Shown here one piece after another: positions 1 to 64,000 of a stretch of 64,000 bases of DNA. The stretch's first letter is position 1. Every line of letters starts with the position of its first letter. The stretch is from the NCBI RefSeq assembly GCF_008727875.1, contig NZ_VTWS01000001.1, forward strand, positions 806,001 through 870,000, written 5' to 3'. Origin of the DNA: Larkinella humicola (GTDB taxonomy: Bacteria; Bacteroidota; Bacteroidia; Cytophagales; Spirosomataceae). Made by a program: the position numbers and the translations under genes. The notes under the pieces were generated by a model, which worked only from the letters and a program-made list of their open reading frames with translations, did not search any database and was not told where the DNA came from.

Positions 1-2070
1 CAATGCCGTATCGATGACGGCATCCGTGAGTTGCCGGGATAAACTGTCAGCGGTTTGCAGCCATTCTTCCAGCGACGGTTCGGTCAGGAAACTGCGGTCG
101 AAATACCGGGCGTTGAACGCCAGACCGGGAACATCCCGGATGGTTTGACTGAATCCCTGGAACTTCGGCATGGCCCATTTCCGGCTGACCACCTTCGGAA
201 TGATTCCCATGTTCACGAAGAAAGCCTGATCGCGGTCGCGCGGAATGGGTTTGAATTGCAATCCCCTATCGGTTTTGAAACTCGCCCAGCGCCACTGGTC
301 ATCGTGACGATCCCAGTCGCCCAGCCAGATGTCGAAGAGTCGCGCCTTCAAAACCGCCAGCTGGTCGACCTGGTTGTCATTGTCGTCCGCCAGTTTCTCG
401 AGTAACTTGGTGGTGCTGAGTATTTTTTTGGTCCCGCCAAACTGCGAACTGTTGGCGTAATTGCCATCTACCCGTTCTTCAAACAGTGCCAGCGACCGGG
501 CGAACGTCCGGCGATACGGCCCCAGCAGCGAGTCGTCGGGAACAATAACCAGTTTGGGATTCGTATGAAAAACACCCACGGCATCGGCCAGCGGTGGCAC
601 CACCAGGGCCGCAAACGGGTGCGATGCCGAAATCTGATCCTGCACCAGATCATTGACAAAACCGCTGCGTAACGCTTTCGGAATGGCATTTTCGGCGTAC
701 TTTTCAACGGATCGCAGCACGTATTCCTTGCCGTCCTGCCCAGCCATCCGCAGCGAGAACGTCTGCATGCCGCCCCCGCGCTGCAAGGGTTTGAGCCCGC
801 CCGCTTCCTGCCGCAGATTCAGCACCGGAACCGAAACCGGGCTTTGCCAGACATCACGGTAGTTTTCACCCAAAAGCATCCGGTGCAAGGGCGATGCGGC
901 ATACTGGCCACTGGCAATGACATTCTGCTCCGTGGGTGCCGTCGTAGACGCGGGCGTTGGCAGGGGCTTTACGGGCAACGTAAAGGCCGTTTCGAACAAG
1001 AGTATACCGGTTTCCGATCCGCCGTCGGGGGCAAAAAACCGCACCCGCGTCTTTCCATTTTCTTCAAAATCGAGCCGGGCGAATCCTTTCGCCGATGAAG
1101 CAAATAAACTGTGCCGCCCCTTTTTAACCGATACGGATTTGGAACCGCTGCCGCTGGTGACGTAATAGATGGAATCCCGCAGAATCAACTGCTCGTTGTG
1201 GTCATGTCCGTTGACATACACGACATTCCGGTATTTTTTCAGCAGCGAAACTATGCCGTTCCGCATCAGTTTGTACTTCGGATGCTGAATGTCCTGAATA
1301 TTGCCAATCAACGAGCGATAAACCGGGTAGATCGATCCCAAAACCGGCAAGGGAATGTAGAGAGACGGATTGAGGTCGGTTAATGGAAAAAGATGGTCCT
1401 TAAGTGTAAAATACCCCCCGTGTTCGCCGTGGCTATACATCGGGTGATGGCCGGCCAGCACCACTTTTTTGTTCTGATTTCGGGCCAGCACATCGTCCAG
1501 CAACAGCAGAAAAGAAGGCAGATCTTTCGCTTCGCAATCCGATTCTTCACCCGGTTTGTCCCAGGGATGAAGCCACCATTGGGTATCGATCAAAACCAGG
1601 GTAATCTCGTCATTCAACGCTACTTCGACCGGTCCCGGACAGCCGTCTTTCGGAAAAAACACGTCTTCACGACCCAGTTCGGCGGTTACGAAGGCGGCCT
1701 GGTTCCGCACCCGGTCCCAGCCTTCCCGCTTACCCTGCTGCCAGTCGTGGTTGCCCGGAATGACGAAAGCACGTCCTTTAAAACCCGACAGGATGGCGAG
1801 TTGATCTCGCATCCGGCGTTCGGCATCGCCACGGTCAGCATGAGACGAGTCGGGTAAGCCCCGGGGATAAATGTTATCGCCGAGGTAAATCAAACTGCTG
1901 TTGGCCCCGCTGGTCAGCAACTGGCTTCGAACGGTTTTCAAAACCACATCCCCTTCCGGCTGGGGTTCGCCCGCGTCGCCCAACAGAAAAACCGTATAGG
2001 GTTTCGACTGGGCGACGACCCGGAAGGGAAAACATATTAACAAAAGAAAGGCTGTGTAGAGTATTTTCAT
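1..2070 (-). CDS. Secreted metallophosphoesterase with kinase-like C-terminal motifs (3-prime end outside window)
   Basis: Reads from ATG at 2070 through position 1 without a stop, so 690 residues are present and the C-terminus is missing. A signal peptide spans about residues 1-20, ending VVAQ. All five calcineurin-type phosphoesterase motifs are visible: GDAGE (about 30), GDNIYPRG (63), GNHDW (105), GHHP (206) and GHDH (288), so a two-metal hydrolase is well supported. Residues about 400-620 are not part of that domain. They contain LGDWDRHDDQWRW (about 584-596) and PIPRDRDQAFF (about 608-618), which recall the catalytic and metal-binding loops of HipA/Fam20/CotH-like kinases; this is an inference. 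Homologues known to me are long and end in a BamA-like barrel, which cannot be seen here. It is the last visible gene of a three-gene run, 20 bp after the SdiA-regulated-like gene. Confidence 0.85.
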   Translation of the reverse strand, partial: MKILYTAFLLLICFPFRVVAQSKPYTVFLLGDAGEPQPEGDVVLKTVRSQLLTSGANSSLIYLGDNIYPRGLPDSSHADRGDAERRMRDQLAILSGFKGRAFVIPGNHDWQQGKREGWDRVRNQAAFVTAELGREDVFFPKDGCPGPVEVALNDEITLVLIDTQWWLHPWDKPGEESDCEAKDLPSFLLLLDDVLARNQNKKVVLAGHHPMYSHGEHGGYFTLKDHLFPLTDLNPSLYIPLPVLGSIYPVYRSLIGNIQDIQHPKYKLMRNGIVSLLKKYRNVVYVNGHDHNEQLILRDSIYYVTSGSGSKSVSVKKGRHSLFASSAKGFARLDFEENGKTRVRFFAPDGGSETGILLFETAFTLPVKPLPTPASTTAPTEQNVIASGQYAASPLHRMLLGENYRDVWQSPVSVPVLNLRQEAGGLKPLQRGGGMQTFSLRMAGQDGKEYVLRSVEKYAENAIPKALRSGFVNDLVQDQISASHPFAALVVPPLADAVGVFHTNPKLVIVPDDSLLGPYRRTFARSLALFEERVDGNYANSSQFGGTKKILSTTKLLEKLADDNDNQVDQLAVLKARLFDIWLGDWDRHDDQWRWASFKTDRGLQFKPIPRDRDQAFFVNMGIIPKVVSRKWAMPKFQGFSQTIRDVPGLAFNARYFDRSFLTEPSLEEWLQTADSLSRQLTDAVIDTAL

Positions 2071-2090
2071 ACGCCTAGTACAATTCGGAT

Positions 2091-2945
2091 TTACGGCTGG
2101 TTCGCAAACTCGAGAATATAACCGGGTTTTCCGTCCCCTTCGCTGGCGATGTAGAGCGTTCCGTCGGGCGCAAAGCAAATGCCTTCGGGTTGGCGATACA
2201 GTTTTGGGTCGAGGGCTTCGGTGGCAACGACCTTCCCCTTCCGATTGAGCACAACGATCCTTTTTCCAACCGAAGTCAGGAAATACAAGTCACCGGTCTT
2301 TGGATGAACAGCCAAACCCGACGGCTTGAATTTAGGAGCCGCCACGCCAGCCTGGGTCAAAACGTCGTCTTTGATAGTCAAGCCTTTGTAAACCACCTTC
2401 GTTTTGATGTCGTACGTATAAACCGCCTTCTCGTTCTTCTTGGAGTTTTCTTTCACCGCAATCAGCAGCCGTTCGGTTTCGGCATCGTACGCCAGGCCTT
2501 CCACCTCCGTTTTAGACGGCAAATCCGTGGGTGTGCGGGCAATTTCCTTCGAAAATGGCTTAAAATGGTACAGATCGCCATTACTTTTCAGGGTATAAAT
2601 CTCGCCTTTGGCCCATTCGATGCCTTCATAATCACCATAGCCCCCAAAAACCGAGGAGTCGGTCACGGCTTCTTTTTTCAGATCGAAAAGGTAAGCAACC
2701 GCCTTTTCGTCCTGCACACAGAGCAGTTGGTTGTCTTTGTAGTACGACAGTCCGGAGATTTCTTCCAGATCGGGCGGAAGCGTAAAGCGTCGGGTGGGCG
2801 TTTTCAGGTCGTAGGCCAATGGCTGTTTTTCGGAAGCATTTTCTTCGCTAACAGCTTGATTTTCGCCATCTTCCTTGCTTTTTTTGGCCGTACATGCTCC
2901 TAAAAAACAAAGCAGGGCGAGAACGACAACTTGTGATTTTTTCAT
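2091..2945 (-). CDS. SdiA-regulated-like / phytase-like beta-propeller lipoprotein
   Basis: 284 residues. The N-terminus MKKSQVVVLALLCFLGAC is a lipoprotein signal with the lipobox LGAC, so the mature protein should be anchored at Cys18 in the envelope. The body has recurring propeller-like strands: EEISGLSYYKDNQLLCVQDE, GDYEGIEWAKGEIYTL, EVEGLAYDAETERLLIAV, FKPSGLAVHPKTGDLYFL and PEGICFAPDGTLYIASEGD. This pattern is typical of the SdiA-regulated family, related to esterase-like/phytase propellers. No enzymatic residue set is recognised, so the activity is unknown. It lies 16 bp downstream of the HD/Pycsar-domain gene and 20 bp upstream of the phosphoesterase, which suggests one transcript. 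Confidence 0.8.
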   Translation of the reverse strand: MKKSQVVVLALLCFLGACTAKKSKEDGENQAVSEENASEKQPLAYDLKTPTRRFTLPPDLEEISGLSYYKDNQLLCVQDEKAVAYLFDLKKEAVTDSSVFGGYGDYEGIEWAKGEIYTLKSNGDLYHFKPFSKEIARTPTDLPSKTEVEGLAYDAETERLLIAVKENSKKNEKAVYTYDIKTKVVYKGLTIKDDVLTQAGVAAPKFKPSGLAVHPKTGDLYFLTSVGKRIVVLNRKGKVVATEALDPKLYRQPEGICFAPDGTLYIASEGDGKPGYILEFANQP

Positions 2946-2961
2946 TCAAAAAGGTTACAGG

Positions 2962-4164
2962 TTATTTGACCGGGAAATAATAGGCCGCCAGACCAAACGC
3001 CAGGACGGACGCTGCAAATCCGAACATAAAAGTGGTGTAGGAAATTCGGAGCAGCCGGTATTTTTTACCCAACACTTTCCCCAGAAAATAAATATCCCGG
3101 GTCATGCTGCTATACAGAAAATCGCTGTCGTTCATCATTTCCCGCATTCCCCATTCGTAATCGGCCAAATCCATTTTGTGAAAATTGCCAAAAAACAACA
3201 AGTTCGCCTGCTTCTGGTGAATATCTTCTTTGGAAAACCGCCCGCTGGTGATGGTGGGGCGGGTGGCCAGAATGGCAAAAATGGTTGCTACCAGGCAACT
3301 GGCGGTCAGCATGATGGTGGGAACGACCAACTGCGGCCATTCTTCCAGTTTCCGAATCAGGATACTGATGATCAGCGAAACGATGATCGTATTGACCGAA
3401 ATCATGATGTTGGCTTTGTTGTCGGCCATAGCGCTGAGCTGGAAGTGGTTTTGGGAAGTCACGCGGAACATGGTTTCGATGCCGCGCCCCGGTTTTTTCA
3501 CCTTATCGGGTTCTTCTTCCGTTTTGTGTTTATCCGAGGGTTTCCCGTCTTTCTCCTGTTCTTCGGCTTCCAGTTCGGCCAGCTTACGACGAGCTTTTTT
3601 GAGATTTTTTTCTTTCAGTGGGGTTAAAACCTCCTTCCCGTAGTCGGTAAAATAATGGTGTTTTTCCATGAGGACGATAGAGCCCTGCATCCACTTCCGT
3701 TTGCCCACTTTTCCATAGACGCTTTTCACTTCCTGCCTCAGCATTTCGCTCCGCTCAAAAAAACGGTCGGAACTCAGATGAAACAGATCGGCATCGCAAA
3801 GCACTTCAGCCATTTTTGATTGCGGGTTTTGGGGCATACGGGTAGCCAGAATGTTGTCGACCACCACCTGAATCCGTTCCGGCCCGATGGAAAGGGATTC
3901 CAAAAAAGGCTTTACCATTTCGGCACCAATCGTTTCGTGTTGCTGGCAGCTTTTGGCATAACCCAGATCATGTAACCAAGCGGAAATCAACACGTTTTCC
4001 AATTCTTCCGGGCTCAGGTCAGTTTGTTTTCCAATCAGTTCAGCGGCTTCAACCACCTCGCGGGTGTGCGTCAGATTGTGATAAACCAGGTTAGTTGGCA
4101 TCTCATGAAGCAACGTTTCAGCGTATTCCCGCGTACGGATAACTGACGATCGATCGGTAGGCAT
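2962..4164 (-). CDS. HD-domain phosphohydrolase fused to a Pycsar-effector-type transmembrane domain
   Basis: 400 residues from ATG at 4164; a TTG at 4212 would add 16 residues but is less likely. The N-terminal half is an HD domain with H29/H33 (YHNLTHTRE), H65-D66 (AWLHDLGY) and an aspartate in VLCDADLFHL (about 124-126), so the metal site looks intact. After a charged linker (about 195-225), the C-terminal half has ADNKANIMISVNTIIVSLII and a second segment (about 240-300), then a final membrane helix near residues 375-395. This matches the membrane domain of Pycsar effectors (DUF5706-like). Known family members with this fusion are chromosomal in Bacteroidota. No nucleotide cyclase is adjacent, so a defence role is inference. 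First gene of the run ending in the phosphoesterase. Confidence 0.8.
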   Translation of the reverse strand: MPTDRSSVIRTREYAETLLHEMPTNLVYHNLTHTREVVEAAELIGKQTDLSPEELENVLISAWLHDLGYAKSCQQHETIGAEMVKPFLESLSIGPERIQVVVDNILATRMPQNPQSKMAEVLCDADLFHLSSDRFFERSEMLRQEVKSVYGKVGKRKWMQGSIVLMEKHHYFTDYGKEVLTPLKEKNLKKARRKLAELEAEEQEKDGKPSDKHKTEEEPDKVKKPGRGIETMFRVTSQNHFQLSAMADNKANIMISVNTIIVSLIISILIRKLEEWPQLVVPTIMLTASCLVATIFAILATRPTITSGRFSKEDIHQKQANLLFFGNFHKMDLADYEWGMREMMNDSDFLYSSMTRDIYFLGKVLGKKYRLLRISYTTFMFGFAASVLAFGLAAYYFPVK

Positions 4165-4356
4165 AATCAAGTTTCTGAGTTTAACGGAAAAAGTGGTTGC
4201 AGATTGTGACAAAAAATGGGATATAAAGTCTAAGTGATACCGATAAACGATTCCCCAGCGGACAATTTATAGGATTATTCTGGTGATTCGTCTATACATT
4301 TCGGCGATTCGTCTACAAATGAAATAAAATCAATTTACTTGGTAAACTCTGTTGAC

Positions 4357-4364
4357 TAGATTTG
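4357..4364 (+). promoter_or_regulatory. Bacteroidota -7 element upstream of the DUF5686 gene
   Basis: TAGATTTG matches TAnnTTTG, 37 nt before the start codon at 4402. A TTG lies 15 bp upstream (4339-4341), closer than the usual 19-20 bp, so only the -7 element is convincing. Confidence 0.45.
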
Positions 4365-4401
4365 TGTTAAACGGGTATTATTCATACCACTGCCTTTCCG
4401 A

Positions 4402-6930
4402 ATGAAGCACGTTGTACGGGAGCGATTCAGTTTAATTTTCATTATCCTGAATGCACTCTTTTTTCCTGTTTTTGCGCAAACATCCTACAAGATCAGTGGT
4501 CGCGTCACCGACGCTGTTACCGGAGAAGGCATTCCGTTCGCCAATATAGCCATTAAAGGCAAAACCGTTGGAACAACCTCGGACGAAAATGGCAGGTTTT
4601 CACTGACCTCCACCCAAACCGGCGACTCCCTCCTGTTCTCCAGTCTGGGTTATCAGAACCGGGCCTACCGCATCATTCCGGTGGCCAGCCAGGCCATCGA
4701 CGCCGTTCTGACCTCCTCCGCTACCAAACTTCAGGAAGTAAAAATATATGCCAAAGGCGGTGATCCGGCCTACCGCATCATCAAGGAAGCAATTCGTCGG
4801 CGCGACCAGTTCGATCCCGACCAACTGACGGCTTTTCAGTATGAAAGTTATTCCAAAGTGGAAGCCTACGTCAACAATTTTGCCAACGAACGCAAAAATG
4901 GCCGAAAAGGAGGCCCGGTCGGCCGGTTGCTCTCCAAATTGCCGGCCATTTACGACAGCCAGGGAAAACCGGCGGTTCCGGTGTTTGTTTCGGAAACGTT
5001 TTCGGAATACTACCAGCGGGCGAATCCCCATAAAGTAAAAGAACGGATCTTGAAAAGCCGGGCTTCGGGTGTAGGCATCAGCGACGGCGGGGTTTCGGCG
5101 CAGTTGACCGGTTCGTCGTTTCAGCAATACAATTTCTACCGCAATTACATCAGCCTGCTGCGGAAAGACCTGCCCTCTCCGCTGGGTCAGGCCTGGCAAA
5201 CGGTTTACAAATTCCGGCTGATCGATACGGTCACGGTTGGTGGACTCGTCTGTTTTCAGGTGGACTTTGAACCCAAACGGCCTACCGATCTGGCGTTTTC
5301 CGGTACGGCCTGGATCGACACCACCCGCATGGGTCTCACGCAGATCGACGCCAAAATCGACCAGCGCGCCAACATCAATTTTGTCGATGAAATCCGGATC
5401 GAACAGGAATGGGAGGATGTGGGCGACAGCACGCAGACGTCTTCGGTTCGTTTGCCGGTTTTAACGCAACTGCTGATCGATACCGATGAGCCGACGCCCA
5501 ATGCGCCCGGTGCGTTGGTTCGAATGTACGTAGCAGCCCGGAACGTAAAAGTCAATGTGCCCAAAGAGTCGAAATTTTACGAACCACCCCTGGAACTGGC
5601 CGAAAACTACAACGAAAAATCCCCGGCATTCTGGCAAACGATTCGCCCCGAAGGACTGGATCCGGACGAACTGAGGGCTTTTACCATTGTCGATTCCGTA
5701 CGAAATGTACCTTTCATGAAATTTCTGGGGCAGGTAGTGAATCTTACTGCCGTGGGTTATTATCCATTGGGGCCCCTTCACCTCGATGTGGGACCATTGC
5801 TAAACAGCTACGCTTTCAACAATGTCGAAGGGCACCGCCTGCGACTGGGCTTGCGGACGAATTCGGGGTTTAGCCGCCGGTGGATTCTGGGCGGTTACCT
5901 GGCCTACGGAACGCGCGACCAGCAACTCAAATACGGTATGAACATCGACTACGTGGTCAGTAAAAAACCGTATACGATTGTCGGTATCCAGAAAAGCTAC
6001 GACATCGAACGACTGGGAACATCGTCGGAAAACCTGGGCGGCAACACGATTTTTGCGGCTTATACCCGTTTCGGAACGCTGCGCCGTCCCTACATGCAGG
6101 AGTTTCACAATACCTACCTCCGAAGTGAACTGGGCAAGGGAATAACGCAAACGATCAGTTTACGAAACCGGTCTTTCGAGCCGCTCTTTCCGTTTGCCTA
6201 CAACACCAACGATCGGGAAACGATCACCGCCAGTCAATACCGCACCACCGAGTTGCTGTTTGAAACGCGGTTTGCTCCCGGTTCGCTGATGATTCAAAGC
6301 GACAACGACCGGTTCAGTGTGGAAGGCAGCAACAATCCGGTGTTCACGTTTCGCTACCAGTTGGGGATGCAGGACGTTCTGCACGGCGATTTTTCTTACC
6401 ACCGGTTTAGCCTGAATGTGCGCCATTCGTTCCGGATGGGCGTTCTGGGCCGAACCCGTTACCAGGTCAATGCCGGTTACATTCCCTCCACGATCCCGTA
6501 TCCGTTGCTGTACATGCCGCTGGGCAACGAGACATTTTTCCGGGTCGAGAACTCGTATAACCTGATGAATTTCTTTGAATTTGTCACCGATCGCTACGTG
6601 GGCGTGATGGCCGAACATAATTTTGAAGGCTTGTTTTTCAACCGGATTCCGGCAATTCGGCGGCTAAAATGGCGGTTTCTGGCCACGGGAAATATCCTGA
6701 TGGGCGGTGTTAGTCAAGCCAACACGGCGCTCATACCGGCCACCGACCAGTTGGGCCAACCGGTTTTGGGATTCCAGTCGCTGAGCCGGGCGCCGTATGT
6801 GGAAGTCGGTTACGGCATCGACAACATCTTCAAGGTGTTTCGCGTCGATGCGATTCACCGCCTGACCTACCGGAACAATCCCAATATTTCGACCTTTGGA
6901 ATCAAAGTTTCGGCCTGGGTAAATTTATAA
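4402..6930 (+). CDS. DUF5686 outer membrane protein with carboxypeptidase-regulatory-like domain
   Basis: 842 residues. A signal peptide ends near residue 25 (FFPVFAQ). Residues about 28-110 form a carboxypeptidase-D regulatory-like beta-sandwich (YKISGRVTDAVTGEGIPFAN, then TSDENGRFSL), as at the N-terminus of many Bacteroidota outer membrane proteins. The rest fits DUF5686: a periplasmic part followed by a C-terminal region of alternating aromatic strands that probably forms a beta barrel and ends in VSAWVNL. The substrate is not known. It stands alone on the plus strand with its own -7 element, and the FKBP gene follows after 48 bp and may be cotranscribed. Confidence 0.85.
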   Translation: MKHVVRERFSLIFIILNALFFPVFAQTSYKISGRVTDAVTGEGIPFANIAIKGKTVGTTSDENGRFSLTSTQTGDSLLFSSLGYQNRAYRIIPVASQAIDAVLTSSATKLQEVKIYAKGGDPAYRIIKEAIRRRDQFDPDQLTAFQYESYSKVEAYVNNFANERKNGRKGGPVGRLLSKLPAIYDSQGKPAVPVFVSETFSEYYQRANPHKVKERILKSRASGVGISDGGVSAQLTGSSFQQYNFYRNYISLLRKDLPSPLGQAWQTVYKFRLIDTVTVGGLVCFQVDFEPKRPTDLAFSGTAWIDTTRMGLTQIDAKIDQRANINFVDEIRIEQEWEDVGDSTQTSSVRLPVLTQLLIDTDEPTPNAPGALVRMYVAARNVKVNVPKESKFYEPPLELAENYNEKSPAFWQTIRPEGLDPDELRAFTIVDSVRNVPFMKFLGQVVNLTAVGYYPLGPLHLDVGPLLNSYAFNNVEGHRLRLGLRTNSGFSRRWILGGYLAYGTRDQQLKYGMNIDYVVSKKPYTIVGIQKSYDIERLGTSSENLGGNTIFAAYTRFGTLRRPYMQEFHNTYLRSELGKGITQTISLRNRSFEPLFPFAYNTNDRETITASQYRTTELLFETRFAPGSLMIQSDNDRFSVEGSNNPVFTFRYQLGMQDVLHGDFSYHRFSLNVRHSFRMGVLGRTRYQVNAGYIPSTIPYPLLYMPLGNETFFRVENSYNLMNFFEFVTDRYVGVMAEHNFEGLFFNRIPAIRRLKWRFLATGNILMGGVSQANTALIPATDQLGQPVLGFQSLSRAPYVEVGYGIDNIFKVFRVDAIHRLTYRNNPNISTFGIKVSAWVNL

Positions 6931-6977
6931 CGGTTATCTTGCAGCCGTAAACGATTTCTGATTAACCAGACATTCTT

Positions 6978-7361
6978 ATGGCGAAAGCACCAGAGGCCGA
7001 AGTAGCGACCTTAAAAGAATTTATTGAGGCCAGTGGCATCTCCGCCACGGCCGATGACCGTGGTTTTTATTACACCATTCAAGCTCCGGGTTCGGGCGAA
7101 AAACCAACCGTCCGCTCCAACGTGACGGTGAATTATGAGGGCTCGCTGACCAACGGCAAAGTTTTTGACAGCAATAAAAACATCAGTTTTGGCCTCTATC
7201 AGCTTATTCTGGGCTGGCAGGAAGGCATTCCGCTGATTGCACCGGGTGGCAGTATTACGCTGTATTTGCCCCCAAGTCTGGCCTATGGTTCACGCGCGCA
7301 GGGCGGCATTCCGGCCAATTCCATTCTGATCTTTAAGATTGATCTGATCCGGATTAATTAA
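6978..7361 (+). CDS. FKBP-type peptidyl-prolyl cis-trans isomerase
   Basis: 127 residues; no signal peptide or lipobox is seen, so it appears cytoplasmic. The FKBP fold covers about residues 40-127. Recognisable active-site positions are the Tyr in VNYEGSL, FD in KVFDSN, the Trp in GWQEGIP, Tyr in LAYGSR and Phe in ILIFKIDL. It catalyses prolyl isomerisation, the client is unknown. It follows the DUF5686 gene by 48 bp and converges on a second, SlyD-like FKBP gene, with a long palindrome between the two stop codons. The two FKBPs are only distantly similar, so they are not a recent tandem duplication. Confidence 0.85.
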   Translation: MAKAPEAEVATLKEFIEASGISATADDRGFYYTIQAPGSGEKPTVRSNVTVNYEGSLTNGKVFDSNKNISFGLYQLILGWQEGIPLIAPGGSITLYLPPSLAYGSRAQGGIPANSILIFKIDLIRIN

Positions 7362-7368
7362 ATTAAGA

Positions 7369-7467
7369 GGGAATGATACATGTAAAATGAGTAATGTTCA
7401 CTGTAAAAGTAGCCAGGCGCTGTTCACTTTCACAGTGAGCATTACTCATTTTACATGTATCATTCCC
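7369..7467. repeat. Near-perfect 99-nt palindrome, copy A
   Basis: Left arm 7369-7410 and right arm 7426-7467 are 42 nt each and pair with only two mismatches; the loop is 15 nt (7411-7425). The arms are AT-rich and built of words like ATGTAAAATGA and TGTAAAAGT. The left arm matches the left arm of the palindrome at 45450-45550 at about 36 of 44 positions, and both have 15-nt loops and sit between convergent genes. It could serve as a bidirectional terminator or be a dispersed palindromic repeat. Confidence 0.9.
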
Positions 7468-7481
7468 TGTCGAACTACCGA

Positions 7482-7931
7482 TTACAGGATCAACTTGGAA
7501 GGATTGATTCCCACCAGTTCGATATCGAAGATCAGTTCTTCGCCCGCCAGCGGATGGTTGGCATCCAGCGTTACCGACGTGGCCGTCACATTCCGAACCA
7601 CTACCGGAACCGCCTGCGGATTCCCGTCCTGATGCATGTTGAGGGTTAGTCCAATTTCCAGCTCAATATCGTCCGGGATCAGCGAGCGGTCAAATTCGAA
7701 AATCATATCTTCGCTCGACGGACCATAGGCATCTTCCACCGGAATCCGAACGGTTTTTGCCTGCCCTATCTCCATTCCTTTTACGCCTTCGTCGAAACCC
7801 CGGATGACCATGCCGCTTCCTACCTGAAACTGCAATGGCGACCGGCCACTGGAGGAATCAAACACGGTACCATCGTTTTTTCTGCCGGTATAGTGCACTT
7901 GCACCGTATCCCCAGCCTTTGCTTCTGCCAT
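7482..7931 (-). CDS. SlyD-like FKBP-type peptidyl-prolyl cis-trans isomerase
   Basis: 149 residues from ATG at 7931; the frame stays open further upstream, but the residues before MAEAKAG do not fit the family. The FKBP half has VQVHYTGRKNDGTVFDSS and VIRGFDEGVKGM. An insert-in-flap type region follows AYGPSSEDM and the fold closes with NHPLAGEELIFDIELV, the layout of SlyD-type enzymes that combine prolyl isomerase and chaperone activity. The metal-binding His/Cys tail of E. coli SlyD is absent. No signal peptide, so cytoplasmic. A TAGTTTTG -7 element 24 nt upstream of the ATG supports this start. Confidence 0.87.
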   Translation of the reverse strand: MAEAKAGDTVQVHYTGRKNDGTVFDSSSGRSPLQFQVGSGMVIRGFDEGVKGMEIGQAKTVRIPVEDAYGPSSEDMIFEFDRSLIPDDIELEIGLTLNMHQDGNPQAVPVVVRNVTATSVTLDANHPLAGEELIFDIELVGINPSKLIL

Positions 7932-7955
7932 AATACGAGTTGAATTGTGTAGCGG

Positions 7956-7963
7956 CAAAACTA
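7956..7963 (-). promoter_or_regulatory. Bacteroidota -7 element for the SlyD-like gene
   Basis: On the minus strand this reads TAGTTTTG (TAnnTTTG), 24 nt before ATG 7931. No TTG at the expected distance. Confidence 0.4.
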
Positions 7964-8021
7964 CCCAAACCCGCCGAAAGTCAGGCACGATTTGCCGATT
8001 ATTTGAGCCAATGTTCTTCGG

Positions 8022-8085
8022 GGTTGATGAATGATGAGCGATGAATGATGCCAGAAATCCGTCGAACACACATCGTTCATCAACC
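8022..8085. repeat. Imperfect inverted repeat between proS and the SlyD-like gene
   Basis: GGTTGATGAATGATG (8022-8036) pairs with CATCGTTCATCAACC (8071-8085) with one mismatch. The spacer repeats GATGAATGATG once more. Composition resembles the other low-complexity palindromic spacers in the window. It lies between two genes of the same orientation. Confidence 0.55.
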
Positions 8086-8095
8086 ATCATTCCCG

Positions 8096-9568
8096 TCAAT
8101 AAGCCCTTGCAAAAACAACTCGCTGTTTCGACGGTTTTCCTGAGTAAATACAGGTTCCTTCTTCCAGCTCGGCATCCAGCGGAATACAGCGAATGGTGGC
8201 TTTGGTTTCTTCCTTGATGGCTTCTTCGGTTTCAGAAGTGCCGTCCCAGTGGGCCATCAGAAAACCGCCTTTTTCAATTTGTTCCTTAAATGCCTCATAG
8301 GTATCGACCCGGAACGTATGCTCCTGCCGGAACAGCGCGGCTTTGTTGTATATGTTGAGCTGAATCTCTTCCAGCAGATTCTGGATGTGCGCAACCAGAC
8401 CGTCGGCCGAAATGGTTTCTTTCGTTTTCAGATCCCTCCGGGCAATTTCAACGGTATTGTTTTCAAAATCCCGCATCCCCATTGCCAGCCGAACAGGCAC
8501 CCCCCGAAGTTCATATTCGGCAAACTTCCATCCCGGTTTGTTGGCGTCGCTGGTATCGTATTTAACCGAAATGCCGGCCTTCTTCAACTCCTTGATCAGC
8601 GGGTTGATTTTTTCAGACAACTGCGCCAGTTGCTCGTCGTTGCGGAAAATGGGAATAATGACCACCTGAATCGGAGCCAGTTTGGGTGGCAAAACCAGGC
8701 CGTCGTCATCCGAATGCGCCATGATCAGAGCGCCCATCAACCGGGTGCTGACGCCCCAGGAGGTTCCCCAGACGTAATCCTGCTGGTTGTCTTTGGTCAG
8801 GAATTTCACATCGAAAGCTTTGGCAAAATTCTGGCCCAAAAAATGGGATGTTCCCGCCTGCAGGGCCTTGCCGTCCTGCATCATGGCCTCGATGCAGAGC
8901 GTATCATCGGCTCCCGCAAACCGTTCGTTGGCGGTTTTGGTCCCCCGGATCACCGGCATTGCCATCCATTCTTCCGCAAACGTGGCGTAGACGTTCAGCA
9001 TTTGGGTCGTTTCTTCCATCGCTTCCCGTGCTGTGGAGTGGGCGGTGTGCCCCTCCTGCCAGAGAAATTCGGACGTTCGCAGAAAAATCCGGGTTCGCAT
9101 TTCCCAGCGAACCACATTGGCCCATTGGTTGATCAGCAATGGCAGATCCCGGTAGGACTGAATCCAGTTTTTATACGAACTCCAGATGACGGTTTCCGAG
9201 GTGGGACGCACGATCAGTTCCTCTTCCAGCTTGGCTTCCGGATCCACGATGACACCGGAACCGTCTTCCGCATTTTTCAATCGGTAATGGGTCACTACGG
9301 CACATTCTTTCGCGAAACCTTCCACATGGGAGGCTTCTTTGCTCAAAAATGACTTCGGAATGAACAATGGGAAATAGGCATTGCTGTGACCGGTTTCCTT
9401 AAACATATCGTCCAAAGCCCGCTGCATTTTCTCCCAGATCGAAAAACCGTACGGTTTGATCACCATACAGCCGCGAACTGCCGAATTTTCGGCCAGATCC
9501 GCTCTTTTAATTAACTCGTTATACCACTCGGAATAATTCTCGGAACGCGAAGGAATTGCTTTTGCCAT
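8096..9568 (-). CDS. proS: Prolyl-tRNA synthetase, archaeal/eukaryotic-like type 3
   Basis: 490 residues. Class II aminoacyl-tRNA synthetase that charges tRNA-Pro in the cytoplasm. The length, the lack of the long editing insertion found in bacterial-type ProRS, the start [19 protein letters not shown], and the extension ending in ARAY all fit the type 3 enzyme common in Bacteroidota. Class II motif regions are visible around [30 protein letters not shown] and [17 protein letters not shown]. The anticodon-binding domain starts near residue 300 ([11 protein letters not shown]). It stands alone on the minus strand; start ATG at 9568. Confidence 0.96.
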
Positions 9569-9640
9569 GTCGGACTAAAAATATTTTTTTGTTGCGATTA
9601 AACCATCACCTACAAATGTGGGTCTAATGTTATGTGAAGC

Positions 9641-9670
9641 TTGCAAAGATAGGTTTTTCTCCTATATTTG
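9641..9670 (+). promoter_or_regulatory. Bacteroidota promoter TTG-N19-TATATTTG
   Basis: TTG at 9641-9643 and TATATTTG at 9663-9670 with 19 bp between them, a full match to the primary sigma factor consensus of Bacteroidota. The predicted leader to ATG 9759 is about 80 nt. Confidence 0.7.
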
Positions 9671-9758
9671 TAATCAAACAGCTTATTTGTAATCAATTTG
9701 CCAAGTTCTGCGTTTTAGCAATATAATCGGTCCCTAGAACCTTTTATCAAACAACACC

Positions 9759-11072
9759 ATGAAAGTGCTTCATACCTTCAAATACCTGAGTTTACTGGCC
9801 GTGGTTGGCTTCTGGGGCTGTAGCTCCTCGAAACAGACCGCCCAGAATGCGGGTGAATTTGATGATCTCTACGGGTCTTCCTCCGATGCGGCCGTCATTT
9901 CATCGCCCCAAAAAGAGAAACGATTGGCGAGTCGCCAATCGACGCAACGGTTTAATAACGGTACGTTAAATTCCGATCCGGAGTATTACAACGAACAAAC
10001 AGCTTCTCAGTATTCCGATGATGAGTATTACAGCGAGGTTTCGGCGCGGAAGGTGACCCGGGGTATTTCGGCTGATCCAGGCTGGAATTCTGATGCTGAT
10101 TACACCAACGGCTTTGCCAACGGTTACAATACCGCCATGATGAATTCAAGCTGGAACCGCTGGGGTTGGAACAGTCCTTTCTACGGTGGGTTGAGCCTGG
10201 GTATTGGCATGGGTATGATGTCTCCCTGGGGTTTCAACCGTTTTTACAGCCCGTTCTATAGTCCATTCGGTTACAGCCCATTTGGCTACGGTGGCGGTTA
10301 TGCCTACAGCCCGTTCGGTTACGGCGGGGGTTTCTACGATTCATTCTACTCACCGTACGGCTACGGATACAACAGCTTCTACAGCCCGTACTCGTATGGC
10401 TACGGCGGTTACGGACGTAATGTGGTCGTTGTAAACAACTATAACAACATTGGAGCCAGCCGCAATGCGACGTATGGTGCTCGTGGTGGGTCAAGCCGCG
10501 ACCGTTACAACGGTGATTTTGTCAACACGCCCCGGAGTTATAACAGCAACAACGGCGGCCGTCGGTCCGGTGAGCTGAACTCAGCGAACAACAATACGTA
10601 TTATAGCCGTCCGAACACGACGGGTTCTTCCACGAGTGGCAGCTACGGAGCGGGTCGTACCAATAGCCGGGGAAGTGATTATTACTATGGAGGCTCGAAC
10701 ACCGGTGGCCGGGCCAGCGCTACTAATGCTCCGACGCCGAGCTACAGTGCTCCCAGCAACTCGGACTATTACGCAGCTCCTCGTTCCAACAGCCGGGGAA
10801 GTTACACGCCTTCTCCTTCGTCTTCGGTCAACAGCGGATCGCGGTATAGTGCGCCCCAACAAAGCTATCAATCCCCAACAGCACCAACCCGGAGCTACCA
10901 GTCCGCTCCGACGCGGTCTTATGAGGCTCCTACCCAACGCAGCTACAGCCCTCCTTCCCAGCCAAGTTACAGCGCTCCGTCGTACAACGGTGGTAGCCGG
11001 GGTGGCAGCAGTGGCGGATCGAGCGGTGGTGGTGGCTACTCAGGCGGTGGCGGATCACGGGGTCCCCGGTAA
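9759..11072 (+). CDS. Tyr/Gly/Ser-rich low-complexity lipoprotein
   Basis: 437 residues. N-terminal lipoprotein signal with lipobox near VGFWGCSSSK (Cys about 21), so probably anchored in the envelope. Residues about 145-225 are made of short repeats of the type YSPFGYGGG and FYSPYGYGY. Residues about 235-437 are dominated by S, G, N, R and Y and end in GGGGYSGGGGSRGPR. Related Cytophagales proteins are sometimes named vitellogenin II, a label without functional support. The composition suggests an extended or phase-separating surface or matrix protein, which is inference. It has a strong promoter and is followed by a good terminator, so it is monocistronic. Confidence 0.8.
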   Translation: MKVLHTFKYLSLLAVVGFWGCSSSKQTAQNAGEFDDLYGSSSDAAVISSPQKEKRLASRQSTQRFNNGTLNSDPEYYNEQTASQYSDDEYYSEVSARKVTRGISADPGWNSDADYTNGFANGYNTAMMNSSWNRWGWNSPFYGGLSLGIGMGMMSPWGFNRFYSPFYSPFGYSPFGYGGGYAYSPFGYGGGFYDSFYSPYGYGYNSFYSPYSYGYGGYGRNVVVVNNYNNIGASRNATYGARGGSSRDRYNGDFVNTPRSYNSNNGGRRSGELNSANNNTYYSRPNTTGSSTSGSYGAGRTNSRGSDYYYGGSNTGGRASATNAPTPSYSAPSNSDYYAAPRSNSRGSYTPSPSSSVNSGSRYSAPQQSYQSPTAPTRSYQSAPTRSYEAPTQRSYSPPSQPSYSAPSYNGGSRGGSSGGSSGGGGYSGGGGSRGPR

Positions 11073-11114
11073 TTCTGAACTCATTCCGCACGCTTAGCCG
11101 TGGTAATAGAAAAT

Positions 11115-11150
11115 AAAAAGCCCGTCGATGGTACATTCGACGGGCTTTTT
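11115..11150 (+). terminator. Rho-independent terminator after the Tyr/Gly-rich lipoprotein
   Basis: Perfect 14-nt arms, AAAAAGCCCGTCGA and its complement, around an 8-nt loop, ending in a run of five T. The symmetric A/T flanks could let it act in both directions. Confidence 0.85.
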
Positions 11151-11306
11151 CGTTGTATAATCGTATCGAAATGGAATGCAAATGCAACCCTCAGGTGTTT
11201 TTTAGGGTTGTTTTTAAACCAAACGACTCTACAACGCATCTATAGTTGAAAAGTCGTATTTCATACAAGTCCGGAACCTGGTTTTCACTTTTAGCACACA
11301 ACCTTT

Positions 11307-12854
11307 ATGAAAAATAGTATCTGCATCGTGGGCTTGCTCCTGTACGCAGGCACAGCCTGGAGCCAGGCTGATATTTACGCTGGCGACGCGTTTCGGTATT
11401 CAGAACTAACCCAAACCGGAACCGCCCGGATGCGCGGTTTGGGCGGCAATCATGTCAGCATTGGTGGTGATGCCAGCTCGACCTTCGGCAATCCGGCTGG
11501 TCTGGGTTTCTACAATCGCTCCGAAATCACGTTTAGCCCGTCGTTCAACATCCTGAATGCCCAGTCGACCTACATCGGCACGCAAACTACTAATACCAAA
11601 ACGACGCCCAACATCAGTCAGTTTGGGGTGGTATTGGCTGGCAACAAGCAAAATGAAAACCGGCGGTGGCGCCGGACGGCCCTGGGAATTACATACAATC
11701 GTCAGGTCAGTTTGAGCAACAGTTTTGAATTTCAGGCGCGTAACAACCGCAGTTCCATTGTCGATTCCTACATCGTCGATGCCAACAACCGGAACCTGAC
11801 CGGTACGCAGATCAACAACCAATATGACGGTAATACGAACGAAGCCAACTTTGCCTCTGCGGCTGCGTATCAGCTTTTTTTGATCAATGGGACCCCTTCT
11901 TCCACCAATCCCAACGAGTCCGGCCCACCGTATTTTCGCTACGACGCCACTGCGCCGACCCAGCAACTGAACACGTTTACCTCGTCGGGAGCTAATTCGC
12001 AGTGGACAATCGGATACGCCGGAAATCTGGACGATAAATTATACATCGGAGCCTCCCTTGGTCTTAGTCGGCTGCGGTATGATTTCGAAAATGTGTATCG
12101 TGAAACCGTCATCGGCGGTGCCGTATTGGACAATTACAGCCAGATTGACAATTTCTCCGTTACCGGAAACGGCATTAATTTCTCATTGGGGCTTATCTAC
12201 AAGCCGGATCGCAACCTGCAACTGGGAGCCTCGCTGACCACGCCAACTTTCACCAGCGTCAAAGAATCGTTCGAGCAAACGCTTCGGGCCGTCGCCAGAG
12301 ATCCCAACCTGCCCCTCGACCGGAATGAAGTTTTTGTAACACCCAATAATTTTGATTACTCACTGACCACACCATTCCGGGCATCCGGTGGACTGACCTA
12401 CTTCCTGGGTTCGGGAAAAATCGGGTTCATCACGGCAACCGCTGACTACGTAGGGTATTCGGGCATGCGCGTTACCACCAACGTCTACGATGCGCAGGAC
12501 AACAATGCCTTTAAGAACGATGTCAAAAGAGAGGTTCAGAACACGTACCAGAATGTGGTAAATCTACGGGCCGGTGCCGAAATTCGGGCGGGTTTGCTGC
12601 GAATCCGGGGCGGTGTGGCCTATCTGCCCGACCCTTACAAGGAACAGTTGAATAACATCGACCGCAGTCGGTTATTGGTATCCGGAGGTCTTGGTTTTCG
12701 GACAGACCGTTTCTTTTTGGATGGCAGCGCCAGCTATAATACGTTTAAATCGGCCTATACGCCGTATACCTTACCCAACACCTCGGATTTTGCATCCGCT
12801 CAAATCGACTCCAAGTTGACGACAATTACCCTGACAGCCGGGGTATTTTTCTGA
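11307..12854 (+). CDS. FadL/OmpP1-like outer membrane transport protein
   Basis: 515 residues with a signal peptide ending near AWSQ (residue 20). The start of the mature protein, with RMRGLGGNHVSIGGDASSTF followed by NPAGLGFY, is the N-terminal hatch signature of the OmpP1/FadL/TodX family, which takes up hydrophobic compounds through a 14-strand barrel. Downstream, repeated amphipathic strands and a C-terminal aromatic residue (TLTAGVFF) support a barrel. Relatives in Bacteroidota are sometimes labelled hemin receptor, without evidence here for haem. Monocistronic, followed by a perfect hairpin. Confidence 0.82.
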   Translation: MKNSICIVGLLLYAGTAWSQADIYAGDAFRYSELTQTGTARMRGLGGNHVSIGGDASSTFGNPAGLGFYNRSEITFSPSFNILNAQSTYIGTQTTNTKTTPNISQFGVVLAGNKQNENRRWRRTALGITYNRQVSLSNSFEFQARNNRSSIVDSYIVDANNRNLTGTQINNQYDGNTNEANFASAAAYQLFLINGTPSSTNPNESGPPYFRYDATAPTQQLNTFTSSGANSQWTIGYAGNLDDKLYIGASLGLSRLRYDFENVYRETVIGGAVLDNYSQIDNFSVTGNGINFSLGLIYKPDRNLQLGASLTTPTFTSVKESFEQTLRAVARDPNLPLDRNEVFVTPNNFDYSLTTPFRASGGLTYFLGSGKIGFITATADYVGYSGMRVTTNVYDAQDNNAFKNDVKREVQNTYQNVVNLRAGAEIRAGLLRIRGGVAYLPDPYKEQLNNIDRSRLLVSGGLGFRTDRFFLDGSASYNTFKSAYTPYTLPNTSDFASAQIDSKLTTITLTAGVFF

Positions 12855-12870
12855 GATCACGTACCTGTTC

Positions 12871-12908
12871 ATGCAAAGAGCTTCCCGGTTTCGGGAAGCT
12901 CTTTGCAT
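12871..12908 (+). terminator. Perfect 17-bp hairpin after the FadL-like gene
   Basis: Arms 12871-12887 and 12892-12908 are perfectly complementary with a GTTT loop. There is no T run after the stem on either strand, so it could be a Rho-independent terminator of weak type or an RNA stability element. Confidence 0.65.
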
Positions 12909-13099
12909 GTAATTACACGTTCGAATTTTAAGTATTTCCCGTTAGTATGCGTTTTTTAACAAGCCAATTAATCACAACCAGAACAATTTTAGCCCGCTTG
13001 AGTTAAGTAGTATAATTAGCCTTACTGAGTAGCTGGTGCGAAGAATAGGAATGGGGCAACTGGCTACAAATCTAAGTATTCAATCACCTTACTTTTCTT

Positions 13100-13669
13100 A
13101 TGTGCCTTTTGAAAAAGCCTTTTACTACCCCTTGTGAAACGGATCTGATTGAAGGTCTTAAAATGCACAGCCGCATTGCTTTCAGCGAACTTTACGACCG
13201 GTATGCGGCTACGCTACTCGGTGTAATTACCAAAATCGTTAAGAACGAAACAGAAGCAGAAGATTTGTTGCAGGATACCTTCGTCAAAGTGTGGAAAAAC
13301 ATCCATCGGCACGATCCAGCCAAAGGGCGACTTTTCACCTGGCTTCTCAACGTTACCCGAAACACCGCCTTAGATTACCTGCGGGCCAACAAAAAAGCTC
13401 CGCAAGTTGAAATTCCACTGGATGGCTATTTACCGGGTATGAGCGCAACGCTGAATAATGTGGGTTACATCGGATTCAGTGATGCAGTAAACACGACCCT
13501 CGATCCCAAGCATTGGCAAATTATTGAACTCGTCTACTTTCAGGGCTACACCCAGCAGGAAGTTTCCGAACACCTTAATCTACCTCTGGGAACAGTAAAA
13601 ACCTGGACCCGCATCGCCCTCATTCAGCTTCGGCAGACGTTTCGGCGGGACCAGTTCGCGTTTCAGTAA
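13100..13669 (+). CDS. ECF-type RNA polymerase sigma factor, orphan
   Basis: 189 residues. Sigma region 2 spans AFSELYDRYAATLLGVITKI to TWLLNVTRNTALDYLR (about residues 24-95) with the DLLQDTFVKVW core. Region 4 has a helix-turn-helix in YTQQEVSEHLNLPLGTVKTW (about 150-170). Most such sigma factors are followed by an anti-sigma gene; here the next gene is the convergent RND transporter, whose stop codon is 1 bp away, and no anti-sigma is near upstream either. The regulon is unknown. Its 245-bp upstream region shows no clear TAnnTTTG element. Confidence 0.9.
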   Translation: MCLLKKPFTTPCETDLIEGLKMHSRIAFSELYDRYAATLLGVITKIVKNETEAEDLLQDTFVKVWKNIHRHDPAKGRLFTWLLNVTRNTALDYLRANKKAPQVEIPLDGYLPGMSATLNNVGYIGFSDAVNTTLDPKHWQIIELVYFQGYTQQEVSEHLNLPLGTVKTWTRIALIQLRQTFRRDQFAFQ

Positions 13670-13670
13670 G

Positions 13671-16600
13671 TTAAAGGTTTACTCCGTCGTTTTCCTGAAG
13701 CTGCAACGCTGGCTTTTTCGCCATCTCCTTCAGCTCTGCCAGTTTCTTCTTCCCATAAGCCACCCGGGTAATGGTTACAAACAGAACCGGCACCACGAAA
13801 ATAGCCAGTGACGTGGCAGCTAACATCCCTCCGAAAACCGTCCACCCAATGGTTTTCCGCGCTACGGCACCGGCCCCACTGGCAAACACCAACGGTAATA
13901 CACCCAGAATAAACGCCAGCGATGTCATAATAATGGGACGAAGCCGCAGCTTGACGGCGTCAAGCGTTGCCTCCAGTAAATCCACTCCCTTGTCGACACG
14001 CTCCTTCGCAAACTCCACAATCAGAATGGCGTTTTTGGCCGCCAGACCAATCAGGGTAATCAACCCAATTTGGGCATACACGTTGTTACTCAGGTATGGA
14101 ATCAGGGTCAGAGTCAGAATGGCACCGAAAGCCCCAATGGGAACCGACAAGAGGACCGCGAAGGGAACCGACCAGCTTTCATAGAGCGCAGCCAAAAACA
14201 AAAACACAAAGAGAATCGACAAACCGAATATATACACCGTACTGGAGCCCGAACTGATTTCTTCGCGACTCAGACCGGAAAAGTCATAGCCATAGCCAGC
14301 GGGAAGAACTTTGTCGGCCACCTCGCGCAGTGCATCGATGGCCTGCCCACTGCTGTAGCCCGGTTTTGGACTTCCGTTGATTTCGACGGAGCGGAACAGG
14401 TTGTAGTGCGAAATCAGGGGCGCATTTTCAATGACCTCAGTTTTGATGACCGTACTGAGTGGCACCATGGCTCCGGCACGATTGCGGACGAAATACCGGT
14501 TCAGTTGTTGAATATCAGCGCGGTAGGCCGTATCCGCCTGCGCCACCACCCGGAATTTCCGGCCATAAACGATGAAGTCGTTGACGTAAACACTTCCCAG
14601 GTAGGTCTGCATGGTCGTGTAAACTTCACTGACGTTAATACCCAGTTTCTTGCATTTTTCCCGGTCCACATCCACCCGGAAAGCCGGTGTTTTGGACGTA
14701 AAGTAGGTAAAAGCCCGGGCGATTTCCGGTCGATTGTTCACTTCCGCAACAAACGTCTGTACCACTTTATCAAACGCCCGAACGTCGTCTGTACTTTCGC
14801 GCTGCTCGATTTCAAACGTAAAACCGGCGGTTTGTCCAAGACCGGGAATGGCCGGGGGCGGAATAACGACGACACTGGCTTCTTTAATGCTAGACAGGGC
14901 TCGTTGCAGTTTCACCACCACCGAGTCGATCTGGACCGATTTGTCTTTCCGTTCATCCCAGGGTTTTAACTGGGTAAAAACCGTTCCACTGTTCGATTTA
15001 CTGGAAAACGTGACGGCATTCAAACCACCCAGCGCGGAAAAGTGAGCGACATACGGCTGTTGTTTCAAAATGCCCATCACCCGGTTCAGCACGTCCAGAC
15101 TACGGGTGGTGGAAGCGGCCTCCGGAATTTCGTAGGTAATGATCACGCGCCCTTCGTCCTCCGTCGGGATAAAACCGGTCGGTTTGCTTTTGAAGAGGAA
15201 ACCGGTTCCAACAAACAGGCAGGCCAACAGGACCAGCACCAGTGGTGATACTTTGATCAGCCGGTTGACGCCCCCGCCATACGCACTGCTCGTGCGGTCG
15301 AACCACTTGTTAAACCGGAAGAAAAACCAGTTCAGTCCCTTCGATTTCTCGTTCATCTCCGTGGGTTTCAGCATCAGCGCGCACAAGGCCGGCGTTAGTG
15401 AAAGAGCGACAAAAGCGGAGATCAGTACCGAAACTGCAATCGTAATGGCAAACTGCTGGTACAATCGCCCCACGATTCCGGGTATGAATCCAACCGGCAC
15501 AAACACCGCAGCCAGAATGAGAGCAATGGCCACAACCGGTCCCGAAATGTCCCGCATGGCCTTTCGGGTGGCTTCTTTGGCCGATATTTTTTCTGTATCA
15601 ATGTAGTGCTGCACGGCCTCGACCACCACAATGGCATCATCCACCACAATCCCGATGGCCAGAACGAAGCCAAACATCGTCAGGGTGTTGATCGTGAAAC
15701 CAAGCGGAATAAAAAAGGCGAAGGTCCCCAGAATCGAAACCGGGATGGCCAACACCGGAATCAGGGTTGCCCGCCAGTTTTGCAGGAACAGAAAGACCAC
15801 AATCGTAACCAGAACCAGCGCTTCCACCAGCGTCTTGACCACTTCATCGACGGAAACCTGCACCACCGAAACCGACTCGAAAGGCACCACGTAATCGATG
15901 TCTTTGGGGAACGATTTCTTCAGTTCATCCATAGCGGCATACACACCCTTGGCCGTGGAAAGGGCGTTGCTGCCGGGCAATTGGTAGAGCAAGAGGTAAG
16001 CCGCCCGGTTGCCGTCGACGAAGGAATTGCTGACGTAACTGAACTTCCCTAACTGAACGCGGGCTACATCTTTCAGGTAGACGATAGAGCCGGTTTCGGG
16101 CTTGCTGCGCACGACGATATTCCGAAAATCTTCTTCTTTGCTGAGTCGGCTGTTCGTAAAAACCGTATATTCAAACGCCTGTGACGATTGCTGGGGCGGG
16201 GCACCAACGGACCCGGCCGCCACCTGAAGGTTTTGCTCCTGCAAAGCCGCCACCACATCGCCGGGCGTCATGCCCAACTGCGCAATTTTGTCCGGTTGCA
16301 GCCAGATTCGCATACTAAAGTCATCTGCGCGGGAAAAAATATCGCCGACGCCTTCCACCCGCAGCAGCGCATCCCGAATAAAAATATTGGCGTAGTTATC
16401 CAGAAAAGAAACGCCGTGGGTTTTGTTGGGCGAGTAGATTGCTACCAGCATGAACAAACTCGGATTCCGCTTGCGAACAGTCAAGCCAAGCCGCGTTACT
16501 TCCGAAGGCAATTGCGGCTGGGCAATGCCAACCCGGTTTTGGACGTCGAGCGCGGCAATGTTCACATCCGTTCCGACGTCGAACGTTACGTTCATCGTCA

Positions 16601-16865
16601 TCCGGCCGTCACTGGTGCTGTTGCTTTGCAGATACAACATGTTGGGCGTTCCGTTGACCTGCGTTTCGATGGGAGTCGCCACAGTTTGTTCCACCGTCTG
16701 GGCATCGGCACCGGTGTAGGTTCCCGTCACCTGCACCACCGGAGGGGTAATGTCCGGGTATTGCCCAACCGGAAGTTCCAGAATAGCCAATATTCCCAAT
16801 AAGACAATGACAATGGAAATAACGATGGCCATCACAGGCCGGTTGATGAACGTATTGGCAAACAT
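13671..16865 (-). CDS. RND efflux transporter, HAE1 (AcrB/MexB-like) family
   Basis: 1064 residues, the usual length for the inner-membrane pump of a tripartite multidrug efflux system driven by protons. The N-terminus MFANTFINRPVMAIVISIVI and ELPVGQYPDITPP are family signatures. The proton-relay residues are present: the Asp pair in AIGIVVDDAIVVVE and the Lys in AAKNAILIVEFA. Twelve membrane helices in two repeats are apparent. Last gene of the operon TolC-adaptor-pump, 12 bp after the adaptor gene. Substrates cannot be read from sequence. Confidence 0.95.
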   Translation of the reverse strand: MFANTFINRPVMAIVISIVIVLLGILAILELPVGQYPDITPPVVQVTGTYTGADAQTVEQTVATPIETQVNGTPNMLYLQSNSTSDGRMTMNVTFDVGTDVNIAALDVQNRVGIAQPQLPSEVTRLGLTVRKRNPSLFMLVAIYSPNKTHGVSFLDNYANIFIRDALLRVEGVGDIFSRADDFSMRIWLQPDKIAQLGMTPGDVVAALQEQNLQVAAGSVGAPPQQSSQAFEYTVFTNSRLSKEEDFRNIVVRSKPETGSIVYLKDVARVQLGKFSYVSNSFVDGNRAAYLLLYQLPGSNALSTAKGVYAAMDELKKSFPKDIDYVVPFESVSVVQVSVDEVVKTLVEALVLVTIVVFLFLQNWRATLIPVLAIPVSILGTFAFFIPLGFTINTLTMFGFVLAIGIVVDDAIVVVEAVQHYIDTEKISAKEATRKAMRDISGPVVAIALILAAVFVPVGFIPGIVGRLYQQFAITIAVSVLISAFVALSLTPALCALMLKPTEMNEKSKGLNWFFFRFNKWFDRTSSAYGGGVNRLIKVSPLVLVLLACLFVGTGFLFKSKPTGFIPTEDEGRVIITYEIPEAASTTRSLDVLNRVMGILKQQPYVAHFSALGGLNAVTFSSKSNSGTVFTQLKPWDERKDKSVQIDSVVVKLQRALSSIKEASVVVIPPPAIPGLGQTAGFTFEIEQRESTDDVRAFDKVVQTFVAEVNNRPEIARAFTYFTSKTPAFRVDVDREKCKKLGINVSEVYTTMQTYLGSVYVNDFIVYGRKFRVVAQADTAYRADIQQLNRYFVRNRAGAMVPLSTVIKTEVIENAPLISHYNLFRSVEINGSPKPGYSSGQAIDALREVADKVLPAGYGYDFSGLSREEISSGSSTVYIFGLSILFVFLFLAALYESWSVPFAVLLSVPIGAFGAILTLTLIPYLSNNVYAQIGLITLIGLAAKNAILIVEFAKERVDKGVDLLEATLDAVKLRLRPIIMTSLAFILGVLPLVFASGAGAVARKTIGWTVFGGMLAATSLAIFVVPVLFVTITRVAYGKKKLAELKEMAKKPALQLQENDGVNL

Positions 16866-16877
16866 GTTTAAAGCTGA

Positions 16878-18074
16878 TTAACGGGTTTGACCGGGTGTTG
16901 TAGATGCCGACGCGGGGGCCTGCGCAACGGCAGCAGAATCACCCACGACTTTGACAACCGCCCCTTCCCGCAGTTTCTGAATTCCTTCTGTCACAATTTT
17001 ATCACCTGCACGAATTCCGTCTTTGACAACGATGTTGGCTCCAATGCGGTTGCCCAGCGAAACTTTCCGTTGAGACACCTTGCTGCTGTCGCCGACCACA
17101 TACACAAAATACTCGCTCATCTGCTCCGTCACCGCTTTATACGGTATCAATAGCCGCTGGCCCGAGTCACTGTTCAGAACCCGGAGGTTGCCGTTCATGC
17201 CCGATTTGAGTAGTTTCTGTTTGTTGGCGAAAAACAAACGCACTTTCAAGGTTCCGGTCTGCGGATCAATGGCCCGGTCGATGATTCCGATTTTCCCCGC
17301 AGCCTGATACGGAGTTCCGTCGGGTAGCACAAAAACGAAGGTTGAGTCGGTCACGTTCCTGTTTTGAAAACGCACGAAACGGGCAATGTCGGTTTCATCG
17401 ACCGAAATATCGACGGCAATCGGATCATCGGACGAAATGGTGTTCAGCAGGGTTTGCCCCGGCGAAACGGCGGCTCCCAGTTTCACCTGCGAAATGCCGA
17501 TGGTTCCGGTCAGGGGTGCTTTGATAGTCGAATAATTCAGGTTGGTAGAAACCCGCGAGACATTGGCCCGGGCAGCCGCCACCTGCATTTTAGCCGATTC
17601 GAGGGATGCTTCCGCATTGTCGACCACCTGCCGGGCAATAGCGTCTTGTTTTGCCAACGTGTTGTAGCGATCCGCATCTTTCTGCGCCCGGTTCAGGTTG
17701 GCCAAAGCCACATTGACGTTGGCAACAGCTTCATCATAATTGGCCTGGTATTGCTGTTTGTCGATTTCGTAGAGTTTCTGCCCCCGCGTAACGACCTGCC
17801 CTTCCGTGAAGAAAACACCGGTAATGTACCCCGTAATTTGCGGATAGATTTCCACCTGGTTGAGCGGGGTTACCGTTGCCGGATACTCGTCGTAATACGT
17901 GGCGGTTCCCTGACTGGCGACGGCTACAGCAACGGCTGTTGGCGGAGGTGGCCCCTGCTGGGCTTGTTTTTTATCGCCCCCGCAGGCCGTCAAAAAAACC
18001 AGCAAAACAACGGGTATGGAAAACGGGAGTAAGCGCCTGTTCATTCGAAATGATAGATAAAGACTGCGTTTCAT
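16878..18074 (-). CDS. RND efflux periplasmic adaptor (membrane fusion protein)
   Basis: 398 residues from ATG 18074; an ATG at 18044 would give a more typical lipoprotein signal, MNRRLLPFSIPVVLLVFLTAC, with Cys at the lipobox, and is as likely. The body shows the adaptor layout: barrel-sandwich strand VEIYPQITGYITGVFFTEGQ, an alpha hairpin (about residues 100-180), a second barrel-sandwich strand TIKAPLTGTIGISQV, and the beta-barrel and membrane-proximal parts. It links the pump to TolC across the periplasm. C-terminal Ala/Pro/Ser tail. It lies 12 bp downstream of tolC-like and 12 bp upstream of the pump. Confidence 0.93.
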   Translation of the reverse strand: MKRSLYLSFRMNRRLLPFSIPVVLLVFLTACGGDKKQAQQGPPPPTAVAVAVASQGTATYYDEYPATVTPLNQVEIYPQITGYITGVFFTEGQVVTRGQKLYEIDKQQYQANYDEAVANVNVALANLNRAQKDADRYNTLAKQDAIARQVVDNAEASLESAKMQVAAARANVSRVSTNLNYSTIKAPLTGTIGISQVKLGAAVSPGQTLLNTISSDDPIAVDISVDETDIARFVRFQNRNVTDSTFVFVLPDGTPYQAAGKIGIIDRAIDPQTGTLKVRLFFANKQKLLKSGMNGNLRVLNSDSGQRLLIPYKAVTEQMSEYFVYVVGDSSKVSQRKVSLGNRIGANIVVKDGIRAGDKIVTEGIQKLREGAVVKVVGDSAAVAQAPASASTTPGQTR

Positions 18075-18086
18075 AGTTTCTGATTA

Positions 18087-19436
18087 CTAATTCGGCACCG
18101 TGCCCAAGGCCCGCTGAACATCCAATTTACTGACCAATACCTGATACAGGGCATTGAAATACGTCAGTTGGGTGGTTCGCAGATCATTCTGGGCGATGAT
18201 TACATCCAGATAAGCCCGCACCCCCGAACGGTATTGCAACTGAATGACCCGGTAGACGTCGTTGGCCAGATCGAGGTTTTCCTGCAATGCCCGGTAAGTG
18301 GCCAGATTACCCTTGTAATTCGCCATCGCCTGCCGGTATTCCGTGGTGACGGTGTTCGAGAGATTCGTCAGATCCCATTGGGAACGCTGAAGTTGCAATT
18401 CGGCAATCCGGGTTTCCTGAACGCGTCGCCCACCCTGGTAAATCGGCAGGGCAATGGTGAGTCCAATGAGCGAATTCGGAAAGTTCCGGCTGTATAATTG
18501 GGCAAACTCGCTATTCTGAAACACAAAATTGTAGTTGGCCGAGGCCGAAACCGACGGCAGATAGGCCCAACGGTTATACCTTACGTTGGCCTTCAGCAAC
18601 TCCTGCTGGGTTCGCAGCAATTGAAACTCGATTCGGCTTTCGGGTTTGATGAGTTGGGTCGTATCGATATAGACTTCATTAGCGAGTTGCAGGGTATCGT
18701 AGGTCACTTTCAGCTCGCCGTTGGGGGGATAACCCATCAACTGCTTCAGGAGCTGGGCTTTGCCACCGATTTGCTCCTGCGCCTGTTTCCGCTGCGCCCG
18801 CGAATTGTTCAGGGCAATGGCCGCCCGTTTGTAGTCCGTCCGATCCACCAGACCGCTCTTGTACTGATTCGTGGCGTCCTGCAAACTCCGCTCCAGCCGG
18901 ACGATGACACCGTCCAGAATGTCCACCTGCTTTTGGGTCAGGATCAGATCGTAAAAAGCTTTGCTGACGTTGACCGTTACATCGATCTTGTTATTGACCA
19001 GATTCTGGCGGGCCTGATCGCGGTAGGTATCGGCGGTGCGGCTGGCGAGCAACACATCCCGGTTAAAGATGTTCTGGCTGAGGGAAAACTGGATGTTCGA
19101 GAGATTGGCAACGCCCGTCGTGACTGGAATTCGTTCGGGAGATGTGGGGTTGCTGAAATTCGGAAAAAGCGAAACGGGTAATTTGAGATAACGTTGCAGG
19201 CTGTAATTCCCCGAAATCTGCGGCAACCAGCTCGATAATGCACTGCGAATCGTTCGTTCGGCAATCAACTGGTCAATTTCCGATTGCTTGATAACGGGCT
19301 GGTGCTGAAGGGCATACTGGATGCAGCTTTCCAGTGTAGCCTGTTGTAACGTAGAATCGGTGGATGGTTGCGAATACGAAAGATAAAACCCAAAACTAAG
19401 CAGGCAGGCAATCAAGTACTTTTTCGCTACAATCAT
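18087..19436 (-). CDS. TolC-family outer membrane efflux channel
   Basis: 449 residues with a signal peptide (MIVAKKYLIACLLSFGFYLS, cleavage after about residue 23). Two repeats of the outer membrane efflux protein family follow: helices rich in A, N, Q and R, for instance LNNSRAQRKQAQEQIGGKAQ and LALPIYQGGRRVQETRIAEL in the second half. It forms the outer membrane duct of the tripartite pump and is the first gene of the operon. The 131-bp upstream spacer holds a hairpin and flanking inverted repeat that could be a regulator site. Confidence 0.93.
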   Translation of the reverse strand: MIVAKKYLIACLLSFGFYLSYSQPSTDSTLQQATLESCIQYALQHQPVIKQSEIDQLIAERTIRSALSSWLPQISGNYSLQRYLKLPVSLFPNFSNPTSPERIPVTTGVANLSNIQFSLSQNIFNRDVLLASRTADTYRDQARQNLVNNKIDVTVNVSKAFYDLILTQKQVDILDGVIVRLERSLQDATNQYKSGLVDRTDYKRAAIALNNSRAQRKQAQEQIGGKAQLLKQLMGYPPNGELKVTYDTLQLANEVYIDTTQLIKPESRIEFQLLRTQQELLKANVRYNRWAYLPSVSASANYNFVFQNSEFAQLYSRNFPNSLIGLTIALPIYQGGRRVQETRIAELQLQRSQWDLTNLSNTVTTEYRQAMANYKGNLATYRALQENLDLANDVYRVIQLQYRSGVRAYLDVIIAQNDLRTTQLTYFNALYQVLVSKLDVQRALGTVPN

Positions 19437-19460
19437 AGGGATATACGGCGCAATTCACCT

Positions 19461-19517
19461 TTTAAAACCGCACTGGGGCAGTGCAAACTGTATAGAATAC
19501 ACATTGACGGTTTTAAA
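19461..19517. promoter_or_regulatory. Nested inverted repeats upstream of the efflux operon
   Basis: TTTAAAACCG (19461-19470) pairs with CGGTTTTAAA (19508-19517). Overlapping it is the hairpin GCACTG-GGG-CAGTGC (19470-19484). They lie between the stop of the shikimate kinase gene and the start of the TolC gene, both minus strand. Operator for an efflux regulator or attenuator-like structure are both possible. Confidence 0.45.
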
Positions 19518-19567
19518 TGGTTCCTGGAACTGGAAAAGATTATTGAACCGCCCGTTGCCTGTTAAGT

Positions 19568-20077
19568 TTATAAATACCCTTCAATCTGCTTGCTCAGCTC
19601 TTCTACCGCGGTTTCTCCGGGAACAATTAAATCAGCCTGTGTATAATAAATCCGGCGGTCGTTGTATTTCTGACGCAAATTTTCGAGTAGTGTAGGGTCC
19701 TGTCGATTGAAAAGCGGCCGGTCGTCCTGAGCGTGACGCAGCATGCGGTCGAGCAGGTGTTCCGGCGAAACATCCAGAAAAATACTGAATCCATTCGCCT
19801 TGATAAACGCCATGTTCTCGTGAAAACAGGGCATTCCGCCCCCCGTTGCCACCACCAGACGGCTGTTGGGTTGAATCGTGTGTAAAACCCGGCTTTCGAC
19901 TTCCCGAAAATAGGACTCACCGTCGCTCTGGAAAATAGCGTTGATACTCCGTCCGTTTTCCGCCCGAACAATCAGTTTATCCGTGTCAACGAACCGATAG
20001 GCCAAATGCCGGGCCAGCCGTTTTCCGAGGGTGCTTTTTCCCGACGACGGCATTCCGACCAAAAAGATGTTCTTCAT
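19568..20077 (-). CDS. aroK: Shikimate kinase
   Basis: 169 residues. ATP-dependent phosphorylation of shikimate in the chorismate pathway, cytoplasmic. P-loop GMPSSGKST at residues 8-16, the Asp pair in FVDTDKL (about 31-35), the shikimate-binding Arg in FREVESRVL (about 58), glycine loop VVATGGGMPCF (about 75-85) and lid arginine region around DRPLFNR. The start ATG at 20077 fits the family. It lies 25 bp after the BT_3928-like gene and is probably in the same transcript. Confidence 0.95.
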   Translation of the reverse strand: MKNIFLVGMPSSGKSTLGKRLARHLAYRFVDTDKLIVRAENGRSINAIFQSDGESYFREVESRVLHTIQPNSRLVVATGGGMPCFHENMAFIKANGFSIFLDVSPEHLLDRMLRHAQDDRPLFNRQDPTLLENLRQKYNDRRIYYTQADLIVPGETAVEELSKQIEGYL

Positions 20078-20102
20078 GTACTACGCCCTGCCAGGCAATC
20101 AC

Positions 20103-21251
20103 TTAGTTTTTAGTCAACAGCGCAAGTGCTTCCTCGGGAGTCGGCGTATCGGAATGGTGCCACTTGCCCTTCACCACCCCGCCACTAATCAGCCACAAAC
20201 CGGGGTTGGAGCGGACGATGGTTTTCAAAACCGTTGCATCGGCTTTATAAACCGGGACAGAAAGCTGGTATTCGTGCCGGAAATCGTTGATTTCCTTGTC
20301 GCTCACCGATGTCAGAATCATCGGCATCACGTTTTTGTCCTCAACGCCTTTCATCAGTTTCCGGATGGCGGGCATATCGCCAATGCTCAGATCGTCCAGT
20401 TCCCGGATAATCAGCATGAGTTTAGTGCCTTCAAAGGTGGACTGTGTAAAGTCGCCTTCGTCGTTCCAGACCCGGTAATCGGTGATTTTGGGCTTAGCCG
20501 ATTCGTTCAACAAAACCATTTCTTTGAATTTATAGGTCGTGTCGGTGGGGTATTTTTCAAGCTCCACTTCTTTGCCGTCTTTCTCCATTTTATACGAAAA
20601 CCGCAACGGTTCCGAGGGTTGCATCTGGGTCGGAATGCTTTTCCCGACGGCGTATGGCAGCAAATCGAGTGGGGGCAAATGCTGAATGGCGAAGACACCA
20701 ATCCCGATTGAAACCACGGTGGCCATTCCAACCAGAAATCCGGTGGGCGTGTTGCGGAAGACCTTCCGTTGCCAGAGAATGACCAGAATCAGCACCAGCA
20801 GGAAAATGTCTTTGCTGAACGAGGTCCACGGTTTTAGCTTGATGGCATCACCAAAACACCCGCAATCGGTTACTTTATTGAAATAGGCTGAATAAAAGGT
20901 CAGAAAGGTAAAAAACACGATCAGGGCCAGGAGCACCCAGGAGGTCTGCTTTATCCGGTAAGACAGCAGCAGGGCTACCCCCAGCACCACTTCGGCGGCA
21001 CAGAAAATGACCGACAAAATGAGCGTGAAAGGAATCAGACCGTGAAAAAAGCCCGCCAGCGACGGCACATCCAGGGCAAAAACTTCGAAATATTCGGTGA
21101 ATTTAATCTGGGTACCAACCGGGTCGTTAATCTTGATGAGGCCAGAAAAAATGAAGATGGCTCCCACAATGAAACGGGCGGTTTGGGCCAGAATACGCTG
21201 CCAGAGTGCGGTTTTTCGGACGGGTGTGGCCCGGACTTTACTGGTGTTCAT
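20103..21251 (-). CDS. BT_3928-like DoxX-type membrane protein
   Basis: 382 residues from ATG at 21251, which overlaps the stop of the DUF1599 gene as ATGA, supporting this start and translational coupling; the frame could begin 14 codons earlier. The N-terminal half is a DoxX/MauE-like membrane domain with four predicted helices (about residues 20-190), beginning ARFIVGAIFIFSGLIKINDP and containing VTDCGCFGDAI with two conserved cysteines. A fifth helix follows (about 200-215). The C-terminal periplasmic region (about 225-382) looks thioredoxin-like but lacks a CxxC. DUF1599 plus this protein is a known Bacteroidota pair; the function is unresolved. Confidence 0.75.
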   Translation of the reverse strand: MNTSKVRATPVRKTALWQRILAQTARFIVGAIFIFSGLIKINDPVGTQIKFTEYFEVFALDVPSLAGFFHGLIPFTLILSVIFCAAEVVLGVALLLSYRIKQTSWVLLALIVFFTFLTFYSAYFNKVTDCGCFGDAIKLKPWTSFSKDIFLLVLILVILWQRKVFRNTPTGFLVGMATVVSIGIGVFAIQHLPPLDLLPYAVGKSIPTQMQPSEPLRFSYKMEKDGKEVELEKYPTDTTYKFKEMVLLNESAKPKITDYRVWNDEGDFTQSTFEGTKLMLIIRELDDLSIGDMPAIRKLMKGVEDKNVMPMILTSVSDKEINDFRHEYQLSVPVYKADATVLKTIVRSNPGLWLISGGVVKGKWHHSDTPTPEEALALLTKN

Positions 21252-21805
21252 CGAGGTACAGAGGTTTCTACTACTTCTAATTTTATCAAACAAAAGACGG
21301 CATAATTGATCATGTCCATGTAGTTTGCATCGACGCCTTCCGAAATCAGGGTTTGTCCCTGGTTGTCTTCAATTTGCTTCGTGCGAAGCAGTTTCATCAG
21401 GATAATATCGGTCATCGAACTGACCCGCATCTCCCGCCAGGCCTCACCGTAATCGTGATTTTTGGCAAACAGCAACGCCATAACATTACTCACCTGCCGG
21501 TCGTACAAGGCCATCAGTTCGTCTACCGGAACTTCCATCTGATCACTGTCGGCCAGTTCCAGTTGAATCAGCGCCATGACGCAGTAGTTGATGATGCCCA
21601 TAAATTCCGGGATCACCCCTTCCGCGACGCGCTGCGTCTGAAGTTCCTGTAAGGTACGAATCCGTTGCGCTTTGATGTAAATCTGGTCTGTGATAGAGGG
21701 CAGCCGCAGAATGCGCCAGGCCGTACCGTAGTCTTTATTCTTTTTCTGGAAAACCTCTTTGCAGAGTTGAATGACTTGCCGATATTGAGCTTCGGTTTGC
21801 AACAT
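21248..21805 (-). CDS. DUF1599 (nucleotide-modification-associated domain) protein
   Basis: 185 residues with an internal duplication: KNKDYGTAWRILRLPSITDQ in the first half and KNHDYGEAWREMRVSSMTDI in the second. This duplicated DYG-AWR element is the hallmark of DUF1599, also called nucleotide modification associated domain 1. Biochemical function is not established. First gene of the minus-strand run DUF1599, BT_3928-like, aroK; its stop overlaps the next start by ATGA. Divergent from folP with a 90-bp spacer. Confidence 0.85.
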   Translation of the reverse strand: MLQTEAQYRQVIQLCKEVFQKKNKDYGTAWRILRLPSITDQIYIKAQRIRTLQELQTQRVAEGVIPEFMGIINYCVMALIQLELADSDQMEVPVDELMALYDRQVSNVMALLFAKNHDYGEAWREMRVSSMTDIILMKLLRTKQIEDNQGQTLISEGVDANYMDMINYAVFCLIKLEVVETSVPR

Positions 21806-21895
21806 ACGTTGGAATCTTCAGTTATCAGTCTTCAGTAGCCATTCGATTTCTGCAGTTGACTGAAGAAAGGCAACCGATGACTACCCACTAATTTC

Positions 21896-22741
21896 ATGCC
21901 GAAAGTTAAGAAAAAAACACTCAATCTTCGGGGAAATGTTCTGGACCTGACCACGCCGGTGGTCATGGGAATCCTGAACAGCAACGCCGATTCGTTCTAC
22001 GCCGGTAGCCGTATTCATTCTGTCGATCAGGCGATTGAGCGGGCGGGTATCATGCGTTCCGAAGGAGCTTCCCTGCTCGATATTGGGGGGTATTCGACCC
22101 GGCCGGGTGCGGCAGATATTAGTGAAGAGGAAGAAATAAACCGGGTTTTACCCATCATCGAAGCCCTGATTCGGCATTTTCCGGACGTCCGGATTTCGAT
22201 CGATACGTTCCGTTCCTCCGTGGCACGGCAGGCTGTTGAAGCCGGTGCAGTACTGGTCAACGATGTTTCGGGCGGCACCCTGGACCCACGTATGTTCGAA
22301 ACCGTCGCTGGACTGGATGTTCCTTATATCCTGATGCACATGCGCGGAACCCCGCAGACGATGACCCGGCACACGGTTTACAACGATCTGGTGCCGGATG
22401 TCCTGTTCGAGTTGCAGCAACAGTTGGCAACGCTGCGTTCCCTGGGGCAAAAAGAGGTGTTGATCGATCCCGGTTTTGGATTTGCCAAAACACCCCGGCA
22501 GAACTTCCAGCTTCTGAACCAGTTAGAAGCGTTTCAGACGTTCGACACGCCGGTGCTGGTTGGATTGTCACGCAAATCGACCATCTGGCGAACCCTGAAC
22601 ATTCAGCCCGAGGATGCGTTGAATGGAACAACGGTTTTGAATACCCTGGCCCTGATCAAAGGAGCCGACATTTTACGGGTCCATGACGTAAGGGAAGCAG
22701 TGGAAGCCATTACGCTGGTTACAAACTGTCAGTCGGCCTGA
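21896..22741 (+). CDS. folP: Dihydropteroate synthase
   Basis: 281 residues. Condenses p-aminobenzoate with the pterin pyrophosphate in folate synthesis. Motifs in order: MGILNSNADSFYAGSR (about 22-37), DIGGYSTRPGA (61-71), SIDTFRSSVARQAVEAGA (101-118), VNDVSGG (120-126), ILMHMRGTPQTM, IDPGFGFAKTPRQNFQLLNQ, VGLSRKSTIW and the C-terminal RVHDVREAVEAI. The NAD of MGILNSNADSF replaces the more usual TPDSF, a small variation. The pabB gene, which makes the other substrate, is also in this window at 38.2 kb. Upstream of cdaA by 43 bp, a conserved pairing. Confidence 0.95.
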   Translation: MPKVKKKTLNLRGNVLDLTTPVVMGILNSNADSFYAGSRIHSVDQAIERAGIMRSEGASLLDIGGYSTRPGAADISEEEEINRVLPIIEALIRHFPDVRISIDTFRSSVARQAVEAGAVLVNDVSGGTLDPRMFETVAGLDVPYILMHMRGTPQTMTRHTVYNDLVPDVLFELQQQLATLRSLGQKEVLIDPGFGFAKTPRQNFQLLNQLEAFQTFDTPVLVGLSRKSTIWRTLNIQPEDALNGTTVLNTLALIKGADILRVHDVREAVEAITLVTNCQSA

Positions 22742-22784
22742 TTGCAGCAACCGCTTCTTCCCACTAAAAAACAGATGCGCTAGT

Positions 22785-23615
22785 ATGAAAATTGGTTTTC
22801 TCGATATCGAATGGTTTGATGTGCTGGACGTTCTGTTGCTGGCCTTCCTGCTCTATCAGATTTATTTTTTGGTCAAAGGCACGATTGCAAGCCGGATTTT
22901 TCTGGGCTATCTGCTTGTCTATCTGCTTTATCTGGTGGCGAAGGCCATCGGTCTGGAGTTGCTGACCACCATTTTGGGGTATTTCATCAGCGTGGGGGCA
23001 CTGGCGTTAATCATCATTTTTCAGCAGGAAATCCGGCGGTTTCTGCTCATCATCGGCAAATCCACCAACATCGCCAACAGCCGGTTTGTGATGCGGTGGT
23101 TTCGCCAGCCTTCGGTAACCGAACCCACAACGCCCCTGAAACCGATCATCGATGCCTGCAAATCCATGTCGTCGGAATTTACCGGCGGGCTGATCGTGAT
23201 TGCCAAAAATGACGATCTGGAAAAATTCATACAAACCGGCGACGGACTCGATGCGTTGGTTTCGAAGCGGCTTCTGCTTTCCATTGCCGGGCAGTACAGC
23301 CCGCTACGCGACGGAGCCGTCGTCATTTCCGAAGACCGGATTCGGGCCGCCCGCTGTATTTTACCCATCTCTGAAAACGACGAAATTCCGACGACAACGG
23401 GTTTTCGCCACCGGGCCGCCCTCGGCATCAGCGAAGTGACGGATGCCGCAGCCATTGCCGTCTCCGAAGAAACCGGTCGCATATCACTGGCCATCGACGG
23501 CGAATTATACCCTAACATTGCATCCGCCGAACTGGAGGAAAAACTCCAGCAGTATTTGATCGACCTCAACCGCATCAAACGAAGGGAGAACGGAAAAGAC
23601 GCTTCGGTGGAATAA
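22785..23615 (+). CDS. cdaA: Diadenylate cyclase CdaA
   Basis: 276 residues. Makes cyclic di-AMP from two ATP at the membrane. Three N-terminal membrane helices (about residues 12-85), then a DisA_N cyclase domain with the catalytic DGA motif in LRDGAVVI (about 170) and the RHR motif in TGFRHRAALG (about 205). In Bacteroidota cdaA commonly follows folP, as here (43 bp). Cyclic di-AMP control of osmolyte and cell wall homeostasis is established in other bacteria; targets here are unknown. Confidence 0.95.
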   Translation: MKIGFLDIEWFDVLDVLLLAFLLYQIYFLVKGTIASRIFLGYLLVYLLYLVAKAIGLELLTTILGYFISVGALALIIIFQQEIRRFLLIIGKSTNIANSRFVMRWFRQPSVTEPTTPLKPIIDACKSMSSEFTGGLIVIAKNDDLEKFIQTGDGLDALVSKRLLLSIAGQYSPLRDGAVVISEDRIRAARCILPISENDEIPTTTGFRHRAALGISEVTDAAAIAVSEETGRISLAIDGELYPNIASAELEEKLQQYLIDLNRIKRRENGKDASVE

Positions 23616-23694
23616 TTAAATGTTACTGATATTTCTATTTAATTAACTACCAATCAACCAAATACAACATACGAATACATAAAAAACCGCTAGC

Positions 23695-23702
23695 TAACTT
23701 TG
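23695..23702 (+). promoter_or_regulatory. Bacteroidota -7 element upstream of a small gene
   Basis: TAACTTTG matches TAnnTTTG, 92 nt before ATG 23795. No TTG at 19-20 bp. Confidence 0.35.
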
Positions 23703-23794
23703 GCTATTTAATTGGGTGCTTCCGCATACAATTGTAAATCCGGAAACGTAAACTGCATCGTAAATACGACGACTTTAATCATCAACTGCAGCTT

Positions 23795-24088
23795 ATGTTA
23801 ACTCAAATTGAATATAACCAGCTCCCACTACCCAAGAAAGCGGATTTTCTCTGGCGTCATGGTCACCACTTGATGAATCGTTTTTCTCCTCCTTTTACGG
23901 TCAGTTTGTACGCCGTAGGCGATTTTTTCGTTGAAGCCTATTTCAGCGAGAGCCCGTATTACGAAGGCAATCATGAACTCCAGCAGGTATTCTCGCTTCG
24001 CAGCCAGAACCGTCGCAAATCGAGGAGCCAGCACCCTTTTGAACCCTATTCAGATCAAATCGATCTGCATCAGTTAATTCGGGGCTGA
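23795..24088 (+). CDS. Conserved-looking hypothetical protein, 97 residues
   Basis: Not recognised. Starts MLTQIEYNQLPLPKKADFLW, no signal peptide or membrane helix, and has a basic stretch near the C-terminus (RSQNRRKSRSQHPF). The composition and codon use look coding. Its last 15 bases overlap the 3-prime end of the convergent wzi-like gene. Possible -7 element at 23695. Probably a soluble protein of unknown role. Confidence 0.65.
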   Translation: MLTQIEYNQLPLPKKADFLWRHGHHLMNRFSPPFTVSLYAVGDFFVEAYFSESPYYEGNHELQQVFSLRSQNRRKSRSQHPFEPYSDQIDLHQLIRG

Positions 24089-25630
24089 CTGGTTGGCGTC
24101 GATCCGTTGTTTTGGGCAGTGCCCCAGCCAGTTTTTCCGTAGACTAAAATAAATACCCGTGCGGTTAGTGTAAAGCTTCCCCAGGTCACTGGCCATCATA
24201 ACAGTGGCCTGAGCACGTTCCAGCCAGGTAACCGGAAAGCTAACCGAAATCAGGGACGAAAACTGACGGGCTCGTTCAGGAAATGGCTGGCTGTATGTTC
24301 CATAATTATCACTCAACGACCCTTTTAACTGAAAAATATAAGTCGACCGGAAGCTACCCACCAGCCCCAGGTGCATCACCCGAACGCGGTTGTTGTTCGT
24401 AAAGAAAAGGAGTTGTTCTTTGTAGGAACGCGGCAGGTCCGGCTTAGCATCCACAGCGGGTGTTATGAAAGGCGTTCCGATGGTTCGTCCACCATACGAC
24501 CAGCCGTCGATGTACTGACCGTGATTGAAGTAATTATCTGAACCCCGTTTTTTATTTTCTGTACTGAACACAGAGCCCCCCTGGCTTTTCGTAAACAAAA
24601 ATTCAACTACAGCCGTCTGAATTTGCCAGTTTTGGGTTGGCGGTTTTTTATTCCGAAAGCGCACTCCGTTGAGACCGTCGGCCAGGTTGGTCAAATAATA
24701 GAGCGAACCATCTTCGTAGATGCTCTGGCGATAAAACAGCAGCGTAAACGATTTCCGGATGATTTCCAGGCCCACGTCGACGGTGCCGAGGTGATTTCCT
24801 ACCCGGTTTCCCCGGTCGTTTTTACTGTATTCGGTAGTATCGACAGCATCGCCTTTGGCTGCCAGCGAAAGGCCGGTAATGGCATTCAGATAATTGGTAA
24901 AACCGGTGGGGAATCGCCCGTTTTTGATCACATCGTCCCCGGTAATTACCGTACTTCGACCAGCCCATTGAACCTGATGATTCAGCCCGCCATAGAACCG
25001 GACCGGCCAGTCCGGTTTACCAATTCGACCATAAAGTGCTTTTTGATGGAGATACGAATGCGTCACCGGTCCCTGGTTGTCAAACCAGCCGTGGGCATAC
25101 ACCCCCCGGAACGCAATGAGACCTTTGGTAAAACCGATGGGTGTATAATCCGCCAGCGAAACCTGGATCTTGGGCATCGGCAGAGCATTTCCCGACCAAC
25201 TATACGATCCCGAACCGACAGCCGTGGAATCCGCCAGCCCAATGATTTCCCGACGCCGTCCGACAAGGAGTTCAAAAGCGCCCCATTTTCCTTTCACATA
25301 TGCTTCGGGAACCAGCAGGACCGACTTGGCCGCTATGGTACTAACTCCTTCAAAACCGTATCCCCAACCCATTTTGTTGTTTTTGCCAACATACCCGGCC
25401 TGGATTCCGGCGCGTGCTGTCAGGAAAGGTGCAGTGTTTGGAACCGTACCGAATTGGTTGGTACGGAGCCAGAATGGTGTTTGATGCGAGGAACTGGCGG
25501 ATGCCGCCAGCTCGGCAAAAAATCGGATGGGTGGATTTCTGATAACGGTTTTCAGCCCCAAAGAGTCCTGGCTAAAAACCGTTGGAATACAAATAAAAAG
25601 ACTTAACGTGATCAGAAAAAATATCCTCAT
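24074..25630 (-). CDS. Wzi-family capsule assembly outer membrane protein
   Basis: 518 residues with signal peptide MRIFFLITLSLFICIPTVFS. The mature start RFFAELAASASSSHQTPFWL and the following NQFGTVPN are typical of Bacteroidota Wzi-type proteins, an outer membrane barrel linked to surface polysaccharide. Repeated strands and aromatic girdle residues support the barrel (for example WGYGFEGVSTI and LAVHP-free strands through residue 500). The neighbouring glf gene supplies UDP-galactofuranose, which fits a surface glycan context. Its 3-prime end overlaps the small convergent gene by 15 bp. Confidence 0.85.
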   Translation of the reverse strand: MRIFFLITLSLFICIPTVFSQDSLGLKTVIRNPPIRFFAELAASASSSHQTPFWLRTNQFGTVPNTAPFLTARAGIQAGYVGKNNKMGWGYGFEGVSTIAAKSVLLVPEAYVKGKWGAFELLVGRRREIIGLADSTAVGSGSYSWSGNALPMPKIQVSLADYTPIGFTKGLIAFRGVYAHGWFDNQGPVTHSYLHQKALYGRIGKPDWPVRFYGGLNHQVQWAGRSTVITGDDVIKNGRFPTGFTNYLNAITGLSLAAKGDAVDTTEYSKNDRGNRVGNHLGTVDVGLEIIRKSFTLLFYRQSIYEDGSLYYLTNLADGLNGVRFRNKKPPTQNWQIQTAVVEFLFTKSQGGSVFSTENKKRGSDNYFNHGQYIDGWSYGGRTIGTPFITPAVDAKPDLPRSYKEQLLFFTNNNRVRVMHLGLVGSFRSTYIFQLKGSLSDNYGTYSQPFPERARQFSSLISVSFPVTWLERAQATVMMASDLGKLYTNRTGIYFSLRKNWLGHCPKQRIDANQSAPN

Positions 25631-25727
25631 ACAGCATCGTGAAAAATAAACCCACCGGTTTACTTTAGACGCTGTTTCGATTCAGAAGTAATCGTTATCG
25701 GACAAACATTCTCAAATAAATATAAAA

Positions 25728-25784
25728 AAACCATTTCCGGCCTTGCCGCGCCCGCAAGGAAGCCTGCAAAACCGGAAATGGTTT
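25728..25784 (-). terminator. Terminator after glf
   Basis: AAACCATTTCCGG (25728-25740) pairs perfectly with 25772-25784. The 31-nt loop contains a second stem CCTTGC/GCAAGG. The minus-strand transcript of glf would end in T after the stem (plus strand A run at 25724-25730). Confidence 0.75.
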
Positions 25785-25805
25785 CCGATTGGGGACGTAT
25801 TTCTT

Positions 25806-26948
25806 TTATTTCGTTGGTGCTTTGCCCGCGGCTACTTCCGCCAGCGAATCGGCACCTACCAGTTTCTTATACAGGGTCAACGCCTGCGCAACGACCTGAT
25901 CCATGTTGTAATAGCGGTACGTTCCCAGACGTCCTACAAAATAGACATTCGATTGTTGATCAGCCAGTTGCTTGTATTTCCGGTAGAGTTCTGCATTTTC
26001 CGGCATCGGTACCGGGTAATACGGATCGCCCTCCGACTGGGGGTATTCGAAGGTAATGCTGGTTTTGGTGGGGTGTTCCTGGCCTGTCAAATGCTTGTAC
26101 TCCGTGATGCGGGTATAGGCGTTGTCGTTCGGGTAGTTGACCACGGCCACCGGTTGGTGCCACTCTTCGTTGAGGGTTTTGTGCTCAAAATGGAGCGAAC
26201 GATACGGGAGTTTACCGAAACAATGGTCGAAATATTCGTCAACCGGGCCGGTGTAAATCAACTGATCGTATGACAAACTGTCTTTAACGTCTTTAAAATC
26301 CGTCCCCAGCATCAGTGTGATATTCGGATGGTCGACCATCTTTTCGAACATCTTCGTAAAACCGTGCAGCGGCATCGACTGAAATTCATCCGAGAAATAC
26401 CGGTCGTCCTGATTGGTCCGGGTCGGAATCCGGGACGTCACGGACTTGTCGAGTTCGGAGGGGTAAACACCCCACTGCTTTTTGGTATAGAACTTGAAAA
26501 ACTTTTCGTACAGATCACGTCCTACCTGGCTCACCACTACATCTTCCGACGTTTTGATGTCATCGACCGGCTCTCCAACGGTTTTGAAGTATTCGCTGAG
26601 TTCTTCCGACGTAAAATTCTTGCCGTAAAGTTTATTGACGGTATCCAGGTTGATTGGAATGGGCAGCAACTGGCCCTCGACCGAAGCCAGAACCCGGTGT
26701 TCATACGGACGCCATTCCGTGAAATTAGACAGATACCCAAACACTTCCGGCGAGTTGGTGTGGAAAATATGCGGGCCGTAGAGGTGGATTAAAATACCGT
26801 CTTCATTGTAATAATCGTAGGCATTCCCGCCGATATGAGGGCGTTTATCGAGTACCAGAACTTTCTTTCCGGACTGGCTGGCCAGGCGTTCGGCCAACAC
26901 ACTACCGGCATATCCGGCTCCAACAATTGCAAAATCGTAATGCTGCAT
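25806..26948 (-). CDS. glf: UDP-galactopyranose mutase
   Basis: 380 residues, a standard length. Interconverts UDP-galactopyranose and UDP-galactofuranose with reduced FAD. The FAD-binding Rossmann motif is IVGAGYAGSVLAERL (about residues 7-21), followed by DKRPHIGGNAYDYY. Family positions such as GPHIFHTNSPEVF, the RIPTRTNQDDRYF segment and the C-terminal NVYFVGRLGTYRYYNMDQVV are all present. It has its own terminator, and lies upstream of the Wzi-like gene. Confidence 0.97.
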   Translation of the reverse strand: MQHYDFAIVGAGYAGSVLAERLASQSGKKVLVLDKRPHIGGNAYDYYNEDGILIHLYGPHIFHTNSPEVFGYLSNFTEWRPYEHRVLASVEGQLLPIPINLDTVNKLYGKNFTSEELSEYFKTVGEPVDDIKTSEDVVVSQVGRDLYEKFFKFYTKKQWGVYPSELDKSVTSRIPTRTNQDDRYFSDEFQSMPLHGFTKMFEKMVDHPNITLMLGTDFKDVKDSLSYDQLIYTGPVDEYFDHCFGKLPYRSLHFEHKTLNEEWHQPVAVVNYPNDNAYTRITEYKHLTGQEHPTKTSITFEYPQSEGDPYYPVPMPENAELYRKYKQLADQQSNVYFVGRLGTYRYYNMDQVVAQALTLYKKLVGADSLAEVAAGKAPTK

Positions 26949-27030
26949 AAACAGACAAAAAGGGTGTTTTTTTCGTGGTTAAAAGTAGTGATTTTTCTCC
27001 AATCGACCGTTGCAGGACGATTTTCCTTAT

Positions 27031-27207
27031 TTAACGTACCAAATACTTGCGCCGAACTTCGTTGATGAGAAACTTTTTCTGGGTAGTAAAGCTCTCCGGG
27101 TGCTGTTGTTCAAACTCCGTTTTCCAGGTCGTATACCGCATAGGCTCCTGCTGTTTGAATCGGTTTTCGTCGATTTTCTTGCTGGTCAGGTATTCCTCAA
27201 AAGTCAT
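27031..27207 (-). CDS. Small cytosolic protein of 58 residues, unknown function
   Basis: The frame is open to 27396, but the natural start is ATG 27207: MTFEEYLTSKKIDENRFKQQ begins a compact charged protein that ends INEVRRKYLVR. Upstream residues in the frame are not protein-like and would overlap the divergent protease gene. I have an impression of similar small proteins in other Cytophagales (pattern of FEEYL, F..QHPESFT.QKKFLIN..RR.Y), but no function is known. Spaced 133 bp from the divergent HtrA-like gene. Confidence 0.7.
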   Translation of the reverse strand: MTFEEYLTSKKIDENRFKQQEPMRYTTWKTEFEQQHPESFTTQKKFLINEVRRKYLVR

Positions 27208-27340
27208 GGTGGAGATGAAAGCGGTTAGAAATGAGATGGTAGCAAAAACCAGGTAGACTGACAATTTGGCGCACATCGGTGCGTACCGGGAATTGGTACA
27301 GGGTTTGAAAGTTGCATTTACAACTAAATTTAGTCTAGCC

Positions 27341-28363
27341 ATGATAATACAACGCATAACCGATACCGGATCAGCGTCGATCCCCGGAGGTGTCACCGAC
27401 CAGGATGCTCCGCTGCTCGATGCCTACTCCAACACGGTAGTAAATGTAGCAAAAAAAGTCAGTCAGTCGGTGGTTCAAATCAAAGTAAGCGGCCGCACCA
27501 AGGAAGGGCCACCACCCGCCCGGGGGCGCAGTCAACCGGATGGGGGGACGGGGTCGGGATTCATCATCTCATCAGATGGCTACGTCATCACCAACAACCA
27601 TGTGGTGGCCGGGGCGTCCAAAATTGAGGTGGCCCTGCCCGACGGCCGGGATTTTGAAGCCACCCTGATCGGCCGCGATCCGGCCACCGACATTGCAGTC
27701 ATCAAAATTTACGGCGAGGGACTCAAAGCCATTCGCTTTGCCGATTCCAACCTGGTACAGGTGGGGCAAATTGCTATTGCGGTCGGTAATCCGTACGGTT
27801 TTCAGTATTCGGTTACGGCCGGGGTTGTGAGCGCGCTGGGCCGAACGCTCCGCTCGGAATCCGGTCGGCTAATCGATGATGTGATTCAGACCGACGCGGC
27901 CCTGAATCCGGGCAATTCGGGCGGTCCGCTGGTCAATTCGCAGGGCGATGTCATCGGCGTCAATACCGCCGTAATTCTGCCCGCGCAGGGAATCTGTTTT
28001 GCGGTTTCGTCCAATCTGGCTGCCCTGGTAGCCGGGAAACTGATCATGCACGGGCGGGTGCGTCGCGGGTACCTCGGCATTTCCGGTCAGCTCATCAACC
28101 TAACCGAACGCATTAAACAATACAACCATCTGAATGCCAAAACCGGGGTGATTGTAGTGAGCACCGAAGCGGACGGCGTTTCGTACAACAGCGAATTGCA
28201 GCAGGGCGATATCATTGTCGAATTCAACCGGCAGGCCGTTGCCTCCGTCGATGATCTGCACAAATTACTGACCGAAGAAACGATTGGACAGCGCATTTCG
28301 ATGGCGGTTTTGCGGGAAAATTTTCGTCAGAGCATTGTGGTAATTCCGGGCGAAATCAAGTAA
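27341..28363 (+). CDS. HtrA/DegP-like serine protease (S1C) without signal peptide
   Basis: 340 residues from ATG 27341; an earlier in-frame start at 27266 would add 25 residues without making a signal peptide. The trypsin-like domain has His in ITNNHVVAG (about 86), Asp in DPATDIAVIKI (about 118) and Ser in NPGNSGGPL (about 195), so the triad is complete. A PDZ domain follows (about 250-335: GVIVVSTEADGVSYNSELQQ and GDIIVEF). HtrA proteins normally work in the periplasm; absence of a signal or membrane anchor suggests a cytoplasmic protease, which is unusual. Convergent with an FG-GAP gene, sharing a strong terminator. Confidence 0.88.
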   Translation: MIIQRITDTGSASIPGGVTDQDAPLLDAYSNTVVNVAKKVSQSVVQIKVSGRTKEGPPPARGRSQPDGGTGSGFIISSDGYVITNNHVVAGASKIEVALPDGRDFEATLIGRDPATDIAVIKIYGEGLKAIRFADSNLVQVGQIAIAVGNPYGFQYSVTAGVVSALGRTLRSESGRLIDDVIQTDAALNPGNSGGPLVNSQGDVIGVNTAVILPAQGICFAVSSNLAALVAGKLIMHGRVRRGYLGISGQLINLTERIKQYNHLNAKTGVIVVSTEADGVSYNSELQQGDIIVEFNRQAVASVDDLHKLLTEETIGQRISMAVLRENFRQSIVVIPGEIK

Positions 28364-28373
28364 TGTTTTCATC

Positions 28374-28434
28374 AAAAAACCGGTCCGGAATCCTGACCAG
28401 CGACAAAGCTCAACAGGATTCCGGACCGGTTTTT
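28374..28434. terminator. Bidirectional terminator between the protease and FG-GAP genes
   Basis: Arms 28374-28395 and 28414-28434 are complementary over 21 bp (core CCGGTCCGGAATCCTG), flanked by A run on the left and T run on the right, so it can stop both convergent transcripts. Confidence 0.88.
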
Positions 28435-28443
28435 GACGATGGG

Positions 28444-29652
28444 CTATTTCTTTTTAAGTTGCTCGAAAACGTGAACGCCTTTTTTATTACCCACGGCGAT
28501 GTCCGGCAATCGGTCACCGTTCATATCTTCCACGACAACGTGTAGACCTGCGCCGGAATTGTTGTCAATCTCGTGTGGAATCCAGGAGGGGTTTTTACCG
28601 GGTTTGAACTCAAACCAGTACAAAACCGCCGGTTCTTCCCGGCCCGGATCATTGTCCGTTTTATTGTGGGCATAATACCGTTTCCCAGTTACCAGATCGG
28701 GCTTTTTGTCACCATTCATATCGACCAGCGCCAGGTTGTGCGTCTGGGAAATCGTCTTATGAATCTCATGCGTCGTCCAGGTGGGATTTCCTTCTCCATC
28801 TTTCCCCTGTTCGTGCCACCAGATGCCGTATTTATGAGCCGATGAACTGATGACATCGTTCAAACCATCGCCGTTCACGTCCGTGATGTACATCTGGGCG
28901 CACTCTTCTCCCAGTTTGGCGGGATGGAACGTCCAGTTGGAGCGTTTCGGATCGGTCTGTCCTTCCCACCAGCCCGTATGGATCACAACATCCATCTTTT
29001 TATCGCCATTGACATCGCCAAAACCCAGCCCGTGGGTGTACATGTGCGTACCGGGCGTGTTTTCACCCTTACTGATGACAAACCGTTCCCATTCATCCGA
29101 GAAATTATTGTCGGGTGAGCGCAGCCAGATGATTTCCTTGGCCGTTGGGTCGTTGCAAATGATGTCGGCCCGGCCATTGCCATCGACATCCACAAACAGG
29201 GGCGATTCGTTGCCCACCGAGGAGTGGATGGGATGAACCTTCCAGAAACCGGGCTGGTTTTTCGGATTTTCGTGCCAAACTGCCGATTTACCGGGAAAAT
29301 CGATCCGAATCATGTCCACCCAGCCGTCTTTATTGACATCCAGTGCGAAGTTTAGAAAAGAGTTGCTATAACCTGTGCTGTACGAGAATTTTTCCGGCTT
29401 GGCTAGTTCGTGGGGTGTCCAGTTGGGGGCTTCAAACCAGTACGCACCGGCCATGACATCCTTTTTTCCATCTTTGTTGACATCTCCGATGGTGGCGCCC
29501 TCGGCAATGAAATCGCTGGTCAGCACACTTTTTTTGAACTGAAGCTCGGTTCCTTTCTGGGCATGGCCGGTTAGAATGCCCAGCGCCAGACAACTGGTCA
29601 GAAGCCAGCTATTCCGGGTAAACGACGCCGTGGTAATCGCTATACTCATCAT
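28444..29652 (-). CDS. FG-GAP/VCBS-repeat secreted protein, paralogue 1
   Basis: 402 residues with a signal peptide of about 31 residues ending near LTGHAQ. Seven calcium-loop-like repeats of the form D-x-N-x-D-G-x-x-D are seen: DVNKDGKKDVMAG, DVNKDGWVDMIRI, DVDGNGRADIIC, DVNGDKKMDVVIH, DVNGDGLNDVISS, DMNGDKKPDLVTG and DMNGDRLPDIAVG, each one blade of an integrin-like beta-propeller. Probably binds Ca2+; ligand unknown. The neighbouring gene at 29795 has the same architecture with seven repeats, so the pair arose by duplication. The spacer between them (142 bp) shows nothing specific. Confidence 0.88.
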   Translation of the reverse strand: MMSIAITTASFTRNSWLLTSCLALGILTGHAQKGTELQFKKSVLTSDFIAEGATIGDVNKDGKKDVMAGAYWFEAPNWTPHELAKPEKFSYSTGYSNSFLNFALDVNKDGWVDMIRIDFPGKSAVWHENPKNQPGFWKVHPIHSSVGNESPLFVDVDGNGRADIICNDPTAKEIIWLRSPDNNFSDEWERFVISKGENTPGTHMYTHGLGFGDVNGDKKMDVVIHTGWWEGQTDPKRSNWTFHPAKLGEECAQMYITDVNGDGLNDVISSSAHKYGIWWHEQGKDGEGNPTWTTHEIHKTISQTHNLALVDMNGDKKPDLVTGKRYYAHNKTDNDPGREEPAVLYWFEFKPGKNPSWIPHEIDNNSGAGLHVVVEDMNGDRLPDIAVGNKKGVHVFEQLKKK

Positions 29653-29794
29653 TTTATATCGCGGTTGAAATACGATGCTCTACTACCGTAGTAAACAAAC
29701 AAGCGGTTTTTTGTTCAATTCTACTCAGTTTCTTCGCCGGGCCAGCAACTCCTTCCTCTGTGGCATTCAGTCCAAACCTGTTGAAAGGTGCCTC

Positions 29795-30931
29795 CTACTT
29801 TTCATTGAAAAAAATCTCCAAACCGTCTTTGCCGGCAACGACAATGTCTAAACGGCCGGTGCCGCGCAGGTCGGCGAGAGCGAAGTAAATACCGGTTCCT
29901 TTGCCTTTGCCCGGCTGACCGTAGGCAATGGTATGCTTTATAAATTCCTTGCCGTTCCAGGTGAAGTAGTAAAGTCCTACGTCATCGTAAGCACCGGCAT
30001 CCCCGTCGTTATGAGCGCGGTAGCGTTTGCCGGTAATGAGTTCCGGTTTTTTATCACCGTCGAGATCAGCCCACTCCAGAACGTGGTATTGCGATGCTTT
30101 TTCGTCGATGCTGTGCTTTTTCCAACCGCGTTTGCCACCTTCCAGCGTTTGTTCGTACCAGTGCAAGCCGTAGCCATGCGCCTGTCCCACAATCAGATCG
30201 TTGCGTTTATCGCCGTTGACATCGACCACAAGAATCGGAACGGAGGCCTGTTTGCCCAGATCAAATTCAGGATGGAGCGTCCAGGGGCCTTTTTCTCGGT
30301 CGGCGGGGGCTTCGAGCCAGCCTTTACTCACGATAAAATCGCTGCGACCATCGCCGTTTACATCACCCAGACCCAGGCCATGATCCTGCGTCGGGGCCAC
30401 GTCGACCTGCTTAAACGTGCCTCCTTTTTCCAGTTTGAAATATTTCAGTGGATGCTTCGGATTGTTGGGAACGATTTCGATGACACCATCGCCGTCGACA
30501 TCCCAGGCGCGGGTGGTTTCCACATTGCCGACTTTGCCGATGTCGTGAACCGCCCATAAATCCTTTTTACCAATACCGGGGTTTTCGAGCCATTTCAGAT
30601 TCTCACCAAACCAGCCGCCGGTTACAATGTCGGCATTGCCGTCGCCATTGACATCCAGCGGAATGGTCGAAAAGTCATCATAATATTGGTCGAACCGTTT
30701 CTGGTTACCAATCAAATACCGTTTGCGAAAAAGTGCCTTCGGATCAGCGGAGTTCTCATACCAGAAATCCCCCGAAACCAAATCCGGTCGACCATCCTTA
30801 TTGATATCGACGACACCAACGGTTTCGTAGCTTTCGGCCGCCACAAAATAGCGGCTAAACTGAATCTCTTTGGGATCGGTTGCCAGTGAAACCCAACCTG
30901 CCAGGGCAATGGAAACAACACTTATCTTCAT
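29795..30931 (-). CDS. FG-GAP/VCBS-repeat secreted protein, paralogue 2
   Basis: 378 residues with a short signal peptide (MKISVVSIALAGWVSLA). Repeats such as DINKDGRPDLVSG, DVNGDGNADIVTG, DVDGDGVIEIVPN, DVNGDGRSDFIVS, DVNGDKRNDLIVG and DLDGDKKPELITG mark a seven-blade integrin-like propeller with Ca2+ loops. Shared segments with paralogue 1 include the GKRYRAHN/GKRYYAHN stretch and the final blade. It lies 30 bp downstream of the RlmI-like gene and may be cotranscribed with it. Function unknown. Confidence 0.87.
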   Translation of the reverse strand: MKISVVSIALAGWVSLATDPKEIQFSRYFVAAESYETVGVVDINKDGRPDLVSGDFWYENSADPKALFRKRYLIGNQKRFDQYYDDFSTIPLDVNGDGNADIVTGGWFGENLKWLENPGIGKKDLWAVHDIGKVGNVETTRAWDVDGDGVIEIVPNNPKHPLKYFKLEKGGTFKQVDVAPTQDHGLGLGDVNGDGRSDFIVSKGWLEAPADREKGPWTLHPEFDLGKQASVPILVVDVNGDKRNDLIVGQAHGYGLHWYEQTLEGGKRGWKKHSIDEKASQYHVLEWADLDGDKKPELITGKRYRAHNDGDAGAYDDVGLYYFTWNGKEFIKHTIAYGQPGKGKGTGIYFALADLRGTGRLDIVVAGKDGLEIFFNEK

Positions 30932-30961
30932 GCCTGCAAGTTTATAAATAATCTTGGTTTG

Positions 30962-32149
30962 TTACTCAACCCATAAAACCAATCCTTTCAAATAACCGCC
31001 TTCCGGGTGAAATAAATTGACCGGATGGTCGGCGGGTTGGCTCAAATGGTGCAAAACCCGCACCTGCCGCCCGGCCTCGATGGCAGCCGCCACCACGGTA
31101 TTGTAGAACAGTTCCCGGTCAATGACCTGCGAACACGAAAATGTGAAAAGAATCCCACCCTTTGCCACCCGGCGCAACCCCTCGGCATTCAGCCGCTTGT
31201 AGCCCTGGACGGCCCGATGCCGCGCCGACAAACTCTTGGCGTAGGCAGGCGGGTCCAACACGACCACATCGTACTGATCGTCGTGGGCGTGGAGGTATTT
31301 CATTACGTCATCCGCATACGCTTCGTGCCGGTTTGCTACATCGGTTTCGCCAAAATTCAGGCTTACGTTGCGGTTGGTCAGGTCAATGGCTTTCTGGGAA
31401 GCATCGACGGAATGCACCAGCGTTGCCCCGGCCTTCAGCGCATACACGGAAAAACCGCCCGAATAACAGAAGGCGTTCAACACCTTTTTTCCGGCGGAAT
31501 AATGCGCCAGCAATTTCCGGTTGTCGCGCTGATCGAGGAAAAAACCGGTTTTTTGACCGGTGATCCAATCAACCAGAAACCGATGGCCGTTTTCCATCAC
31601 CTCATGCGGCACGTCCGCCCGGCCAAACCGGTAGGCATTCTGAATGGTGGCCGCATAGTCGTCGGGCAACGTTTCGGCACTTTTGTCATATACGGCCAGG
31701 AGTTGCTCTCCAAACACATTTTTCAGTGCTTCCGTAATCAGGTTTCGCTCGCGGTGCATCCCGATGGAGTGGGCCTGCAAAACCGCTACTCCGTTGTAGA
31801 TGTCAATGATCAGACCCGTACAACCGTCCCCCTCGCCATGAACCAGCCGGTAACAATTGGTATCCGGCGGCAAAATGGCCGTTCGGATGCTTCGAATGGC
31901 GGCCAATTTGGCTGTCCAATACGCGACATCGGGAATAACGGGCTGAAAAGAGAAAATTCGGACCAGAATGCTTCCATTGTGAAAATGGCCGGTCGCCAGG
32001 TAAGTCCCTTTTTTATCCAGCACTTCCACCACATCGCCGTCCTGGGGTTCGCCTTCGGTCCGGACCACGGCTCCGGAAAACACCCAGGGATGAAACCGCC
32101 GGATGGCTTCCTCACGCCCGGGACGCAGGTATATTTTGGGTAAATTCAT
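30962..32149 (-). CDS. RlmI-like class I SAM-dependent rRNA methyltransferase
   Basis: 395 residues. An N-terminal PUA RNA-binding domain (about 1-80: RPGREEAIRRFHPWVFSGAV) precedes a Rossmann methyltransferase domain with VLNAFCYSGGFSVYALKAGA (about 225-245, SAM loop), the acidic residue in VHSVDASQKAI, and the catalytic VVLDPPAYAKS (about 300-310). The Cys in TFSCSQVID is the position of the nucleophile in RlmI, which methylates C1962 of 23S rRNA. The exact target here is inferred from the family. Confidence 0.9.
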   Translation of the reverse strand: MNLPKIYLRPGREEAIRRFHPWVFSGAVVRTEGEPQDGDVVEVLDKKGTYLATGHFHNGSILVRIFSFQPVIPDVAYWTAKLAAIRSIRTAILPPDTNCYRLVHGEGDGCTGLIIDIYNGVAVLQAHSIGMHRERNLITEALKNVFGEQLLAVYDKSAETLPDDYAATIQNAYRFGRADVPHEVMENGHRFLVDWITGQKTGFFLDQRDNRKLLAHYSAGKKVLNAFCYSGGFSVYALKAGATLVHSVDASQKAIDLTNRNVSLNFGETDVANRHEAYADDVMKYLHAHDDQYDVVVLDPPAYAKSLSARHRAVQGYKRLNAEGLRRVAKGGILFTFSCSQVIDRELFYNTVVAAAIEAGRQVRVLHHLSQPADHPVNLFHPEGGYLKGLVLWVE

Positions 32150-32247
32150 TTTTGTTGACTCGTTGAACGGGCGAAACTACAAAATTCACGGCCCATTGGC
32201 ATTACGTCCCGGCGCACTTTCATCTGTACCGGCCCAGAGAATCAGAC

Positions 32248-33252
32248 TTACTCTTCCGGACGAACGGTAAACAGGCGTTTCCACCAGCTCTGTTTTTCTG
32301 CGACTTCTTCTTTCCCGTCGACCACCGCTGCGGCATCCCTTGCCAGAGTGTCCAGATCGGGCTGTCCGGCATCCACCCAGCAGGTATACCAGAAATCACC
32401 GACCATTTTAACCGACGCCCGCATCTGCCGCTCCACCTGTCCGCGCAGTCGTTCGTGGTATTTTTGGGAAAAATCGTCAGCGTATACCTTCACGGTTTGG
32501 CCGTTGCGCTCCTCAAAACCGTATTTCCGGGTTTCGCCTACCTGGTCGGTGAGTTCTTTTTCAAACCGCAAGACCGAGTCCAGCGCGGCATGGGCGTCGA
32601 AAACCGCCCGCCAGGCCGCTTTCTGGGGTGAGGTCACATAGGTGGCCGAACCGGTAAAAAAGTCATATTCCGTGCTGAACAATTCCGGCAGTCTCGATTC
32701 CCAGAAACCGTGAATACCCTGCTGCCCTGACAGTTGGCCGTTGTAGTTGCGGGTGGTATGCAGCGGCACATTCGCATCGGCAATGTAATGGCCCAGGTCG
32801 GCCGAAATTTTCAGGATGCGTTTCGCATCCTGGGACTTAAAAGCTTCGGTCAGTTGAAATTTGGCCAGTTGAATATGCCACGGCACAATTCCGTGCAGGG
32901 CCAGGGTATCTTCTCCATAGCGTTCGGCTGCCTGCTTCCACGAACGCGGCAAAGTCGCCTTCGTGGTGTCCAGATACGCATCCAGGTCAATGAAATGCCG
33001 GGGCGCTTCCCCTGCGACGGCATACCGCCTTTTGTCGGGATTGACGGCATTCTCGGTCAGGTAGTCGATGTGCTTTTTATAAAAGCCCAGCATCTCCGGC
33101 GGTAAGGTGAACACCGCCAGCCGGTTAATGCGTTTGTGGGCGTAAAACCCCCACTGCGGTTTTCCAGCCGGCCGTGAATAGGCGACCGTTGCGAAAAAAA
33201 ACAACAGAAATACTTGATTCGAAATATTTATACGATACCTTTGTTCAAACAT
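32248..33252 (-). CDS. Zinc-dependent phospholipase C-like secreted protein
   Basis: 334 residues with a hydrophobic N-terminal segment (VFLLFFFATVAYS, about residues 14-26) that acts as a signal peptide. Metal-ligand-like motifs in order: WGFYAHKRINRLAVF, HFIDLDAYLD, LHGIVPWHIQLAK, DLGHYIADANVPLHT and GIHGFWESRLPELF. This His/Asp set is that of the zinc-dependent phospholipase C / S1-P1 nuclease fold, with three Zn ions. The real substrate is uncertain. The promoter of the divergent Dabb gene lies inside the first codons, so the true start may be slightly further in. Confidence 0.82.
   Translation of the reverse strand: MFEQRYRINISNQVFLLFFFATVAYSRPAGKPQWGFYAHKRINRLAVFTLPPEMLGFYKKHIDYLTENAVNPDKRRYAVAGEAPRHFIDLDAYLDTTKATLPRSWKQAAERYGEDTLALHGIVPWHIQLAKFQLTEAFKSQDAKRILKISADLGHYIADANVPLHTTRNYNGQLSGQQGIHGFWESRLPELFSTEYDFFTGSATYVTSPQKAAWRAVFDAHAALDSVLRFEKELTDQVGETRKYGFEERNGQTVKVYADDFSQKYHERLRGQVERQMRASVKMVGDFWYTCWVDAGQPDLDTLARDAAAVVDGKEEVAEKQSWWKRLFTVRPEE
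33214..33243 (+). promoter_or_regulatory. Bacteroidota promoter TTG-N19-TACCTTTG
   Basis: TTG 33214-33216 and TACCTTTG 33236-33243 with 19 bp spacing. It would give a leader of about 93 nt for the Dabb gene at 33343 and overlaps the beginning of the divergent phospholipase gene. Confidence 0.65.
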
Positions 33253-33342
33253 AGCACTTTAACAAGAAAAGTTTCTACTTTATTTATAAAAGACTGTGTT
33301 GTTCAGAATAATATTTGGAATAACATCAATTTCACAATCATC

Positions 33343-33744
33343 ATGAAACGCAAATCCATTGGCTACAGCCTAATTCTTTTCTTCTTCGGAGTTTTTGGCC
33401 TTGTTATCTACGGTGCCTACTCACCTGCCAGAAAAGCCCAAAAACAGCAAATTGTCTGCTTTAAATTCAAAGAAGGCACTAAAAATGAAGCGATTGAGCA
33501 ACATATGCGTGAGTTTGCCGCTTTAAAGCATGAAATTCCTCAGATCATTTCTTACACCTCCGGGAAGACTTTAAATGGGGTTAGCGGCAGTTCTTCCGAG
33601 TATGATGTGATGCACTACCTCACTTTTCAGAGCGAAGCTGATATTGAGACGTTCAACAAGAGCCAAAAGCAACAGGAGTTCGTAAAAAATAATCGGGCCA
33701 GTTGGGACAAGGTATTCACCATCAACTCGGATATCCGCCAGTAA
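33343..33744 (+). CDS. Dabb (stress-responsive alpha/beta barrel) domain protein with membrane anchor
   Basis: 133 residues from ATG 33343. N-terminal hydrophobic helix MKRKSIGYSLILFFFGVFGL acts as a membrane anchor or signal. The rest is a Dabb ferredoxin-like domain: QIVCFKFKEGTKNEAIEQHM, then EIPQIISYTSGKTLN and YDVMHYLTFQSEADIETF. Such domains dimerise; some are enzymes of polyketide cyclisation, most are uncharacterised. Most relatives are cytoplasmic, so an extracytoplasmic version is a small oddity. It has a strong promoter and is followed by rpsT with its own promoter. Confidence 0.85.
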   Translation: MKRKSIGYSLILFFFGVFGLVIYGAYSPARKAQKQQIVCFKFKEGTKNEAIEQHMREFAALKHEIPQIISYTSGKTLNGVSGSSSEYDVMHYLTFQSEADIETFNKSQKQQEFVKNNRASWDKVFTINSDIRQ

Positions 33745-33779
33745 ACCCTCCTGAATTGCTCTGTTGAAGCAAGATTAAT

Positions 33780-33810
33780 TTGCATAGTTTCTCGTAAATC
33801 CCTACTTTTG
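33780..33810 (+). promoter_or_regulatory. Bacteroidota promoter TTG-N20-TACTTTTG for rpsT
   Basis: TTG 33780-33782 and TACTTTTG 33803-33810 with 20 bp spacing; predicted leader about 33 nt before ATG 33850. Confidence 0.7.
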
Positions 33811-33849
33811 CGGATATTTCTGAGAAACTGTATACTGTACTAATAAGCA

Positions 33850-34113
33850 ATGGCAAATCATAAGTCGGCATTGAAGCGGGTCCGGGCAAACGAAAAGAAA
33901 CGTTTGTTGAACCGTTTCCAACACAAAACGACCCGTTCAATGATCAAGCGTTTGCGGCTGACAACCGACAAGGTGGCTGCAACTGAATTGTATACAACGG
34001 TGTCATCGCTGCTGGACAAACTGGCAAAGCGGAATATTATTCACAAAAACAAAGCGTCTAACAACAAGTCGAAACTGGCGAAACTCGTCAACGGACTGGC
34101 TGTTGCTGCTTAA
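33850..34113 (+). CDS. rpsT: 30S ribosomal protein S20
   Basis: 87 residues, the standard size. Starts MANHKSALKRVRANEKKRLL and ends KLAKLVNGLAVAA, with the basic helical composition of S20, which binds 16S rRNA early in 30S assembly. It has its own promoter and is followed by a perfect palindrome and a terminator. Confidence 0.97.
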   Translation: MANHKSALKRVRANEKKRLLNRFQHKTTRSMIKRLRLTTDKVAATELYTTVSSLLDKLAKRNIIHKNKASNNKSKLAKLVNGLAVAA

Positions 34114-34120
34114 TTAATCC

Positions 34121-34154
34121 GTATCGCTAAACCGCCCGGGCGGTTTAGCGATAC
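34121..34154. terminator. Perfect 34-nt palindrome after rpsT
   Basis: GTATCGCTAAACCGCCC joined directly to its reverse complement, with no loop; the centre is CCCGGG. As RNA it would form a strong GC stem; as DNA it could bind a dimeric protein. No T run follows, so a Rho-independent role alone is not certain. A conventional terminator lies 16 bp further on. Confidence 0.7.
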
Positions 34155-34169
34155 GCTCAAAAACGTTAG

Positions 34170-34205
34170 AAAAACCTTATCTGATTTTATTCAGGTGAGG
34201 TTTTT
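34170..34205 (+). terminator. Rho-independent terminator after rpsT
   Basis: AAAAACCTTATCTGA (34170-34184) pairs with TCAGGTGAGGTTTTT (34191-34205) including two G-U pairs, followed by a run of T to 34209. Confidence 0.82.
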
Positions 34206-34229
34206 TTTTGCCCATCCACACCCCCCACC

Positions 34230-34925
34230 ATGACCTACGAAAGCTCCCGCAAAATACTGAGCTGGGCGGAAGAAGACCGCCCCCGCGAAAAACTGATGCT
34301 CAAAGGCCGGGCCGCGCTCTCCGACGCCGAACTCATCGCCATCCTCATCGGTTCCGGTACCCGCGACTTGTCCGCCGTCGATGTAGCGAAGGTAATTCTG
34401 CAAAGTGTGGGCCATAATCTCAACGATCTGGCCCGGCTGAGTGTCAAAGACTTGTCGAAGTTCAAAGGCATTGGCGAAGCCAAAGCCATCAGTATTGTTG
34501 CCGCACTCGAACTGGGCCGACGGCGGAAGGAACAGGACCGTCCGCTTCGGTTGCGCATCACTAGTTCCCGGGATGCCTATGAAGAGATAAAACCGCATCT
34601 GCTGGACAAGCAACACGAAGAGTTCTGGATTCTATTGCTGAATCGCGCCAATGAAGTGATCCGGCCGGTACAGATCAGCTCCGGCGGGGTTTCCGGCACG
34701 GTGGCTGACCCAAAGCTAATTTTCAAGCACGCACTCGAGCAACTGGCCAGCGCCCTGATTCTGGTTCACAATCACCCCTCCGGCAATTTGGCAGCCTCTC
34801 AGGCGGATCGGGATCTAACCAAAAAACTGAAAGAAGCCGGGCGATTACTCGACATTCCCATTCTCGATCATCTGATTTTTACGGATCAATCGTATCTGAG
34901 CTTTGCAGACCAGGGAATTTTATAA
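34230..34925 (+). CDS. radC: RadC / JAB-domain DNA repair protein
   Basis: 231 residues. A helix-hairpin-helix region (about 60-85, LSKFKGIGEAKAISIVAALE) precedes the JAB metalloprotease-like domain with the zinc motif LVHNHPSGNLAASQAD (about 178-193). Despite the name, RadC function in repair is disputed; the JAB domain suggests a metal-dependent isopeptidase-like activity. Start ATG 34230 follows directly after the rpsT terminator. It is monocistronic, ending at a hairpin shared with the convergent lipoprotein gene. Confidence 0.93.
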   Translation: MTYESSRKILSWAEEDRPREKLMLKGRAALSDAELIAILIGSGTRDLSAVDVAKVILQSVGHNLNDLARLSVKDLSKFKGIGEAKAISIVAALELGRRRKEQDRPLRLRITSSRDAYEEIKPHLLDKQHEEFWILLLNRANEVIRPVQISSGGVSGTVADPKLIFKHALEQLASALILVHNHPSGNLAASQADRDLTKKLKEAGRLLDIPILDHLIFTDQSYLSFADQGIL

Positions 34926-34955
34926 GGCCGCAATGGTAAAAGATAGCCAAAAAAA

Positions 34956-34986
34956 GACCGGTACGATTCATGAAATCATACCGGTC
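34956..34986. terminator. Hairpin between radC and the convergent lipoprotein gene
   Basis: GACCGGTACGATT and ATCATACCGGTC form a stem with an A run on the left (34950-34955). Acts at the end of both convergent genes. Confidence 0.7.
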
Positions 34987-35013
34987 ACCGTCTAACTACT
35001 CGATCCTATCAGG

Positions 35014-35454
35014 TTATTTTTTCAGATTTACCGTAATCACGGCCTCTGTGGGGGTGCCGTCCGGTTTGGTTCCCGGAAAAGGCTGAACGTCCGACAACGT
35101 CACTTCATAGCTTTCGGCCCCCAACTGAACCGTCATCACATCGCGGTTTTTCAATTGGGTACCGCACTGCCCGATGCACATTTCGCCGGTTTGTGACTGC
35201 GTTTCGTTTTTCAGCGTAAACTTCACCTGCGCGTTCCCGAACCATACGCAATTGGCATTATATGGGCAACGGCTGTCGGAAATGCTGTCGACATTCAGGG
35301 TAACATCCTGTTTTACCCGGGCCAACTGGTTCACTTTCACCGTTACCGCCTGAGCGTCTTCGGTAGGCGTTGGAGCTACTTTATTCTCTTTCTCGCAACC
35401 GACTGCCAGCAAACCGACCAGCAGGAATCCATACAAACTTTTAAATGGTGTCAT
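35014..35454 (-). CDS. Hypothetical lipoprotein, 146 residues
   Basis: Lipoprotein signal with lipobox VGLLAVGC (Cys about 20). The mature domain is all beta in appearance, with four cysteines in SDSRCPYNANCVWFGNAQV and GEMCIGQCGTQL that probably form two disulphides. The CPxxxxCVWxG motif recurs in small Bacteroidota lipoproteins of unknown function. Monocistronic, convergent with radC. Confidence 0.8.
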   Translation of the reverse strand: MTPFKSLYGFLLVGLLAVGCEKENKVAPTPTEDAQAVTVKVNQLARVKQDVTLNVDSISDSRCPYNANCVWFGNAQVKFTLKNETQSQTGEMCIGQCGTQLKNRDVMTVQLGAESYEVTLSDVQPFPGTKPDGTPTEAVITVNLKK

Positions 35455-35583
35455 TTGTTGTTATCGTTTGTCTGAATGACCCCATTCCAGAAACGACAGT
35501 TGGAACCGTTTTTATTTTTTTACGTCTTTTTTTACCTACGCCAATTTTTGGAAAAACCGTGAATCCGTCGTTGTGGCCAATAA

Positions 35584-35609
35584 AAAAAGGGCCTACACAG
35601 GCCCTTTTT
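35584..35609 (-). terminator. Terminator for the small membrane ORF
   Basis: AAAAAGGGCCT-ACAC-AGGCCCTTTTT, perfect 11-bp stem with a 4-nt loop, 78 bp downstream of the stop of the 32-residue ORF. Its presence in an otherwise empty spacer supports a transcript there. Confidence 0.8.
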
Positions 35610-35686
35610 AACAATGAAATATGAAGGATGCTGCCAGCCGGTCCCGAGACGGGTCGAGCCTGCAACAAACGGTTGCGAACTGAATC

Positions 35687-35785
35687 TTAGTACTTCCGTT
35701 CTTTGTTTTCCAGCCAGCGACCCGCAATGAATGCCGCAGTTAATAAAACAATATAAAAAACGATGGTTACGATAGTCATGAACAT
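35687..35785 (-). CDS. Small single-span membrane protein, 32 residues
   Basis: ATG 35785 opens a 32-codon frame, MFMTIVTIVFYIVLLTAAFI then AGRWLENKERKY, a single hydrophobic helix with a positively charged C-terminal tail. An internal ATG at 35779 is an alternative. A consensus -7 element lies 28 nt upstream and a perfect terminator downstream, so it has the layout of a real monocistronic gene. No match to a known small protein is claimed. Function unknown; small membrane proteins often regulate larger membrane partners. Confidence 0.5.
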   Translation of the reverse strand: MFMTIVTIVFYIVLLTAAFIAGRWLENKERKY

Positions 35786-35813
35786 AGTAGTACCGGTTTA
35801 TGAATTGTTGACG

Positions 35814-35821
35814 CAAAAATA
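35814..35821 (-). promoter_or_regulatory. Bacteroidota -7 element for the small membrane ORF
   Basis: Minus strand TATTTTTG matches TAnnTTTG, 28 nt before ATG 35785. No TTG at 19-20 bp. Confidence 0.45.
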
Positions 35822-35896
35822 ATAAAAACTGAACGGGAAGCGCACAGGCAAAGCGATTAATCCATCACTTTATTACAAATAATCGTTCCTGCCCGG

Positions 35897-37021
35897 TTAC
35901 AGTACCCCTTTGGTGCTTGGTAACGTATCCAGTTCTTTCAGATCGCGTTTGACGGCCATCTTGATCGATTTGGCAAAGGCTTTAAAGATCGATTCGATTT
36001 TATGATGTTCATTCTCCCCTTCCACTTTGATGTTCAGATTGCACAGGGCTGCGTCGGAAAACGACTTGAAGAAATGAAAGAACATCTCCGTTGGCATTTC
36101 GCCAATTTTCTCCCGTCTAAAGTCGGCCTCCCACACCAGCCACGGACGTCCCGAGAAATCGATTCCCACCTGGGCCAGGGCTTCATCCATCGGTAGCAAA
36201 AAACCGTATCGGCTGATGCCCCGTTTGTCGCCCAGCGCCTTGCGATACGCTTCGCCCAGAGCCAGGGCGGTGTCTTCAATCGTGTGGTGTTCGTCAATGT
36301 GCAGATCGCCTTTCACCCGAATCACCAGATCGGAACCGGAGTGACGCGCCACCTGGTCGAGCATGTGATCGAAGAATCCAATACCGGTTTCGATGGTAGC
36401 CCGGCCGCGCCCGTCCAGATTCAGTTCAACGTGGATTTGAGTTTCGTTCGTATTGCGGTCCACAACGGCCGTCCGGGTCGGCAATTTCAGCAGCTCATAA
36501 ATCAGATCCCAGTTGTCGGTCGACAGCGCTAAAGCCTTCTGCATGTCGTCGGTCATGCCTTCCGTAGGGTCCTGCGGAGCAATCAGAATGGCTTTGGCAC
36601 CCAGATTGACCGCCATTTGAATATCCGTCAGCCGGTCGCCGATCACGTAGCTTTCCGGCAAATTATACGCATCCGTCATGTATTCCGTCAACATTCCGAT
36701 TCCGGGTTTGCGGGTCGATGCGCCTTCATGAGGATATGTTTTGTCAATATGAACGGCTTTGAAATGGATGTTTTCCCCTTCCAGGGTTTTCATCATTTTG
36801 TTGTGGGCAGGCCAGAACGTATCTTCCGGAAAAACCGCCGTTCCCAAACCGTCCTGGTTGGTAACCATCACCAGGTCGAAATCGGTTTCTTCGGCAATTT
36901 TGCGCAGATTGGAAAGCACTTTCGGAATGTATTCCAGTTTTTCCAGCGAATCTACCTGCTGGTCGGGCTGAGGTTCGAAGATGATGGTACCATCCCGATC
37001 GATGAACAAAACTTTCTTCAT
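35897..37021 (-). CDS. hisB: Bifunctional histidinol-phosphatase / imidazoleglycerol-phosphate dehydratase
   Basis: 374 residues. The N-terminal half (about 1-170) is a HAD phosphatase with the nucleophile motif FIDRDGTI and the [10 protein letters not shown] motif, for histidinol phosphate. The C-terminal half (about 185-374) is the dehydratase with metal-binding [14 protein letters not shown] and [17 protein letters not shown]. Both halves are complete, the fused form known from enterobacteria and many Bacteroidota. No other his gene is in the window, so it is separated from any his operon. A -7 element (TACCTTTG) lies 19 nt upstream of the start. Confidence 0.96.
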
Positions 37022-37040
37022 AAGGCTTTTTAGTGGAATG

Positions 37041-37048
37041 CAAAGGTA
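37041..37048 (-). promoter_or_regulatory. Bacteroidota -7 element for hisB
   Basis: Minus strand TACCTTTG, 19 nt before ATG 37021; TTG spacing is not standard. Confidence 0.45.
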
Positions 37049-37274
37049 GCGAATGCATCAACTGGAACGGCATTTCTGTATTTTTTTACTACTATTGTAC
37101 CCTAATAGACTCCCCTATCGTTTTTTTTATAAAGTAAATATCGAAAAGTAAATACGTAAGTAGCACACTTACAGAGTAGTACCGAAATAGTATGTACGAT
37201 ACTTGCAAGCCAAGTCCTGCCTTTTTATCCAGATCCTAGTTTTATATCGTTTATTTTTTCCATTCCGTAAAAAA

Positions 37275-38234
37275 ATGCACCCAGAAAAATCCACTAAACT
37301 AACCCGTATTGCAGTAATTTATGATGGCAACTATTTTCTTCACGTAAGCAATTATTACAATTACTCCCACGAAAGACGGAGCCGCATCAGCATATCGGGA
37401 TTACATGAATTTATACGGGCGCAGGTGGCCCAGGAAGAGGAAACCGATTTTCGCCTGTGCCAAATCGTCGATGCGCATTATTTCCGGGGGCGTCTGAACG
37501 CTCATGAAGCCAGCCAACGCGGAAATCAACTCTTCTATGATCGGTTATTCGATGACATTTTGATGTCCGAAGGGGTGGTTACGCACTATCTGCCGGTTAA
37601 AACCTTTCAGGGCTCGCGGCAGGAAAAAGGCATCGACGTTTGGCTTGCCCTCGAAACATTTGAACTGACGATTTCCAAAAAATTCGACGTGGTGGTGCTC
37701 ATCACCGCCGACGGTGACTATGTACCGCTGATCCGGAAGCTCAACACACTCGGAACGCGCCTGATGGTGCTGAGCTGGGATTTTGAGTATTACAACGATG
37801 AAGGCGAGAAAATGGTGACCCGCACCTCTCAGGATTTGCTGGCCGAGGTTTCGTATCCCGTCGCCATGCACGAAATGATCGATACGCGGCTTCGGAAAAA
37901 CGATCCGCTGATTCAGAACCTGTTTGTCAAACAATCGGCGCGGGTCTTGATCGGGAACGGTGCCCCCGTACCGGCAGGCAATGGTTTTGATAGTTATTCC
38001 GACAGCGTGGACGATGATTCCGACCCCTCCGAATTTAAAATCAGCACCATTCGCAGCCTCAAAAACGGATACGGTTTTATCAATTATCCGCCCAACAACC
38101 TGTTTTTTCACTACACGAGTTTGAATGACATCGATTTTAACGAATTGCAGGTCGACGATGAGGTAAAATTCCGCATCGGGAAAAATGCCGAGAGCAAAGA
38201 CATTGCCATCGATGTGCATTTGGAAAGTAACTAA
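37275..38234 (+). CDS. NYN ribonuclease-like domain fused to a cold-shock-like domain
   Basis: 319 residues from ATG 37275 (an in-frame TTG at 37203 adds an unlikely hydrophobic stretch). The N-terminal part is a NYN/PIN-like domain: IAVIYDGNYFLH (acidic residue in DGN), EKGIDVWLALETFELT and VVVLITADGDYVPLIRKL, the set of metal-binding aspartates for RNase activity. After an acidic linker (DSVDDDSDPSEF) comes a cold-shock-type OB fold with SLKNGYGFINYPPNNLFFHY. Both halves point to RNA processing. Its stop overlaps the pabB start by one base (TAATG). Confidence 0.85.
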   Translation: MHPEKSTKLTRIAVIYDGNYFLHVSNYYNYSHERRSRISISGLHEFIRAQVAQEEETDFRLCQIVDAHYFRGRLNAHEASQRGNQLFYDRLFDDILMSEGVVTHYLPVKTFQGSRQEKGIDVWLALETFELTISKKFDVVVLITADGDYVPLIRKLNTLGTRLMVLSWDFEYYNDEGEKMVTRTSQDLLAEVSYPVAMHEMIDTRLRKNDPLIQNLFVKQSARVLIGNGAPVPAGNGFDSYSDSVDDDSDPSEFKISTIRSLKNGYGFINYPPNNLFFHYTSLNDIDFNELQVDDEVKFRIGKNAESKDIAIDVHLESN

Positions 38235-39580
38235 TGCCACCCACTGCCGGAACCATTCGTCAGGACCGTACCGTACCGCTTGAGTCAACGGGCCAAAAGC
38301 CCGTTGACTTCTGGCCCAAAATAGCGCTGGCCTGGGCCCTGAGCCAATATGATCATGTTGTGCTGTTGAACAACAATCAGGCATCGCTTTCGAATGTAGA
38401 CCTTCCCTACCAGGGTTTTCCGAATCGGTTGGCCGCCGGGGTGTATCGACCGGTTGAGTTCTCCCCCGACACCGATCCATTCCACACCCTGTTCCGGCAC
38501 CACCGGCAACATCCGGATTTTTTGATTGGTTATTTTGGCTATGATCTAAAAAACCGGATCGAGCCACTCGTCAGTCGGCATGAAAACACGCTCTGCTTTC
38601 CGGAAATCTATTTTTTCCAGCCCCTCCACCTCATCGATTTTGACGACGATCAACTGACCGTTCGCTCGTGGGAAAACCCGGATGCGGTGATCGACGCGAT
38701 TTTGGCCGATTCGACAAAAACGTCGCCCAACACGCCGAAAAACAAATGGAGTAATCCGGTAAAAAGCCGGGTTTCGCCGGACGAATACCGTCAAACCGTT
38801 CGCCAGATTCAACAGGATATTCTCGACGGCACGGTTTACGAATTGAATTACTGCATCGAGTTTTTCCTTGAAAACACCGAAATTGATCCGCTGACGGTGT
38901 ATTCCGACTTGACGAAACGCTCGCCGATGCCTTTTTCGCATTTCCAGCGAATCCGAAATCAGTACGTCATTGGCGCATCGCCCGAGCGCTTTTTGAAGAA
39001 AGAAGGCAACCGGCTCATTTCCCAACCCATCAAAGGTACCATCCGGCGCGGAACGACCCCCGATGAAGATGCGCAACTCCGGCAGCAACTCCGCAGCAGT
39101 GAAAAAGAGCAGGCCGAAAACCTGATGATTGTCGATCTGGTTCGCAACGACCTCGCCCGCAGTGCCGAAACCGGCAGCGTTCGGGTGGACGAGTTATTCG
39201 GAATCTACCCGTTTCAACAGTTGTTTCAGATGATTTCGACAGTCTCGGCCACCATCCTAAACGACTTGCCTTTCACTGAAGCCATCCGCAACGCCTTTCC
39301 GATGGGCAGCATGACGGGCGCGCCCAAAGTTCGGGCCATGGAACTGATCGATCAATATGAAGCGAGTCGGCGGGGGTTGTATTCAGGAGCTGCCGGTTTC
39401 ATTACACCAGACGGCGACTTTGACTTTAACGTCATGATTCGGAGTATTTTCTACAACGCCGAAACCGGCACGGTTTCTTTTTCTGTCGGAAGTGCTATCA
39501 CCTACGACGCTGACCCTCAACAGGAATATGAAGAGTGTTTGCTGAAAGCTGAAGCGATGAGGGCGGTTTTCCAGGAGTAG
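38234..39580 (+). CDS. pabB: Aminodeoxychorismate synthase component I
   Basis: 448 residues. Chorismate-binding enzyme that makes 4-amino-4-deoxychorismate for folate synthesis. The discriminating motif QPIKGTIRRG has Lys where anthranilate synthase has Ala (PIAGT), which supports PabB over TrpE. Other family motifs: VGASPERFL-type sequence VIGASPERFL, EQAENLMIVDLVRNDL and MGSMTGAPKVRAMELI. The glutaminase partner PabA is not in the window. It overlaps the NYN gene by one base, so translation is coupled; the functional link to an RNase-like protein is unclear. Confidence 0.92.
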   Translation: MPPTAGTIRQDRTVPLESTGQKPVDFWPKIALAWALSQYDHVVLLNNNQASLSNVDLPYQGFPNRLAAGVYRPVEFSPDTDPFHTLFRHHRQHPDFLIGYFGYDLKNRIEPLVSRHENTLCFPEIYFFQPLHLIDFDDDQLTVRSWENPDAVIDAILADSTKTSPNTPKNKWSNPVKSRVSPDEYRQTVRQIQQDILDGTVYELNYCIEFFLENTEIDPLTVYSDLTKRSPMPFSHFQRIRNQYVIGASPERFLKKEGNRLISQPIKGTIRRGTTPDEDAQLRQQLRSSEKEQAENLMIVDLVRNDLARSAETGSVRVDELFGIYPFQQLFQMISTVSATILNDLPFTEAIRNAFPMGSMTGAPKVRAMELIDQYEASRRGLYSGAAGFITPDGDFDFNVMIRSIFYNAETGTVSFSVGSAITYDADPQQEYEECLLKAEAMRAVFQE

Positions 39581-39615
39581 TTTCGTAAAATAATACAATT
39601 AAGTACGGACCGGGC

Positions 39616-39646
39616 TTGCGTTTATCAAAAAATCTCCTTACTTTTG
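39616..39646 (+). promoter_or_regulatory. Bacteroidota promoter TTG-N20-TACTTTTG for the DEAD-box gene
   Basis: TTG 39616-39618 and TACTTTTG 39639-39646 with 20 bp spacing; the predicted start of transcription is near 39653, giving a leader of about 318 nt. Confidence 0.7.
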
Positions 39647-39652
39647 CAACAG

Positions 39653-39970
39653 TTTTCAAGCGGACATCCGTCCGATCTCTGTAAAAGATACTCTTCATGG
39701 GATTTTTTCTATTACCACAGAGCTGCACGGATGTCAACCGGTTAGGGGTTTAACATTCGTTGGGCGCATCTGTTGGGGCAATTGCATTGGTGAATCAAGT
39801 TTCACTTTGGGCTAAGCTGGGCATTTTCGGGGGTTCCTTCACGTTTGTATCTCAAATTTTCACGTATCGTACGCCGATTTTTCGCAATCGGATCTGCATG
39901 GCCGTGCAGCACGAGCACTTCTGCCGATAAACGCTTGTATTAGTTTCATTTTTTAAAACTCTTACAAGTT
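39653..39970 (+). ncRNA. Long structured 5-prime leader of the DEAD-box helicase gene
   Basis: No gene is seen in 39581-39970. The transcribed part contains a long stem made of GACATCCGT (39663-39671) with ACGGATGTC (39727-39735) and CTCTGT (39677-39682) with ACAGAG (39717-39722), separated by a small internal loop. Further hairpins are CCGATT/AATCGG (39874-39891) and CTGCA/TGCAG (39894-39909). Long leaders of cold-shock helicase genes often control translation by temperature; that role here is inference. Confidence 0.55.
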
Positions 39971-41857
39971 ATGACTCCTGAAATCATTGAACAGGAAATT
40001 ATTGTTACGCCGGGAATTCCACAGCGGACATTCGCCGATCTGAACCTTTCAGATGAAATTTTACAAGCGGTTACTGAAATGGGATTCGTACACCCCTCTC
40101 CCATTCAGGCCGAAGCCATCCCTCCCATTCTGGCCGGTCGCGACGTAATTGGTCAGGCCCAGACGGGAACTGGAAAAACCGCAGCCTTTGGTATTCCAGC
40201 CATCAACATGATTGATGTGGCCGAACGCCATCCACAGGTGCTGATTCTGTGTCCAACCCGCGAACTGGCTGTCCAGGTCTCGGAAGAGATCCGGAAATTA
40301 TCGAAATTTAAAAGAGGAATCCGCATCGAAGCCATCTACGGTGGTGATTCGATCGATCGCCAGATCAAGTCGCTGAAAACCGGTGTTCATATCGTAATCG
40401 GTACGCCGGGTCGCGTCATGGATCACATGGAGCGCCGGACACTGAAACTGGACAACGTCCGGATGATGATTCTGGATGAAGCGGACGAAATGCTCGATAT
40501 GGGTTTCCGTGACGACATCGAAAGCATTCTGGAAGACATGCCGGAAGAACGTCAGACGATTTTGTTCTCGGCCACGATGTCGAAACCGATCATGACGATC
40601 ACCCAACGTTTCCAGAAAGATCCCGTTCTGGTGAAAGTGGTTCGGAACGAACTGACCGCTCAGAACATCGAGCAGGTTTTCTTCGAAGTGAAACCAAAAG
40701 CCAAAGTAGAAGTAATGTGCCGTCTGATCGACATGCACAACCTGAACCTGCTGCTGGTTTTCTGTAACCAGAAGAAACGCGTCGACGAAATCGTTGAAGA
40801 CCTGCAAGTTCGCGGTTATCAGGCTGAAGGCTTGCACGGCGATCTGCGTCAGGCGCAACGGAACAACGTGATGTCGAAATTCCGGTCGGGTGTTACCAAC
40901 ATTCTGGTCGCCACCGACGTAGCCGCCCGTGGTATCGACGTTGACAACGTGGACGCCGTTATTAACTACGACATTCCCCTCGACGAAGAATATTACGTAC
41001 ACCGGATTGGCCGGACCGGCCGTGCCGGAAAGTCGGGTAAAGCCTTCTCACTGGTGGGGAAAGACGAAAAATACCGGCTGCGCGAAATCCAGAACTATAC
41101 CAAAGTTCGGATCGAAAAAGGGGTTATTCCGTCCTTTGAAGACATTGTTGGACTGCGCAAGGCCCGTTTTATCGAACAGGTAAAACAAAGCATCGAAACC
41201 AGCACCGATCTGAATCTGTATGATGATCTGCTGACGGCCCTGCACCACTCTGGTTTTACCACCGAACAAATCGTTTCGGCCCTGGTGAAACGTGGAATGG
41301 GGATCGAGAAAAATGAATTTTCAGACCAGAATCTGGGCCATGACGATGACCGTCGGGAACGGAAAGAAGGCGGATCACGCTTTGGTGATCGCGGTGGCCG
41401 GGGCGAAAGCACCGGACGCTTCGGTGATCGGAGTCGCGGAGAAAGCGGTTCACGTTTTGGTGATCGTGGTGGCCGCAGCGAAGGACCCAGCCGGTTCAGT
41501 GAACGCGGCACCCGCGGTGAAAGCCGTTTCGGTGACCGGGAACGTACCCCCCGTTTTGGTGCTCGTGAAGAAGGCCGCAAATTCGAGCGCGATGATAACC
41601 GCGCTCCCCGCGAGCAGGAAGCGAACATGACCCGGCTGTTTGTCAGCGTTGGTCGTCGCGATTTCATCCGTCCGGGCGACATCGTTGGTGCCATTGCCGG
41701 CGAAGCCAACATTCCAGGCAGCAGCATTGGTCACATCGACATTTTCGACAAACATACCTACGTTGACGTTCCCCGCGATGTTGCCAATCGGGTGGTGGAT
41801 GTTATGGAAGGAAATACGATCAAAGGCAAACGCGTTCAGATTGAAGTCGCACGCTAA
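39971..41857 (+). CDS. DEAD-box ATP-dependent RNA helicase (DeaD/CsdA-like)
   Basis: 628 residues. Helicase domain 1: Q-motif region, AQTGTGKT (Walker A), PTRELA, the DEAD box in ILDEADEMLDMGF and SAT in LFSATMSKP. Helicase domain 2: VATDVAARGIDV and HRIGRTGRAG. An Arg/Gly-rich linker (about 460-545; repeats of the type SRFGDRGGR) is followed by a DbpA-type RNA-binding domain (about 553-628, TRLFVSVGRRDFIRPGDIVG). This arrangement is that of CsdA, which unwinds RNA during ribosome assembly and in the cold. It has a long structured leader and a perfect terminator. Confidence 0.95.
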   Translation: MTPEIIEQEIIVTPGIPQRTFADLNLSDEILQAVTEMGFVHPSPIQAEAIPPILAGRDVIGQAQTGTGKTAAFGIPAINMIDVAERHPQVLILCPTRELAVQVSEEIRKLSKFKRGIRIEAIYGGDSIDRQIKSLKTGVHIVIGTPGRVMDHMERRTLKLDNVRMMILDEADEMLDMGFRDDIESILEDMPEERQTILFSATMSKPIMTITQRFQKDPVLVKVVRNELTAQNIEQVFFEVKPKAKVEVMCRLIDMHNLNLLLVFCNQKKRVDEIVEDLQVRGYQAEGLHGDLRQAQRNNVMSKFRSGVTNILVATDVAARGIDVDNVDAVINYDIPLDEEYYVHRIGRTGRAGKSGKAFSLVGKDEKYRLREIQNYTKVRIEKGVIPSFEDIVGLRKARFIEQVKQSIETSTDLNLYDDLLTALHHSGFTTEQIVSALVKRGMGIEKNEFSDQNLGHDDDRRERKEGGSRFGDRGGRGESTGRFGDRSRGESGSRFGDRGGRSEGPSRFSERGTRGESRFGDRERTPRFGAREEGRKFERDDNRAPREQEANMTRLFVSVGRRDFIRPGDIVGAIAGEANIPGSSIGHIDIFDKHTYVDVPRDVANRVVDVMEGNTIKGKRVQIEVAR

Positions 41858-41870
41858 ACTGTCTGATTAA

Positions 41871-41918
41871 GACCACAAAAAAAGCCGCTCTGGATTCAGA
41901 GCGGCTTTTTTTGTGGTC
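41871..41918. terminator. Perfect 22-bp bidirectional terminator
   Basis: Arms 41871-41892 and 41897-41918 are perfectly complementary around a GATT loop, with an A run on the left and a T run on the right inside the stem (core GCCGCTCTG). Serves the helicase gene and probably the convergent cytochrome-like gene. Confidence 0.9.
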
Positions 41919-41997
41919 GAGAAAAGAAGGTAGAATAGAGAAAAAATATGAAGAGTAGTAATCTTTCTTCTCTATTCTTCCCTCTTTATTCTCAACT
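41919..41997. repeat. Purine/pyrimidine imperfect palindrome
   Basis: A purine-rich left half (GAGAAAAGAAGGTAGAATAG) is followed by a pyrimidine-rich right half whose reverse complement is GAGAATAAAGAGGGAAGAAT with further AGAGAA. About 24-26 nt arms with small gaps. It directly follows the perfect terminator and ends at the stop of the convergent gene. It resembles the other low-complexity palindromic spacers in style but not in sequence. Confidence 0.6.
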
Positions 41998-42000
41998 AAA

Positions 42001-43380
42001 CTAATCTTCCAGATAATACCCGAAAATAATCCCCATTTCATCTTCGCTCGTCAGCCCGAAGCTGACGTCCTTCGCCGTGGTATTATTGTAGGTAATTTCA
42101 GAAACAAGCCCTTCTCCCTTGGCCAATAAAATGGGAGTCGTAAAGGTTTTAATTTCTGGGTGTTCCCAGTTTGTGGACGTATAAATTACTTCGCCATCCC
42201 GCGCTCCTCCCTTGATCTTAATCACAAATTTTTCCGCCAGTTTGTGCGTGTGTGAAGTCAAAACCAGCACTTTGACTGGTTTGGTCATCAAAAAGGTTTT
42301 GGAAAGTGTAACGCGTTTATTCGCCGGAATGGACAAATCATTATTGGTGAAATCCATCGTCTTCACCACATTTTTCACCTTGGCTTTATCGGTTGTGTAT
42401 AGGTTCACAAATACCTCGCCGGTGATGGTAGCAGTGGATTTATTGACGTAATGCGAATTAAAATCCATCGTCGTATTGGCCGGTATTAACAAAGCCGTCC
42501 CTTCCGGAAAAGCGTAGTCGATATACGGTGCCTGAATACCGATAAAATAGACATGGTTTTGCATCGAGAGTGCCGTCAGGAGATTGTATGAATTATCCGG
42601 ATTTCGAAGATCCCGAATCTGGTTCAGGACCGGAAGATTCTGGTTATTCCGGAAATTATACATCACAAAGTGGTGGCTGTTGTTCCGCATCTTCACCTCA
42701 AATCGGTTAACATACACATCCTGGGTATTGCCAATTGACTTCCGGATAAACAACTCCCGCTCAAAATTCGGTATGATGGTAAACGGATCCAGTTTGAGCT
42801 GAAATCCCTCCGTGGCCGCAGGCACCTTCAAGCCATCGAAACTTTCCGTAACCGGCGTACTGGGCGTCTTGTCATCCAGCAAAGTGGAATCGACGACGCT
42901 TCCTTCCCGGGGTGCCCCGGCCTCGATCCAGCGACGCACAAACTCGATCTGCCCCACCGTCAGCAATTCCTTGCCTAGCGGCATCGGATTTCCGTAATTG
43001 GCCCCGCTGTGGTGACTTGCAGCCGCATTGATTTTATGGTAGAGCAGACTCTCCAGGGCAGCGAACGGTTTTACGCGCAGTAATCCGTTGGCTTTGGCCG
43101 TTGCATTGGTCGACGCGACGCCAACCAGATTTTTGTAGGCTACGCTGGCCGCCAGCACCAGTTTATGCTGCGCAAATGTCGGGTCGGTTTCTGAGGAATG
43201 ACAGCCGGAAACCGCACAGGTAGGCGTCAGAATCCGCCGTTGCAGTTGGTCAAAACTCGTCACCACCGGTGCCGGATCGTCAGCAGGATTGTCACCGGAT
43301 TTTTCGCAGGAAGCAATCAGCAGACTGAGGCCAACTGCGCCGAGCAAACTCAGTTTGAAGGGATGGAAACGGTGTTGCAT
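42001..43380 (-). CDS. Lipoprotein with a cytochrome-c-like motif and copper-monooxygenase-like C-terminus
   Basis: 459 residues. Lipoprotein signal with lipobox LLIASC (Cys about 25). An N-terminal planctomycete-type cytochrome-c-like region has TPTCAVSGCHS (about residues 52-62), which is CxxxCH rather than the usual CxxCH; FAALESLLYHKINA and MPLGKELLTVGQIEFVRRWI fit that domain. The C-terminal half resembles the copper type II ascorbate-dependent monooxygenase fold: LVLTSHTHKLAEKF (HTH ligands) and SEDEMGIIFGYY (Met ligand). Electron transfer coupled to a copper centre is a plausible inference. Ends at an inverted repeat 3 bp away. Upstream neighbour is a methyltransferase gene on the same strand. 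Confidence 0.7.
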   Translation of the reverse strand: MQHRFHPFKLSLLGAVGLSLLIASCEKSGDNPADDPAPVVTSFDQLQRRILTPTCAVSGCHSSETDPTFAQHKLVLAASVAYKNLVGVASTNATAKANGLLRVKPFAALESLLYHKINAAASHHSGANYGNPMPLGKELLTVGQIEFVRRWIEAGAPREGSVVDSTLLDDKTPSTPVTESFDGLKVPAATEGFQLKLDPFTIIPNFERELFIRKSIGNTQDVYVNRFEVKMRNNSHHFVMYNFRNNQNLPVLNQIRDLRNPDNSYNLLTALSMQNHVYFIGIQAPYIDYAFPEGTALLIPANTTMDFNSHYVNKSTATITGEVFVNLYTTDKAKVKNVVKTMDFTNNDLSIPANKRVTLSKTFLMTKPVKVLVLTSHTHKLAEKFVIKIKGGARDGEVIYTSTNWEHPEIKTFTTPILLAKGEGLVSEITYNNTTAKDVSFGLTSEDEMGIIFGYYLED

Positions 43381-43386
43381 ACAGAG

Positions 43387-44166
43387 TTAAAACTTCAGAA
43401 CAAAATCCTGTTTGGGCTGCTGGCTTCGGAAAAAGACCAACCCGACGTAAAAAAGATCGATGGAAATGGTCACTGACGGATGCGCCTTAATCGTCTCCCA
43501 GGCCTGTTCCATTTCTTCCGACCAGTGAATATCGTCAAAAATAAAACAGGAATCGTTATGTGCTTTCGCAAGACAGGTTTCAAAATACCGAACGGTCGGT
43601 TCAAACCGGTGGTTGGCGTCGAAAAAGGCGAAGTCGATGGTAGAAACCGTCTTCAATCGTTCCGGCAAGGTCGTGTCAATGTTACCGGTTATGATTTCGA
43701 TAGTCGGCTGGTTTAATTGCTGAAAGTTGCGTCGCGCCACGGCAGCGGTTTGCGGACACCCTTCGAACGTCAGGATTTGCGCCCCGGGAGCGGCCACAGC
43801 CTCATACAGCGTTGTGATGCCGAGTGAGGTACCCAGATCGACAATTGTCTGCGAATGGAACCGTTGAATCAGCCGGTACATGAGTCGCCCGAAACGCGCC
43901 GGTTTCTGCGAATTTTTAGCAATGTCCCGAATGGCCCGTTCGCGCGACGCATTGATGCGGGAACCCGCCCCAAAATCCGTGATCTGAATTTTAGCGGTAT
44001 CCTTCAACAACTGCTGTTGCAACGCCCGGATGGGTGCAAATTGCGGCTCATCAGGGTTGTCGCGACGAATAAGACTGGAATATAGATCAAATACAAACGG
44101 CGAATGCAGGGAATGGGCATCGCCGGCCTTCAGGAGAAACTTCAGATAAGCACGAATCAAGAACAA
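43387..44166 (-). CDS. Class I SAM-dependent methyltransferase (O-methyltransferase-like)
   Basis: 259 residues. The Rossmann SAM loop is TIVDLGTSLGITTLYEAV (about residues 107-124), followed by the acidic loop ILTFEGCPQTAAVARRN, then DFAFFDANHRFEPTVRYF (metal/substrate region) and SCFIFDDIHWSEEMEQAWE. The N-terminal part with HSLHSPFVFDLY is shared by a Bacteroidota group of small methyltransferases. Substrate unknown. It lies 6 bp upstream of the cytochrome-like gene and 34 bp downstream of apaG. Confidence 0.87.
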   Translation of the reverse strand: MFLIRAYLKFLLKAGDAHSLHSPFVFDLYSSLIRRDNPDEPQFAPIRALQQQLLKDTAKIQITDFGAGSRINASRERAIRDIAKNSQKPARFGRLMYRLIQRFHSQTIVDLGTSLGITTLYEAVAAPGAQILTFEGCPQTAAVARRNFQQLNQPTIEIITGNIDTTLPERLKTVSTIDFAFFDANHRFEPTVRYFETCLAKAHNDSCFIFDDIHWSEEMEQAWETIKAHPSVTISIDLFYVGLVFFRSQQPKQDFVLKF

Positions 44167-44200
44167 AAACCGCTACCACGGATTTAAAAACAGACGATAA

Positions 44201-44587
44201 TTAATTCAACCGATACGGAACCACCATCGTAAACTCGGGAATATTGACCCGAAACTGCTTTCCGTCAATAATCCGTTCCATCAGATAGGTTCCTCCCATT
44301 TTGCCAAGACTCGACCGCAGATTGCAACCCGATACATACTCGTGCGTCTCGCCCGGCTCCAGAATGGGCTGCTGGCCAACCACGCCCTCGCCTTCTACCT
44401 CCCGCGCCATGCCGTGGGCGTCGTAAATAATCCAGTGACGTCGCAATAATTGCACGGTCGATGGACCTTCGTTTTCGATGGTAATTCGGTACGTAAAGAC
44501 ATAATGCGCCTGTGACGGACTGGAATATTCCGGTTGGTATTCGGTCATCACACTGACCTTGACGCCGTCGGTAACTGCCGATATCAT
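44201..44587 (-). CDS. apaG: ApaG-domain protein
   Basis: 128 residues, the whole protein being one ApaG fold (fibronectin-like beta sandwich): VFTYRITIENEGPSTVQLLR, HWIIYDAHGMAREVEGEGVV and GTYLMERIIDGKQFRVNIPE. Linked to Co2+/Mg2+ efflux in Salmonella, but the molecular role is not settled. Starts at ATG 44587. Divergent from ung. Confidence 0.94.
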   Translation of the reverse strand: MISAVTDGVKVSVMTEYQPEYSSPSQAHYVFTYRITIENEGPSTVQLLRRHWIIYDAHGMAREVEGEGVVGQQPILEPGETHEYVSGCNLRSSLGKMGGTYLMERIIDGKQFRVNIPEFTMVVPYRLN

Positions 44588-44679
44588 TTTAGTTACGTGT
44601 TGGTAAATACCCTTAAAACGAAAATTAAATTTAAGAGTTTATAATTCCAATTACCGCATCGATTATTTTCGGTTTCGCC

Positions 44680-44687
44680 TACTTTTG
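44680..44687 (+). promoter_or_regulatory. Bacteroidota -7 element for ung
   Basis: TACTTTTG matches TAnnTTTG, 80 nt before ATG 44768. Confidence 0.45.
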
Positions 44688-44767
44688 TCAGCCTAACGAA
44701 AAAAAACGTTTCGAGCGTATCCATCTTTAACCGGATCGAATTGACCCGAATCTCAAACACCATTTAT

Positions 44768-45433
44768 ATGAAGGTTGTCATTGAACCCTCCTGGCAGCAG
44801 CGGCTGCAAGCTGAATTTGAAAAACCGTATTTCCCTCAGTTGGCCGAATTCGTCCGCCTGGAATACACGACTCACCGTTGCTATCCGCCGGGCAAACTGA
44901 TTTTCAATGCTTTTGATAAATGTCCGTTCGATCAGACCAAGGTCGTTATTTTAGGGCAGGACCCCTATCACGGCGAAGGACAGGCTAACGGGTTGTCGTT
45001 TTCGGTCAACGACGGCATCACCAAACCACCCTCTCTGGTCAATATTTTTAAAGAAATCAAAGACGATCTGGGTACGGAGATTCCGAAATCCGGCAATCTG
45101 GAACGTTGGGCGGTTCAGGGCGTTTTGCTGCTCAACGCTACCCTGACGGTGCGGGCCAATCAGGCCGGTTCTCATCAGAACAAAGGCTGGGAAACGTTTA
45201 CCGATGCCGCCATTCAGCACCTTTCCGACGAAAAAGAAAACCTGGTTTTTATGCTTTGGGGTGCCTATGCCCAGAAGAAAGGGGCCATTATCGACGCCAA
45301 CAAACACCTGGTTCTGAAAGCCAAACATCCTTCGCCGATGGCAGCCAATTATGGCGGCTGGTTTGGTACCCGGCATTTTAGCCAGGCGAATGACTACTTA
45401 AAAAGCAAAGGAATCGAGGAAATTGAGTGGTAA
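44768..45433 (+). CDS. ung: Uracil-DNA glycosylase
   Basis: 221 residues from ATG 44768 (an upstream in-frame TTG at 44741 would add nine). Removes uracil from DNA in base excision repair. Family 1 motifs: GQDPYHGEGQANGLSFSV (water-activating Asp and Phe wall, about 59-76), LLLNATLTVRANQAGSH and the Leu-loop equivalent KHPSPMAANYGG with the catalytic His. Length matches E. coli Ung. Its 3-prime end faces lepB across palindrome copy B. Confidence 0.97.
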   Translation: MKVVIEPSWQQRLQAEFEKPYFPQLAEFVRLEYTTHRCYPPGKLIFNAFDKCPFDQTKVVILGQDPYHGEGQANGLSFSVNDGITKPPSLVNIFKEIKDDLGTEIPKSGNLERWAVQGVLLLNATLTVRANQAGSHQNKGWETFTDAAIQHLSDEKENLVFMLWGAYAQKKGAIIDANKHLVLKAKHPSPMAANYGGWFGTRHFSQANDYLKSKGIEEIEW

Positions 45434-45449
45434 TCGACTGTTTAAGTTG

Positions 45450-45550
45450 AAGGAATACTAAATGTAAAATGATGAATGTTAAATGTAAAAGTAGTTTCCA
45501 ATCCAGCACTTTTACATTTAACATTCATCATTTTACATTTATTATTCCTT
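45450..45550. repeat. Near-perfect 101-nt palindrome, copy B
   Basis: Left arm 45450-45492 and right arm 45508-45550, 43 nt each, one mismatch, with a 15-nt loop. The same arm length, loop length and word content as copy A at 7369-7467, with about 36 of 44 bases identical between left arms. Located between the convergent ung and lepB genes, 16 and 13 bp from their ends. Confidence 0.92.
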
Positions 45551-45563
45551 GGTACCGCTTTAG

Positions 45564-46700
45564 TTAGTCAATAATTCGGAACAGGCGGTTCCAGCGGATT
45601 TTATTCAAAACGCTTTCCGGATTGGGGTCGATCGACATCCAGATGAAAACCGCTTTACCCACAATGTGATCGGCCGGCACAAAGCCCCAATACCGCGAGT
45701 CGGCGGAGTTGTGGCGGTTATCGCCCATCATAAAGTAGTAATCCTGCTTGAACGTGTATGACGTGATGGCTTTCCCATCAATTTTTATGGAATTTTCGGC
45801 TAACTCAACCTTCTCGTTGCCCTCGTATTTTTGAATCACCGGGCCGTACAAGGCAATGTTTTTTTCGTCCAGTTGGATCGTCGCGCCTTCTTTCGGGATC
45901 GTAATCGGACCGTAATTATCGACATTCCAGGGAAACAGGGACGACTGCGGATACACCGGCTGGAAAGGATTGGCCGACCCTTTCGGCGAACTCAGGGCTT
46001 CGATGCCCTGAACAAAATCCTGTTGCTTCAACAGAGCAGCGGTTTCTGGCGTGGTGTGAATCCGGTAGCCGGAGGCATCGTTCGCGGCAATCGTATCATT
46101 AAACGTTTCCGTACTTTGCTCAAAATCCGTAATGTCATACCGCTTGAACACTTTGGCGCTGATCACCGAGTTTGTCTTCAGAAAATACTCGGTTTCGGAT
46201 TTCACCGGATCGGGAAATGCCTGGCCATTGACGAAAACCTTGCGGTCGCGCACTTCCAGCACATCGCCCGCAACGCCGATGCAGCGTTTGATGTAGTTGG
46301 TTTTGAGATCGGTCGGATAGTCTTCGGGCGGGTAGTTAAACACCACGACGTCGCCTTGCTTGACGGACGAGAAGCCAGGCAGACGGTATTGGGGCAATTG
46401 AATCCAGTCGAGGTACGACGGTATTTCGGTCCCCCAGATTTTCTGGTGCGTCAGCGGCACCTGCAAGGGCGTTTTGGGCGTCCGGGTTCCGTAATGCAAT
46501 TTACTGACAAACAGAAAATCACCGACCAGCAAGCTCTTTTCCATCGAAGGCGTCGGAATCGTAAACGCTTCCATAAACAGCCAGCGAATCAGCGTAGCTG
46601 CAACCACCGCAAAGACAATGGAATCAATCCACTCACGGAACGGCGATTTGTTCTTGACAGTGCGCCGGGTGGCGGTTTCCTGGTTTTTAACGACAGACAT
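45564..46700 (-). CDS. lepB: Signal peptidase I
   Basis: 378 residues, longer than E. coli LepB, as usual in Bacteroidota. N-terminal membrane helix (IDSIVFAVVAATLIRWLFME, about 27-46), the Ser nucleophile in TIPTPSMEKSLLVGDF, the general-base Lys in TNYIKRCIGVAGD and the conserved box MMGDNRHNSADSRYWGF. Cleaves signal peptides at the periplasmic face. Last gene of the parA-parB-DUF5683-dapB-lepB run, 112 bp after dapB with a palindromic spacer between. Confidence 0.96.
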   Translation of the reverse strand: MSVVKNQETATRRTVKNKSPFREWIDSIVFAVVAATLIRWLFMEAFTIPTPSMEKSLLVGDFLFVSKLHYGTRTPKTPLQVPLTHQKIWGTEIPSYLDWIQLPQYRLPGFSSVKQGDVVVFNYPPEDYPTDLKTNYIKRCIGVAGDVLEVRDRKVFVNGQAFPDPVKSETEYFLKTNSVISAKVFKRYDITDFEQSTETFNDTIAANDASGYRIHTTPETAALLKQQDFVQGIEALSSPKGSANPFQPVYPQSSLFPWNVDNYGPITIPKEGATIQLDEKNIALYGPVIQKYEGNEKVELAENSIKIDGKAITSYTFKQDYYFMMGDNRHNSADSRYWGFVPADHIVGKAVFIWMSIDPNPESVLNKIRWNRLFRIID

Positions 46701-46710
46701 GCTTTTGTAA

Positions 46711-46806
46711 AAAATAATGAATAATAAATACCGAATGTTGAATAATGAACCGACTTGAGTCCGACTATTTCGTTATTCGCTATTCAGTATTCGATGTTCG
46801 ATATTA
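46711..46806. repeat. Diverged palindromic spacer between dapB and lepB
   Basis: AAATACCGAATGTTGAATAA on the left corresponds to GAATACTGAATAGCGAATAA on the complement of the right half; about 22 of 31 arm positions pair. The words AATGTTGAATAATGAA resemble those in palindrome copies A and B. Unlike those, it lies inside a co-directional gene run. Confidence 0.55.
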
Positions 46807-46812
46807 CTTACT

Positions 46813-47541
46813 TTATATACTAACCGTTTCTCCCAACAGATCTTCCATTCCAAAAACGCCTTCTTTCCCCACCAGCCATTCCCCGGCGGTGAGGGCGCCG
46901 AGGGCAAAGCCCTGGCGGCTGTAGGCGACGTGTTTGATCTCGATGGTATCGACCTCCGAGTCATACCGGACTACGTGGGTTCCCGGAACCGTGCCTTCCC
47001 GAAGGGATTCAATGACTACCGCATCCTGTTGACTGTCAGCATCATTGATCCAACGTTTTTTGGTCGGGATCTGTTCAATGATGCCTTCTGCCAGCGTGAT
47101 GGCCGTTCCGCTCGGGGCATCCTTTTTCTCGGTATGATGCACTTCGGTCATCGAAACGTGGTATGACGGATAGCCCTTCATAAACCGGGCCAGCATTTTG
47201 TTGAGCCGGAAAAACAGGTTAACGCCAATGCTGTAGTTCGATGCGTAAAAAAACGCCCCGTGTTGCTGTCGGCATAATTCTTCAATTTCCGTCCGGTGTT
47301 CCAACCAGCCGGTTGTGCCGCAAACCACCGGCCAACCGCGTTTCAAACAATCCCGCACGTTATCCAGCGCGGCTTCCGGCGAACTGAATTCAATGGCAAC
47401 GTCGACGTCGTCCTTCCCTAAAGCATCCAGATCAGAGCGGTTATTCACATCAATCCGACCCGCAATTTCGTGCCCCCGGTTCAGCGCAATCTGCTCGATG
47501 GTTTTACCCATTTTGCCGTATCCGAGTAATAAAATCTTCAT
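46813..47541 (-). CDS. dapB: 4-hydroxy-tetrahydrodipicolinate reductase
   Basis: 242 residues. NAD(P)H-dependent step of lysine and diaminopimelate synthesis. Nucleotide-binding loop LLGYGKMGKTIEQIA (residues 4-18), VCGTTGWLEH, the catalytic His-Lys region in VHHTEKKDAPSGTAITLAEG and SNYSIGVNLFFRLNKM. The protein ends in LLGETVSI after the family signature. Gap to the DUF5683 gene 19 bp. Confidence 0.97.
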   Translation of the reverse strand: MKILLLGYGKMGKTIEQIALNRGHEIAGRIDVNNRSDLDALGKDDVDVAIEFSSPEAALDNVRDCLKRGWPVVCGTTGWLEHRTEIEELCRQQHGAFFYASNYSIGVNLFFRLNKMLARFMKGYPSYHVSMTEVHHTEKKDAPSGTAITLAEGIIEQIPTKKRWINDADSQQDAVVIESLREGTVPGTHVVRYDSEVDTIEIKHVAYSRQGFALGALTAGEWLVGKEGVFGMEDLLGETVSI

Positions 47542-47560
47542 TCAGCTAATCGTTCTGGCT

Positions 47561-48208
47561 TCAATTTTTAAACTGAAAAGCAACCCGGATTCCCGGAACC
47601 GGCATGATGCCAATAACGGGCATCAGCAACCCAGGCTTTACTTTCATCGTCAGGTCTTCCGAAATATCGAACGTTTTTAAGTGGGCCGTCACATTGGCTT
47701 CAATGACATTCACACCCCACAACAGCCCGATTCCCAGGTAGTTATAATCCCGGTACCGTGCAACAGCGCGGGCGGCCCGTTCCAGTTCGGCCACGGTTAT
47801 TTTCCGTGAGTAGCCAGGCACCTCGGTTTCCTGACCTGTGGAATAATTCGCCTTGATGCCGTAATCCCGATACATTCGGTATTGATCGCTGTAGTATTGG
47901 GAAAAATACAGCATGGTCCCAAAACCGGCGTAAATGATCGGTACTTTCCACCAGTGGCCGTTGTGAATCTGGCCGAGCCCCGGCAATATGGCCGAGCGAA
48001 TGGTGGCGGTTCTTGGTATGATTTTACGGATCTTCGCGTTCTGCTTCGGCGTCAGCGAAATCGTATCAGCCGTGACCAGTGTACGAGCGGAATCGACCAA
48101 AACCGGCTGTGGTTGCCCGTTGGGAACCGCACCAACCGGCGTTTGCCCCCGTGCCGCTGTACCCAGCATGATCAGCATACCCACCCAAACGTAGTTTTTC
48201 CACTTCAT
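47561..48208 (-). CDS. DUF5683 membrane protein
   Basis: 215 residues from ATG 48208 (upstream ATG at 48238 would add ten residues before the signal). Signal peptide of about 23 residues, then RSAILPGLGQIHNGHWWKVP and IIYAGFGTMLYFSQYYSDQY, the core of DUF5683, with two or three membrane segments. Known only by conserved position between parB and dapB in Bacteroidota; function unknown. Confidence 0.88.
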   Translation of the reverse strand: MKWKNYVWVGMLIMLGTAARGQTPVGAVPNGQPQPVLVDSARTLVTADTISLTPKQNAKIRKIIPRTATIRSAILPGLGQIHNGHWWKVPIIYAGFGTMLYFSQYYSDQYRMYRDYGIKANYSTGQETEVPGYSRKITVAELERAARAVARYRDYNYLGIGLLWGVNVIEANVTAHLKTFDISEDLTMKVKPGLLMPVIGIMPVPGIRVAFQFKN

Positions 48209-48324
48209 TCGTAACCGTACCGGGGTTCCTGTTTCCATCTTCCAAGTGTTATCAATGCAGATTGTCCGTATACTAACGTAGTACGCACCCGACCCGCCAC
48301 CGGATTTCAGGAAATTAACTTTTT

Positions 48325-49242
48325 TTATGCCTTGTAATTCAGCACTTCCAGAATCCGGTTCATTTCGTCCTGGGAAGTAAACGGAATTTTGATCTCGCCC
48401 TTGTGCTTGTCATCGGCTTTGATAGACACTTTCGTTCCGAACATGGACGAGAGTTTAAACTGCAACCCCCGAATCTCCTGCTTGTAGGGTGTCGACCGGC
48501 GTTCGGGTTCGTTTTCAGGTGCGGTTGAAAGACCGCGTACGGCCTCCTCCACCCGGCGTACCGACCAGTCTTCCTCAATCAGCCGGTTGAAAAGTTTAAT
48601 CTGGATATCCGGATTATCGACGTTGATAATGGCCCGGGCATGTCCCATTTGAATTTTGGTGTCGCGCAAAGCCGCCTGAATCACCGGCGGTAATTTCAGC
48701 AACCGGATGTAGTTGTTCACCGTCGTCCGGTTTTTCCCAACCCGGGCGCCCAGTTCTTCCTGTTTCAGATTACATTCCGTGATGAGCCGTTGGTAGCTCA
48801 GGGCAATTTCGATCGAATTCAGGTTTTCACGCTGAATGTTTTCGATCAGTGCCATTTCCAGCATCTGCTGGTCGTTGGCCTGTCGAACATAGGCTGGCAC
48901 GTGCGTCAGCCCAATCAGGCGGGATGCCTGCAACCGCCGTTCACCGGCAATCAACTGATACTGGTCGCGGCCCAGTTGACGAACCGTGATGGGTTGGATA
49001 ATTCCCTGGACCCGGATCGACTCCGCCAACTCCATCAAAGCCTCTTCATCGAACCGGGTTCGGGGCTGAAAGGGATTGGTTTCAACGTGGTTGACGCTGA
49101 TTTCCGTCATCGTTGAGATCGACTCATACGGCGACGGTTTGCTGGGACGATTTACCTGGTCACTGTCATGCAATAAGGCTCCTAACCCACGCCCCAGACC
49201 TATCATTTTCTTCGGATTACTTTTTGCGTTCGTATTATCCAT
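48325..49242 (-). CDS. parB: ParB/Spo0J-family chromosome partition protein
   Basis: 305 residues. N-terminal CTPase/parS-binding domain with NPFQPRTRFDEEALMELAES (about 57-76), the GERRLQAS box (C-motif, in LIAGERRLQASRLIGL) and the NIQRENLNSIEIALSYQRLI helix, then HTH KQEELGARVGKNRTTVNNYI. C-terminal dimerisation domain ends LEVLNYKA. Loads on parS sites and works with ParA in origin segregation. 23 bp after parA. Confidence 0.96.
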   Translation of the reverse strand: MDNTNAKSNPKKMIGLGRGLGALLHDSDQVNRPSKPSPYESISTMTEISVNHVETNPFQPRTRFDEEALMELAESIRVQGIIQPITVRQLGRDQYQLIAGERRLQASRLIGLTHVPAYVRQANDQQMLEMALIENIQRENLNSIEIALSYQRLITECNLKQEELGARVGKNRTTVNNYIRLLKLPPVIQAALRDTKIQMGHARAIINVDNPDIQIKLFNRLIEEDWSVRRVEEAVRGLSTAPENEPERRSTPYKQEIRGLQFKLSSMFGTKVSIKADDKHKGEIKIPFTSQDEMNRILEVLNYKA

Positions 49243-49265
49243 GGCTGCTAAATTCGGGTTGGATA

Positions 49266-50054
49266 TTATACGGTCTGATCCTGCGGCAACCGGCCATTTT
49301 TAATCAGAATTTCGCGGGCGAGATTCAGATAACTGATGGCTCCTTTGCTGTCGGCATCCTGCGCCAGAACCGGTAATCCGAAGCTGGGTGATTCACTCAG
49401 CCGAATGTTGCGCGGGATAATGGTGTTGAACACCATTTGCTGGAAGTGGGCCGTGACTTCGCCAACCACCTGATTGGACAGGCGAACCCGCAAATCATAC
49501 ATGGTGAGCAGAATGCCTTCGATGGCCAGCGACGTGTTGAGCCGCGATTGAATGATCTTGATGGTATTCAGCAATTTACCGAGTCCCTCCAGGGCAAAAT
49601 ATTCGCATTGAACCGGTATAATCACGGAGTCAGCGGCTGTCAGGCTGTTGATAGTAATCAGACCCAGTGAAGGCGAGCAGTCGATGATGACAAAATCATA
49701 CTCATCTTTTACATCATACAGAGCCTCCTTCATTTTCTCCTCCCGGTTTTTGAGATTGATCATCTCAATTTCGGCCCCTACTAAATCGATGTGCGACGGC
49801 AGCAGGTCAAGATTCGGAAAATCAGTTTGGATGATGGCATCCCGGGTGCGAATATCCTCAATCATGCACTCGTAAATGCTGTTCTCAATTTCTTTCGGAT
49901 TATAACCAAGACCCGACGTGGAATTGGCCTGTGGGTCGGCATCGACAATCAGGGTTCGAAACTCGAGAGCCGCCAGACTGGCGGCCAGATTGATCGTGGT
50001 GGTGGTTTTTCCGACGCCCCCCTTTTGGTTGGCAATAGCAATAACTTTACCCAT
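49266..50054 (-). CDS. parA: ParA/Soj-family chromosome partition ATPase
   Basis: 262 residues. Deviant Walker A KGGVGKTTTTINLAASLA (about 10-27), the DADPQANSTSGLG box and Walker B VIIDCSPSLGLITINSL. Short N-terminus without an HTH marks a chromosomal Soj-type ParA. First gene of the five-gene run. The region upstream (50055-50245) carries parS-like half-sites. In many bacteria parAB are near oriC; no dnaA or gidAB is visible here. Confidence 0.96.
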   Translation of the reverse strand: MGKVIAIANQKGGVGKTTTTINLAASLAALEFRTLIVDADPQANSTSGLGYNPKEIENSIYECMIEDIRTRDAIIQTDFPNLDLLPSHIDLVGAEIEMINLKNREEKMKEALYDVKDEYDFVIIDCSPSLGLITINSLTAADSVIIPVQCEYFALEGLGKLLNTIKIIQSRLNTSLAIEGILLTMYDLRVRLSNQVVGEVTAHFQQMVFNTIIPRNIRLSESPSFGLPVLAQDADSKGAISYLNLAREILIKNGRLPQDQTV

Positions 50055-50110
50055 GGGTTTGTTCGTTACAGACCCAAATATCTATAGATGGTTATTCTAA
50101 AGCAAGGAAC

Positions 50111-50147
50111 GTTTCACGGATTTTTTGAAAATGTTTCACGGATGAAA
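50111..50147. promoter_or_regulatory. Degenerate parS-like half-sites upstream of parA
   Basis: GTTTCACGG (50111-50119) and TGTTTCACGGATGAAA (50132-50147). The canonical parS is TGTTTCACGTGAAACA; the second site has the full left half and TGAAA after a 2-base insertion. They lie about 56 and 77 bp from the parA start. May be decayed parS or autoregulatory sites. Confidence 0.4.
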
Positions 50148-50245
50148 AAATGACGAGCCGGCAAACCGGATCAATCCATACGCTAATCGTCTGACTGTCT
50201 AGACCCTTACCCGTTCCGGTTTCCGGTCGTATTATTTAATTGTGA

Positions 50246-51268
50246 TCAAGCCCAGACCTGCGTTCCTTCCGTGCAATTCTTACACATTTCAATGCCGGAG
50301 CGCGACTGGATGAGCGTCTGCCGGAATTGCCGGTACGGTTCGCTGCTCCACAACTGCGTAAACGTCTGTTCCTTCAGGTCACCCAGCCGGTAATGGGCGT
50401 CTTTGTCGAAACAGCAGGGCACCACCAGACCGTCCCAGGTAATGACGCAGGAGTGCCACATTTTCCAGCAATGTCCGTCCAGCGCGTTTTTGATGGCATA
50501 GGTACCATCGTTCGTTTTTTCGTACCGGGAATACTTATCGATGGTCGGCATCAGATCGGAGCCATGTTCGAAGTCATAAATCTGGGCGGTTTTCAGACCC
50601 ACCTCGTCCACCCCCAGTTCTTTTGCCAGTTGGTACACTTCCCCAATCTGGTGTTCATTGGGCTTGACCACCAGAAACTGAAAAATCACGTGGGGTGTCT
50701 TCGACTTCAGTTCTTTCTTCCACTTGATGATGTTCTTCGTGCCTTCGATCACCTTGTGCAGCTTCCCGCCCACCCGGTATTGCTGGTACGTTTCCTGGGT
50801 AGTACCGTCAATCGAAATAATCAGCCGGTCCAGGCCGGATTCGACGGTTTTTTTGGCGTTGGCATCCGTCAGGTAATGCGCATTGGTTGAAGTTCCGGTA
50901 TAAATTCCTTTCTGGGATGCGTAGCCCACCAGTTTCAGGAAATCGGGATGCAGGTACGGTTCGCCCTGAAAATAGAACGTCAGATACAAGAGGGTATCGG
51001 CAATTTCGTCAATGGTTTGCTTGAAAAGATCAGCCGGTAACATGCCCGTTGGCCGGGTAAACGACCGCAAACCGCTCGGACACTCGGGGCAGCGGAGGTT
51101 ACACGAGGTGGTGGGTTCAAACGAAATGGCAATCGGCGAACCCCGGTGAACCGCCTTGCCGGTCCACTTCGATTCGTAATAACTCGACAATACTTTCAGC
51201 GCGTTCCAGGCACGTTTGGGGGTTACTTTCGAGAAAAAATTTAAGCCGTCGGAAATATTACGATTCAT
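50246..51268 (-). CDS. Radical SAM/SPASM-domain protein
   Basis: 340 residues. The radical SAM [4Fe-4S] motif is in TTSCNLRCPECPSG (CxxxCxxC, about residues 55-62). The C-terminal SPASM-like region has cysteines in GHCWKMWHSCVITWDGLVVP, CCFDK and MCKNCTEG, suggesting auxiliary clusters. Such proteins modify peptides or small molecules; no precursor peptide gene is seen beside it, so the substrate is open. Promoter element TACCTTTG lies 23 nt upstream. Confidence 0.88.
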   Translation of the reverse strand: MNRNISDGLNFFSKVTPKRAWNALKVLSSYYESKWTGKAVHRGSPIAISFEPTTSCNLRCPECPSGLRSFTRPTGMLPADLFKQTIDEIADTLLYLTFYFQGEPYLHPDFLKLVGYASQKGIYTGTSTNAHYLTDANAKKTVESGLDRLIISIDGTTQETYQQYRVGGKLHKVIEGTKNIIKWKKELKSKTPHVIFQFLVVKPNEHQIGEVYQLAKELGVDEVGLKTAQIYDFEHGSDLMPTIDKYSRYEKTNDGTYAIKNALDGHCWKMWHSCVITWDGLVVPCCFDKDAHYRLGDLKEQTFTQLWSSEPYRQFRQTLIQSRSGIEMCKNCTEGTQVWA

Positions 51269-51290
51269 GCGGATTCATCAAGATGTGGAA

Positions 51291-51298
51291 CAAAGGTA
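51291..51298 (-). promoter_or_regulatory. Bacteroidota -7 element for the radical SAM gene
   Basis: Minus strand TACCTTTG, 22 nt before ATG 51268. Confidence 0.45.
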
Positions 51299-51332
51299 GG
51301 CCATTGGCCACGATGGTACTACGTTATAGAAT

Positions 51333-51806
51333 ATGAAAACAAATTTATTTAGAATTGTTTCAAATAAACTTGACATATCTGCAATCCAATTGTACTTTTA
51401 CGGAGTCAAATGCATCGTAATCTGTTTTTCACCGATTTCTTTTGTACCATCCGTGTCGAATACGCTTCCATTAACTGAATTGTTTGCCAGCTCAAAAGGC
51501 GCAACCTATCAATGCGATACAACCAATCGGATCATTATTCAGTTCGGTGAAGCGCGCGTTTCGCTCCGGATTTCCGATTTTTTGACGTTTAAGAAGCGGG
51601 TTGATTCGGTGGATATTCACACGATGATCTTCAATACCGACGACGCCTACGACGTCGAAATCATCGATGCACCCCGCACCGGCCATCTTTTTGTTCTGAG
51701 TCTCTGTGACCTCATTGCCCTCCGCGACCTGCTGGCCGGCACCCGTTTCGTCCTCGACCTCAACACCCTCCTGAACGAACGAATTTATAGCTCGGTCGTG
51801 TACTAA
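51333..51806 (+). CDS. Hypothetical protein, start uncertain
   Basis: 157 residues from ATG 51333. The first 40 residues (MKTNLFRIVSNKLDISAIQL onward) are atypical, and a promoter-like pair TTG (51370-51372) N20 TACTTTTA (51393-51400) lies inside them, so the real start may be GTG 51453, giving 117 residues beginning at VSNTLPLTELF. The remaining domain (for example RIIIQFGEARVSLRISDFLT and TGHLFVLSLCDLIALRDLLA) is compact and soluble. I do not recognise it. Confidence 0.6.
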   Translation: MKTNLFRIVSNKLDISAIQLYFYGVKCIVICFSPISFVPSVSNTLPLTELFASSKGATYQCDTTNRIIIQFGEARVSLRISDFLTFKKRVDSVDIHTMIFNTDDAYDVEIIDAPRTGHLFVLSLCDLIALRDLLAGTRFVLDLNTLLNERIYSSVVY

Positions 51807-52000
51807 CCGACCATCACCGGATTGTTTTGCCGGACATTCATTCTGTTTTACAGCGCTTACCTTCTTAAAGCGCTCAATCACTGCAATTAGACTGTTTCCA
51901 AATTTTGCAGACTCAAAACTTTTTCCAGTTGAAATCAGTATTCTTGTAACAGAAAAGGCAAATCCCTCCATCTGGTCAAGAACCAAAAACTGATACAACG

Positions 52001-52537
52001 ATGAAAGATTTAGTGAGAATGAGAACGTCGCTGAAAGAAGAAATTGAGCGCATTCTCAACGAACAAATAAAAATGGAAGCACACTCTTCGGCCATTTACT
52101 TATCGATGGCTGCGTGGTGTGATCGCAACGGTTTTGACTTTAGCGCCGGTTATTTTTATAAGCAATCCAATGAAGAACGGAACCATATGCTGAAGCTTTT
52201 CAACTATGTTTCTGATATGGGCGGTCACGCCATTTCGCCCGAAGTAACCAACGTTCCGCAGGAATTTGACGGTTTCCGGGATGTATTCGAACTGGCTCTG
52301 CAACAGGAAATTGCGGTTAGTAACTCGATCAACCGCATTGTGGGTCAGGCCCGCCAGTTGAACGATTTCGCAACCGATCAATTCATGCAGTGGTTCGTGA
52401 AAGAACAAATCGAAGAAGAATACGTAGCGCGTCGGGCAGTCGAACTATTCGATGTCATTGGTGAAGAAGGCGTGGGTCGTTATATGATCGACAAAGCCAT
52501 TCCAAAGATCACCTACGGCGACGTTGAAGCACAATAA
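52001..52537 (+). CDS. Ferritin
   Basis: 178 residues, a four-helix bundle. Ferroxidase ligands: Glu in NEQIKMEAHSSAIYLSMAAW, the EERNH motif in SNEERNHMLKLF (about residues 58-62), and Glu in ALQQEIAVSNSINRIV. Prokaryotic FtnA-type iron storage protein, cytoplasmic, 24-mer by family. Followed by a clear terminator, so monocistronic. The 193-bp upstream spacer shows no obvious Fur box. Confidence 0.95.
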   Translation: MKDLVRMRTSLKEEIERILNEQIKMEAHSSAIYLSMAAWCDRNGFDFSAGYFYKQSNEERNHMLKLFNYVSDMGGHAISPEVTNVPQEFDGFRDVFELALQQEIAVSNSINRIVGQARQLNDFATDQFMQWFVKEQIEEEYVARRAVELFDVIGEEGVGRYMIDKAIPKITYGDVEAQ

Positions 52538-52582
52538 ACTGAATTCATTGCTTTCTTCCTATAGCTTCTTACTGAATTGTAT

Positions 52583-52609
52583 AAACCCGGATTTAAACCA
52601 TCCGGGTTT
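52583..52609 (+). terminator. Terminator after the ferritin gene
   Basis: AAACCCGGAT (52583-52592) pairs with ATCCGGGTTT (52600-52609), 7-nt loop, then T-rich sequence. Confidence 0.85.
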
Positions 52610-52754
52610 TCTTTTTATTCGGTTTTATAAACTGGGATTTAGCATGAGCAACTTATCTTGATTGCCCATTTTGGTTGTGTTTATTGGGCCACTTCGATTC
52701 ACTATCTTTACCATTTCCAATCAACCCCCAATCGCATACGAACCGGCCTGAAGC

Positions 52755-53876
52755 ATGGATGTCATCATTATCGGAGGAGGGCTGGCCGGATTAGTCAGCG
52801 GGCTGGAACTGGCCCGGGCGGGGTTTCAGGTTGCGATTGTCGAGCGAAAAATGTACCCTTTCCACAAAGTTTGTGGCGAATACGTCTCCAATGAAGTTAG
52901 ACCCTACATCGAATCGCTGGGAGTCAATTTGAAGGGTTTGGGGGCCAACCACATCGACCGGTTCCAGTTCAGCTCTCCCTCGGGCCGTTTGCTGGAAACG
53001 ACGCTGGATTTGGGCGGTTTTGGCGTGAGTCGCTACGTCCTCGACCATTCCCTGTTTTCGCTGGGCCAATCGGCTGGCATCCGGTTTTTAGTGGGCAAAC
53101 AGGTTGAAAAGGTCACCTTTTCTTCCAATCAGTTTGCAGTTGACATAAACGACGGACAGGTCTTATCCAGCCGATTGGTGATTGGTGCGTATGGCAAACG
53201 ATCCAAAATCGACCGGCAATTGCAGCGGCCGTTCATGCAAAAACCGTCGCCGTATCTTGGCGTGAAATATCACATCCGGACCGACTTTCCACTCGACACC
53301 ATTGCTCTCCATAATTTCCAGGACGGGTATTGCGGTTTGTCGGCCATCGAAGACGGGAAGTTTTGCCTTTGCTACCTGACGACGCGCGAGAATCTCCGCC
53401 CTTTCGGCAACATTCCGGCGATGGAACGGGCTGTTTTGTTTCAGAATCCCCATTTGAAACGCATTTATGAAAATGCCGAATTTTTGTACGAAAAGCCGGA
53501 AGTCATCAACGAATTCTCGTTTGCCCCTAAACGCGCCGTCGAACAGCACATTCTCATGGCGGGTGACTCGGCGGGACTGATTACGCCCCTCTGCGGCAAC
53601 GGCATGGCATTAGCCATACACAGTGGCAAACTGGTTAGTGAACTCTCATCGAGGTATTTAAACGGGCAGTTCTCGCGCAACGAACTGGAGCAACGGTATC
53701 AATCGGAATGGTCGGCCCGGTTTGCCCGGCGGCTGTGGGTAGGCCGAACCGTACAACGGCTTTTCGGTGATCGGTGGTTGTCGGAAGCAGCGGTTTCGGT
53801 TTTCGGAACGTTCAAACCGTTGTTGCGGGGGGTGATTCGGCAGACGCATGGGGAGGTTATCGCGGTCGAAAAATAG
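52755..53876 (+). CDS. FAD-dependent oxidoreductase, geranylgeranyl-reductase-like
   Basis: 373 residues. FAD Rossmann motif VIIIGGGLAGLVSGLELARA (residues 3-22), KVCGEYVSNEV (about 39-49, the CGE motif typical of geranylgeranyl reductase-type flavoproteins) and the second FAD motif LMAGDSAGLITPLCGNGMAL (about 270). Substrate unknown; relatives act on isoprenoids or halogenated aromatics. One base separates its stop from the convergent Lrp-type gene. Confidence 0.88.
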   Translation: MDVIIIGGGLAGLVSGLELARAGFQVAIVERKMYPFHKVCGEYVSNEVRPYIESLGVNLKGLGANHIDRFQFSSPSGRLLETTLDLGGFGVSRYVLDHSLFSLGQSAGIRFLVGKQVEKVTFSSNQFAVDINDGQVLSSRLVIGAYGKRSKIDRQLQRPFMQKPSPYLGVKYHIRTDFPLDTIALHNFQDGYCGLSAIEDGKFCLCYLTTRENLRPFGNIPAMERAVLFQNPHLKRIYENAEFLYEKPEVINEFSFAPKRAVEQHILMAGDSAGLITPLCGNGMALAIHSGKLVSELSSRYLNGQFSRNELEQRYQSEWSARFARRLWVGRTVQRLFGDRWLSEAAVSVFGTFKPLLRGVIRQTHGEVIAVEK

Positions 53877-54338
53877 TCACACCGGAATCACCGTCGTATT
53901 TTTCACTTCCGACATCACGAAAAAGCTGCTGATGTTCAGAATACCGGGAATTACCGAAAGCCTTTCCTGGTAAAACCGGTTGTAGGTCTCCATGTCGTGA
54001 ACCACCACTTTCAGCAGGTAATCAAACGTTCCCGATACCAGATTGCATTCCATAATTTCCGGGAGTTGGGCAATGGCCAGATTAAACTCCACGAAGGTGT
54101 CGCGGGTTTGCTTGTCGAGCGTAACATGGCAGAAAACCACCAGCAGATGGCCCAGTTTTTTCTTGTTCAGAAGTGTCACGTATTTCTCAATAATCCCTTC
54201 ACGTTCAAGCCGTTTGATGCGTTCGTGAATGGGCGATTTCGAGAGGTTGATCCGCTGGCCGATCTCCTGAATGGTGAGCTGTGCGTTATCCTGTAAAAGA
54301 GACAATATCTGCCGGTCAATCTTGTCTACCTGCGTCAT
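53877..54338 (-). CDS. Lrp/AsnC-family transcriptional regulator
   Basis: 153 residues. N-terminal winged HTH (LTIQEIGQRINLSKSPIHER, about 20-40) and C-terminal RAM ligand-binding domain (LLVVFCHVTLDKQTRDTFVE, then LVSGTFDYLLKVVVHDMETY). Divergent from alanine dehydrogenase with a 171-bp spacer, the arrangement of AldR-type regulators that sense alanine. The link is by position. Confidence 0.92.
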   Translation of the reverse strand: MTQVDKIDRQILSLLQDNAQLTIQEIGQRINLSKSPIHERIKRLEREGIIEKYVTLLNKKKLGHLLVVFCHVTLDKQTRDTFVEFNLAIAQLPEIMECNLVSGTFDYLLKVVVHDMETYNRFYQERLSVIPGILNISSFFVMSEVKNTTVIPV

Positions 54339-54464
54339 GACGGAATTTTTTCTTTACAAAGCCATTCGTGAGGCTCGTTGCCAAATTATTTCCTTCTATA
54401 CTACGAAAAGTAAACAGTATTTCCCAAAAGGAGTTATAGAATCAGAAATCTGTTTGGCAATTCA

Positions 54465-54472
54465 TACCTTTG
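54465..54472 (+). promoter_or_regulatory. Bacteroidota -7 element for ald
   Basis: TACCTTTG matches TAnnTTTG, 37 nt before ATG 54510, in the spacer shared with the Lrp gene. Confidence 0.45.
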
Positions 54473-54509
54473 TGCATCCAATCAATACCAACCACAACCG
54501 CAGAATACG

Positions 54510-55649
54510 ATGGTAATCGGTGTTCCTAAAGAAATAAAAAACAATGAAAACCGGGTGGCGCTGACCCCCGCGGGTGTTGCTGAGTTTCGTCGATTTGGTC
54601 ATACCGTCTATGTCCAGGTCAATGCGGGGGTGGAAAGCGGTTTTGAGGACGAAGAGTACATTGACGCCGGGGCCGTTATGCTGCCCACCATCGAGGATGT
54701 CTACGGCATTTCCGAAATGATCATGAAGGTGAAAGAACCGATTGCGTCGGAATATAACCTGATTAAAGAAGATCAACTGCTGTTTACCTATTTCCACTTT
54801 GCATCGTCGGAAGAACTGACGCACGCCATGATCGAACGCAAAGCCGTTTGTCTGGCCTATGAAACCGTGGAAAAAACCGATCGCAGCCTGCCGTTGCTGA
54901 TTCCGATGTCGGAAGTCGCCGGCCGGATGGCGGTTCAGGAAGGTGCCAAATACCTCGAAAAACCGCAAAAAGGCCGGGGAATCCTGCTGGGAGGTGTTCC
55001 GGGGGTAAAACCGGCCCATGTGCTGATTCTGGGTGGTGGCATTGTGGGAACACAGGCAGCCAAAATGGCGGCTGGTCTGGGCGCTCACGTCACCATCATG
55101 GACATCAGCCTGCCGCGTCTGCGGTATTTGTCGGATATCATGCCCGAAAACGTCGATACGCTGATGTCGAACGAATACAGCATTCGGGAAGCCGTCAAGC
55201 ATTCCGATCTGATTATTGGCGCGGTGTTGATTCCGGGCGCGAAAGCCCCTCACCTCATCACCCGCGAGATGCTGAAACTGATGCGTCCCGGAACGGTTCT
55301 GGTCGATGTCGCCGTTGATCAGGGTGGTTGCATTGAAACCTGTGTACCGACCACGCACGAAAATCCGACGTATGTCATCGACAATGTCGTTCACTACTGC
55401 GTTGCCAACATGCCGGGTGCCGTTCCGTACACCTCGACCGTGGCCCTGACGAATGCCACGCTTACTTACGCCCTGCAACTGGCCAACAAAGGCTGGCAAA
55501 AAGCGTGTCGCGACAATGACGAACTGAAGCGTGGGCTGAATGTCGTTAACGGCAAAATCGTTTACAAAGGCGTAGCCGATGCGTTTGGTTTGCCGCTTAA
55601 CGATGTGAACGAATTGCTGCAGCGCGAAGAAGAAGAAATCGACTATTAA
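54510..55649 (+). CDS. ald: Alanine dehydrogenase
   Basis: 379 residues, typical length. NAD-dependent interconversion of alanine and pyruvate plus ammonia. N-terminal MVIGVPKEIKNNENRVALTP, the pyruvate-site region TYFHFASSEELTHAMIERKA with the catalytic His, and the dinucleotide loop VLILGGGIVGTQAAKMAAGL (about 171-190) are all present. Divergent Lrp-type regulator suggests induction by alanine. Followed by a terminator 104 bp after the stop. Confidence 0.96.
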   Translation: MVIGVPKEIKNNENRVALTPAGVAEFRRFGHTVYVQVNAGVESGFEDEEYIDAGAVMLPTIEDVYGISEMIMKVKEPIASEYNLIKEDQLLFTYFHFASSEELTHAMIERKAVCLAYETVEKTDRSLPLLIPMSEVAGRMAVQEGAKYLEKPQKGRGILLGGVPGVKPAHVLILGGGIVGTQAAKMAAGLGAHVTIMDISLPRLRYLSDIMPENVDTLMSNEYSIREAVKHSDLIIGAVLIPGAKAPHLITREMLKLMRPGTVLVDVAVDQGGCIETCVPTTHENPTYVIDNVVHYCVANMPGAVPYTSTVALTNATLTYALQLANKGWQKACRDNDELKRGLNVVNGKIVYKGVADAFGLPLNDVNELLQREEEEIDY

Positions 55650-55753
55650 AGCAAGACCGTATGTATTCCGACCTGGTTAAGATTACACTTCATCGACGAA
55701 TAATCAGTACACCTTCATCAACAATTTTTTAAGGGTTTAGGAATAGAAATAGC

Positions 55754-55783
55754 AAAGACACGACCGCCATGAGTCGTGTCTTT
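55754..55783 (+). terminator. Terminator after ald
   Basis: AAAGACACGAC (55754-55764) pairs perfectly with GTCGTGTCTTT (55773-55783), followed by a T run. Confidence 0.88.
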
Positions 55784-55862
55784 TTTTATTGAATCGTTTA
55801 CGTGTTTTAGCCAGTGAGAACGGAGCGCACATTTGCGAAGGCTCCGGGGTTATGCCATCGGC

Positions 55863-56951
55863 CTAGGTGGCCACGCCATCGGGCCGACCCAATTTTTTCA
55901 GAAGCCGAAAGTGTGACTGAAGTGCTGAGAAAAACGAAGAATTTTCCAGGTAAGGCAGTTCAAAGTCAAGCGCCGTCTGCTTTACAATGGCCGTAATAGC
56001 CGGGTAGTGAATATGGCAGACTTTTGGAAACAGGTGATGCTCAATCTGACGATTCAGTCCACCACAAAAAAAGGCCGCAACGGGGGAGCGTGGAGCGAAA
56101 TTAGCCGTTGTGCGCATTTGATGTACCGCCCAGGCTTCCTGTATGCCGACCCCTTCGATGGGTACCGGAAATGAGGTTCCCTCGACCACGTGCGCTAATT
56201 GAAAAACCAGACCCAATACCAATCCTTCGACCATGTGCATCACGACAAAACCAATTGCCAATTGCCACCAGGTCAGATCGAGCACCAGATAAGGCAGAAT
56301 CAAAAAGAAAAAGTAGTAGGCAATTTTTGTGGCAAACAACGTAAAATATTCACTGCGTGGGTGCGAGGAGTTATCATGCTGACCAATTTTCCGCTTAAAG
56401 AATTTCAAATAATCTTTGCTAAATACCCAGGAAAGCGAAGCCAGCGAGTACAATCCAAAAGCATACCATTGCTGAAAGCGCTGCCACGGACGCAATGGCT
56501 CATCAGAATCAACGCGAATTAAATTGGGAGCAATTTCAATGTCTTCGTCGTGGCCGGGAATATTGGTGTAGGTATGATGAACGACGTTATGGGTAATTTT
56601 CCAGACGTAGGGATTGGCTCCCGCTAAATAGAAGGTTGCTCCCAGCAGCCGGTTGACCCAACTCCGGGACGAGAATGCGCCGTGGAGAGCATCGTGCGAG
56701 ACATTAAACCCGATAAAAGCGGTAAACATCCCCAGACCTACAGCCAGCAACAACATCGCCCAGGGGCTGAATTGGTTCGACAGGATGAGTCCGTAAAACA
56801 GTGCATAGCCACCCAAAAAGAAGCTGGCCTTAAGCCACATCGCTCTGTTGGCATGGGGTGAAATCCCAGTCTCCTTAAAATAGGCATCGACTCGCTGGCG
56901 GGCCGTAGCAAAAAACTGCGACCGGGTAGTATTGGTGAATTTAAGTGGCAT
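55863..56951 (-). CDS. Acyl-CoA/lipid fatty acid desaturase
   Basis: 362 residues. Three histidine boxes: SHDALHG (about 85-91), HNVVHH (about 119-124) and QIEHHLF (about 309-315), which bind the di-iron centre. Four membrane helices in pairs (about 40-80 and 205-245). This QIEHH type is related to front-end/linoleoyl-CoA desaturases. It follows the HxlR gene by 9 bp, so both are probably one transcript with the regulator first. Confidence 0.92.
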   Translation of the reverse strand: MPLKFTNTTRSQFFATARQRVDAYFKETGISPHANRAMWLKASFFLGGYALFYGLILSNQFSPWAMLLLAVGLGMFTAFIGFNVSHDALHGAFSSRSWVNRLLGATFYLAGANPYVWKITHNVVHHTYTNIPGHDEDIEIAPNLIRVDSDEPLRPWQRFQQWYAFGLYSLASLSWVFSKDYLKFFKRKIGQHDNSSHPRSEYFTLFATKIAYYFFFLILPYLVLDLTWWQLAIGFVVMHMVEGLVLGLVFQLAHVVEGTSFPVPIEGVGIQEAWAVHQMRTTANFAPRSPVAAFFCGGLNRQIEHHLFPKVCHIHYPAITAIVKQTALDFELPYLENSSFFSALQSHFRLLKKLGRPDGVAT

Positions 56952-56960
56952 GTTGTAAAG

Positions 56961-57290
56961 TCAGTTAAACATTCGACCGATTTCCTGTATACCCCGCAGA
57001 ATCGGCAAGGCTAATCGGCCCTTCGTAGTTAGTGTATATTCGACCCGTGGCGGAACCTCGGCATAGACCGTTCGGATCATTACCCCCAAGGCAACAAGGG
57101 CTTTTAGTTCACTGGCCAGCATTTTCTCGCTGATGGCCATTTTTTCGTAGAGCTCGCCATAGCGCAGCGTGTGTTCGCCCACCAGTAGTATGATGTACAA
57201 CCGCCATTTCCCGGACACTACGGCCAGAGCTTTGGTGATGAGGGTGTAATCGATTTCAGCGGGTGGATCATTCCGGTTCTTTTTGGACAT
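56961..57290 (-). CDS. HxlR-family winged-helix transcriptional regulator
   Basis: 109 residues from ATG 57290, MSKKNRNDPPAEIDYTLITK (the frame opens earlier, at 57323). HxlR core: ALAVVSGKWRLYIILLVGEH, RYGELYEKMAISEKMLASEL (recognition helix) and the wing PPRVEYTLTTKGR. No cysteine is present, so thiol sensing as in HypR or YodB types is unlikely. It probably controls the downstream desaturase gene. Confidence 0.9.
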   Translation of the reverse strand: MSKKNRNDPPAEIDYTLITKALAVVSGKWRLYIILLVGEHTLRYGELYEKMAISEKMLASELKALVALGVMIRTVYAEVPPRVEYTLTTKGRLALPILRGIQEIGRMFN

Positions 57291-57873
57291 CGTTATTGAG
57301 TCAGTGAACCTGAACCGAATCAAAGTAATCCCCTAGCGGGAGGACGCCTGAATCAGAAAAAGGCAATCAGAGTAGGGTGCGCCTTGATATCCGGGCTGTT
57401 CATCGCAAATGAAAAGACAAACCAGCACGCGTAAGAGAGCACTCCGGATACCTTAAAGTTGTAGTATGCCAGGAATTGTCAAAGTGAAAGCTTCCGGCGA
57501 TTTTCGCCGGCAAGAGCAAGTGGATGAATGCGGGGAAAGAGAAAGTCACCCCAGGAAGGTAACTAACGAATGTGTGATATACTTACTACGCTGTAAGCTA
57601 CTAACAAGTTCAGATAAATAAAAAAAATGTCATATTTGTTTCAGAACGGCGAGCTGCGGCCTGAAGGTCTTTTTCTTCATGTGGCAGTAAAAGATTAAAA
57701 AACTAAAAAGTGGAATTAGAAAAGGCTAGCTCGAATGGCGGCCGATTTGGAGAAATTGGAACTTGACTTACCTTAGAACCGGAACGGACAGACAAGAAGT
57801 TCCACTGATGTTCTACTGGAAACTTTTCTGTCTGTCCGGAAATTCCGACCTAACTACTTGATAATGTGTGAAG
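57291..57873. other. Gene-free chromosomal flank before the attachment site
   Basis: About 580 bp without a convincing gene. It contains a short hairpin CCGGCG-ATTTT-CGCCGG near 57,495-57,515 and, near its end, an inverted repeat described separately. A 51-codon frame at 57466-57621 is open but not protein-like. Confidence 0.6.
57785..57838 (-). terminator. Inverted repeat, likely terminator of the original tRNA-Thr gene
   Basis: CGGACAGACA (57785-57794) pairs perfectly with 57829-57838, extended by AAGAAGTTCCA against TGGAAACTTTT with mismatches. It lies 35 bp beyond the 3-prime end of the tRNA fragment, in the direction of tRNA transcription, so it marks the native chromosomal side. Confidence 0.5.
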
Positions 57874-57925
57874 AGCCCCCAGTCGGGATCGAACCAACGA
57901 CCTACTGATTACAAGTCAGTTGCTC
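57874..57925 (-). tRNA. 3-prime fragment of tRNA-Thr(TGT): attachment site of the element
   Basis: On the minus strand it reads from GAGCA through the anticodon stem-loop ACTGA-CTTGTAA-TCAGT (anticodon TGT), the variable loop AGGTC, the T arm with TTCGATC and the 3-prime acceptor half ending GGGGGCT. The D arm and 5-prime acceptor strand are missing: upstream sequence (CAGTAAGTTAT) has no tRNA character. This is the duplicated 3-prime end expected at one junction of an element integrated in a tRNA gene. Not a functional tRNA. Confidence 0.85.
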
Positions 57926-57930
57926 ATAAC

Positions 57931-58039
57931 TTACTGATGCTTCTTAGTAGTTCCTGTTTACGAAGTAATATTACTAAAAATCAGTAGCTTAACCGAAATG
58001 AATTACTAACGTTTACTTGTTTTACTCTGAATATTTACT
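57931..58039. promoter_or_regulatory. Six TTACT repeats between att and integrase (possible arm-type sites)
   Basis: TTACT at 57931, 57971, 58003, 58013, 58022 and 58035, three of them extended as TTACTAA. All have the same orientation and lie between the attachment core and the integrase start. The integrase has an arm-binding domain, so arm-type binding sites are plausible. AT-rich chance repeats cannot be excluded. Confidence 0.4.
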
Positions 58040-58046
58040 AATTTCG
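58017..58046 (+). promoter_or_regulatory. Near-consensus promoter for the integrase
   Basis: TTG 58017-58019, 19 bp, TAATTTCG 58039-58046 (one mismatch to TAnnTTTG). Predicted leader about 29 nt. It overlaps the last TTACT repeats, so the integrase could repress its own gene. Confidence 0.4.
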
Positions 58047-58081
58047 TGTATCAAACTGTGTAGCAAGGTTTGATACGCCCA

Positions 58082-59347
58082 ATGAAAATAGCAGCTCCAA
58101 CAATTGCAGTCATTCTGGATACTCGGCGGATTAAGGCCGATAACACCTATCCGCTAAAACTTCGACTAACTTATCAGCGCGACCGCAAGTATTACAGTAT
58201 CGGTATAGACCTAACCCCTGCATTGTGGGCCGATGTTGAAGATAAAACGAAAACGCGCCGGGAGCTTCGGGAAATAAGGAACCGTATCAATGATTTTGAA
58301 GGGCGGGCGGCCCAGGTTATGAAAGGAATGGAGTCTTTCTCCTTTTTAGCTTTTGAAGAAATGTACTTCCGGAGTGAAAAGGCCGACTCCCGAGAGATTG
58401 CCCTACGCAATGACCTGGCGTATACCTTTGAGAAAATAATTCAGCAGATGCAGGAAGAAGGCAGGGTAGGAACTGCAATCTCATACGGCAATGCGCTTGC
58501 CTCACTGACAGCATACCGAAAGAATTCTAAGATTACAGACGTCACCCCTGACTACCTGAAAGGCTACGAAAAAAAGATGATCCTGGCCGGCAGGTCTGCT
58601 ACCACGGTGGGGATGTACCTTCGGGCGCTTCGAGCCGTTATCAACCAAGCAATTCTTGATGGTGTCCTAACTCAGAAAGATTACCCGTTTGGCAAAAACC
58701 GTTATGTTATCCCCAGTGGGGTAAATATAAAGAAGTCATTAACACTGGCTGAGGTTGAGCGGATCTACCATTATTCCGCAATTCCCGGCAGTCAGGAAGA
58801 GAAAGCAAAAGATCTGTGGTTGTTCTCCTACCTCTGCAATGGAGTAAATATAAAAGACGTCTGCTTGCTGAAGTGGAAAAATATCGACGGCGATAAGATC
58901 AAGTTCATTCGCGCAAAAACAGCCCGTACAACAAAGTCAAAACTTCGGCCGATAATTGCCGTACTTACAGATACGACAAACGAGATAATTACCAGGTGGT
59001 GCAACCAAGACCGTAGCCCTGAAGCTTATGTTTTCCCTTTCATACCCCAATCAGCTACACCTCAGCGCGAACTCGAATTGATTCACTACCTGATCAAGCT
59101 TGTCAATAAGTATATGAAACGGATAGCTGAAAAATTAAAGATCGATAAAGACGTTACTACCTACTTCGCCCGCCACAGCTTCGCCACAGTATTAAAACGC
59201 TCTGGTGCGCCGATTGAATTTATTTCTGAAAGTCTGGGGCATACAGATTTAAGAACGACTGAGAACTACCTCGACAGCTTCGAGGATGATGTGAAACGGG
59301 AATATGCAAAAGCATTGTTAAATTTTTCTAAAAATTCGGTGAAATAA
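58082..59347 (+). CDS. Tyrosine recombinase (integrase), atypical active site
   Basis: 421 residues from ATG 58082 (an in-frame TTG at 58070 is less likely). Arm-binding domain about 10-75 (KLRLTYQRDRKYYSIGIDLT), SAM-like core-binding domain about 85-200, catalytic domain after LTLAEVERIYHYS. The second Arg (R364 in YFARHSFAT), H387 (SLGHTDLRTT) and nucleophile Y396 (ENYLDSF) are present. At the first-Arg position the sequence is CNGVNIKDV, with N256 in place of Arg; the HxxR His is Y361. IntDOT of Bacteroides also lacks the first Arg (it has Ser). Moves the element in and out of tRNA-Thr. Confidence 0.93.
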   Translation: MKIAAPTIAVILDTRRIKADNTYPLKLRLTYQRDRKYYSIGIDLTPALWADVEDKTKTRRELREIRNRINDFEGRAAQVMKGMESFSFLAFEEMYFRSEKADSREIALRNDLAYTFEKIIQQMQEEGRVGTAISYGNALASLTAYRKNSKITDVTPDYLKGYEKKMILAGRSATTVGMYLRALRAVINQAILDGVLTQKDYPFGKNRYVIPSGVNIKKSLTLAEVERIYHYSAIPGSQEEKAKDLWLFSYLCNGVNIKDVCLLKWKNIDGDKIKFIRAKTARTTKSKLRPIIAVLTDTTNEIITRWCNQDRSPEAYVFPFIPQSATPQRELELIHYLIKLVNKYMKRIAEKLKIDKDVTTYFARHSFATVLKRSGAPIEFISESLGHTDLRTTENYLDSFEDDVKREYAKALLNFSKNSVK

Positions 59348-59349
59348 AT

Positions 59350-60267
59350 ATGCATGCCATTAACAGTTACTGCCCAATCTTGGACTATATCGACGAACGT
59401 GCACAAACATGGTCTGAAAAAATATGTAAGTTTGAGTATGGACTTAGAATAAGTGAAAACTCAGTTGAACTTCCTGAAATGTGGCTTTACGATTTTGAAC
59501 ATTGTTTTTTTAAATTAGGGAATAATTATTACGATGATTTTCTAAATCTAATTGATGATCCGATATTCAATGACCCATCTATTTTAGTTAGGGAAATTGA
59601 AAATTTATTATTTTCTATCCAATCTGAACGTCAGGATGAAATTTATAAGAAAAAATTGAATAGAGTTAATTTTTGCCTTAATATACTTTATGACTCTTTG
59701 GAATACACAATCAAGATCGGCAGACTGCATATAAAAACTATAGAACTTGAAAGTGTATGCCCGACAGATGAACAACTCAGAATTAAAGTAGAAAAAGGAG
59801 CCGAAATGCTGACTCAGATAAACCCGACAATGATTGTAAATGAGGAATGGATTAATTCTAGAATTATTTTTTATAAGACATTTTATAAAAATTGCAGATT
59901 TGCATTAAAATATTTAGAAAAGGATGGAATTAAATTTGCAAGGGTACTATATTCCTTAAAAAGAATAAATTTTACAAACTATTTAGGCTCAAATTCTCAA
60001 GATGAAGATAAGGATGAGAAAATTGAGGATGTCAATGCAGCGGACAATACGATAAATAATGAATTAATACTTTCGGAACCTCTGACACAAAAAAAGGCTC
60101 CCTTACAACGCGATAGCACCAAACGTAAATATGCTCGAATCAAAAAAATTTACGAAAGCGCATATGAAAAACTGGAAAAAGATGTTCAGAGGGCAATTGC
60201 ATTTACTGTGAAGGAAACAGGCGAATCAATGTCTACAGTCGAGCGGGCGGTTGGGTTTAAAAAATAA
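59350..60267 (+). CDS. AT-rich gene of unknown function next to the integrase
   Basis: 305 residues, starting 2 bp after the integrase stop. Not recognised. It is visibly richer in A and T than its neighbours, with many Ile, Asn, Lys and Glu codons. The protein is predicted soluble and mostly helical (DFEHCFFKLGNNYYDDFLNL, YKKKLNRVNFCLNILYDSLE). An acidic, low-complexity linker (DEDKDEKIEDVNAADN, about 218-235) separates a basic C-terminal part (STKRKYARIKKIYESAYEKL) that could bind DNA. Cargo, regulator or accessory factor are all open. The base composition suggests a different origin from the rest of the element. Confidence 0.75.
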   Translation: MHAINSYCPILDYIDERAQTWSEKICKFEYGLRISENSVELPEMWLYDFEHCFFKLGNNYYDDFLNLIDDPIFNDPSILVREIENLLFSIQSERQDEIYKKKLNRVNFCLNILYDSLEYTIKIGRLHIKTIELESVCPTDEQLRIKVEKGAEMLTQINPTMIVNEEWINSRIIFYKTFYKNCRFALKYLEKDGIKFARVLYSLKRINFTNYLGSNSQDEDKDEKIEDVNAADNTINNELILSEPLTQKKAPLQRDSTKRKYARIKKIYESAYEKLEKDVQRAIAFTVKETGESMSTVERAVGFKK

Positions 60268-60274
60268 CTCCAAG

Positions 60275-60311
60275 CCAAATTGGATTTGGACTTGGGCCAA
60301 AATGGAATTGG
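60275..60311. promoter_or_regulatory. TTGG/CCAA cluster upstream of the excisionase-like gene
   Basis: TTGG occurs at 60280, 60286 and 60292 (6-bp spacing), CCAA at 60275 and 60297, and TTGG again at 60308. The hairpin CCAAAT-TGG-ATTTGG is part of it. It lies in the 121-bp spacer before the HTH gene, a likely operator or excisionase-binding region. Confidence 0.45.
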
Positions 60312-60388
60312 ACCTCTAAATCCTTACTTTTTCGGTAATTATTCGTATTTATTTGCACTGTTCTTTTACATTTTAACAAAGACAGCGC

Positions 60389-60748
60389 ATGGTTACCGAA
60401 GACATTTCACTAAAAAACTTTCTGGCATCATTCATAACGCCGATTGTACAAAGTGCTGTTCGAGAAGAATTAAGGCACTTACCCCGCACAGACAGCCCTC
60501 CTCATCCACAAAACCGCATAGGTGGAATCGAACTGGCCAAGGAAATTACCGGTAAAGCTGAAAGCACTATCTATAATTTAGTCAGTGCTGGCAAAATACC
60601 CCACAGCAAACAATCCGGTAAACTCTACTTTTCCGAATCGGAATTAGTGAACTGGATTCGGCAAGGGAAACGCAAAAACGCTGATGAGGTAAATGCTGAA
60701 GTAGACAGCTTTTTGGGTCGTAGAGGAGGGCGTAAACAGGTAGCATGA
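60389..60748 (+). CDS. Excisionase-like helix-turn-helix protein
   Basis: 119 residues. The central part is a MerR/excisionase-type HTH: GIELAKEITGKAESTIYNLV followed by SAGKIPHSKQSGKLYFSESE (about residues 45-85). Basic C-terminus (GRRGGRKQVA). Such small proteins act as recombination directionality factors or regulators in Bacteroidota elements. Its stop overlaps the start of the next gene by 4 bp (ATGA), so the two are coupled. Confidence 0.85.
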   Translation: MVTEDISLKNFLASFITPIVQSAVREELRHLPRTDSPPHPQNRIGGIELAKEITGKAESTIYNLVSAGKIPHSKQSGKLYFSESELVNWIRQGKRKNADEVNAEVDSFLGRRGGRKQVA

Positions 60749-61530
60749 GCCCTGAATTAACACTCTCCCAAGCTGAAGTATTTCATCTACATAAGAGACT
60801 TTCCGAAATAAAAACTGAAACAGGCAATCCTTCGATTTTGGATGACGTTTTTGAAAAATTGGAAACTTTTGTAAAATCATATATACCGGCACCAACTTCC
60901 GATTCTGCTATAATCTTCAGTTCAATTCCTGTTTACCAAAACGAAAGTGATGAAATTCCGGAAAAGGGTATTCCAGGAGTCCATATATTATCAATAGCCA
61001 GGCGGTTTCCAAAATGGGTTGATCATTTTATAACCTGGGGACTGGATACCGCCGGTTTGCCTTCAGGATTTGTAGCGTTACCATTTCAATATTCTGGAGA
61101 TGTTGATGGGGCTTTAAGGGATGGAAACTCCTATTCCGCAATCCGGCAGGAATCTCTATTCGTCCTAATCATACGAACGAGTGGTATTCGGGATGCAGAA
61201 CATTTTAGAACTGCCTACGACCAGATTTGTGAGTACTACCGTCAACGCTACAAACTTGTTCCGGCTCTCGATGCTTCGGATATCAATACCCGGCTCCGTG
61301 TAGGACATGATCCTTCGATCAAGCAAGATTTTACCCGTCCAATAATCCCATTTGAGGATCTGAAATTTCCACTTGATTCAGTGATTCAGCCGAACGAAAT
61401 GAGTAATGACATCCTGATTCTCAAGGTCAATGCGTTGATTCAGGAAGGTAAAAGCCAACGGAAAATTGGACAGGAGCTCGGTATTCCACAGCCCAGAATT
61501 TCGCGGCTGATTGCAAAAAGCAAAGAGTGA
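60745..61530 (+). CDS. Element protein with a partial BT4734-like region and a C-terminal HTH
   Basis: 261 residues. Residues about 140-205 (HFRTAYDQICEYYRQRYKLV, then DASDINTRLRVGHDPSIK) resemble the end of the BT4734/BF3469 N-terminal domain found before helicase domains in Bacteroidota elements, where the pattern is a DxSGSDxxRLCFxSYDP motif. The N-terminal half is not clearly related. The C-terminal HTH-like part is QEGKSQRKIGQELGIPQPRI. It could be a replication-initiation accessory protein. The identification is tentative. Confidence 0.6.
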   Translation: MSPELTLSQAEVFHLHKRLSEIKTETGNPSILDDVFEKLETFVKSYIPAPTSDSAIIFSSIPVYQNESDEIPEKGIPGVHILSIARRFPKWVDHFITWGLDTAGLPSGFVALPFQYSGDVDGALRDGNSYSAIRQESLFVLIIRTSGIRDAEHFRTAYDQICEYYRQRYKLVPALDASDINTRLRVGHDPSIKQDFTRPIIPFEDLKFPLDSVIQPNEMSNDILILKVNALIQEGKSQRKIGQELGIPQPRISRLIAKSKE

Positions 61531-61580
61531 ATCGGGTTCGCGTATAATACCACACGTTAGTTAAAAACTAATCAGAAAAC

Positions 61581-61871
61581 ATGTTTTCTACACGATCTGT
61601 ACAATCGGCCAAACCGCCGGTTCCAGTCTTTCTATTTGATGTTGCCAGGGAAATTCGAACACATGGTAAAATCTGGATGATTGACAAATTCGATTTTGGA
61701 ACGGTCTTCAGAATAACTGTAAATGGGGTATGCTGTCGTGTCGTCGTCCTATACCCTTTTGATATGGGCCGGGAAATTACCATTCCAGCGGAAAATGGTA
61801 GCGAGTTACACGTAGTGCAGAATCTGGAGGAGCTTACAACCTGGCTTACTAACCTAAAGCAGGGTATATAA
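61581..61871 (+). CDS. Hypothetical element protein, 96 residues
   Basis: Starts MFSTRSVQSAKPPVPVFLFD and contains a beta-rich core, KIWMIDKFDFGTVFRITVNG and CCRVVVLYPFDMGREITIPA. No signal peptide or helix. Not recognised. It sits 50 bp after the BT4734-like gene and is on the same strand as the rest of the element. Confidence 0.6.
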   Translation: MFSTRSVQSAKPPVPVFLFDVAREIRTHGKIWMIDKFDFGTVFRITVNGVCCRVVVLYPFDMGREITIPAENGSELHVVQNLEELTTWLTNLKQGI

Positions 61872-61915
61872 TCGATCTCCCATTCTTTAAAATCGTTTCA
61901 TTTCACATCATTGCT

Positions 61916-62017
61916 ATGAACATAAACAACCTAACAGCCGAGCAATGGTGGCTGATGCAGTCCGCTCAAATTATGGGACGAGATACCCCAAAAAAGAAAG
62001 GAGGTTTGCATGAGTGA
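61916..62017 (+). CDS. 33-residue ORF overlapping the AAA ATPase start
   Basis: ATG 61916 opens MNINNLTAEQWWLMQSAQIM and ends PKKKGGLHE at 62017, overlapping the next start (62010) by 8 bp. A strong Shine-Dalgarno AAGGAGG (61997-62003), rare in Bacteroidota, lies inside its last codons, 6 nt before ATG 62010. The ORF could be a small regulatory leader or simply translational coupling. No homologue claimed. Confidence 0.4.
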   Translation: MNINNLTAEQWWLMQSAQIMGRDTPKKKGGLHE

Positions 62018-63302
62018 GTTCGGCAACACCCAACAAACCACCTCCGAAATCATTGAAAATCAGGAGCAATTTACAAATTTGGCGCAATCAAAGCAAGACA
62101 GGATTGGTGATTTTAACGAACATATAGACGGCCTTACCGACTTACTGCCAGATATAGTTAATGTAGAACCAGTATCAGCTTTTAATATCCCCGATGGACG
62201 GCAAAAAAATTGGGAAGACCTACTCAACCATGCCGAAATACGGCCCGGCGATTTCATCGAAAGGCCTCCTATTTGCATCTCTCATGAGATAACCAAATTG
62301 GGCGGGAAACTGCTACGATCCGTTATCGGCACCATCGGCAATTTTCTGGTGATCACCGGTAAGGCAAAGTCCCGAAAGACTTTTGTGGTCAGTGTTTTTG
62401 TTGCGGCTCTACTGTGCGATAAATTAATCCTAAAGTGTATTCGCGGCTACCTGCCTGATGACAAAAGGGTTGTCCTGTATTTTGATACCGAGCAGGGCAA
62501 ATGGCATGTACAGCGGGTTCTTAAAAGGATCTGTCAGTTGTGCGGTGACGATGATCCGGCGAACCTTAAAATGTACTCACTTCGCTCGTATGCCACCTAC
62601 GACCGTCTGGAGGTGATTCGATGGGCCATCAAAAATACTCCCAACCTCGGCATTGTGGTTATTGATGGGGTTCGGGATACCGTTTTCGATATTAACGATG
62701 CCGAGGAGGCTACCAACCGCGCCACCGACCTACTCCAGTGGACCGACGAAAGACAAATCCACCTCATCACAGTTCTGCACGAAAATAAAAACGACCGCAA
62801 CGCCCGGGGCCACCTCGGCACCGAGCTTGGCAACAAGTGCGAAACACTGCTTTCGGTACAGCGCGACCAGAAGGATAAGGAGGTTTCAATCATTACGCCG
62901 GAAATGTGCCGGGATCGCGAATTTCCAGTGATCCAGTTTTCCATTGACGAGGAAGGCAATCCGTTTTTGATCGACGATACCAATATCGGCAACTTCCCGG
63001 GGTTGTCTAATGAAGGCAAAGGCAAAAAGACAAAAACAACGCCTACCATTCTGGATCGTGAGACGCACGAACTGATTCTTAAAAGGATTTTTGCCGATAC
63101 ACCCCGAATGGGGTACAAAAACCTCTTAAGCCAGGCGCAGGTTGTTCCTCTCTATTTCGGAGTCGAACTATCCAAGGATCGGGCGGTGAACTTCATCACC
63201 TGGTGGAGAAATGAAGGGTACATCAAGACATTCAAACCAGAGGGTGAAAAATATCCCGTCAACGAAATTCAGAACGGTCGGTTTGAAAGTCAATCGTTCT
63301 GA
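62010..63302 (+). CDS. RepA/DnaB-like AAA ATPase of the element
   Basis: 430 residues. A P-loop ATPase domain with Walker A variant VITGKAKSRKT (about 115-125), Walker B LGIVVIDGVRDTV (about 212-224) and an arginine-containing LLTVLHEN-type strand HLITVLHENKNDRNARGHLG. This resembles RepA/AAA_25 ATPases, helicases or helicase loaders of plasmids and integrative elements. C-terminal region (about 330-430) is rich in charge and ends in RFESQSF. Strong SD at 61997. Followed by seven repeats whose first copy lies at the 3-prime end of the gene. Confidence 0.85.
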   Translation: MSEFGNTQQTTSEIIENQEQFTNLAQSKQDRIGDFNEHIDGLTDLLPDIVNVEPVSAFNIPDGRQKNWEDLLNHAEIRPGDFIERPPICISHEITKLGGKLLRSVIGTIGNFLVITGKAKSRKTFVVSVFVAALLCDKLILKCIRGYLPDDKRVVLYFDTEQGKWHVQRVLKRICQLCGDDDPANLKMYSLRSYATYDRLEVIRWAIKNTPNLGIVVIDGVRDTVFDINDAEEATNRATDLLQWTDERQIHLITVLHENKNDRNARGHLGTELGNKCETLLSVQRDQKDKEVSIITPEMCRDREFPVIQFSIDEEGNPFLIDDTNIGNFPGLSNEGKGKKTKTTPTILDRETHELILKRIFADTPRMGYKNLLSQAQVVPLYFGVELSKDRAVNFITWWRNEGYIKTFKPEGEKYPVNEIQNGRFESQSF

Positions 63303-63405
63303 ATCAATCGTTCTGAAGCCCTATATATATAGGGGCTTCTAGAACGATGCGAACGATTGATCATTCTACTGTTCTAACTAATCGTTCCAGAACGATCAGA
63401 ACGAT
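63293..63405. repeat. Seven ATCGTTC/GAACGAT repeats: candidate iteron origin
   Basis: ATCGTTC at 63293, 63307 and 63381; GAACGAT at 63342, 63351, 63390 and 63399. TCAATCGTTCTGAA is repeated directly at 63291-63304 and 63305-63318. Copies 63307 and 63342 lie in a long hairpin with a TATATATATA tip; copies 63381 and 63390 form ATCGTTC-CA-GAACGAT, a perfect palindrome. It is the only spacer (118 bp) between the ATPase and the primase-like gene, where an origin would be expected. Confidence 0.75.
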
Positions 63406-63420
63406 TAAAATAGCAAGCCA

Positions 63421-64000
63421 ATGACGACCACAGATTACAGATACGGCTTACACTCCAAATACGGCAAAGGCTACTGCCCCTCCTGCGGGCGTAAGTCCTA
63501 CGTACCCTACATTGATAAGCGCACCAATGAACTAGCGCCGGAAGAGTTCGGCCGCTGCGATCACCAGACAAGCTGCGGTCACATCCTTTCACCATACACC
63601 AAAGGCCAAGGCAGACAAAGCTACGCCGATGAGGTTTACGATCAGGAGCGCCAGCAGTGGCAGCAAGACAACCGCTATCCCATTGATGGACCAAACCGTC
63701 AGCGATCAACCGGACCCCGCACGCCGGTTGCTCCACCCGAGCCGCGACCAGTGATTTTGCAGACCATGCCGCAGGATGTGTTTACGCGATCGTTGTCCGG
63801 TTATGAGTCGAACAACTTTGCCAAGCTCCTGATGTCGCACTTTGGCTCGGAGGTAGCAACCTCCCTGATTGACCGGTTTAAACTGGGCACTTACAAAGCA
63901 GACTACGAACTCGCTTACTGGACCGATAAACGATATATAACGCAATCGTTCGGTAAGGGCGGCGCCATCTTTTGGATGCTCGATGCCAATGGCCAGGTAT
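63421..64000 (+). CDS. Zinc-finger primase-like protein, DUF6371-like (3-prime end outside window)
   Basis: 193 residues visible from ATG 63421, running off the window. N-terminal zinc ribbon GYCPSCGRKSYVPYI (two Cys) and FGRCDHQTSCGHILSP (further Cys/His), as in CHC2-type primases. Then residues about 118-193 (SNNFAKLLMSHFGSEVATSL, YELAYWTDKRYITQSFGKGG) match what I recall of DUF6371 proteins, found with RepA-like ATPases in Bacteroidota elements. A Toprim domain would lie beyond the window. Probably primes replication of the element from the adjacent repeats. Confidence 0.75.
   Translation, partial: MTTTDYRYGLHSKYGKGYCPSCGRKSYVPYIDKRTNELAPEEFGRCDHQTSCGHILSPYTKGQGRQSYADEVYDQERQQWQQDNRYPIDGPNRQRSTGPRTPVAPPEPRPVILQTMPQDVFTRSLSGYESNNFAKLLMSHFGSEVATSLIDRFKLGTYKADYELAYWTDKRYITQSFGKGGAIFWMLDANGQV

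Follow-up and report, generated by a model that had tools for sequence, protein, structure and literature searches.

An array of short repeats set about an AT-tipped hairpin was identified directly 3' of an ATPase gene in a mobile element of about 47.8 kb in Larkinella humicola (Spirosomataceae, Bacteroidota), within a window of 64,000 nucleotides (the whole stretch of DNA that was analysed). The array is probably (roughly 0.65) the replication origin (oriV) of this element, at which the ATPase would bind through its winged helix, beside exchangeable primase-type genes, and from which melting and replication would proceed. Computed support for this reading comes from a layout and spacing kept in many relatives, the turnover of the repeat units, the predicted motor and winged-helix folds, the replacement of the primase-type gene and the mobility of the element. 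Positions given below are those of the window; extended coordinates continue the same numbering to its right.

The array consists of 7-bp units at a 9-bp step, arranged as direct pairs and inverted copies (Table 1). An earlier note on this DNA had described GAACGAT units in direct and inverted order, a hairpin with an AT-rich tip and a perfect palindrome, and all of these were confirmed, with seven exact copies of the unit within 63293-63405 (exact-match count, 64-kb window) and one degenerate copy. It had also placed the array in the spacer between the ATPase gene and a primase-like gene. Most units do lie in that spacer (63303-63420), but the first is located in the last codons of the ATPase reading frame, whose stop codon is 63300-63302, and the array therefore starts just ahead of the spacer.

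Table 1. Features of the array, its neighbouring genes and the left end of the element.
Feature	Position	Strand	Basis or remark
Element left end: duplicated 3' part of tRNA-Thr(TGT)	57870..57924	-	intact tRNA beyond window
Tyrosine recombinase (integrase)	58070..59347	+	Pfam Phage_integrase, Phage_int_SAM_5, Arm-DNA-bind_5
HTH_17 protein, excisionase-like	60389..60748	+	Pfam HTH_17; PHROG excisionase families, weak
AAA_25 ATPase, RecA/DnaB-type core and predicted C-terminal winged helix	62010..63302	+	Pfam AAA_25, AlphaFold2, Foldseek
Predicted winged-helix domain codons, residues about 350-420	63057..63269	+	structure predictions
Repeat unit 1	63293..63299	-	exact GAACGAT; within ATPase 3' end
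Repeat unit 2	63307..63313	-	exact GAACGAT
Hairpin, TATATATATA at tip	63315..63339		sequence and folding
Perfect 16-bp palindrome CCCTATATATATAGGG	63319..63334		centre of hairpin
Repeat unit 3	63342..63348	+	exact GAACGAT
Repeat unit 4	63351..63357	+	exact GAACGAT
Degenerate unit ATCATTC	63360..63366	-	1 mismatch to GAACGAT
Repeat unit 5, opens second cluster	63381..63387	-	exact GAACGAT
Repeat unit 6	63390..63396	+	exact GAACGAT
Repeat unit 7	63399..63405	+	exact GAACGAT
Zn_ribbon_16 + DUF6371 protein	63421..64000 in window, on to extended 64692	+	primase-like by position, zinc ribbon only

Over the whole window GAACGAT occurs 22 times against 11.9 expected, and outside the array every 113-bp stretch holds at most one exact copy. 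When the window was scanned in 20-bp steps, the array had the top count for any 7-mer per 113-bp stretch. A weaker 7-mer cluster (at least four copies per 113 bp) was observed outside the element at 45441-45573, the only other starts to reach four being 45441 and 45461. A candidate second genomic copy of the array was rejected, as the extra 42-bp match comes from the hairpin aligning with its reverse complement; with the ATPase profile, a single genomic location was detected. The region 63250-63420 is 60% A+T overall, and as single-stranded DNA 63286-63412 folds at -29.1 kcal/mol (z = -7.9), a value matched by none of 200 shuffles.

The structure had previously been read as an iteron origin. 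An origin is the best-supported reading, but the classical iteron type does not fit. Classical iteron units are roughly 17-22 bp in length, compared with the 7-bp units and 9-bp step found here, and while the repeats do adjoin a presumed rep gene, the DnaA box TTWTNCACA is absent at the array (the nearest match has two mismatches) and no exact box was detected in the corresponding regions of any of 42 relatives. GC skew does not switch at the array.

The element is bounded by the tRNA-Thr 3' copy at 57870 and by the intact tRNA-Thr(TGT) gene at extended coordinate 105631-105704 (contig 911631-911704), outside the window, which gives the size of about 47.8 kb. Both hallmarks of an integrative element, an integrase and an att duplication, are present. 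The gene order is tyrosine recombinase, HTH_17 protein, AAA_25 ATPase, array and Zn_ribbon_16 + DUF6371 protein, with uncharacterised frames interspersed; farther to the right are found a peptidase M23, ABC-transporter genes, a LysM protein and a non-specific endonuclease, among others. The right part of the element also encodes an S24-type regulator, an impB/mucB-type polymerase, a DNA polymerase III alpha-type protein, Rad52-type and SRAP proteins and a truncated second integrase. The S24, impB/mucB, DNA polymerase III alpha, Rad52 and SRAP genes (extended 95466-100077, 93854-95272 and 102574-103197) form an SOS-like DNA-damage module carried by a mobile element. At extended 88010-89402, KilAC-domain and HTH proteins are followed by the truncated integrase, perhaps the remnant of a second element within the 47.8 kb. 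The element has 51 non-overlapping ORFs that reach 80 aa; Pfam was applied to 35 of them, and among these 35 no relaxase and no phage-hijacking or packaging genes were recognised. A profile search of the genome for PF03432 relaxases gave none in the element and two matches on other contigs (C4 and C10). When eight element proteins were compared with a defence-system library, the sole match was that of the HTH protein to mad1, which was weak.

Larkinella sp. C7 carries a nearly identical element (L035). The comparison spans 57870-71817 and 77000-108000. Over the first of these intervals (13.9 kb) the two copies differ by three substitutions and one indel, and that indel is a whole 9-bp step, GAACGATCA, extra in the C7 array, which consequently has eight exact units (the site lies at about 11298-11348 of L035, against 63307-63348 of the window). 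Since the array is the sole indel site over these 13.9 kb of two near-identical copies, the number of units may change quickly. The match is 100% over 77000-96000, and no differences occur over 95498-105500, compared with 207 over 105500-108000, mostly to the right of the tRNA. The left flanks (57000-57870 of the window and 1-5853 of L035) do not match between the two hosts, although the hosts are orthologous on the right side; a further island, or a rearrangement, to the left of the element may account for the unmatched flanks. The element is mobile, and the simplest reading of this comparison is that it was acquired recently in at least one of the two Larkinella hosts.

In the AlphaFold2 model of the ATPase, built from 35 aligned sequences and with a mean pLDDT of 85, a RecA-type core is followed by a C-terminal domain of three helices and a beta wing. 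Foldseek matched the whole model to RadA helicase, DnaB and RAD51. The C-terminal domain folded alone gave many winged-helix matches, including ORC1, replication terminator protein, Fur, MarR, TubR and AspA, all of them weak (best E 7.7e-3, none at or below 0.001), and a profile search of solved structures with the ATPase alignment gave no matches. The protein is accordingly predicted to be a RecA/DnaB-type motor with a C-terminal winged helix, and would be the Rep protein of the element. As TubR and AspA are among the fold matches and centromeres too can be repeats bound by winged-helix proteins, a centromere-like partition site of the excised circle was considered; it is highly improbable, given that the neighbours are motor and primase-type genes and that no ParA- or TubZ-type partner was recognised among those scanned.

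The search for relatives of the ATPase covered genomes of the family (200, then 222), order (390) and class (396), as well as plasmid, phage and IMG/VR collections. Of the 222 family genomes, 15 gave a match at E <= 1e-40, the genome of L. humicola itself being counted. In many relatives the same layout appears directly 3' of the ATPase stop codon, with units facing one way, a TATA-tipped stem and units facing the other way; same-family relatives usually have a second unit cluster too. Bacteroidales elements are simpler, with GTATATATA or CCTATATATA enclosed by a single inverted repeat or by two, and some relatives are found in gut Bacteroidales records. L065/L158, at the end of a C7 contig (G108:C24), and the human gut scaffold L136 have ATPases more than 90% identical and matching arrays in the same spacer, which may reflect contamination of the C7 assembly.

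The layout was scored in 42 relatives with tblastn bits >= 140, that of the window counted, each representing one cluster at 90% identity; as controls, 108 further open frames of 250 aa or more were taken from the same loci. A TATA-type core lying within an inverted repeat of 10/12 or better was found in 26/42 relatives and in 0/108 control frames. The core alone occurs in 38/42 relatives and 14/108 controls, and the inverted repeat alone in 36/42 and 43/108. Sixteen of the 42 relatives failed the combined layout. L148 is without an array. L058, L060 and L064 were scored as failures despite a visible hairpin layout because their best inverted repeat fell in the second cluster, and L036 was scored as a success though no array is visible by eye. 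One locus (L129) was excluded from the 42, as its ATPase match is broken off and transposase genes lie close by.

Homologues from plasmids, phages and viral contigs differ in that the C-terminal domain is absent in 53 of 55 (57 loci minus two without a usable region), and none of the 55 has the combined layout. Comparison of 26/42 with 0/53 gives a Fisher p of 1e-12 for presence and absence, phylogeny being ignored. Two homologues with a long tail, the fused primase-helicases L159 and L160 from plasmid records, lack the layout in the 180 bp downstream. A site-specific integrase was found in seven of nine plasmid-collection stretches examined; the other two, L129 and L159, have neither integrase nor layout, so that none of the nine is an integrase-free plasmid with an array. 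One relative (L130, NZ_OY725959.1; 15.7 kb) was deposited as a circular plasmid and carries an integrase, the ATPase, an array, a Toprim primase, MobC and a relaxase; it is possibly an excised mobilizable element. Among more distant ATPases (bits < 140), which were kept out of the layout statistics, a similar plan is visible by eye in L020, L022, L023, L025, L026, L029, L031, L032 and L070 and not visible in L019, L028 and L033.

The spacing is kept as well as the layout. The 5' edges of the units fall near -25, -11, +13 and +22 from the hairpin centre, and all four places are occupied in 11 of 19 hand-annotated elements (simulation mean 0.004, largest 1), although the unit words differ. In 33 of 33 cases, a unit on the left side of the hairpin points opposite to the right-hand units, by which orientation was defined. 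L035 and L063 were dropped from the spacing count as duplicates. In 21 elements the arms of a hairpin pair over a mean of 7.1 nt with their own partner and 3.6 nt when swapped, with none of 5000 permutations as good. Hairpin strings, units and cores were picked by eye from hairpin-bearing elements, so the spacing and pairing statistics describe these chosen elements. In only 28 of 59 elements is the most frequent exact 7-mer present in more copies than in any of 100 shuffles; these include 13 of 14 from the same family but few from Bacteroidales.

Covariation of the hairpin arms, together with the very stable fold of the array region as RNA (z -7.5), could also be explained if the array acted as a structured intergenic part of an ATPase-primase transcript. 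This is very unlikely, as the units are repeated directly as well as inversely and pairing needs no direct copies; moreover, Rfam gave no match at gathering scores and no terminator-like T run is present at the array.

While the geometry is kept, the units themselves vary by element (GAACGAT, TTAGTAC, TTAGGAC, TAAGGTGA, TAAACCA, TTAAAGT, GGGACAC, TAACACA and others). The earlier note had proposed searching related elements for the same unit; this expectation failed, since a GAACGAT cluster occurs among the compared elements only here and in the C7 copy, and the relatives carry other units. What is kept in many of them is the layout, the spacing, the position and the following primase-type gene. 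Similarity of the units correlates with ATPase identity at r 0.28-0.29 over 37 elements (L036, L148, L129 and proteins outside 340-519 aa excluded). Once the core is accounted for, the C-terminal domain taken whole contributes nothing (partial r 0.06, p 0.15), whereas the core still makes a small contribution when that domain is accounted for (partial r 0.12, p 0.014). For the presumed recognition-helix segment, residues 386-402, the partial r beyond the core is 0.165 (p 0.0015, with high windows at 380-399), in a test devised after inspection of the sequences and equalled by one of 13 core control segments (190-206). These values are only suggestive of units and recognition helix changing together; that each element lineage has an ATPase-unit pair of its own would fit such joint change.

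The gene after the array had been described as primase-like, and a BT4734-like protein had been named as a possible binder of the repeats. Here the gene encodes a Zn_ribbon_16 + DUF6371 protein, primase-like from its position and zinc ribbon, and it is in some other elements that BT4734-like_N takes this place. Based on ten proteins scanned in the relatives (one of them an ATPase), three primase-associated types occupy the post-array position, namely Zn_ribbon_16/DUF6371, CHC2 + Toprim_2 and BT4734-like_N (once with PriCT_2). The CHC2 zinc finger + Toprim_2 type is DnaG-like, and its Toprim alignment matches two solved DNA primases; the BT4734-like alignment had no matches among solved structures. 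Profile comparison, in which DUF6371 was set against each of the other two types, detected no similarity of DUF6371 to the Toprim or BT4734-like proteins. That dissimilar primase-type genes replace one another at a constant position next to a helicase-type gene would be hard to explain outside DNA replication.

In 27 relatives chosen by their ATPase, searched at E <= 1e-3, orf305, orf261, orf96 and orf119 were each found in none, the DUF6371 protein in 10 (in L130 over 41 residues only), the HTH protein in 15 and the integrase in 17. This bears on whether the array is an operator through which a repressor of the element, or the ATPase, controls the primase-type gene and later genes. Inverted repeats are typical of many operators, the array is upstream of a gene and the element encodes HTH proteins, but the explanation is unlikely, in view of the absence of orf261 and orf96 from the 27 relatives, the position of the array downstream of the ATPase gene and the lack of clustered GAACGAT anywhere else in the element. 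A scan of the array for sigma-70-like promoters and terminators, whose model does not extend to Bacteroidota promoters, found none, and eight spaced sites with a TATA-tipped hairpin are more than an operator requires. The array could conceivably double as origin and operator.

In some relatives, MobC and relaxase genes, or DUF4134/DUF4133 and DUF87 genes, are located just past the module, and NBU1 excision is described as requiring a large region that includes two genes, oriT and part of the relaxase gene (passages of PMC5704250). An accessory site for excision, or a part of oriT, would be consistent with these facts and is nevertheless improbable here, as the array is present in an element without a PF03432 relaxase and sits between the helicase-like ATPase and the primase-type gene rather than by a relaxase.

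If the array is the oriV, the ATPase would bind the 7-bp units via its C-terminal winged helix, and the opposed units flanking the hairpin could set ATPase rings face to face over TATATATATA. This segment would then melt or extrude as a cruciform, allowing the RecA/DnaB-like motor to enter, and the downstream primase-type protein, judging by gene order and family, would prime synthesis. Transient replication of this kind may keep the excised circle from being lost. More tentatively, the array may represent a class of Bacteroidota origin in which the motor reads its own origin through lineage-specific 7-bp words, which change along with its recognition helix, at a fixed geometry about a TATATA hairpin, with three unrelated-looking primase types pluggable beside it; we consider this wider proposal possible, with the odds somewhat against it.

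The oriV of RSF1010/IncQ plasmids is served by a dedicated hexameric helicase, RepA, and the primase RepB', beside repeats and hairpins. In IncQ the 20-bp iterons are bound by a separate protein, RepC, whereas the ATPase described here seems to carry its own DNA-binding domain. Origins of SaPI and other PICI also have short repeats around an AT-rich segment that vary between islands; their Rep is a member of another helicase family. Helicase activity of the SaPI initiators, and the presence of primases, are described in PMC7145576. An initiator that is also a helicase, accompanied by a primase, would be the shared feature, and the RecA/DnaB-like motor is the difference.

SGI1 already provides a known case of a broadly similar origin on a mobile island. 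According to the sections of PMC7433901 used here, the SGI1 oriV is directly downstream of rep in a mobilizable island, and its deletion abolishes replication and not excision. SGI1 is an integrative mobilizable island whose origin, a repeat array directly 3' of rep, has AT-rich parts, and which replicates after excision (same sections of PMC7433901); the present element would resemble it in these respects. Unlike the present array, that of SGI1 consists of four 17-bp direct iterons with a putative DnaA box, and its Rep has RepA_C (PMC7433901, as above); here 7-bp units at a 9-bp step are inverted about a hairpin, with no DnaA box and with a RecA-type ATPase having a predicted winged helix. 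Elements of the NBU1/NBU2 and MTn type in Bacteroidota, compared by description, are similar in their tyrosine integrase, in the tRNA 3'-end target of several and in a primase-family gene, and an origin or repeat array is not mentioned in the portions of the two accounts consulted (PMC5704250, PMC4755523). Relatives of this ATPase likewise adjoin integrases and, in L130, MobC and relaxase genes as well, but the element here is 47.8 kb and without a PF03432 relaxase. The array layout was not found described in a literature search whose scope left most subscription papers outside.

Under the heading 'An Unexplored World', a 2017 review takes up how excised mobilizable elements are maintained and states that no study had yet dealt with their replication (PMC5704250, in the section seen); that of SGI1 has been studied since (PMC7433901, in part). 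If the array is indeed an origin, the question of replication would become directly testable in the phylum for excised Bacteroidota elements, the array would be a marker for annotating them, and the ATPase would exemplify a motor able to recognise the origin it acts on, with a specificity that can be exchanged.
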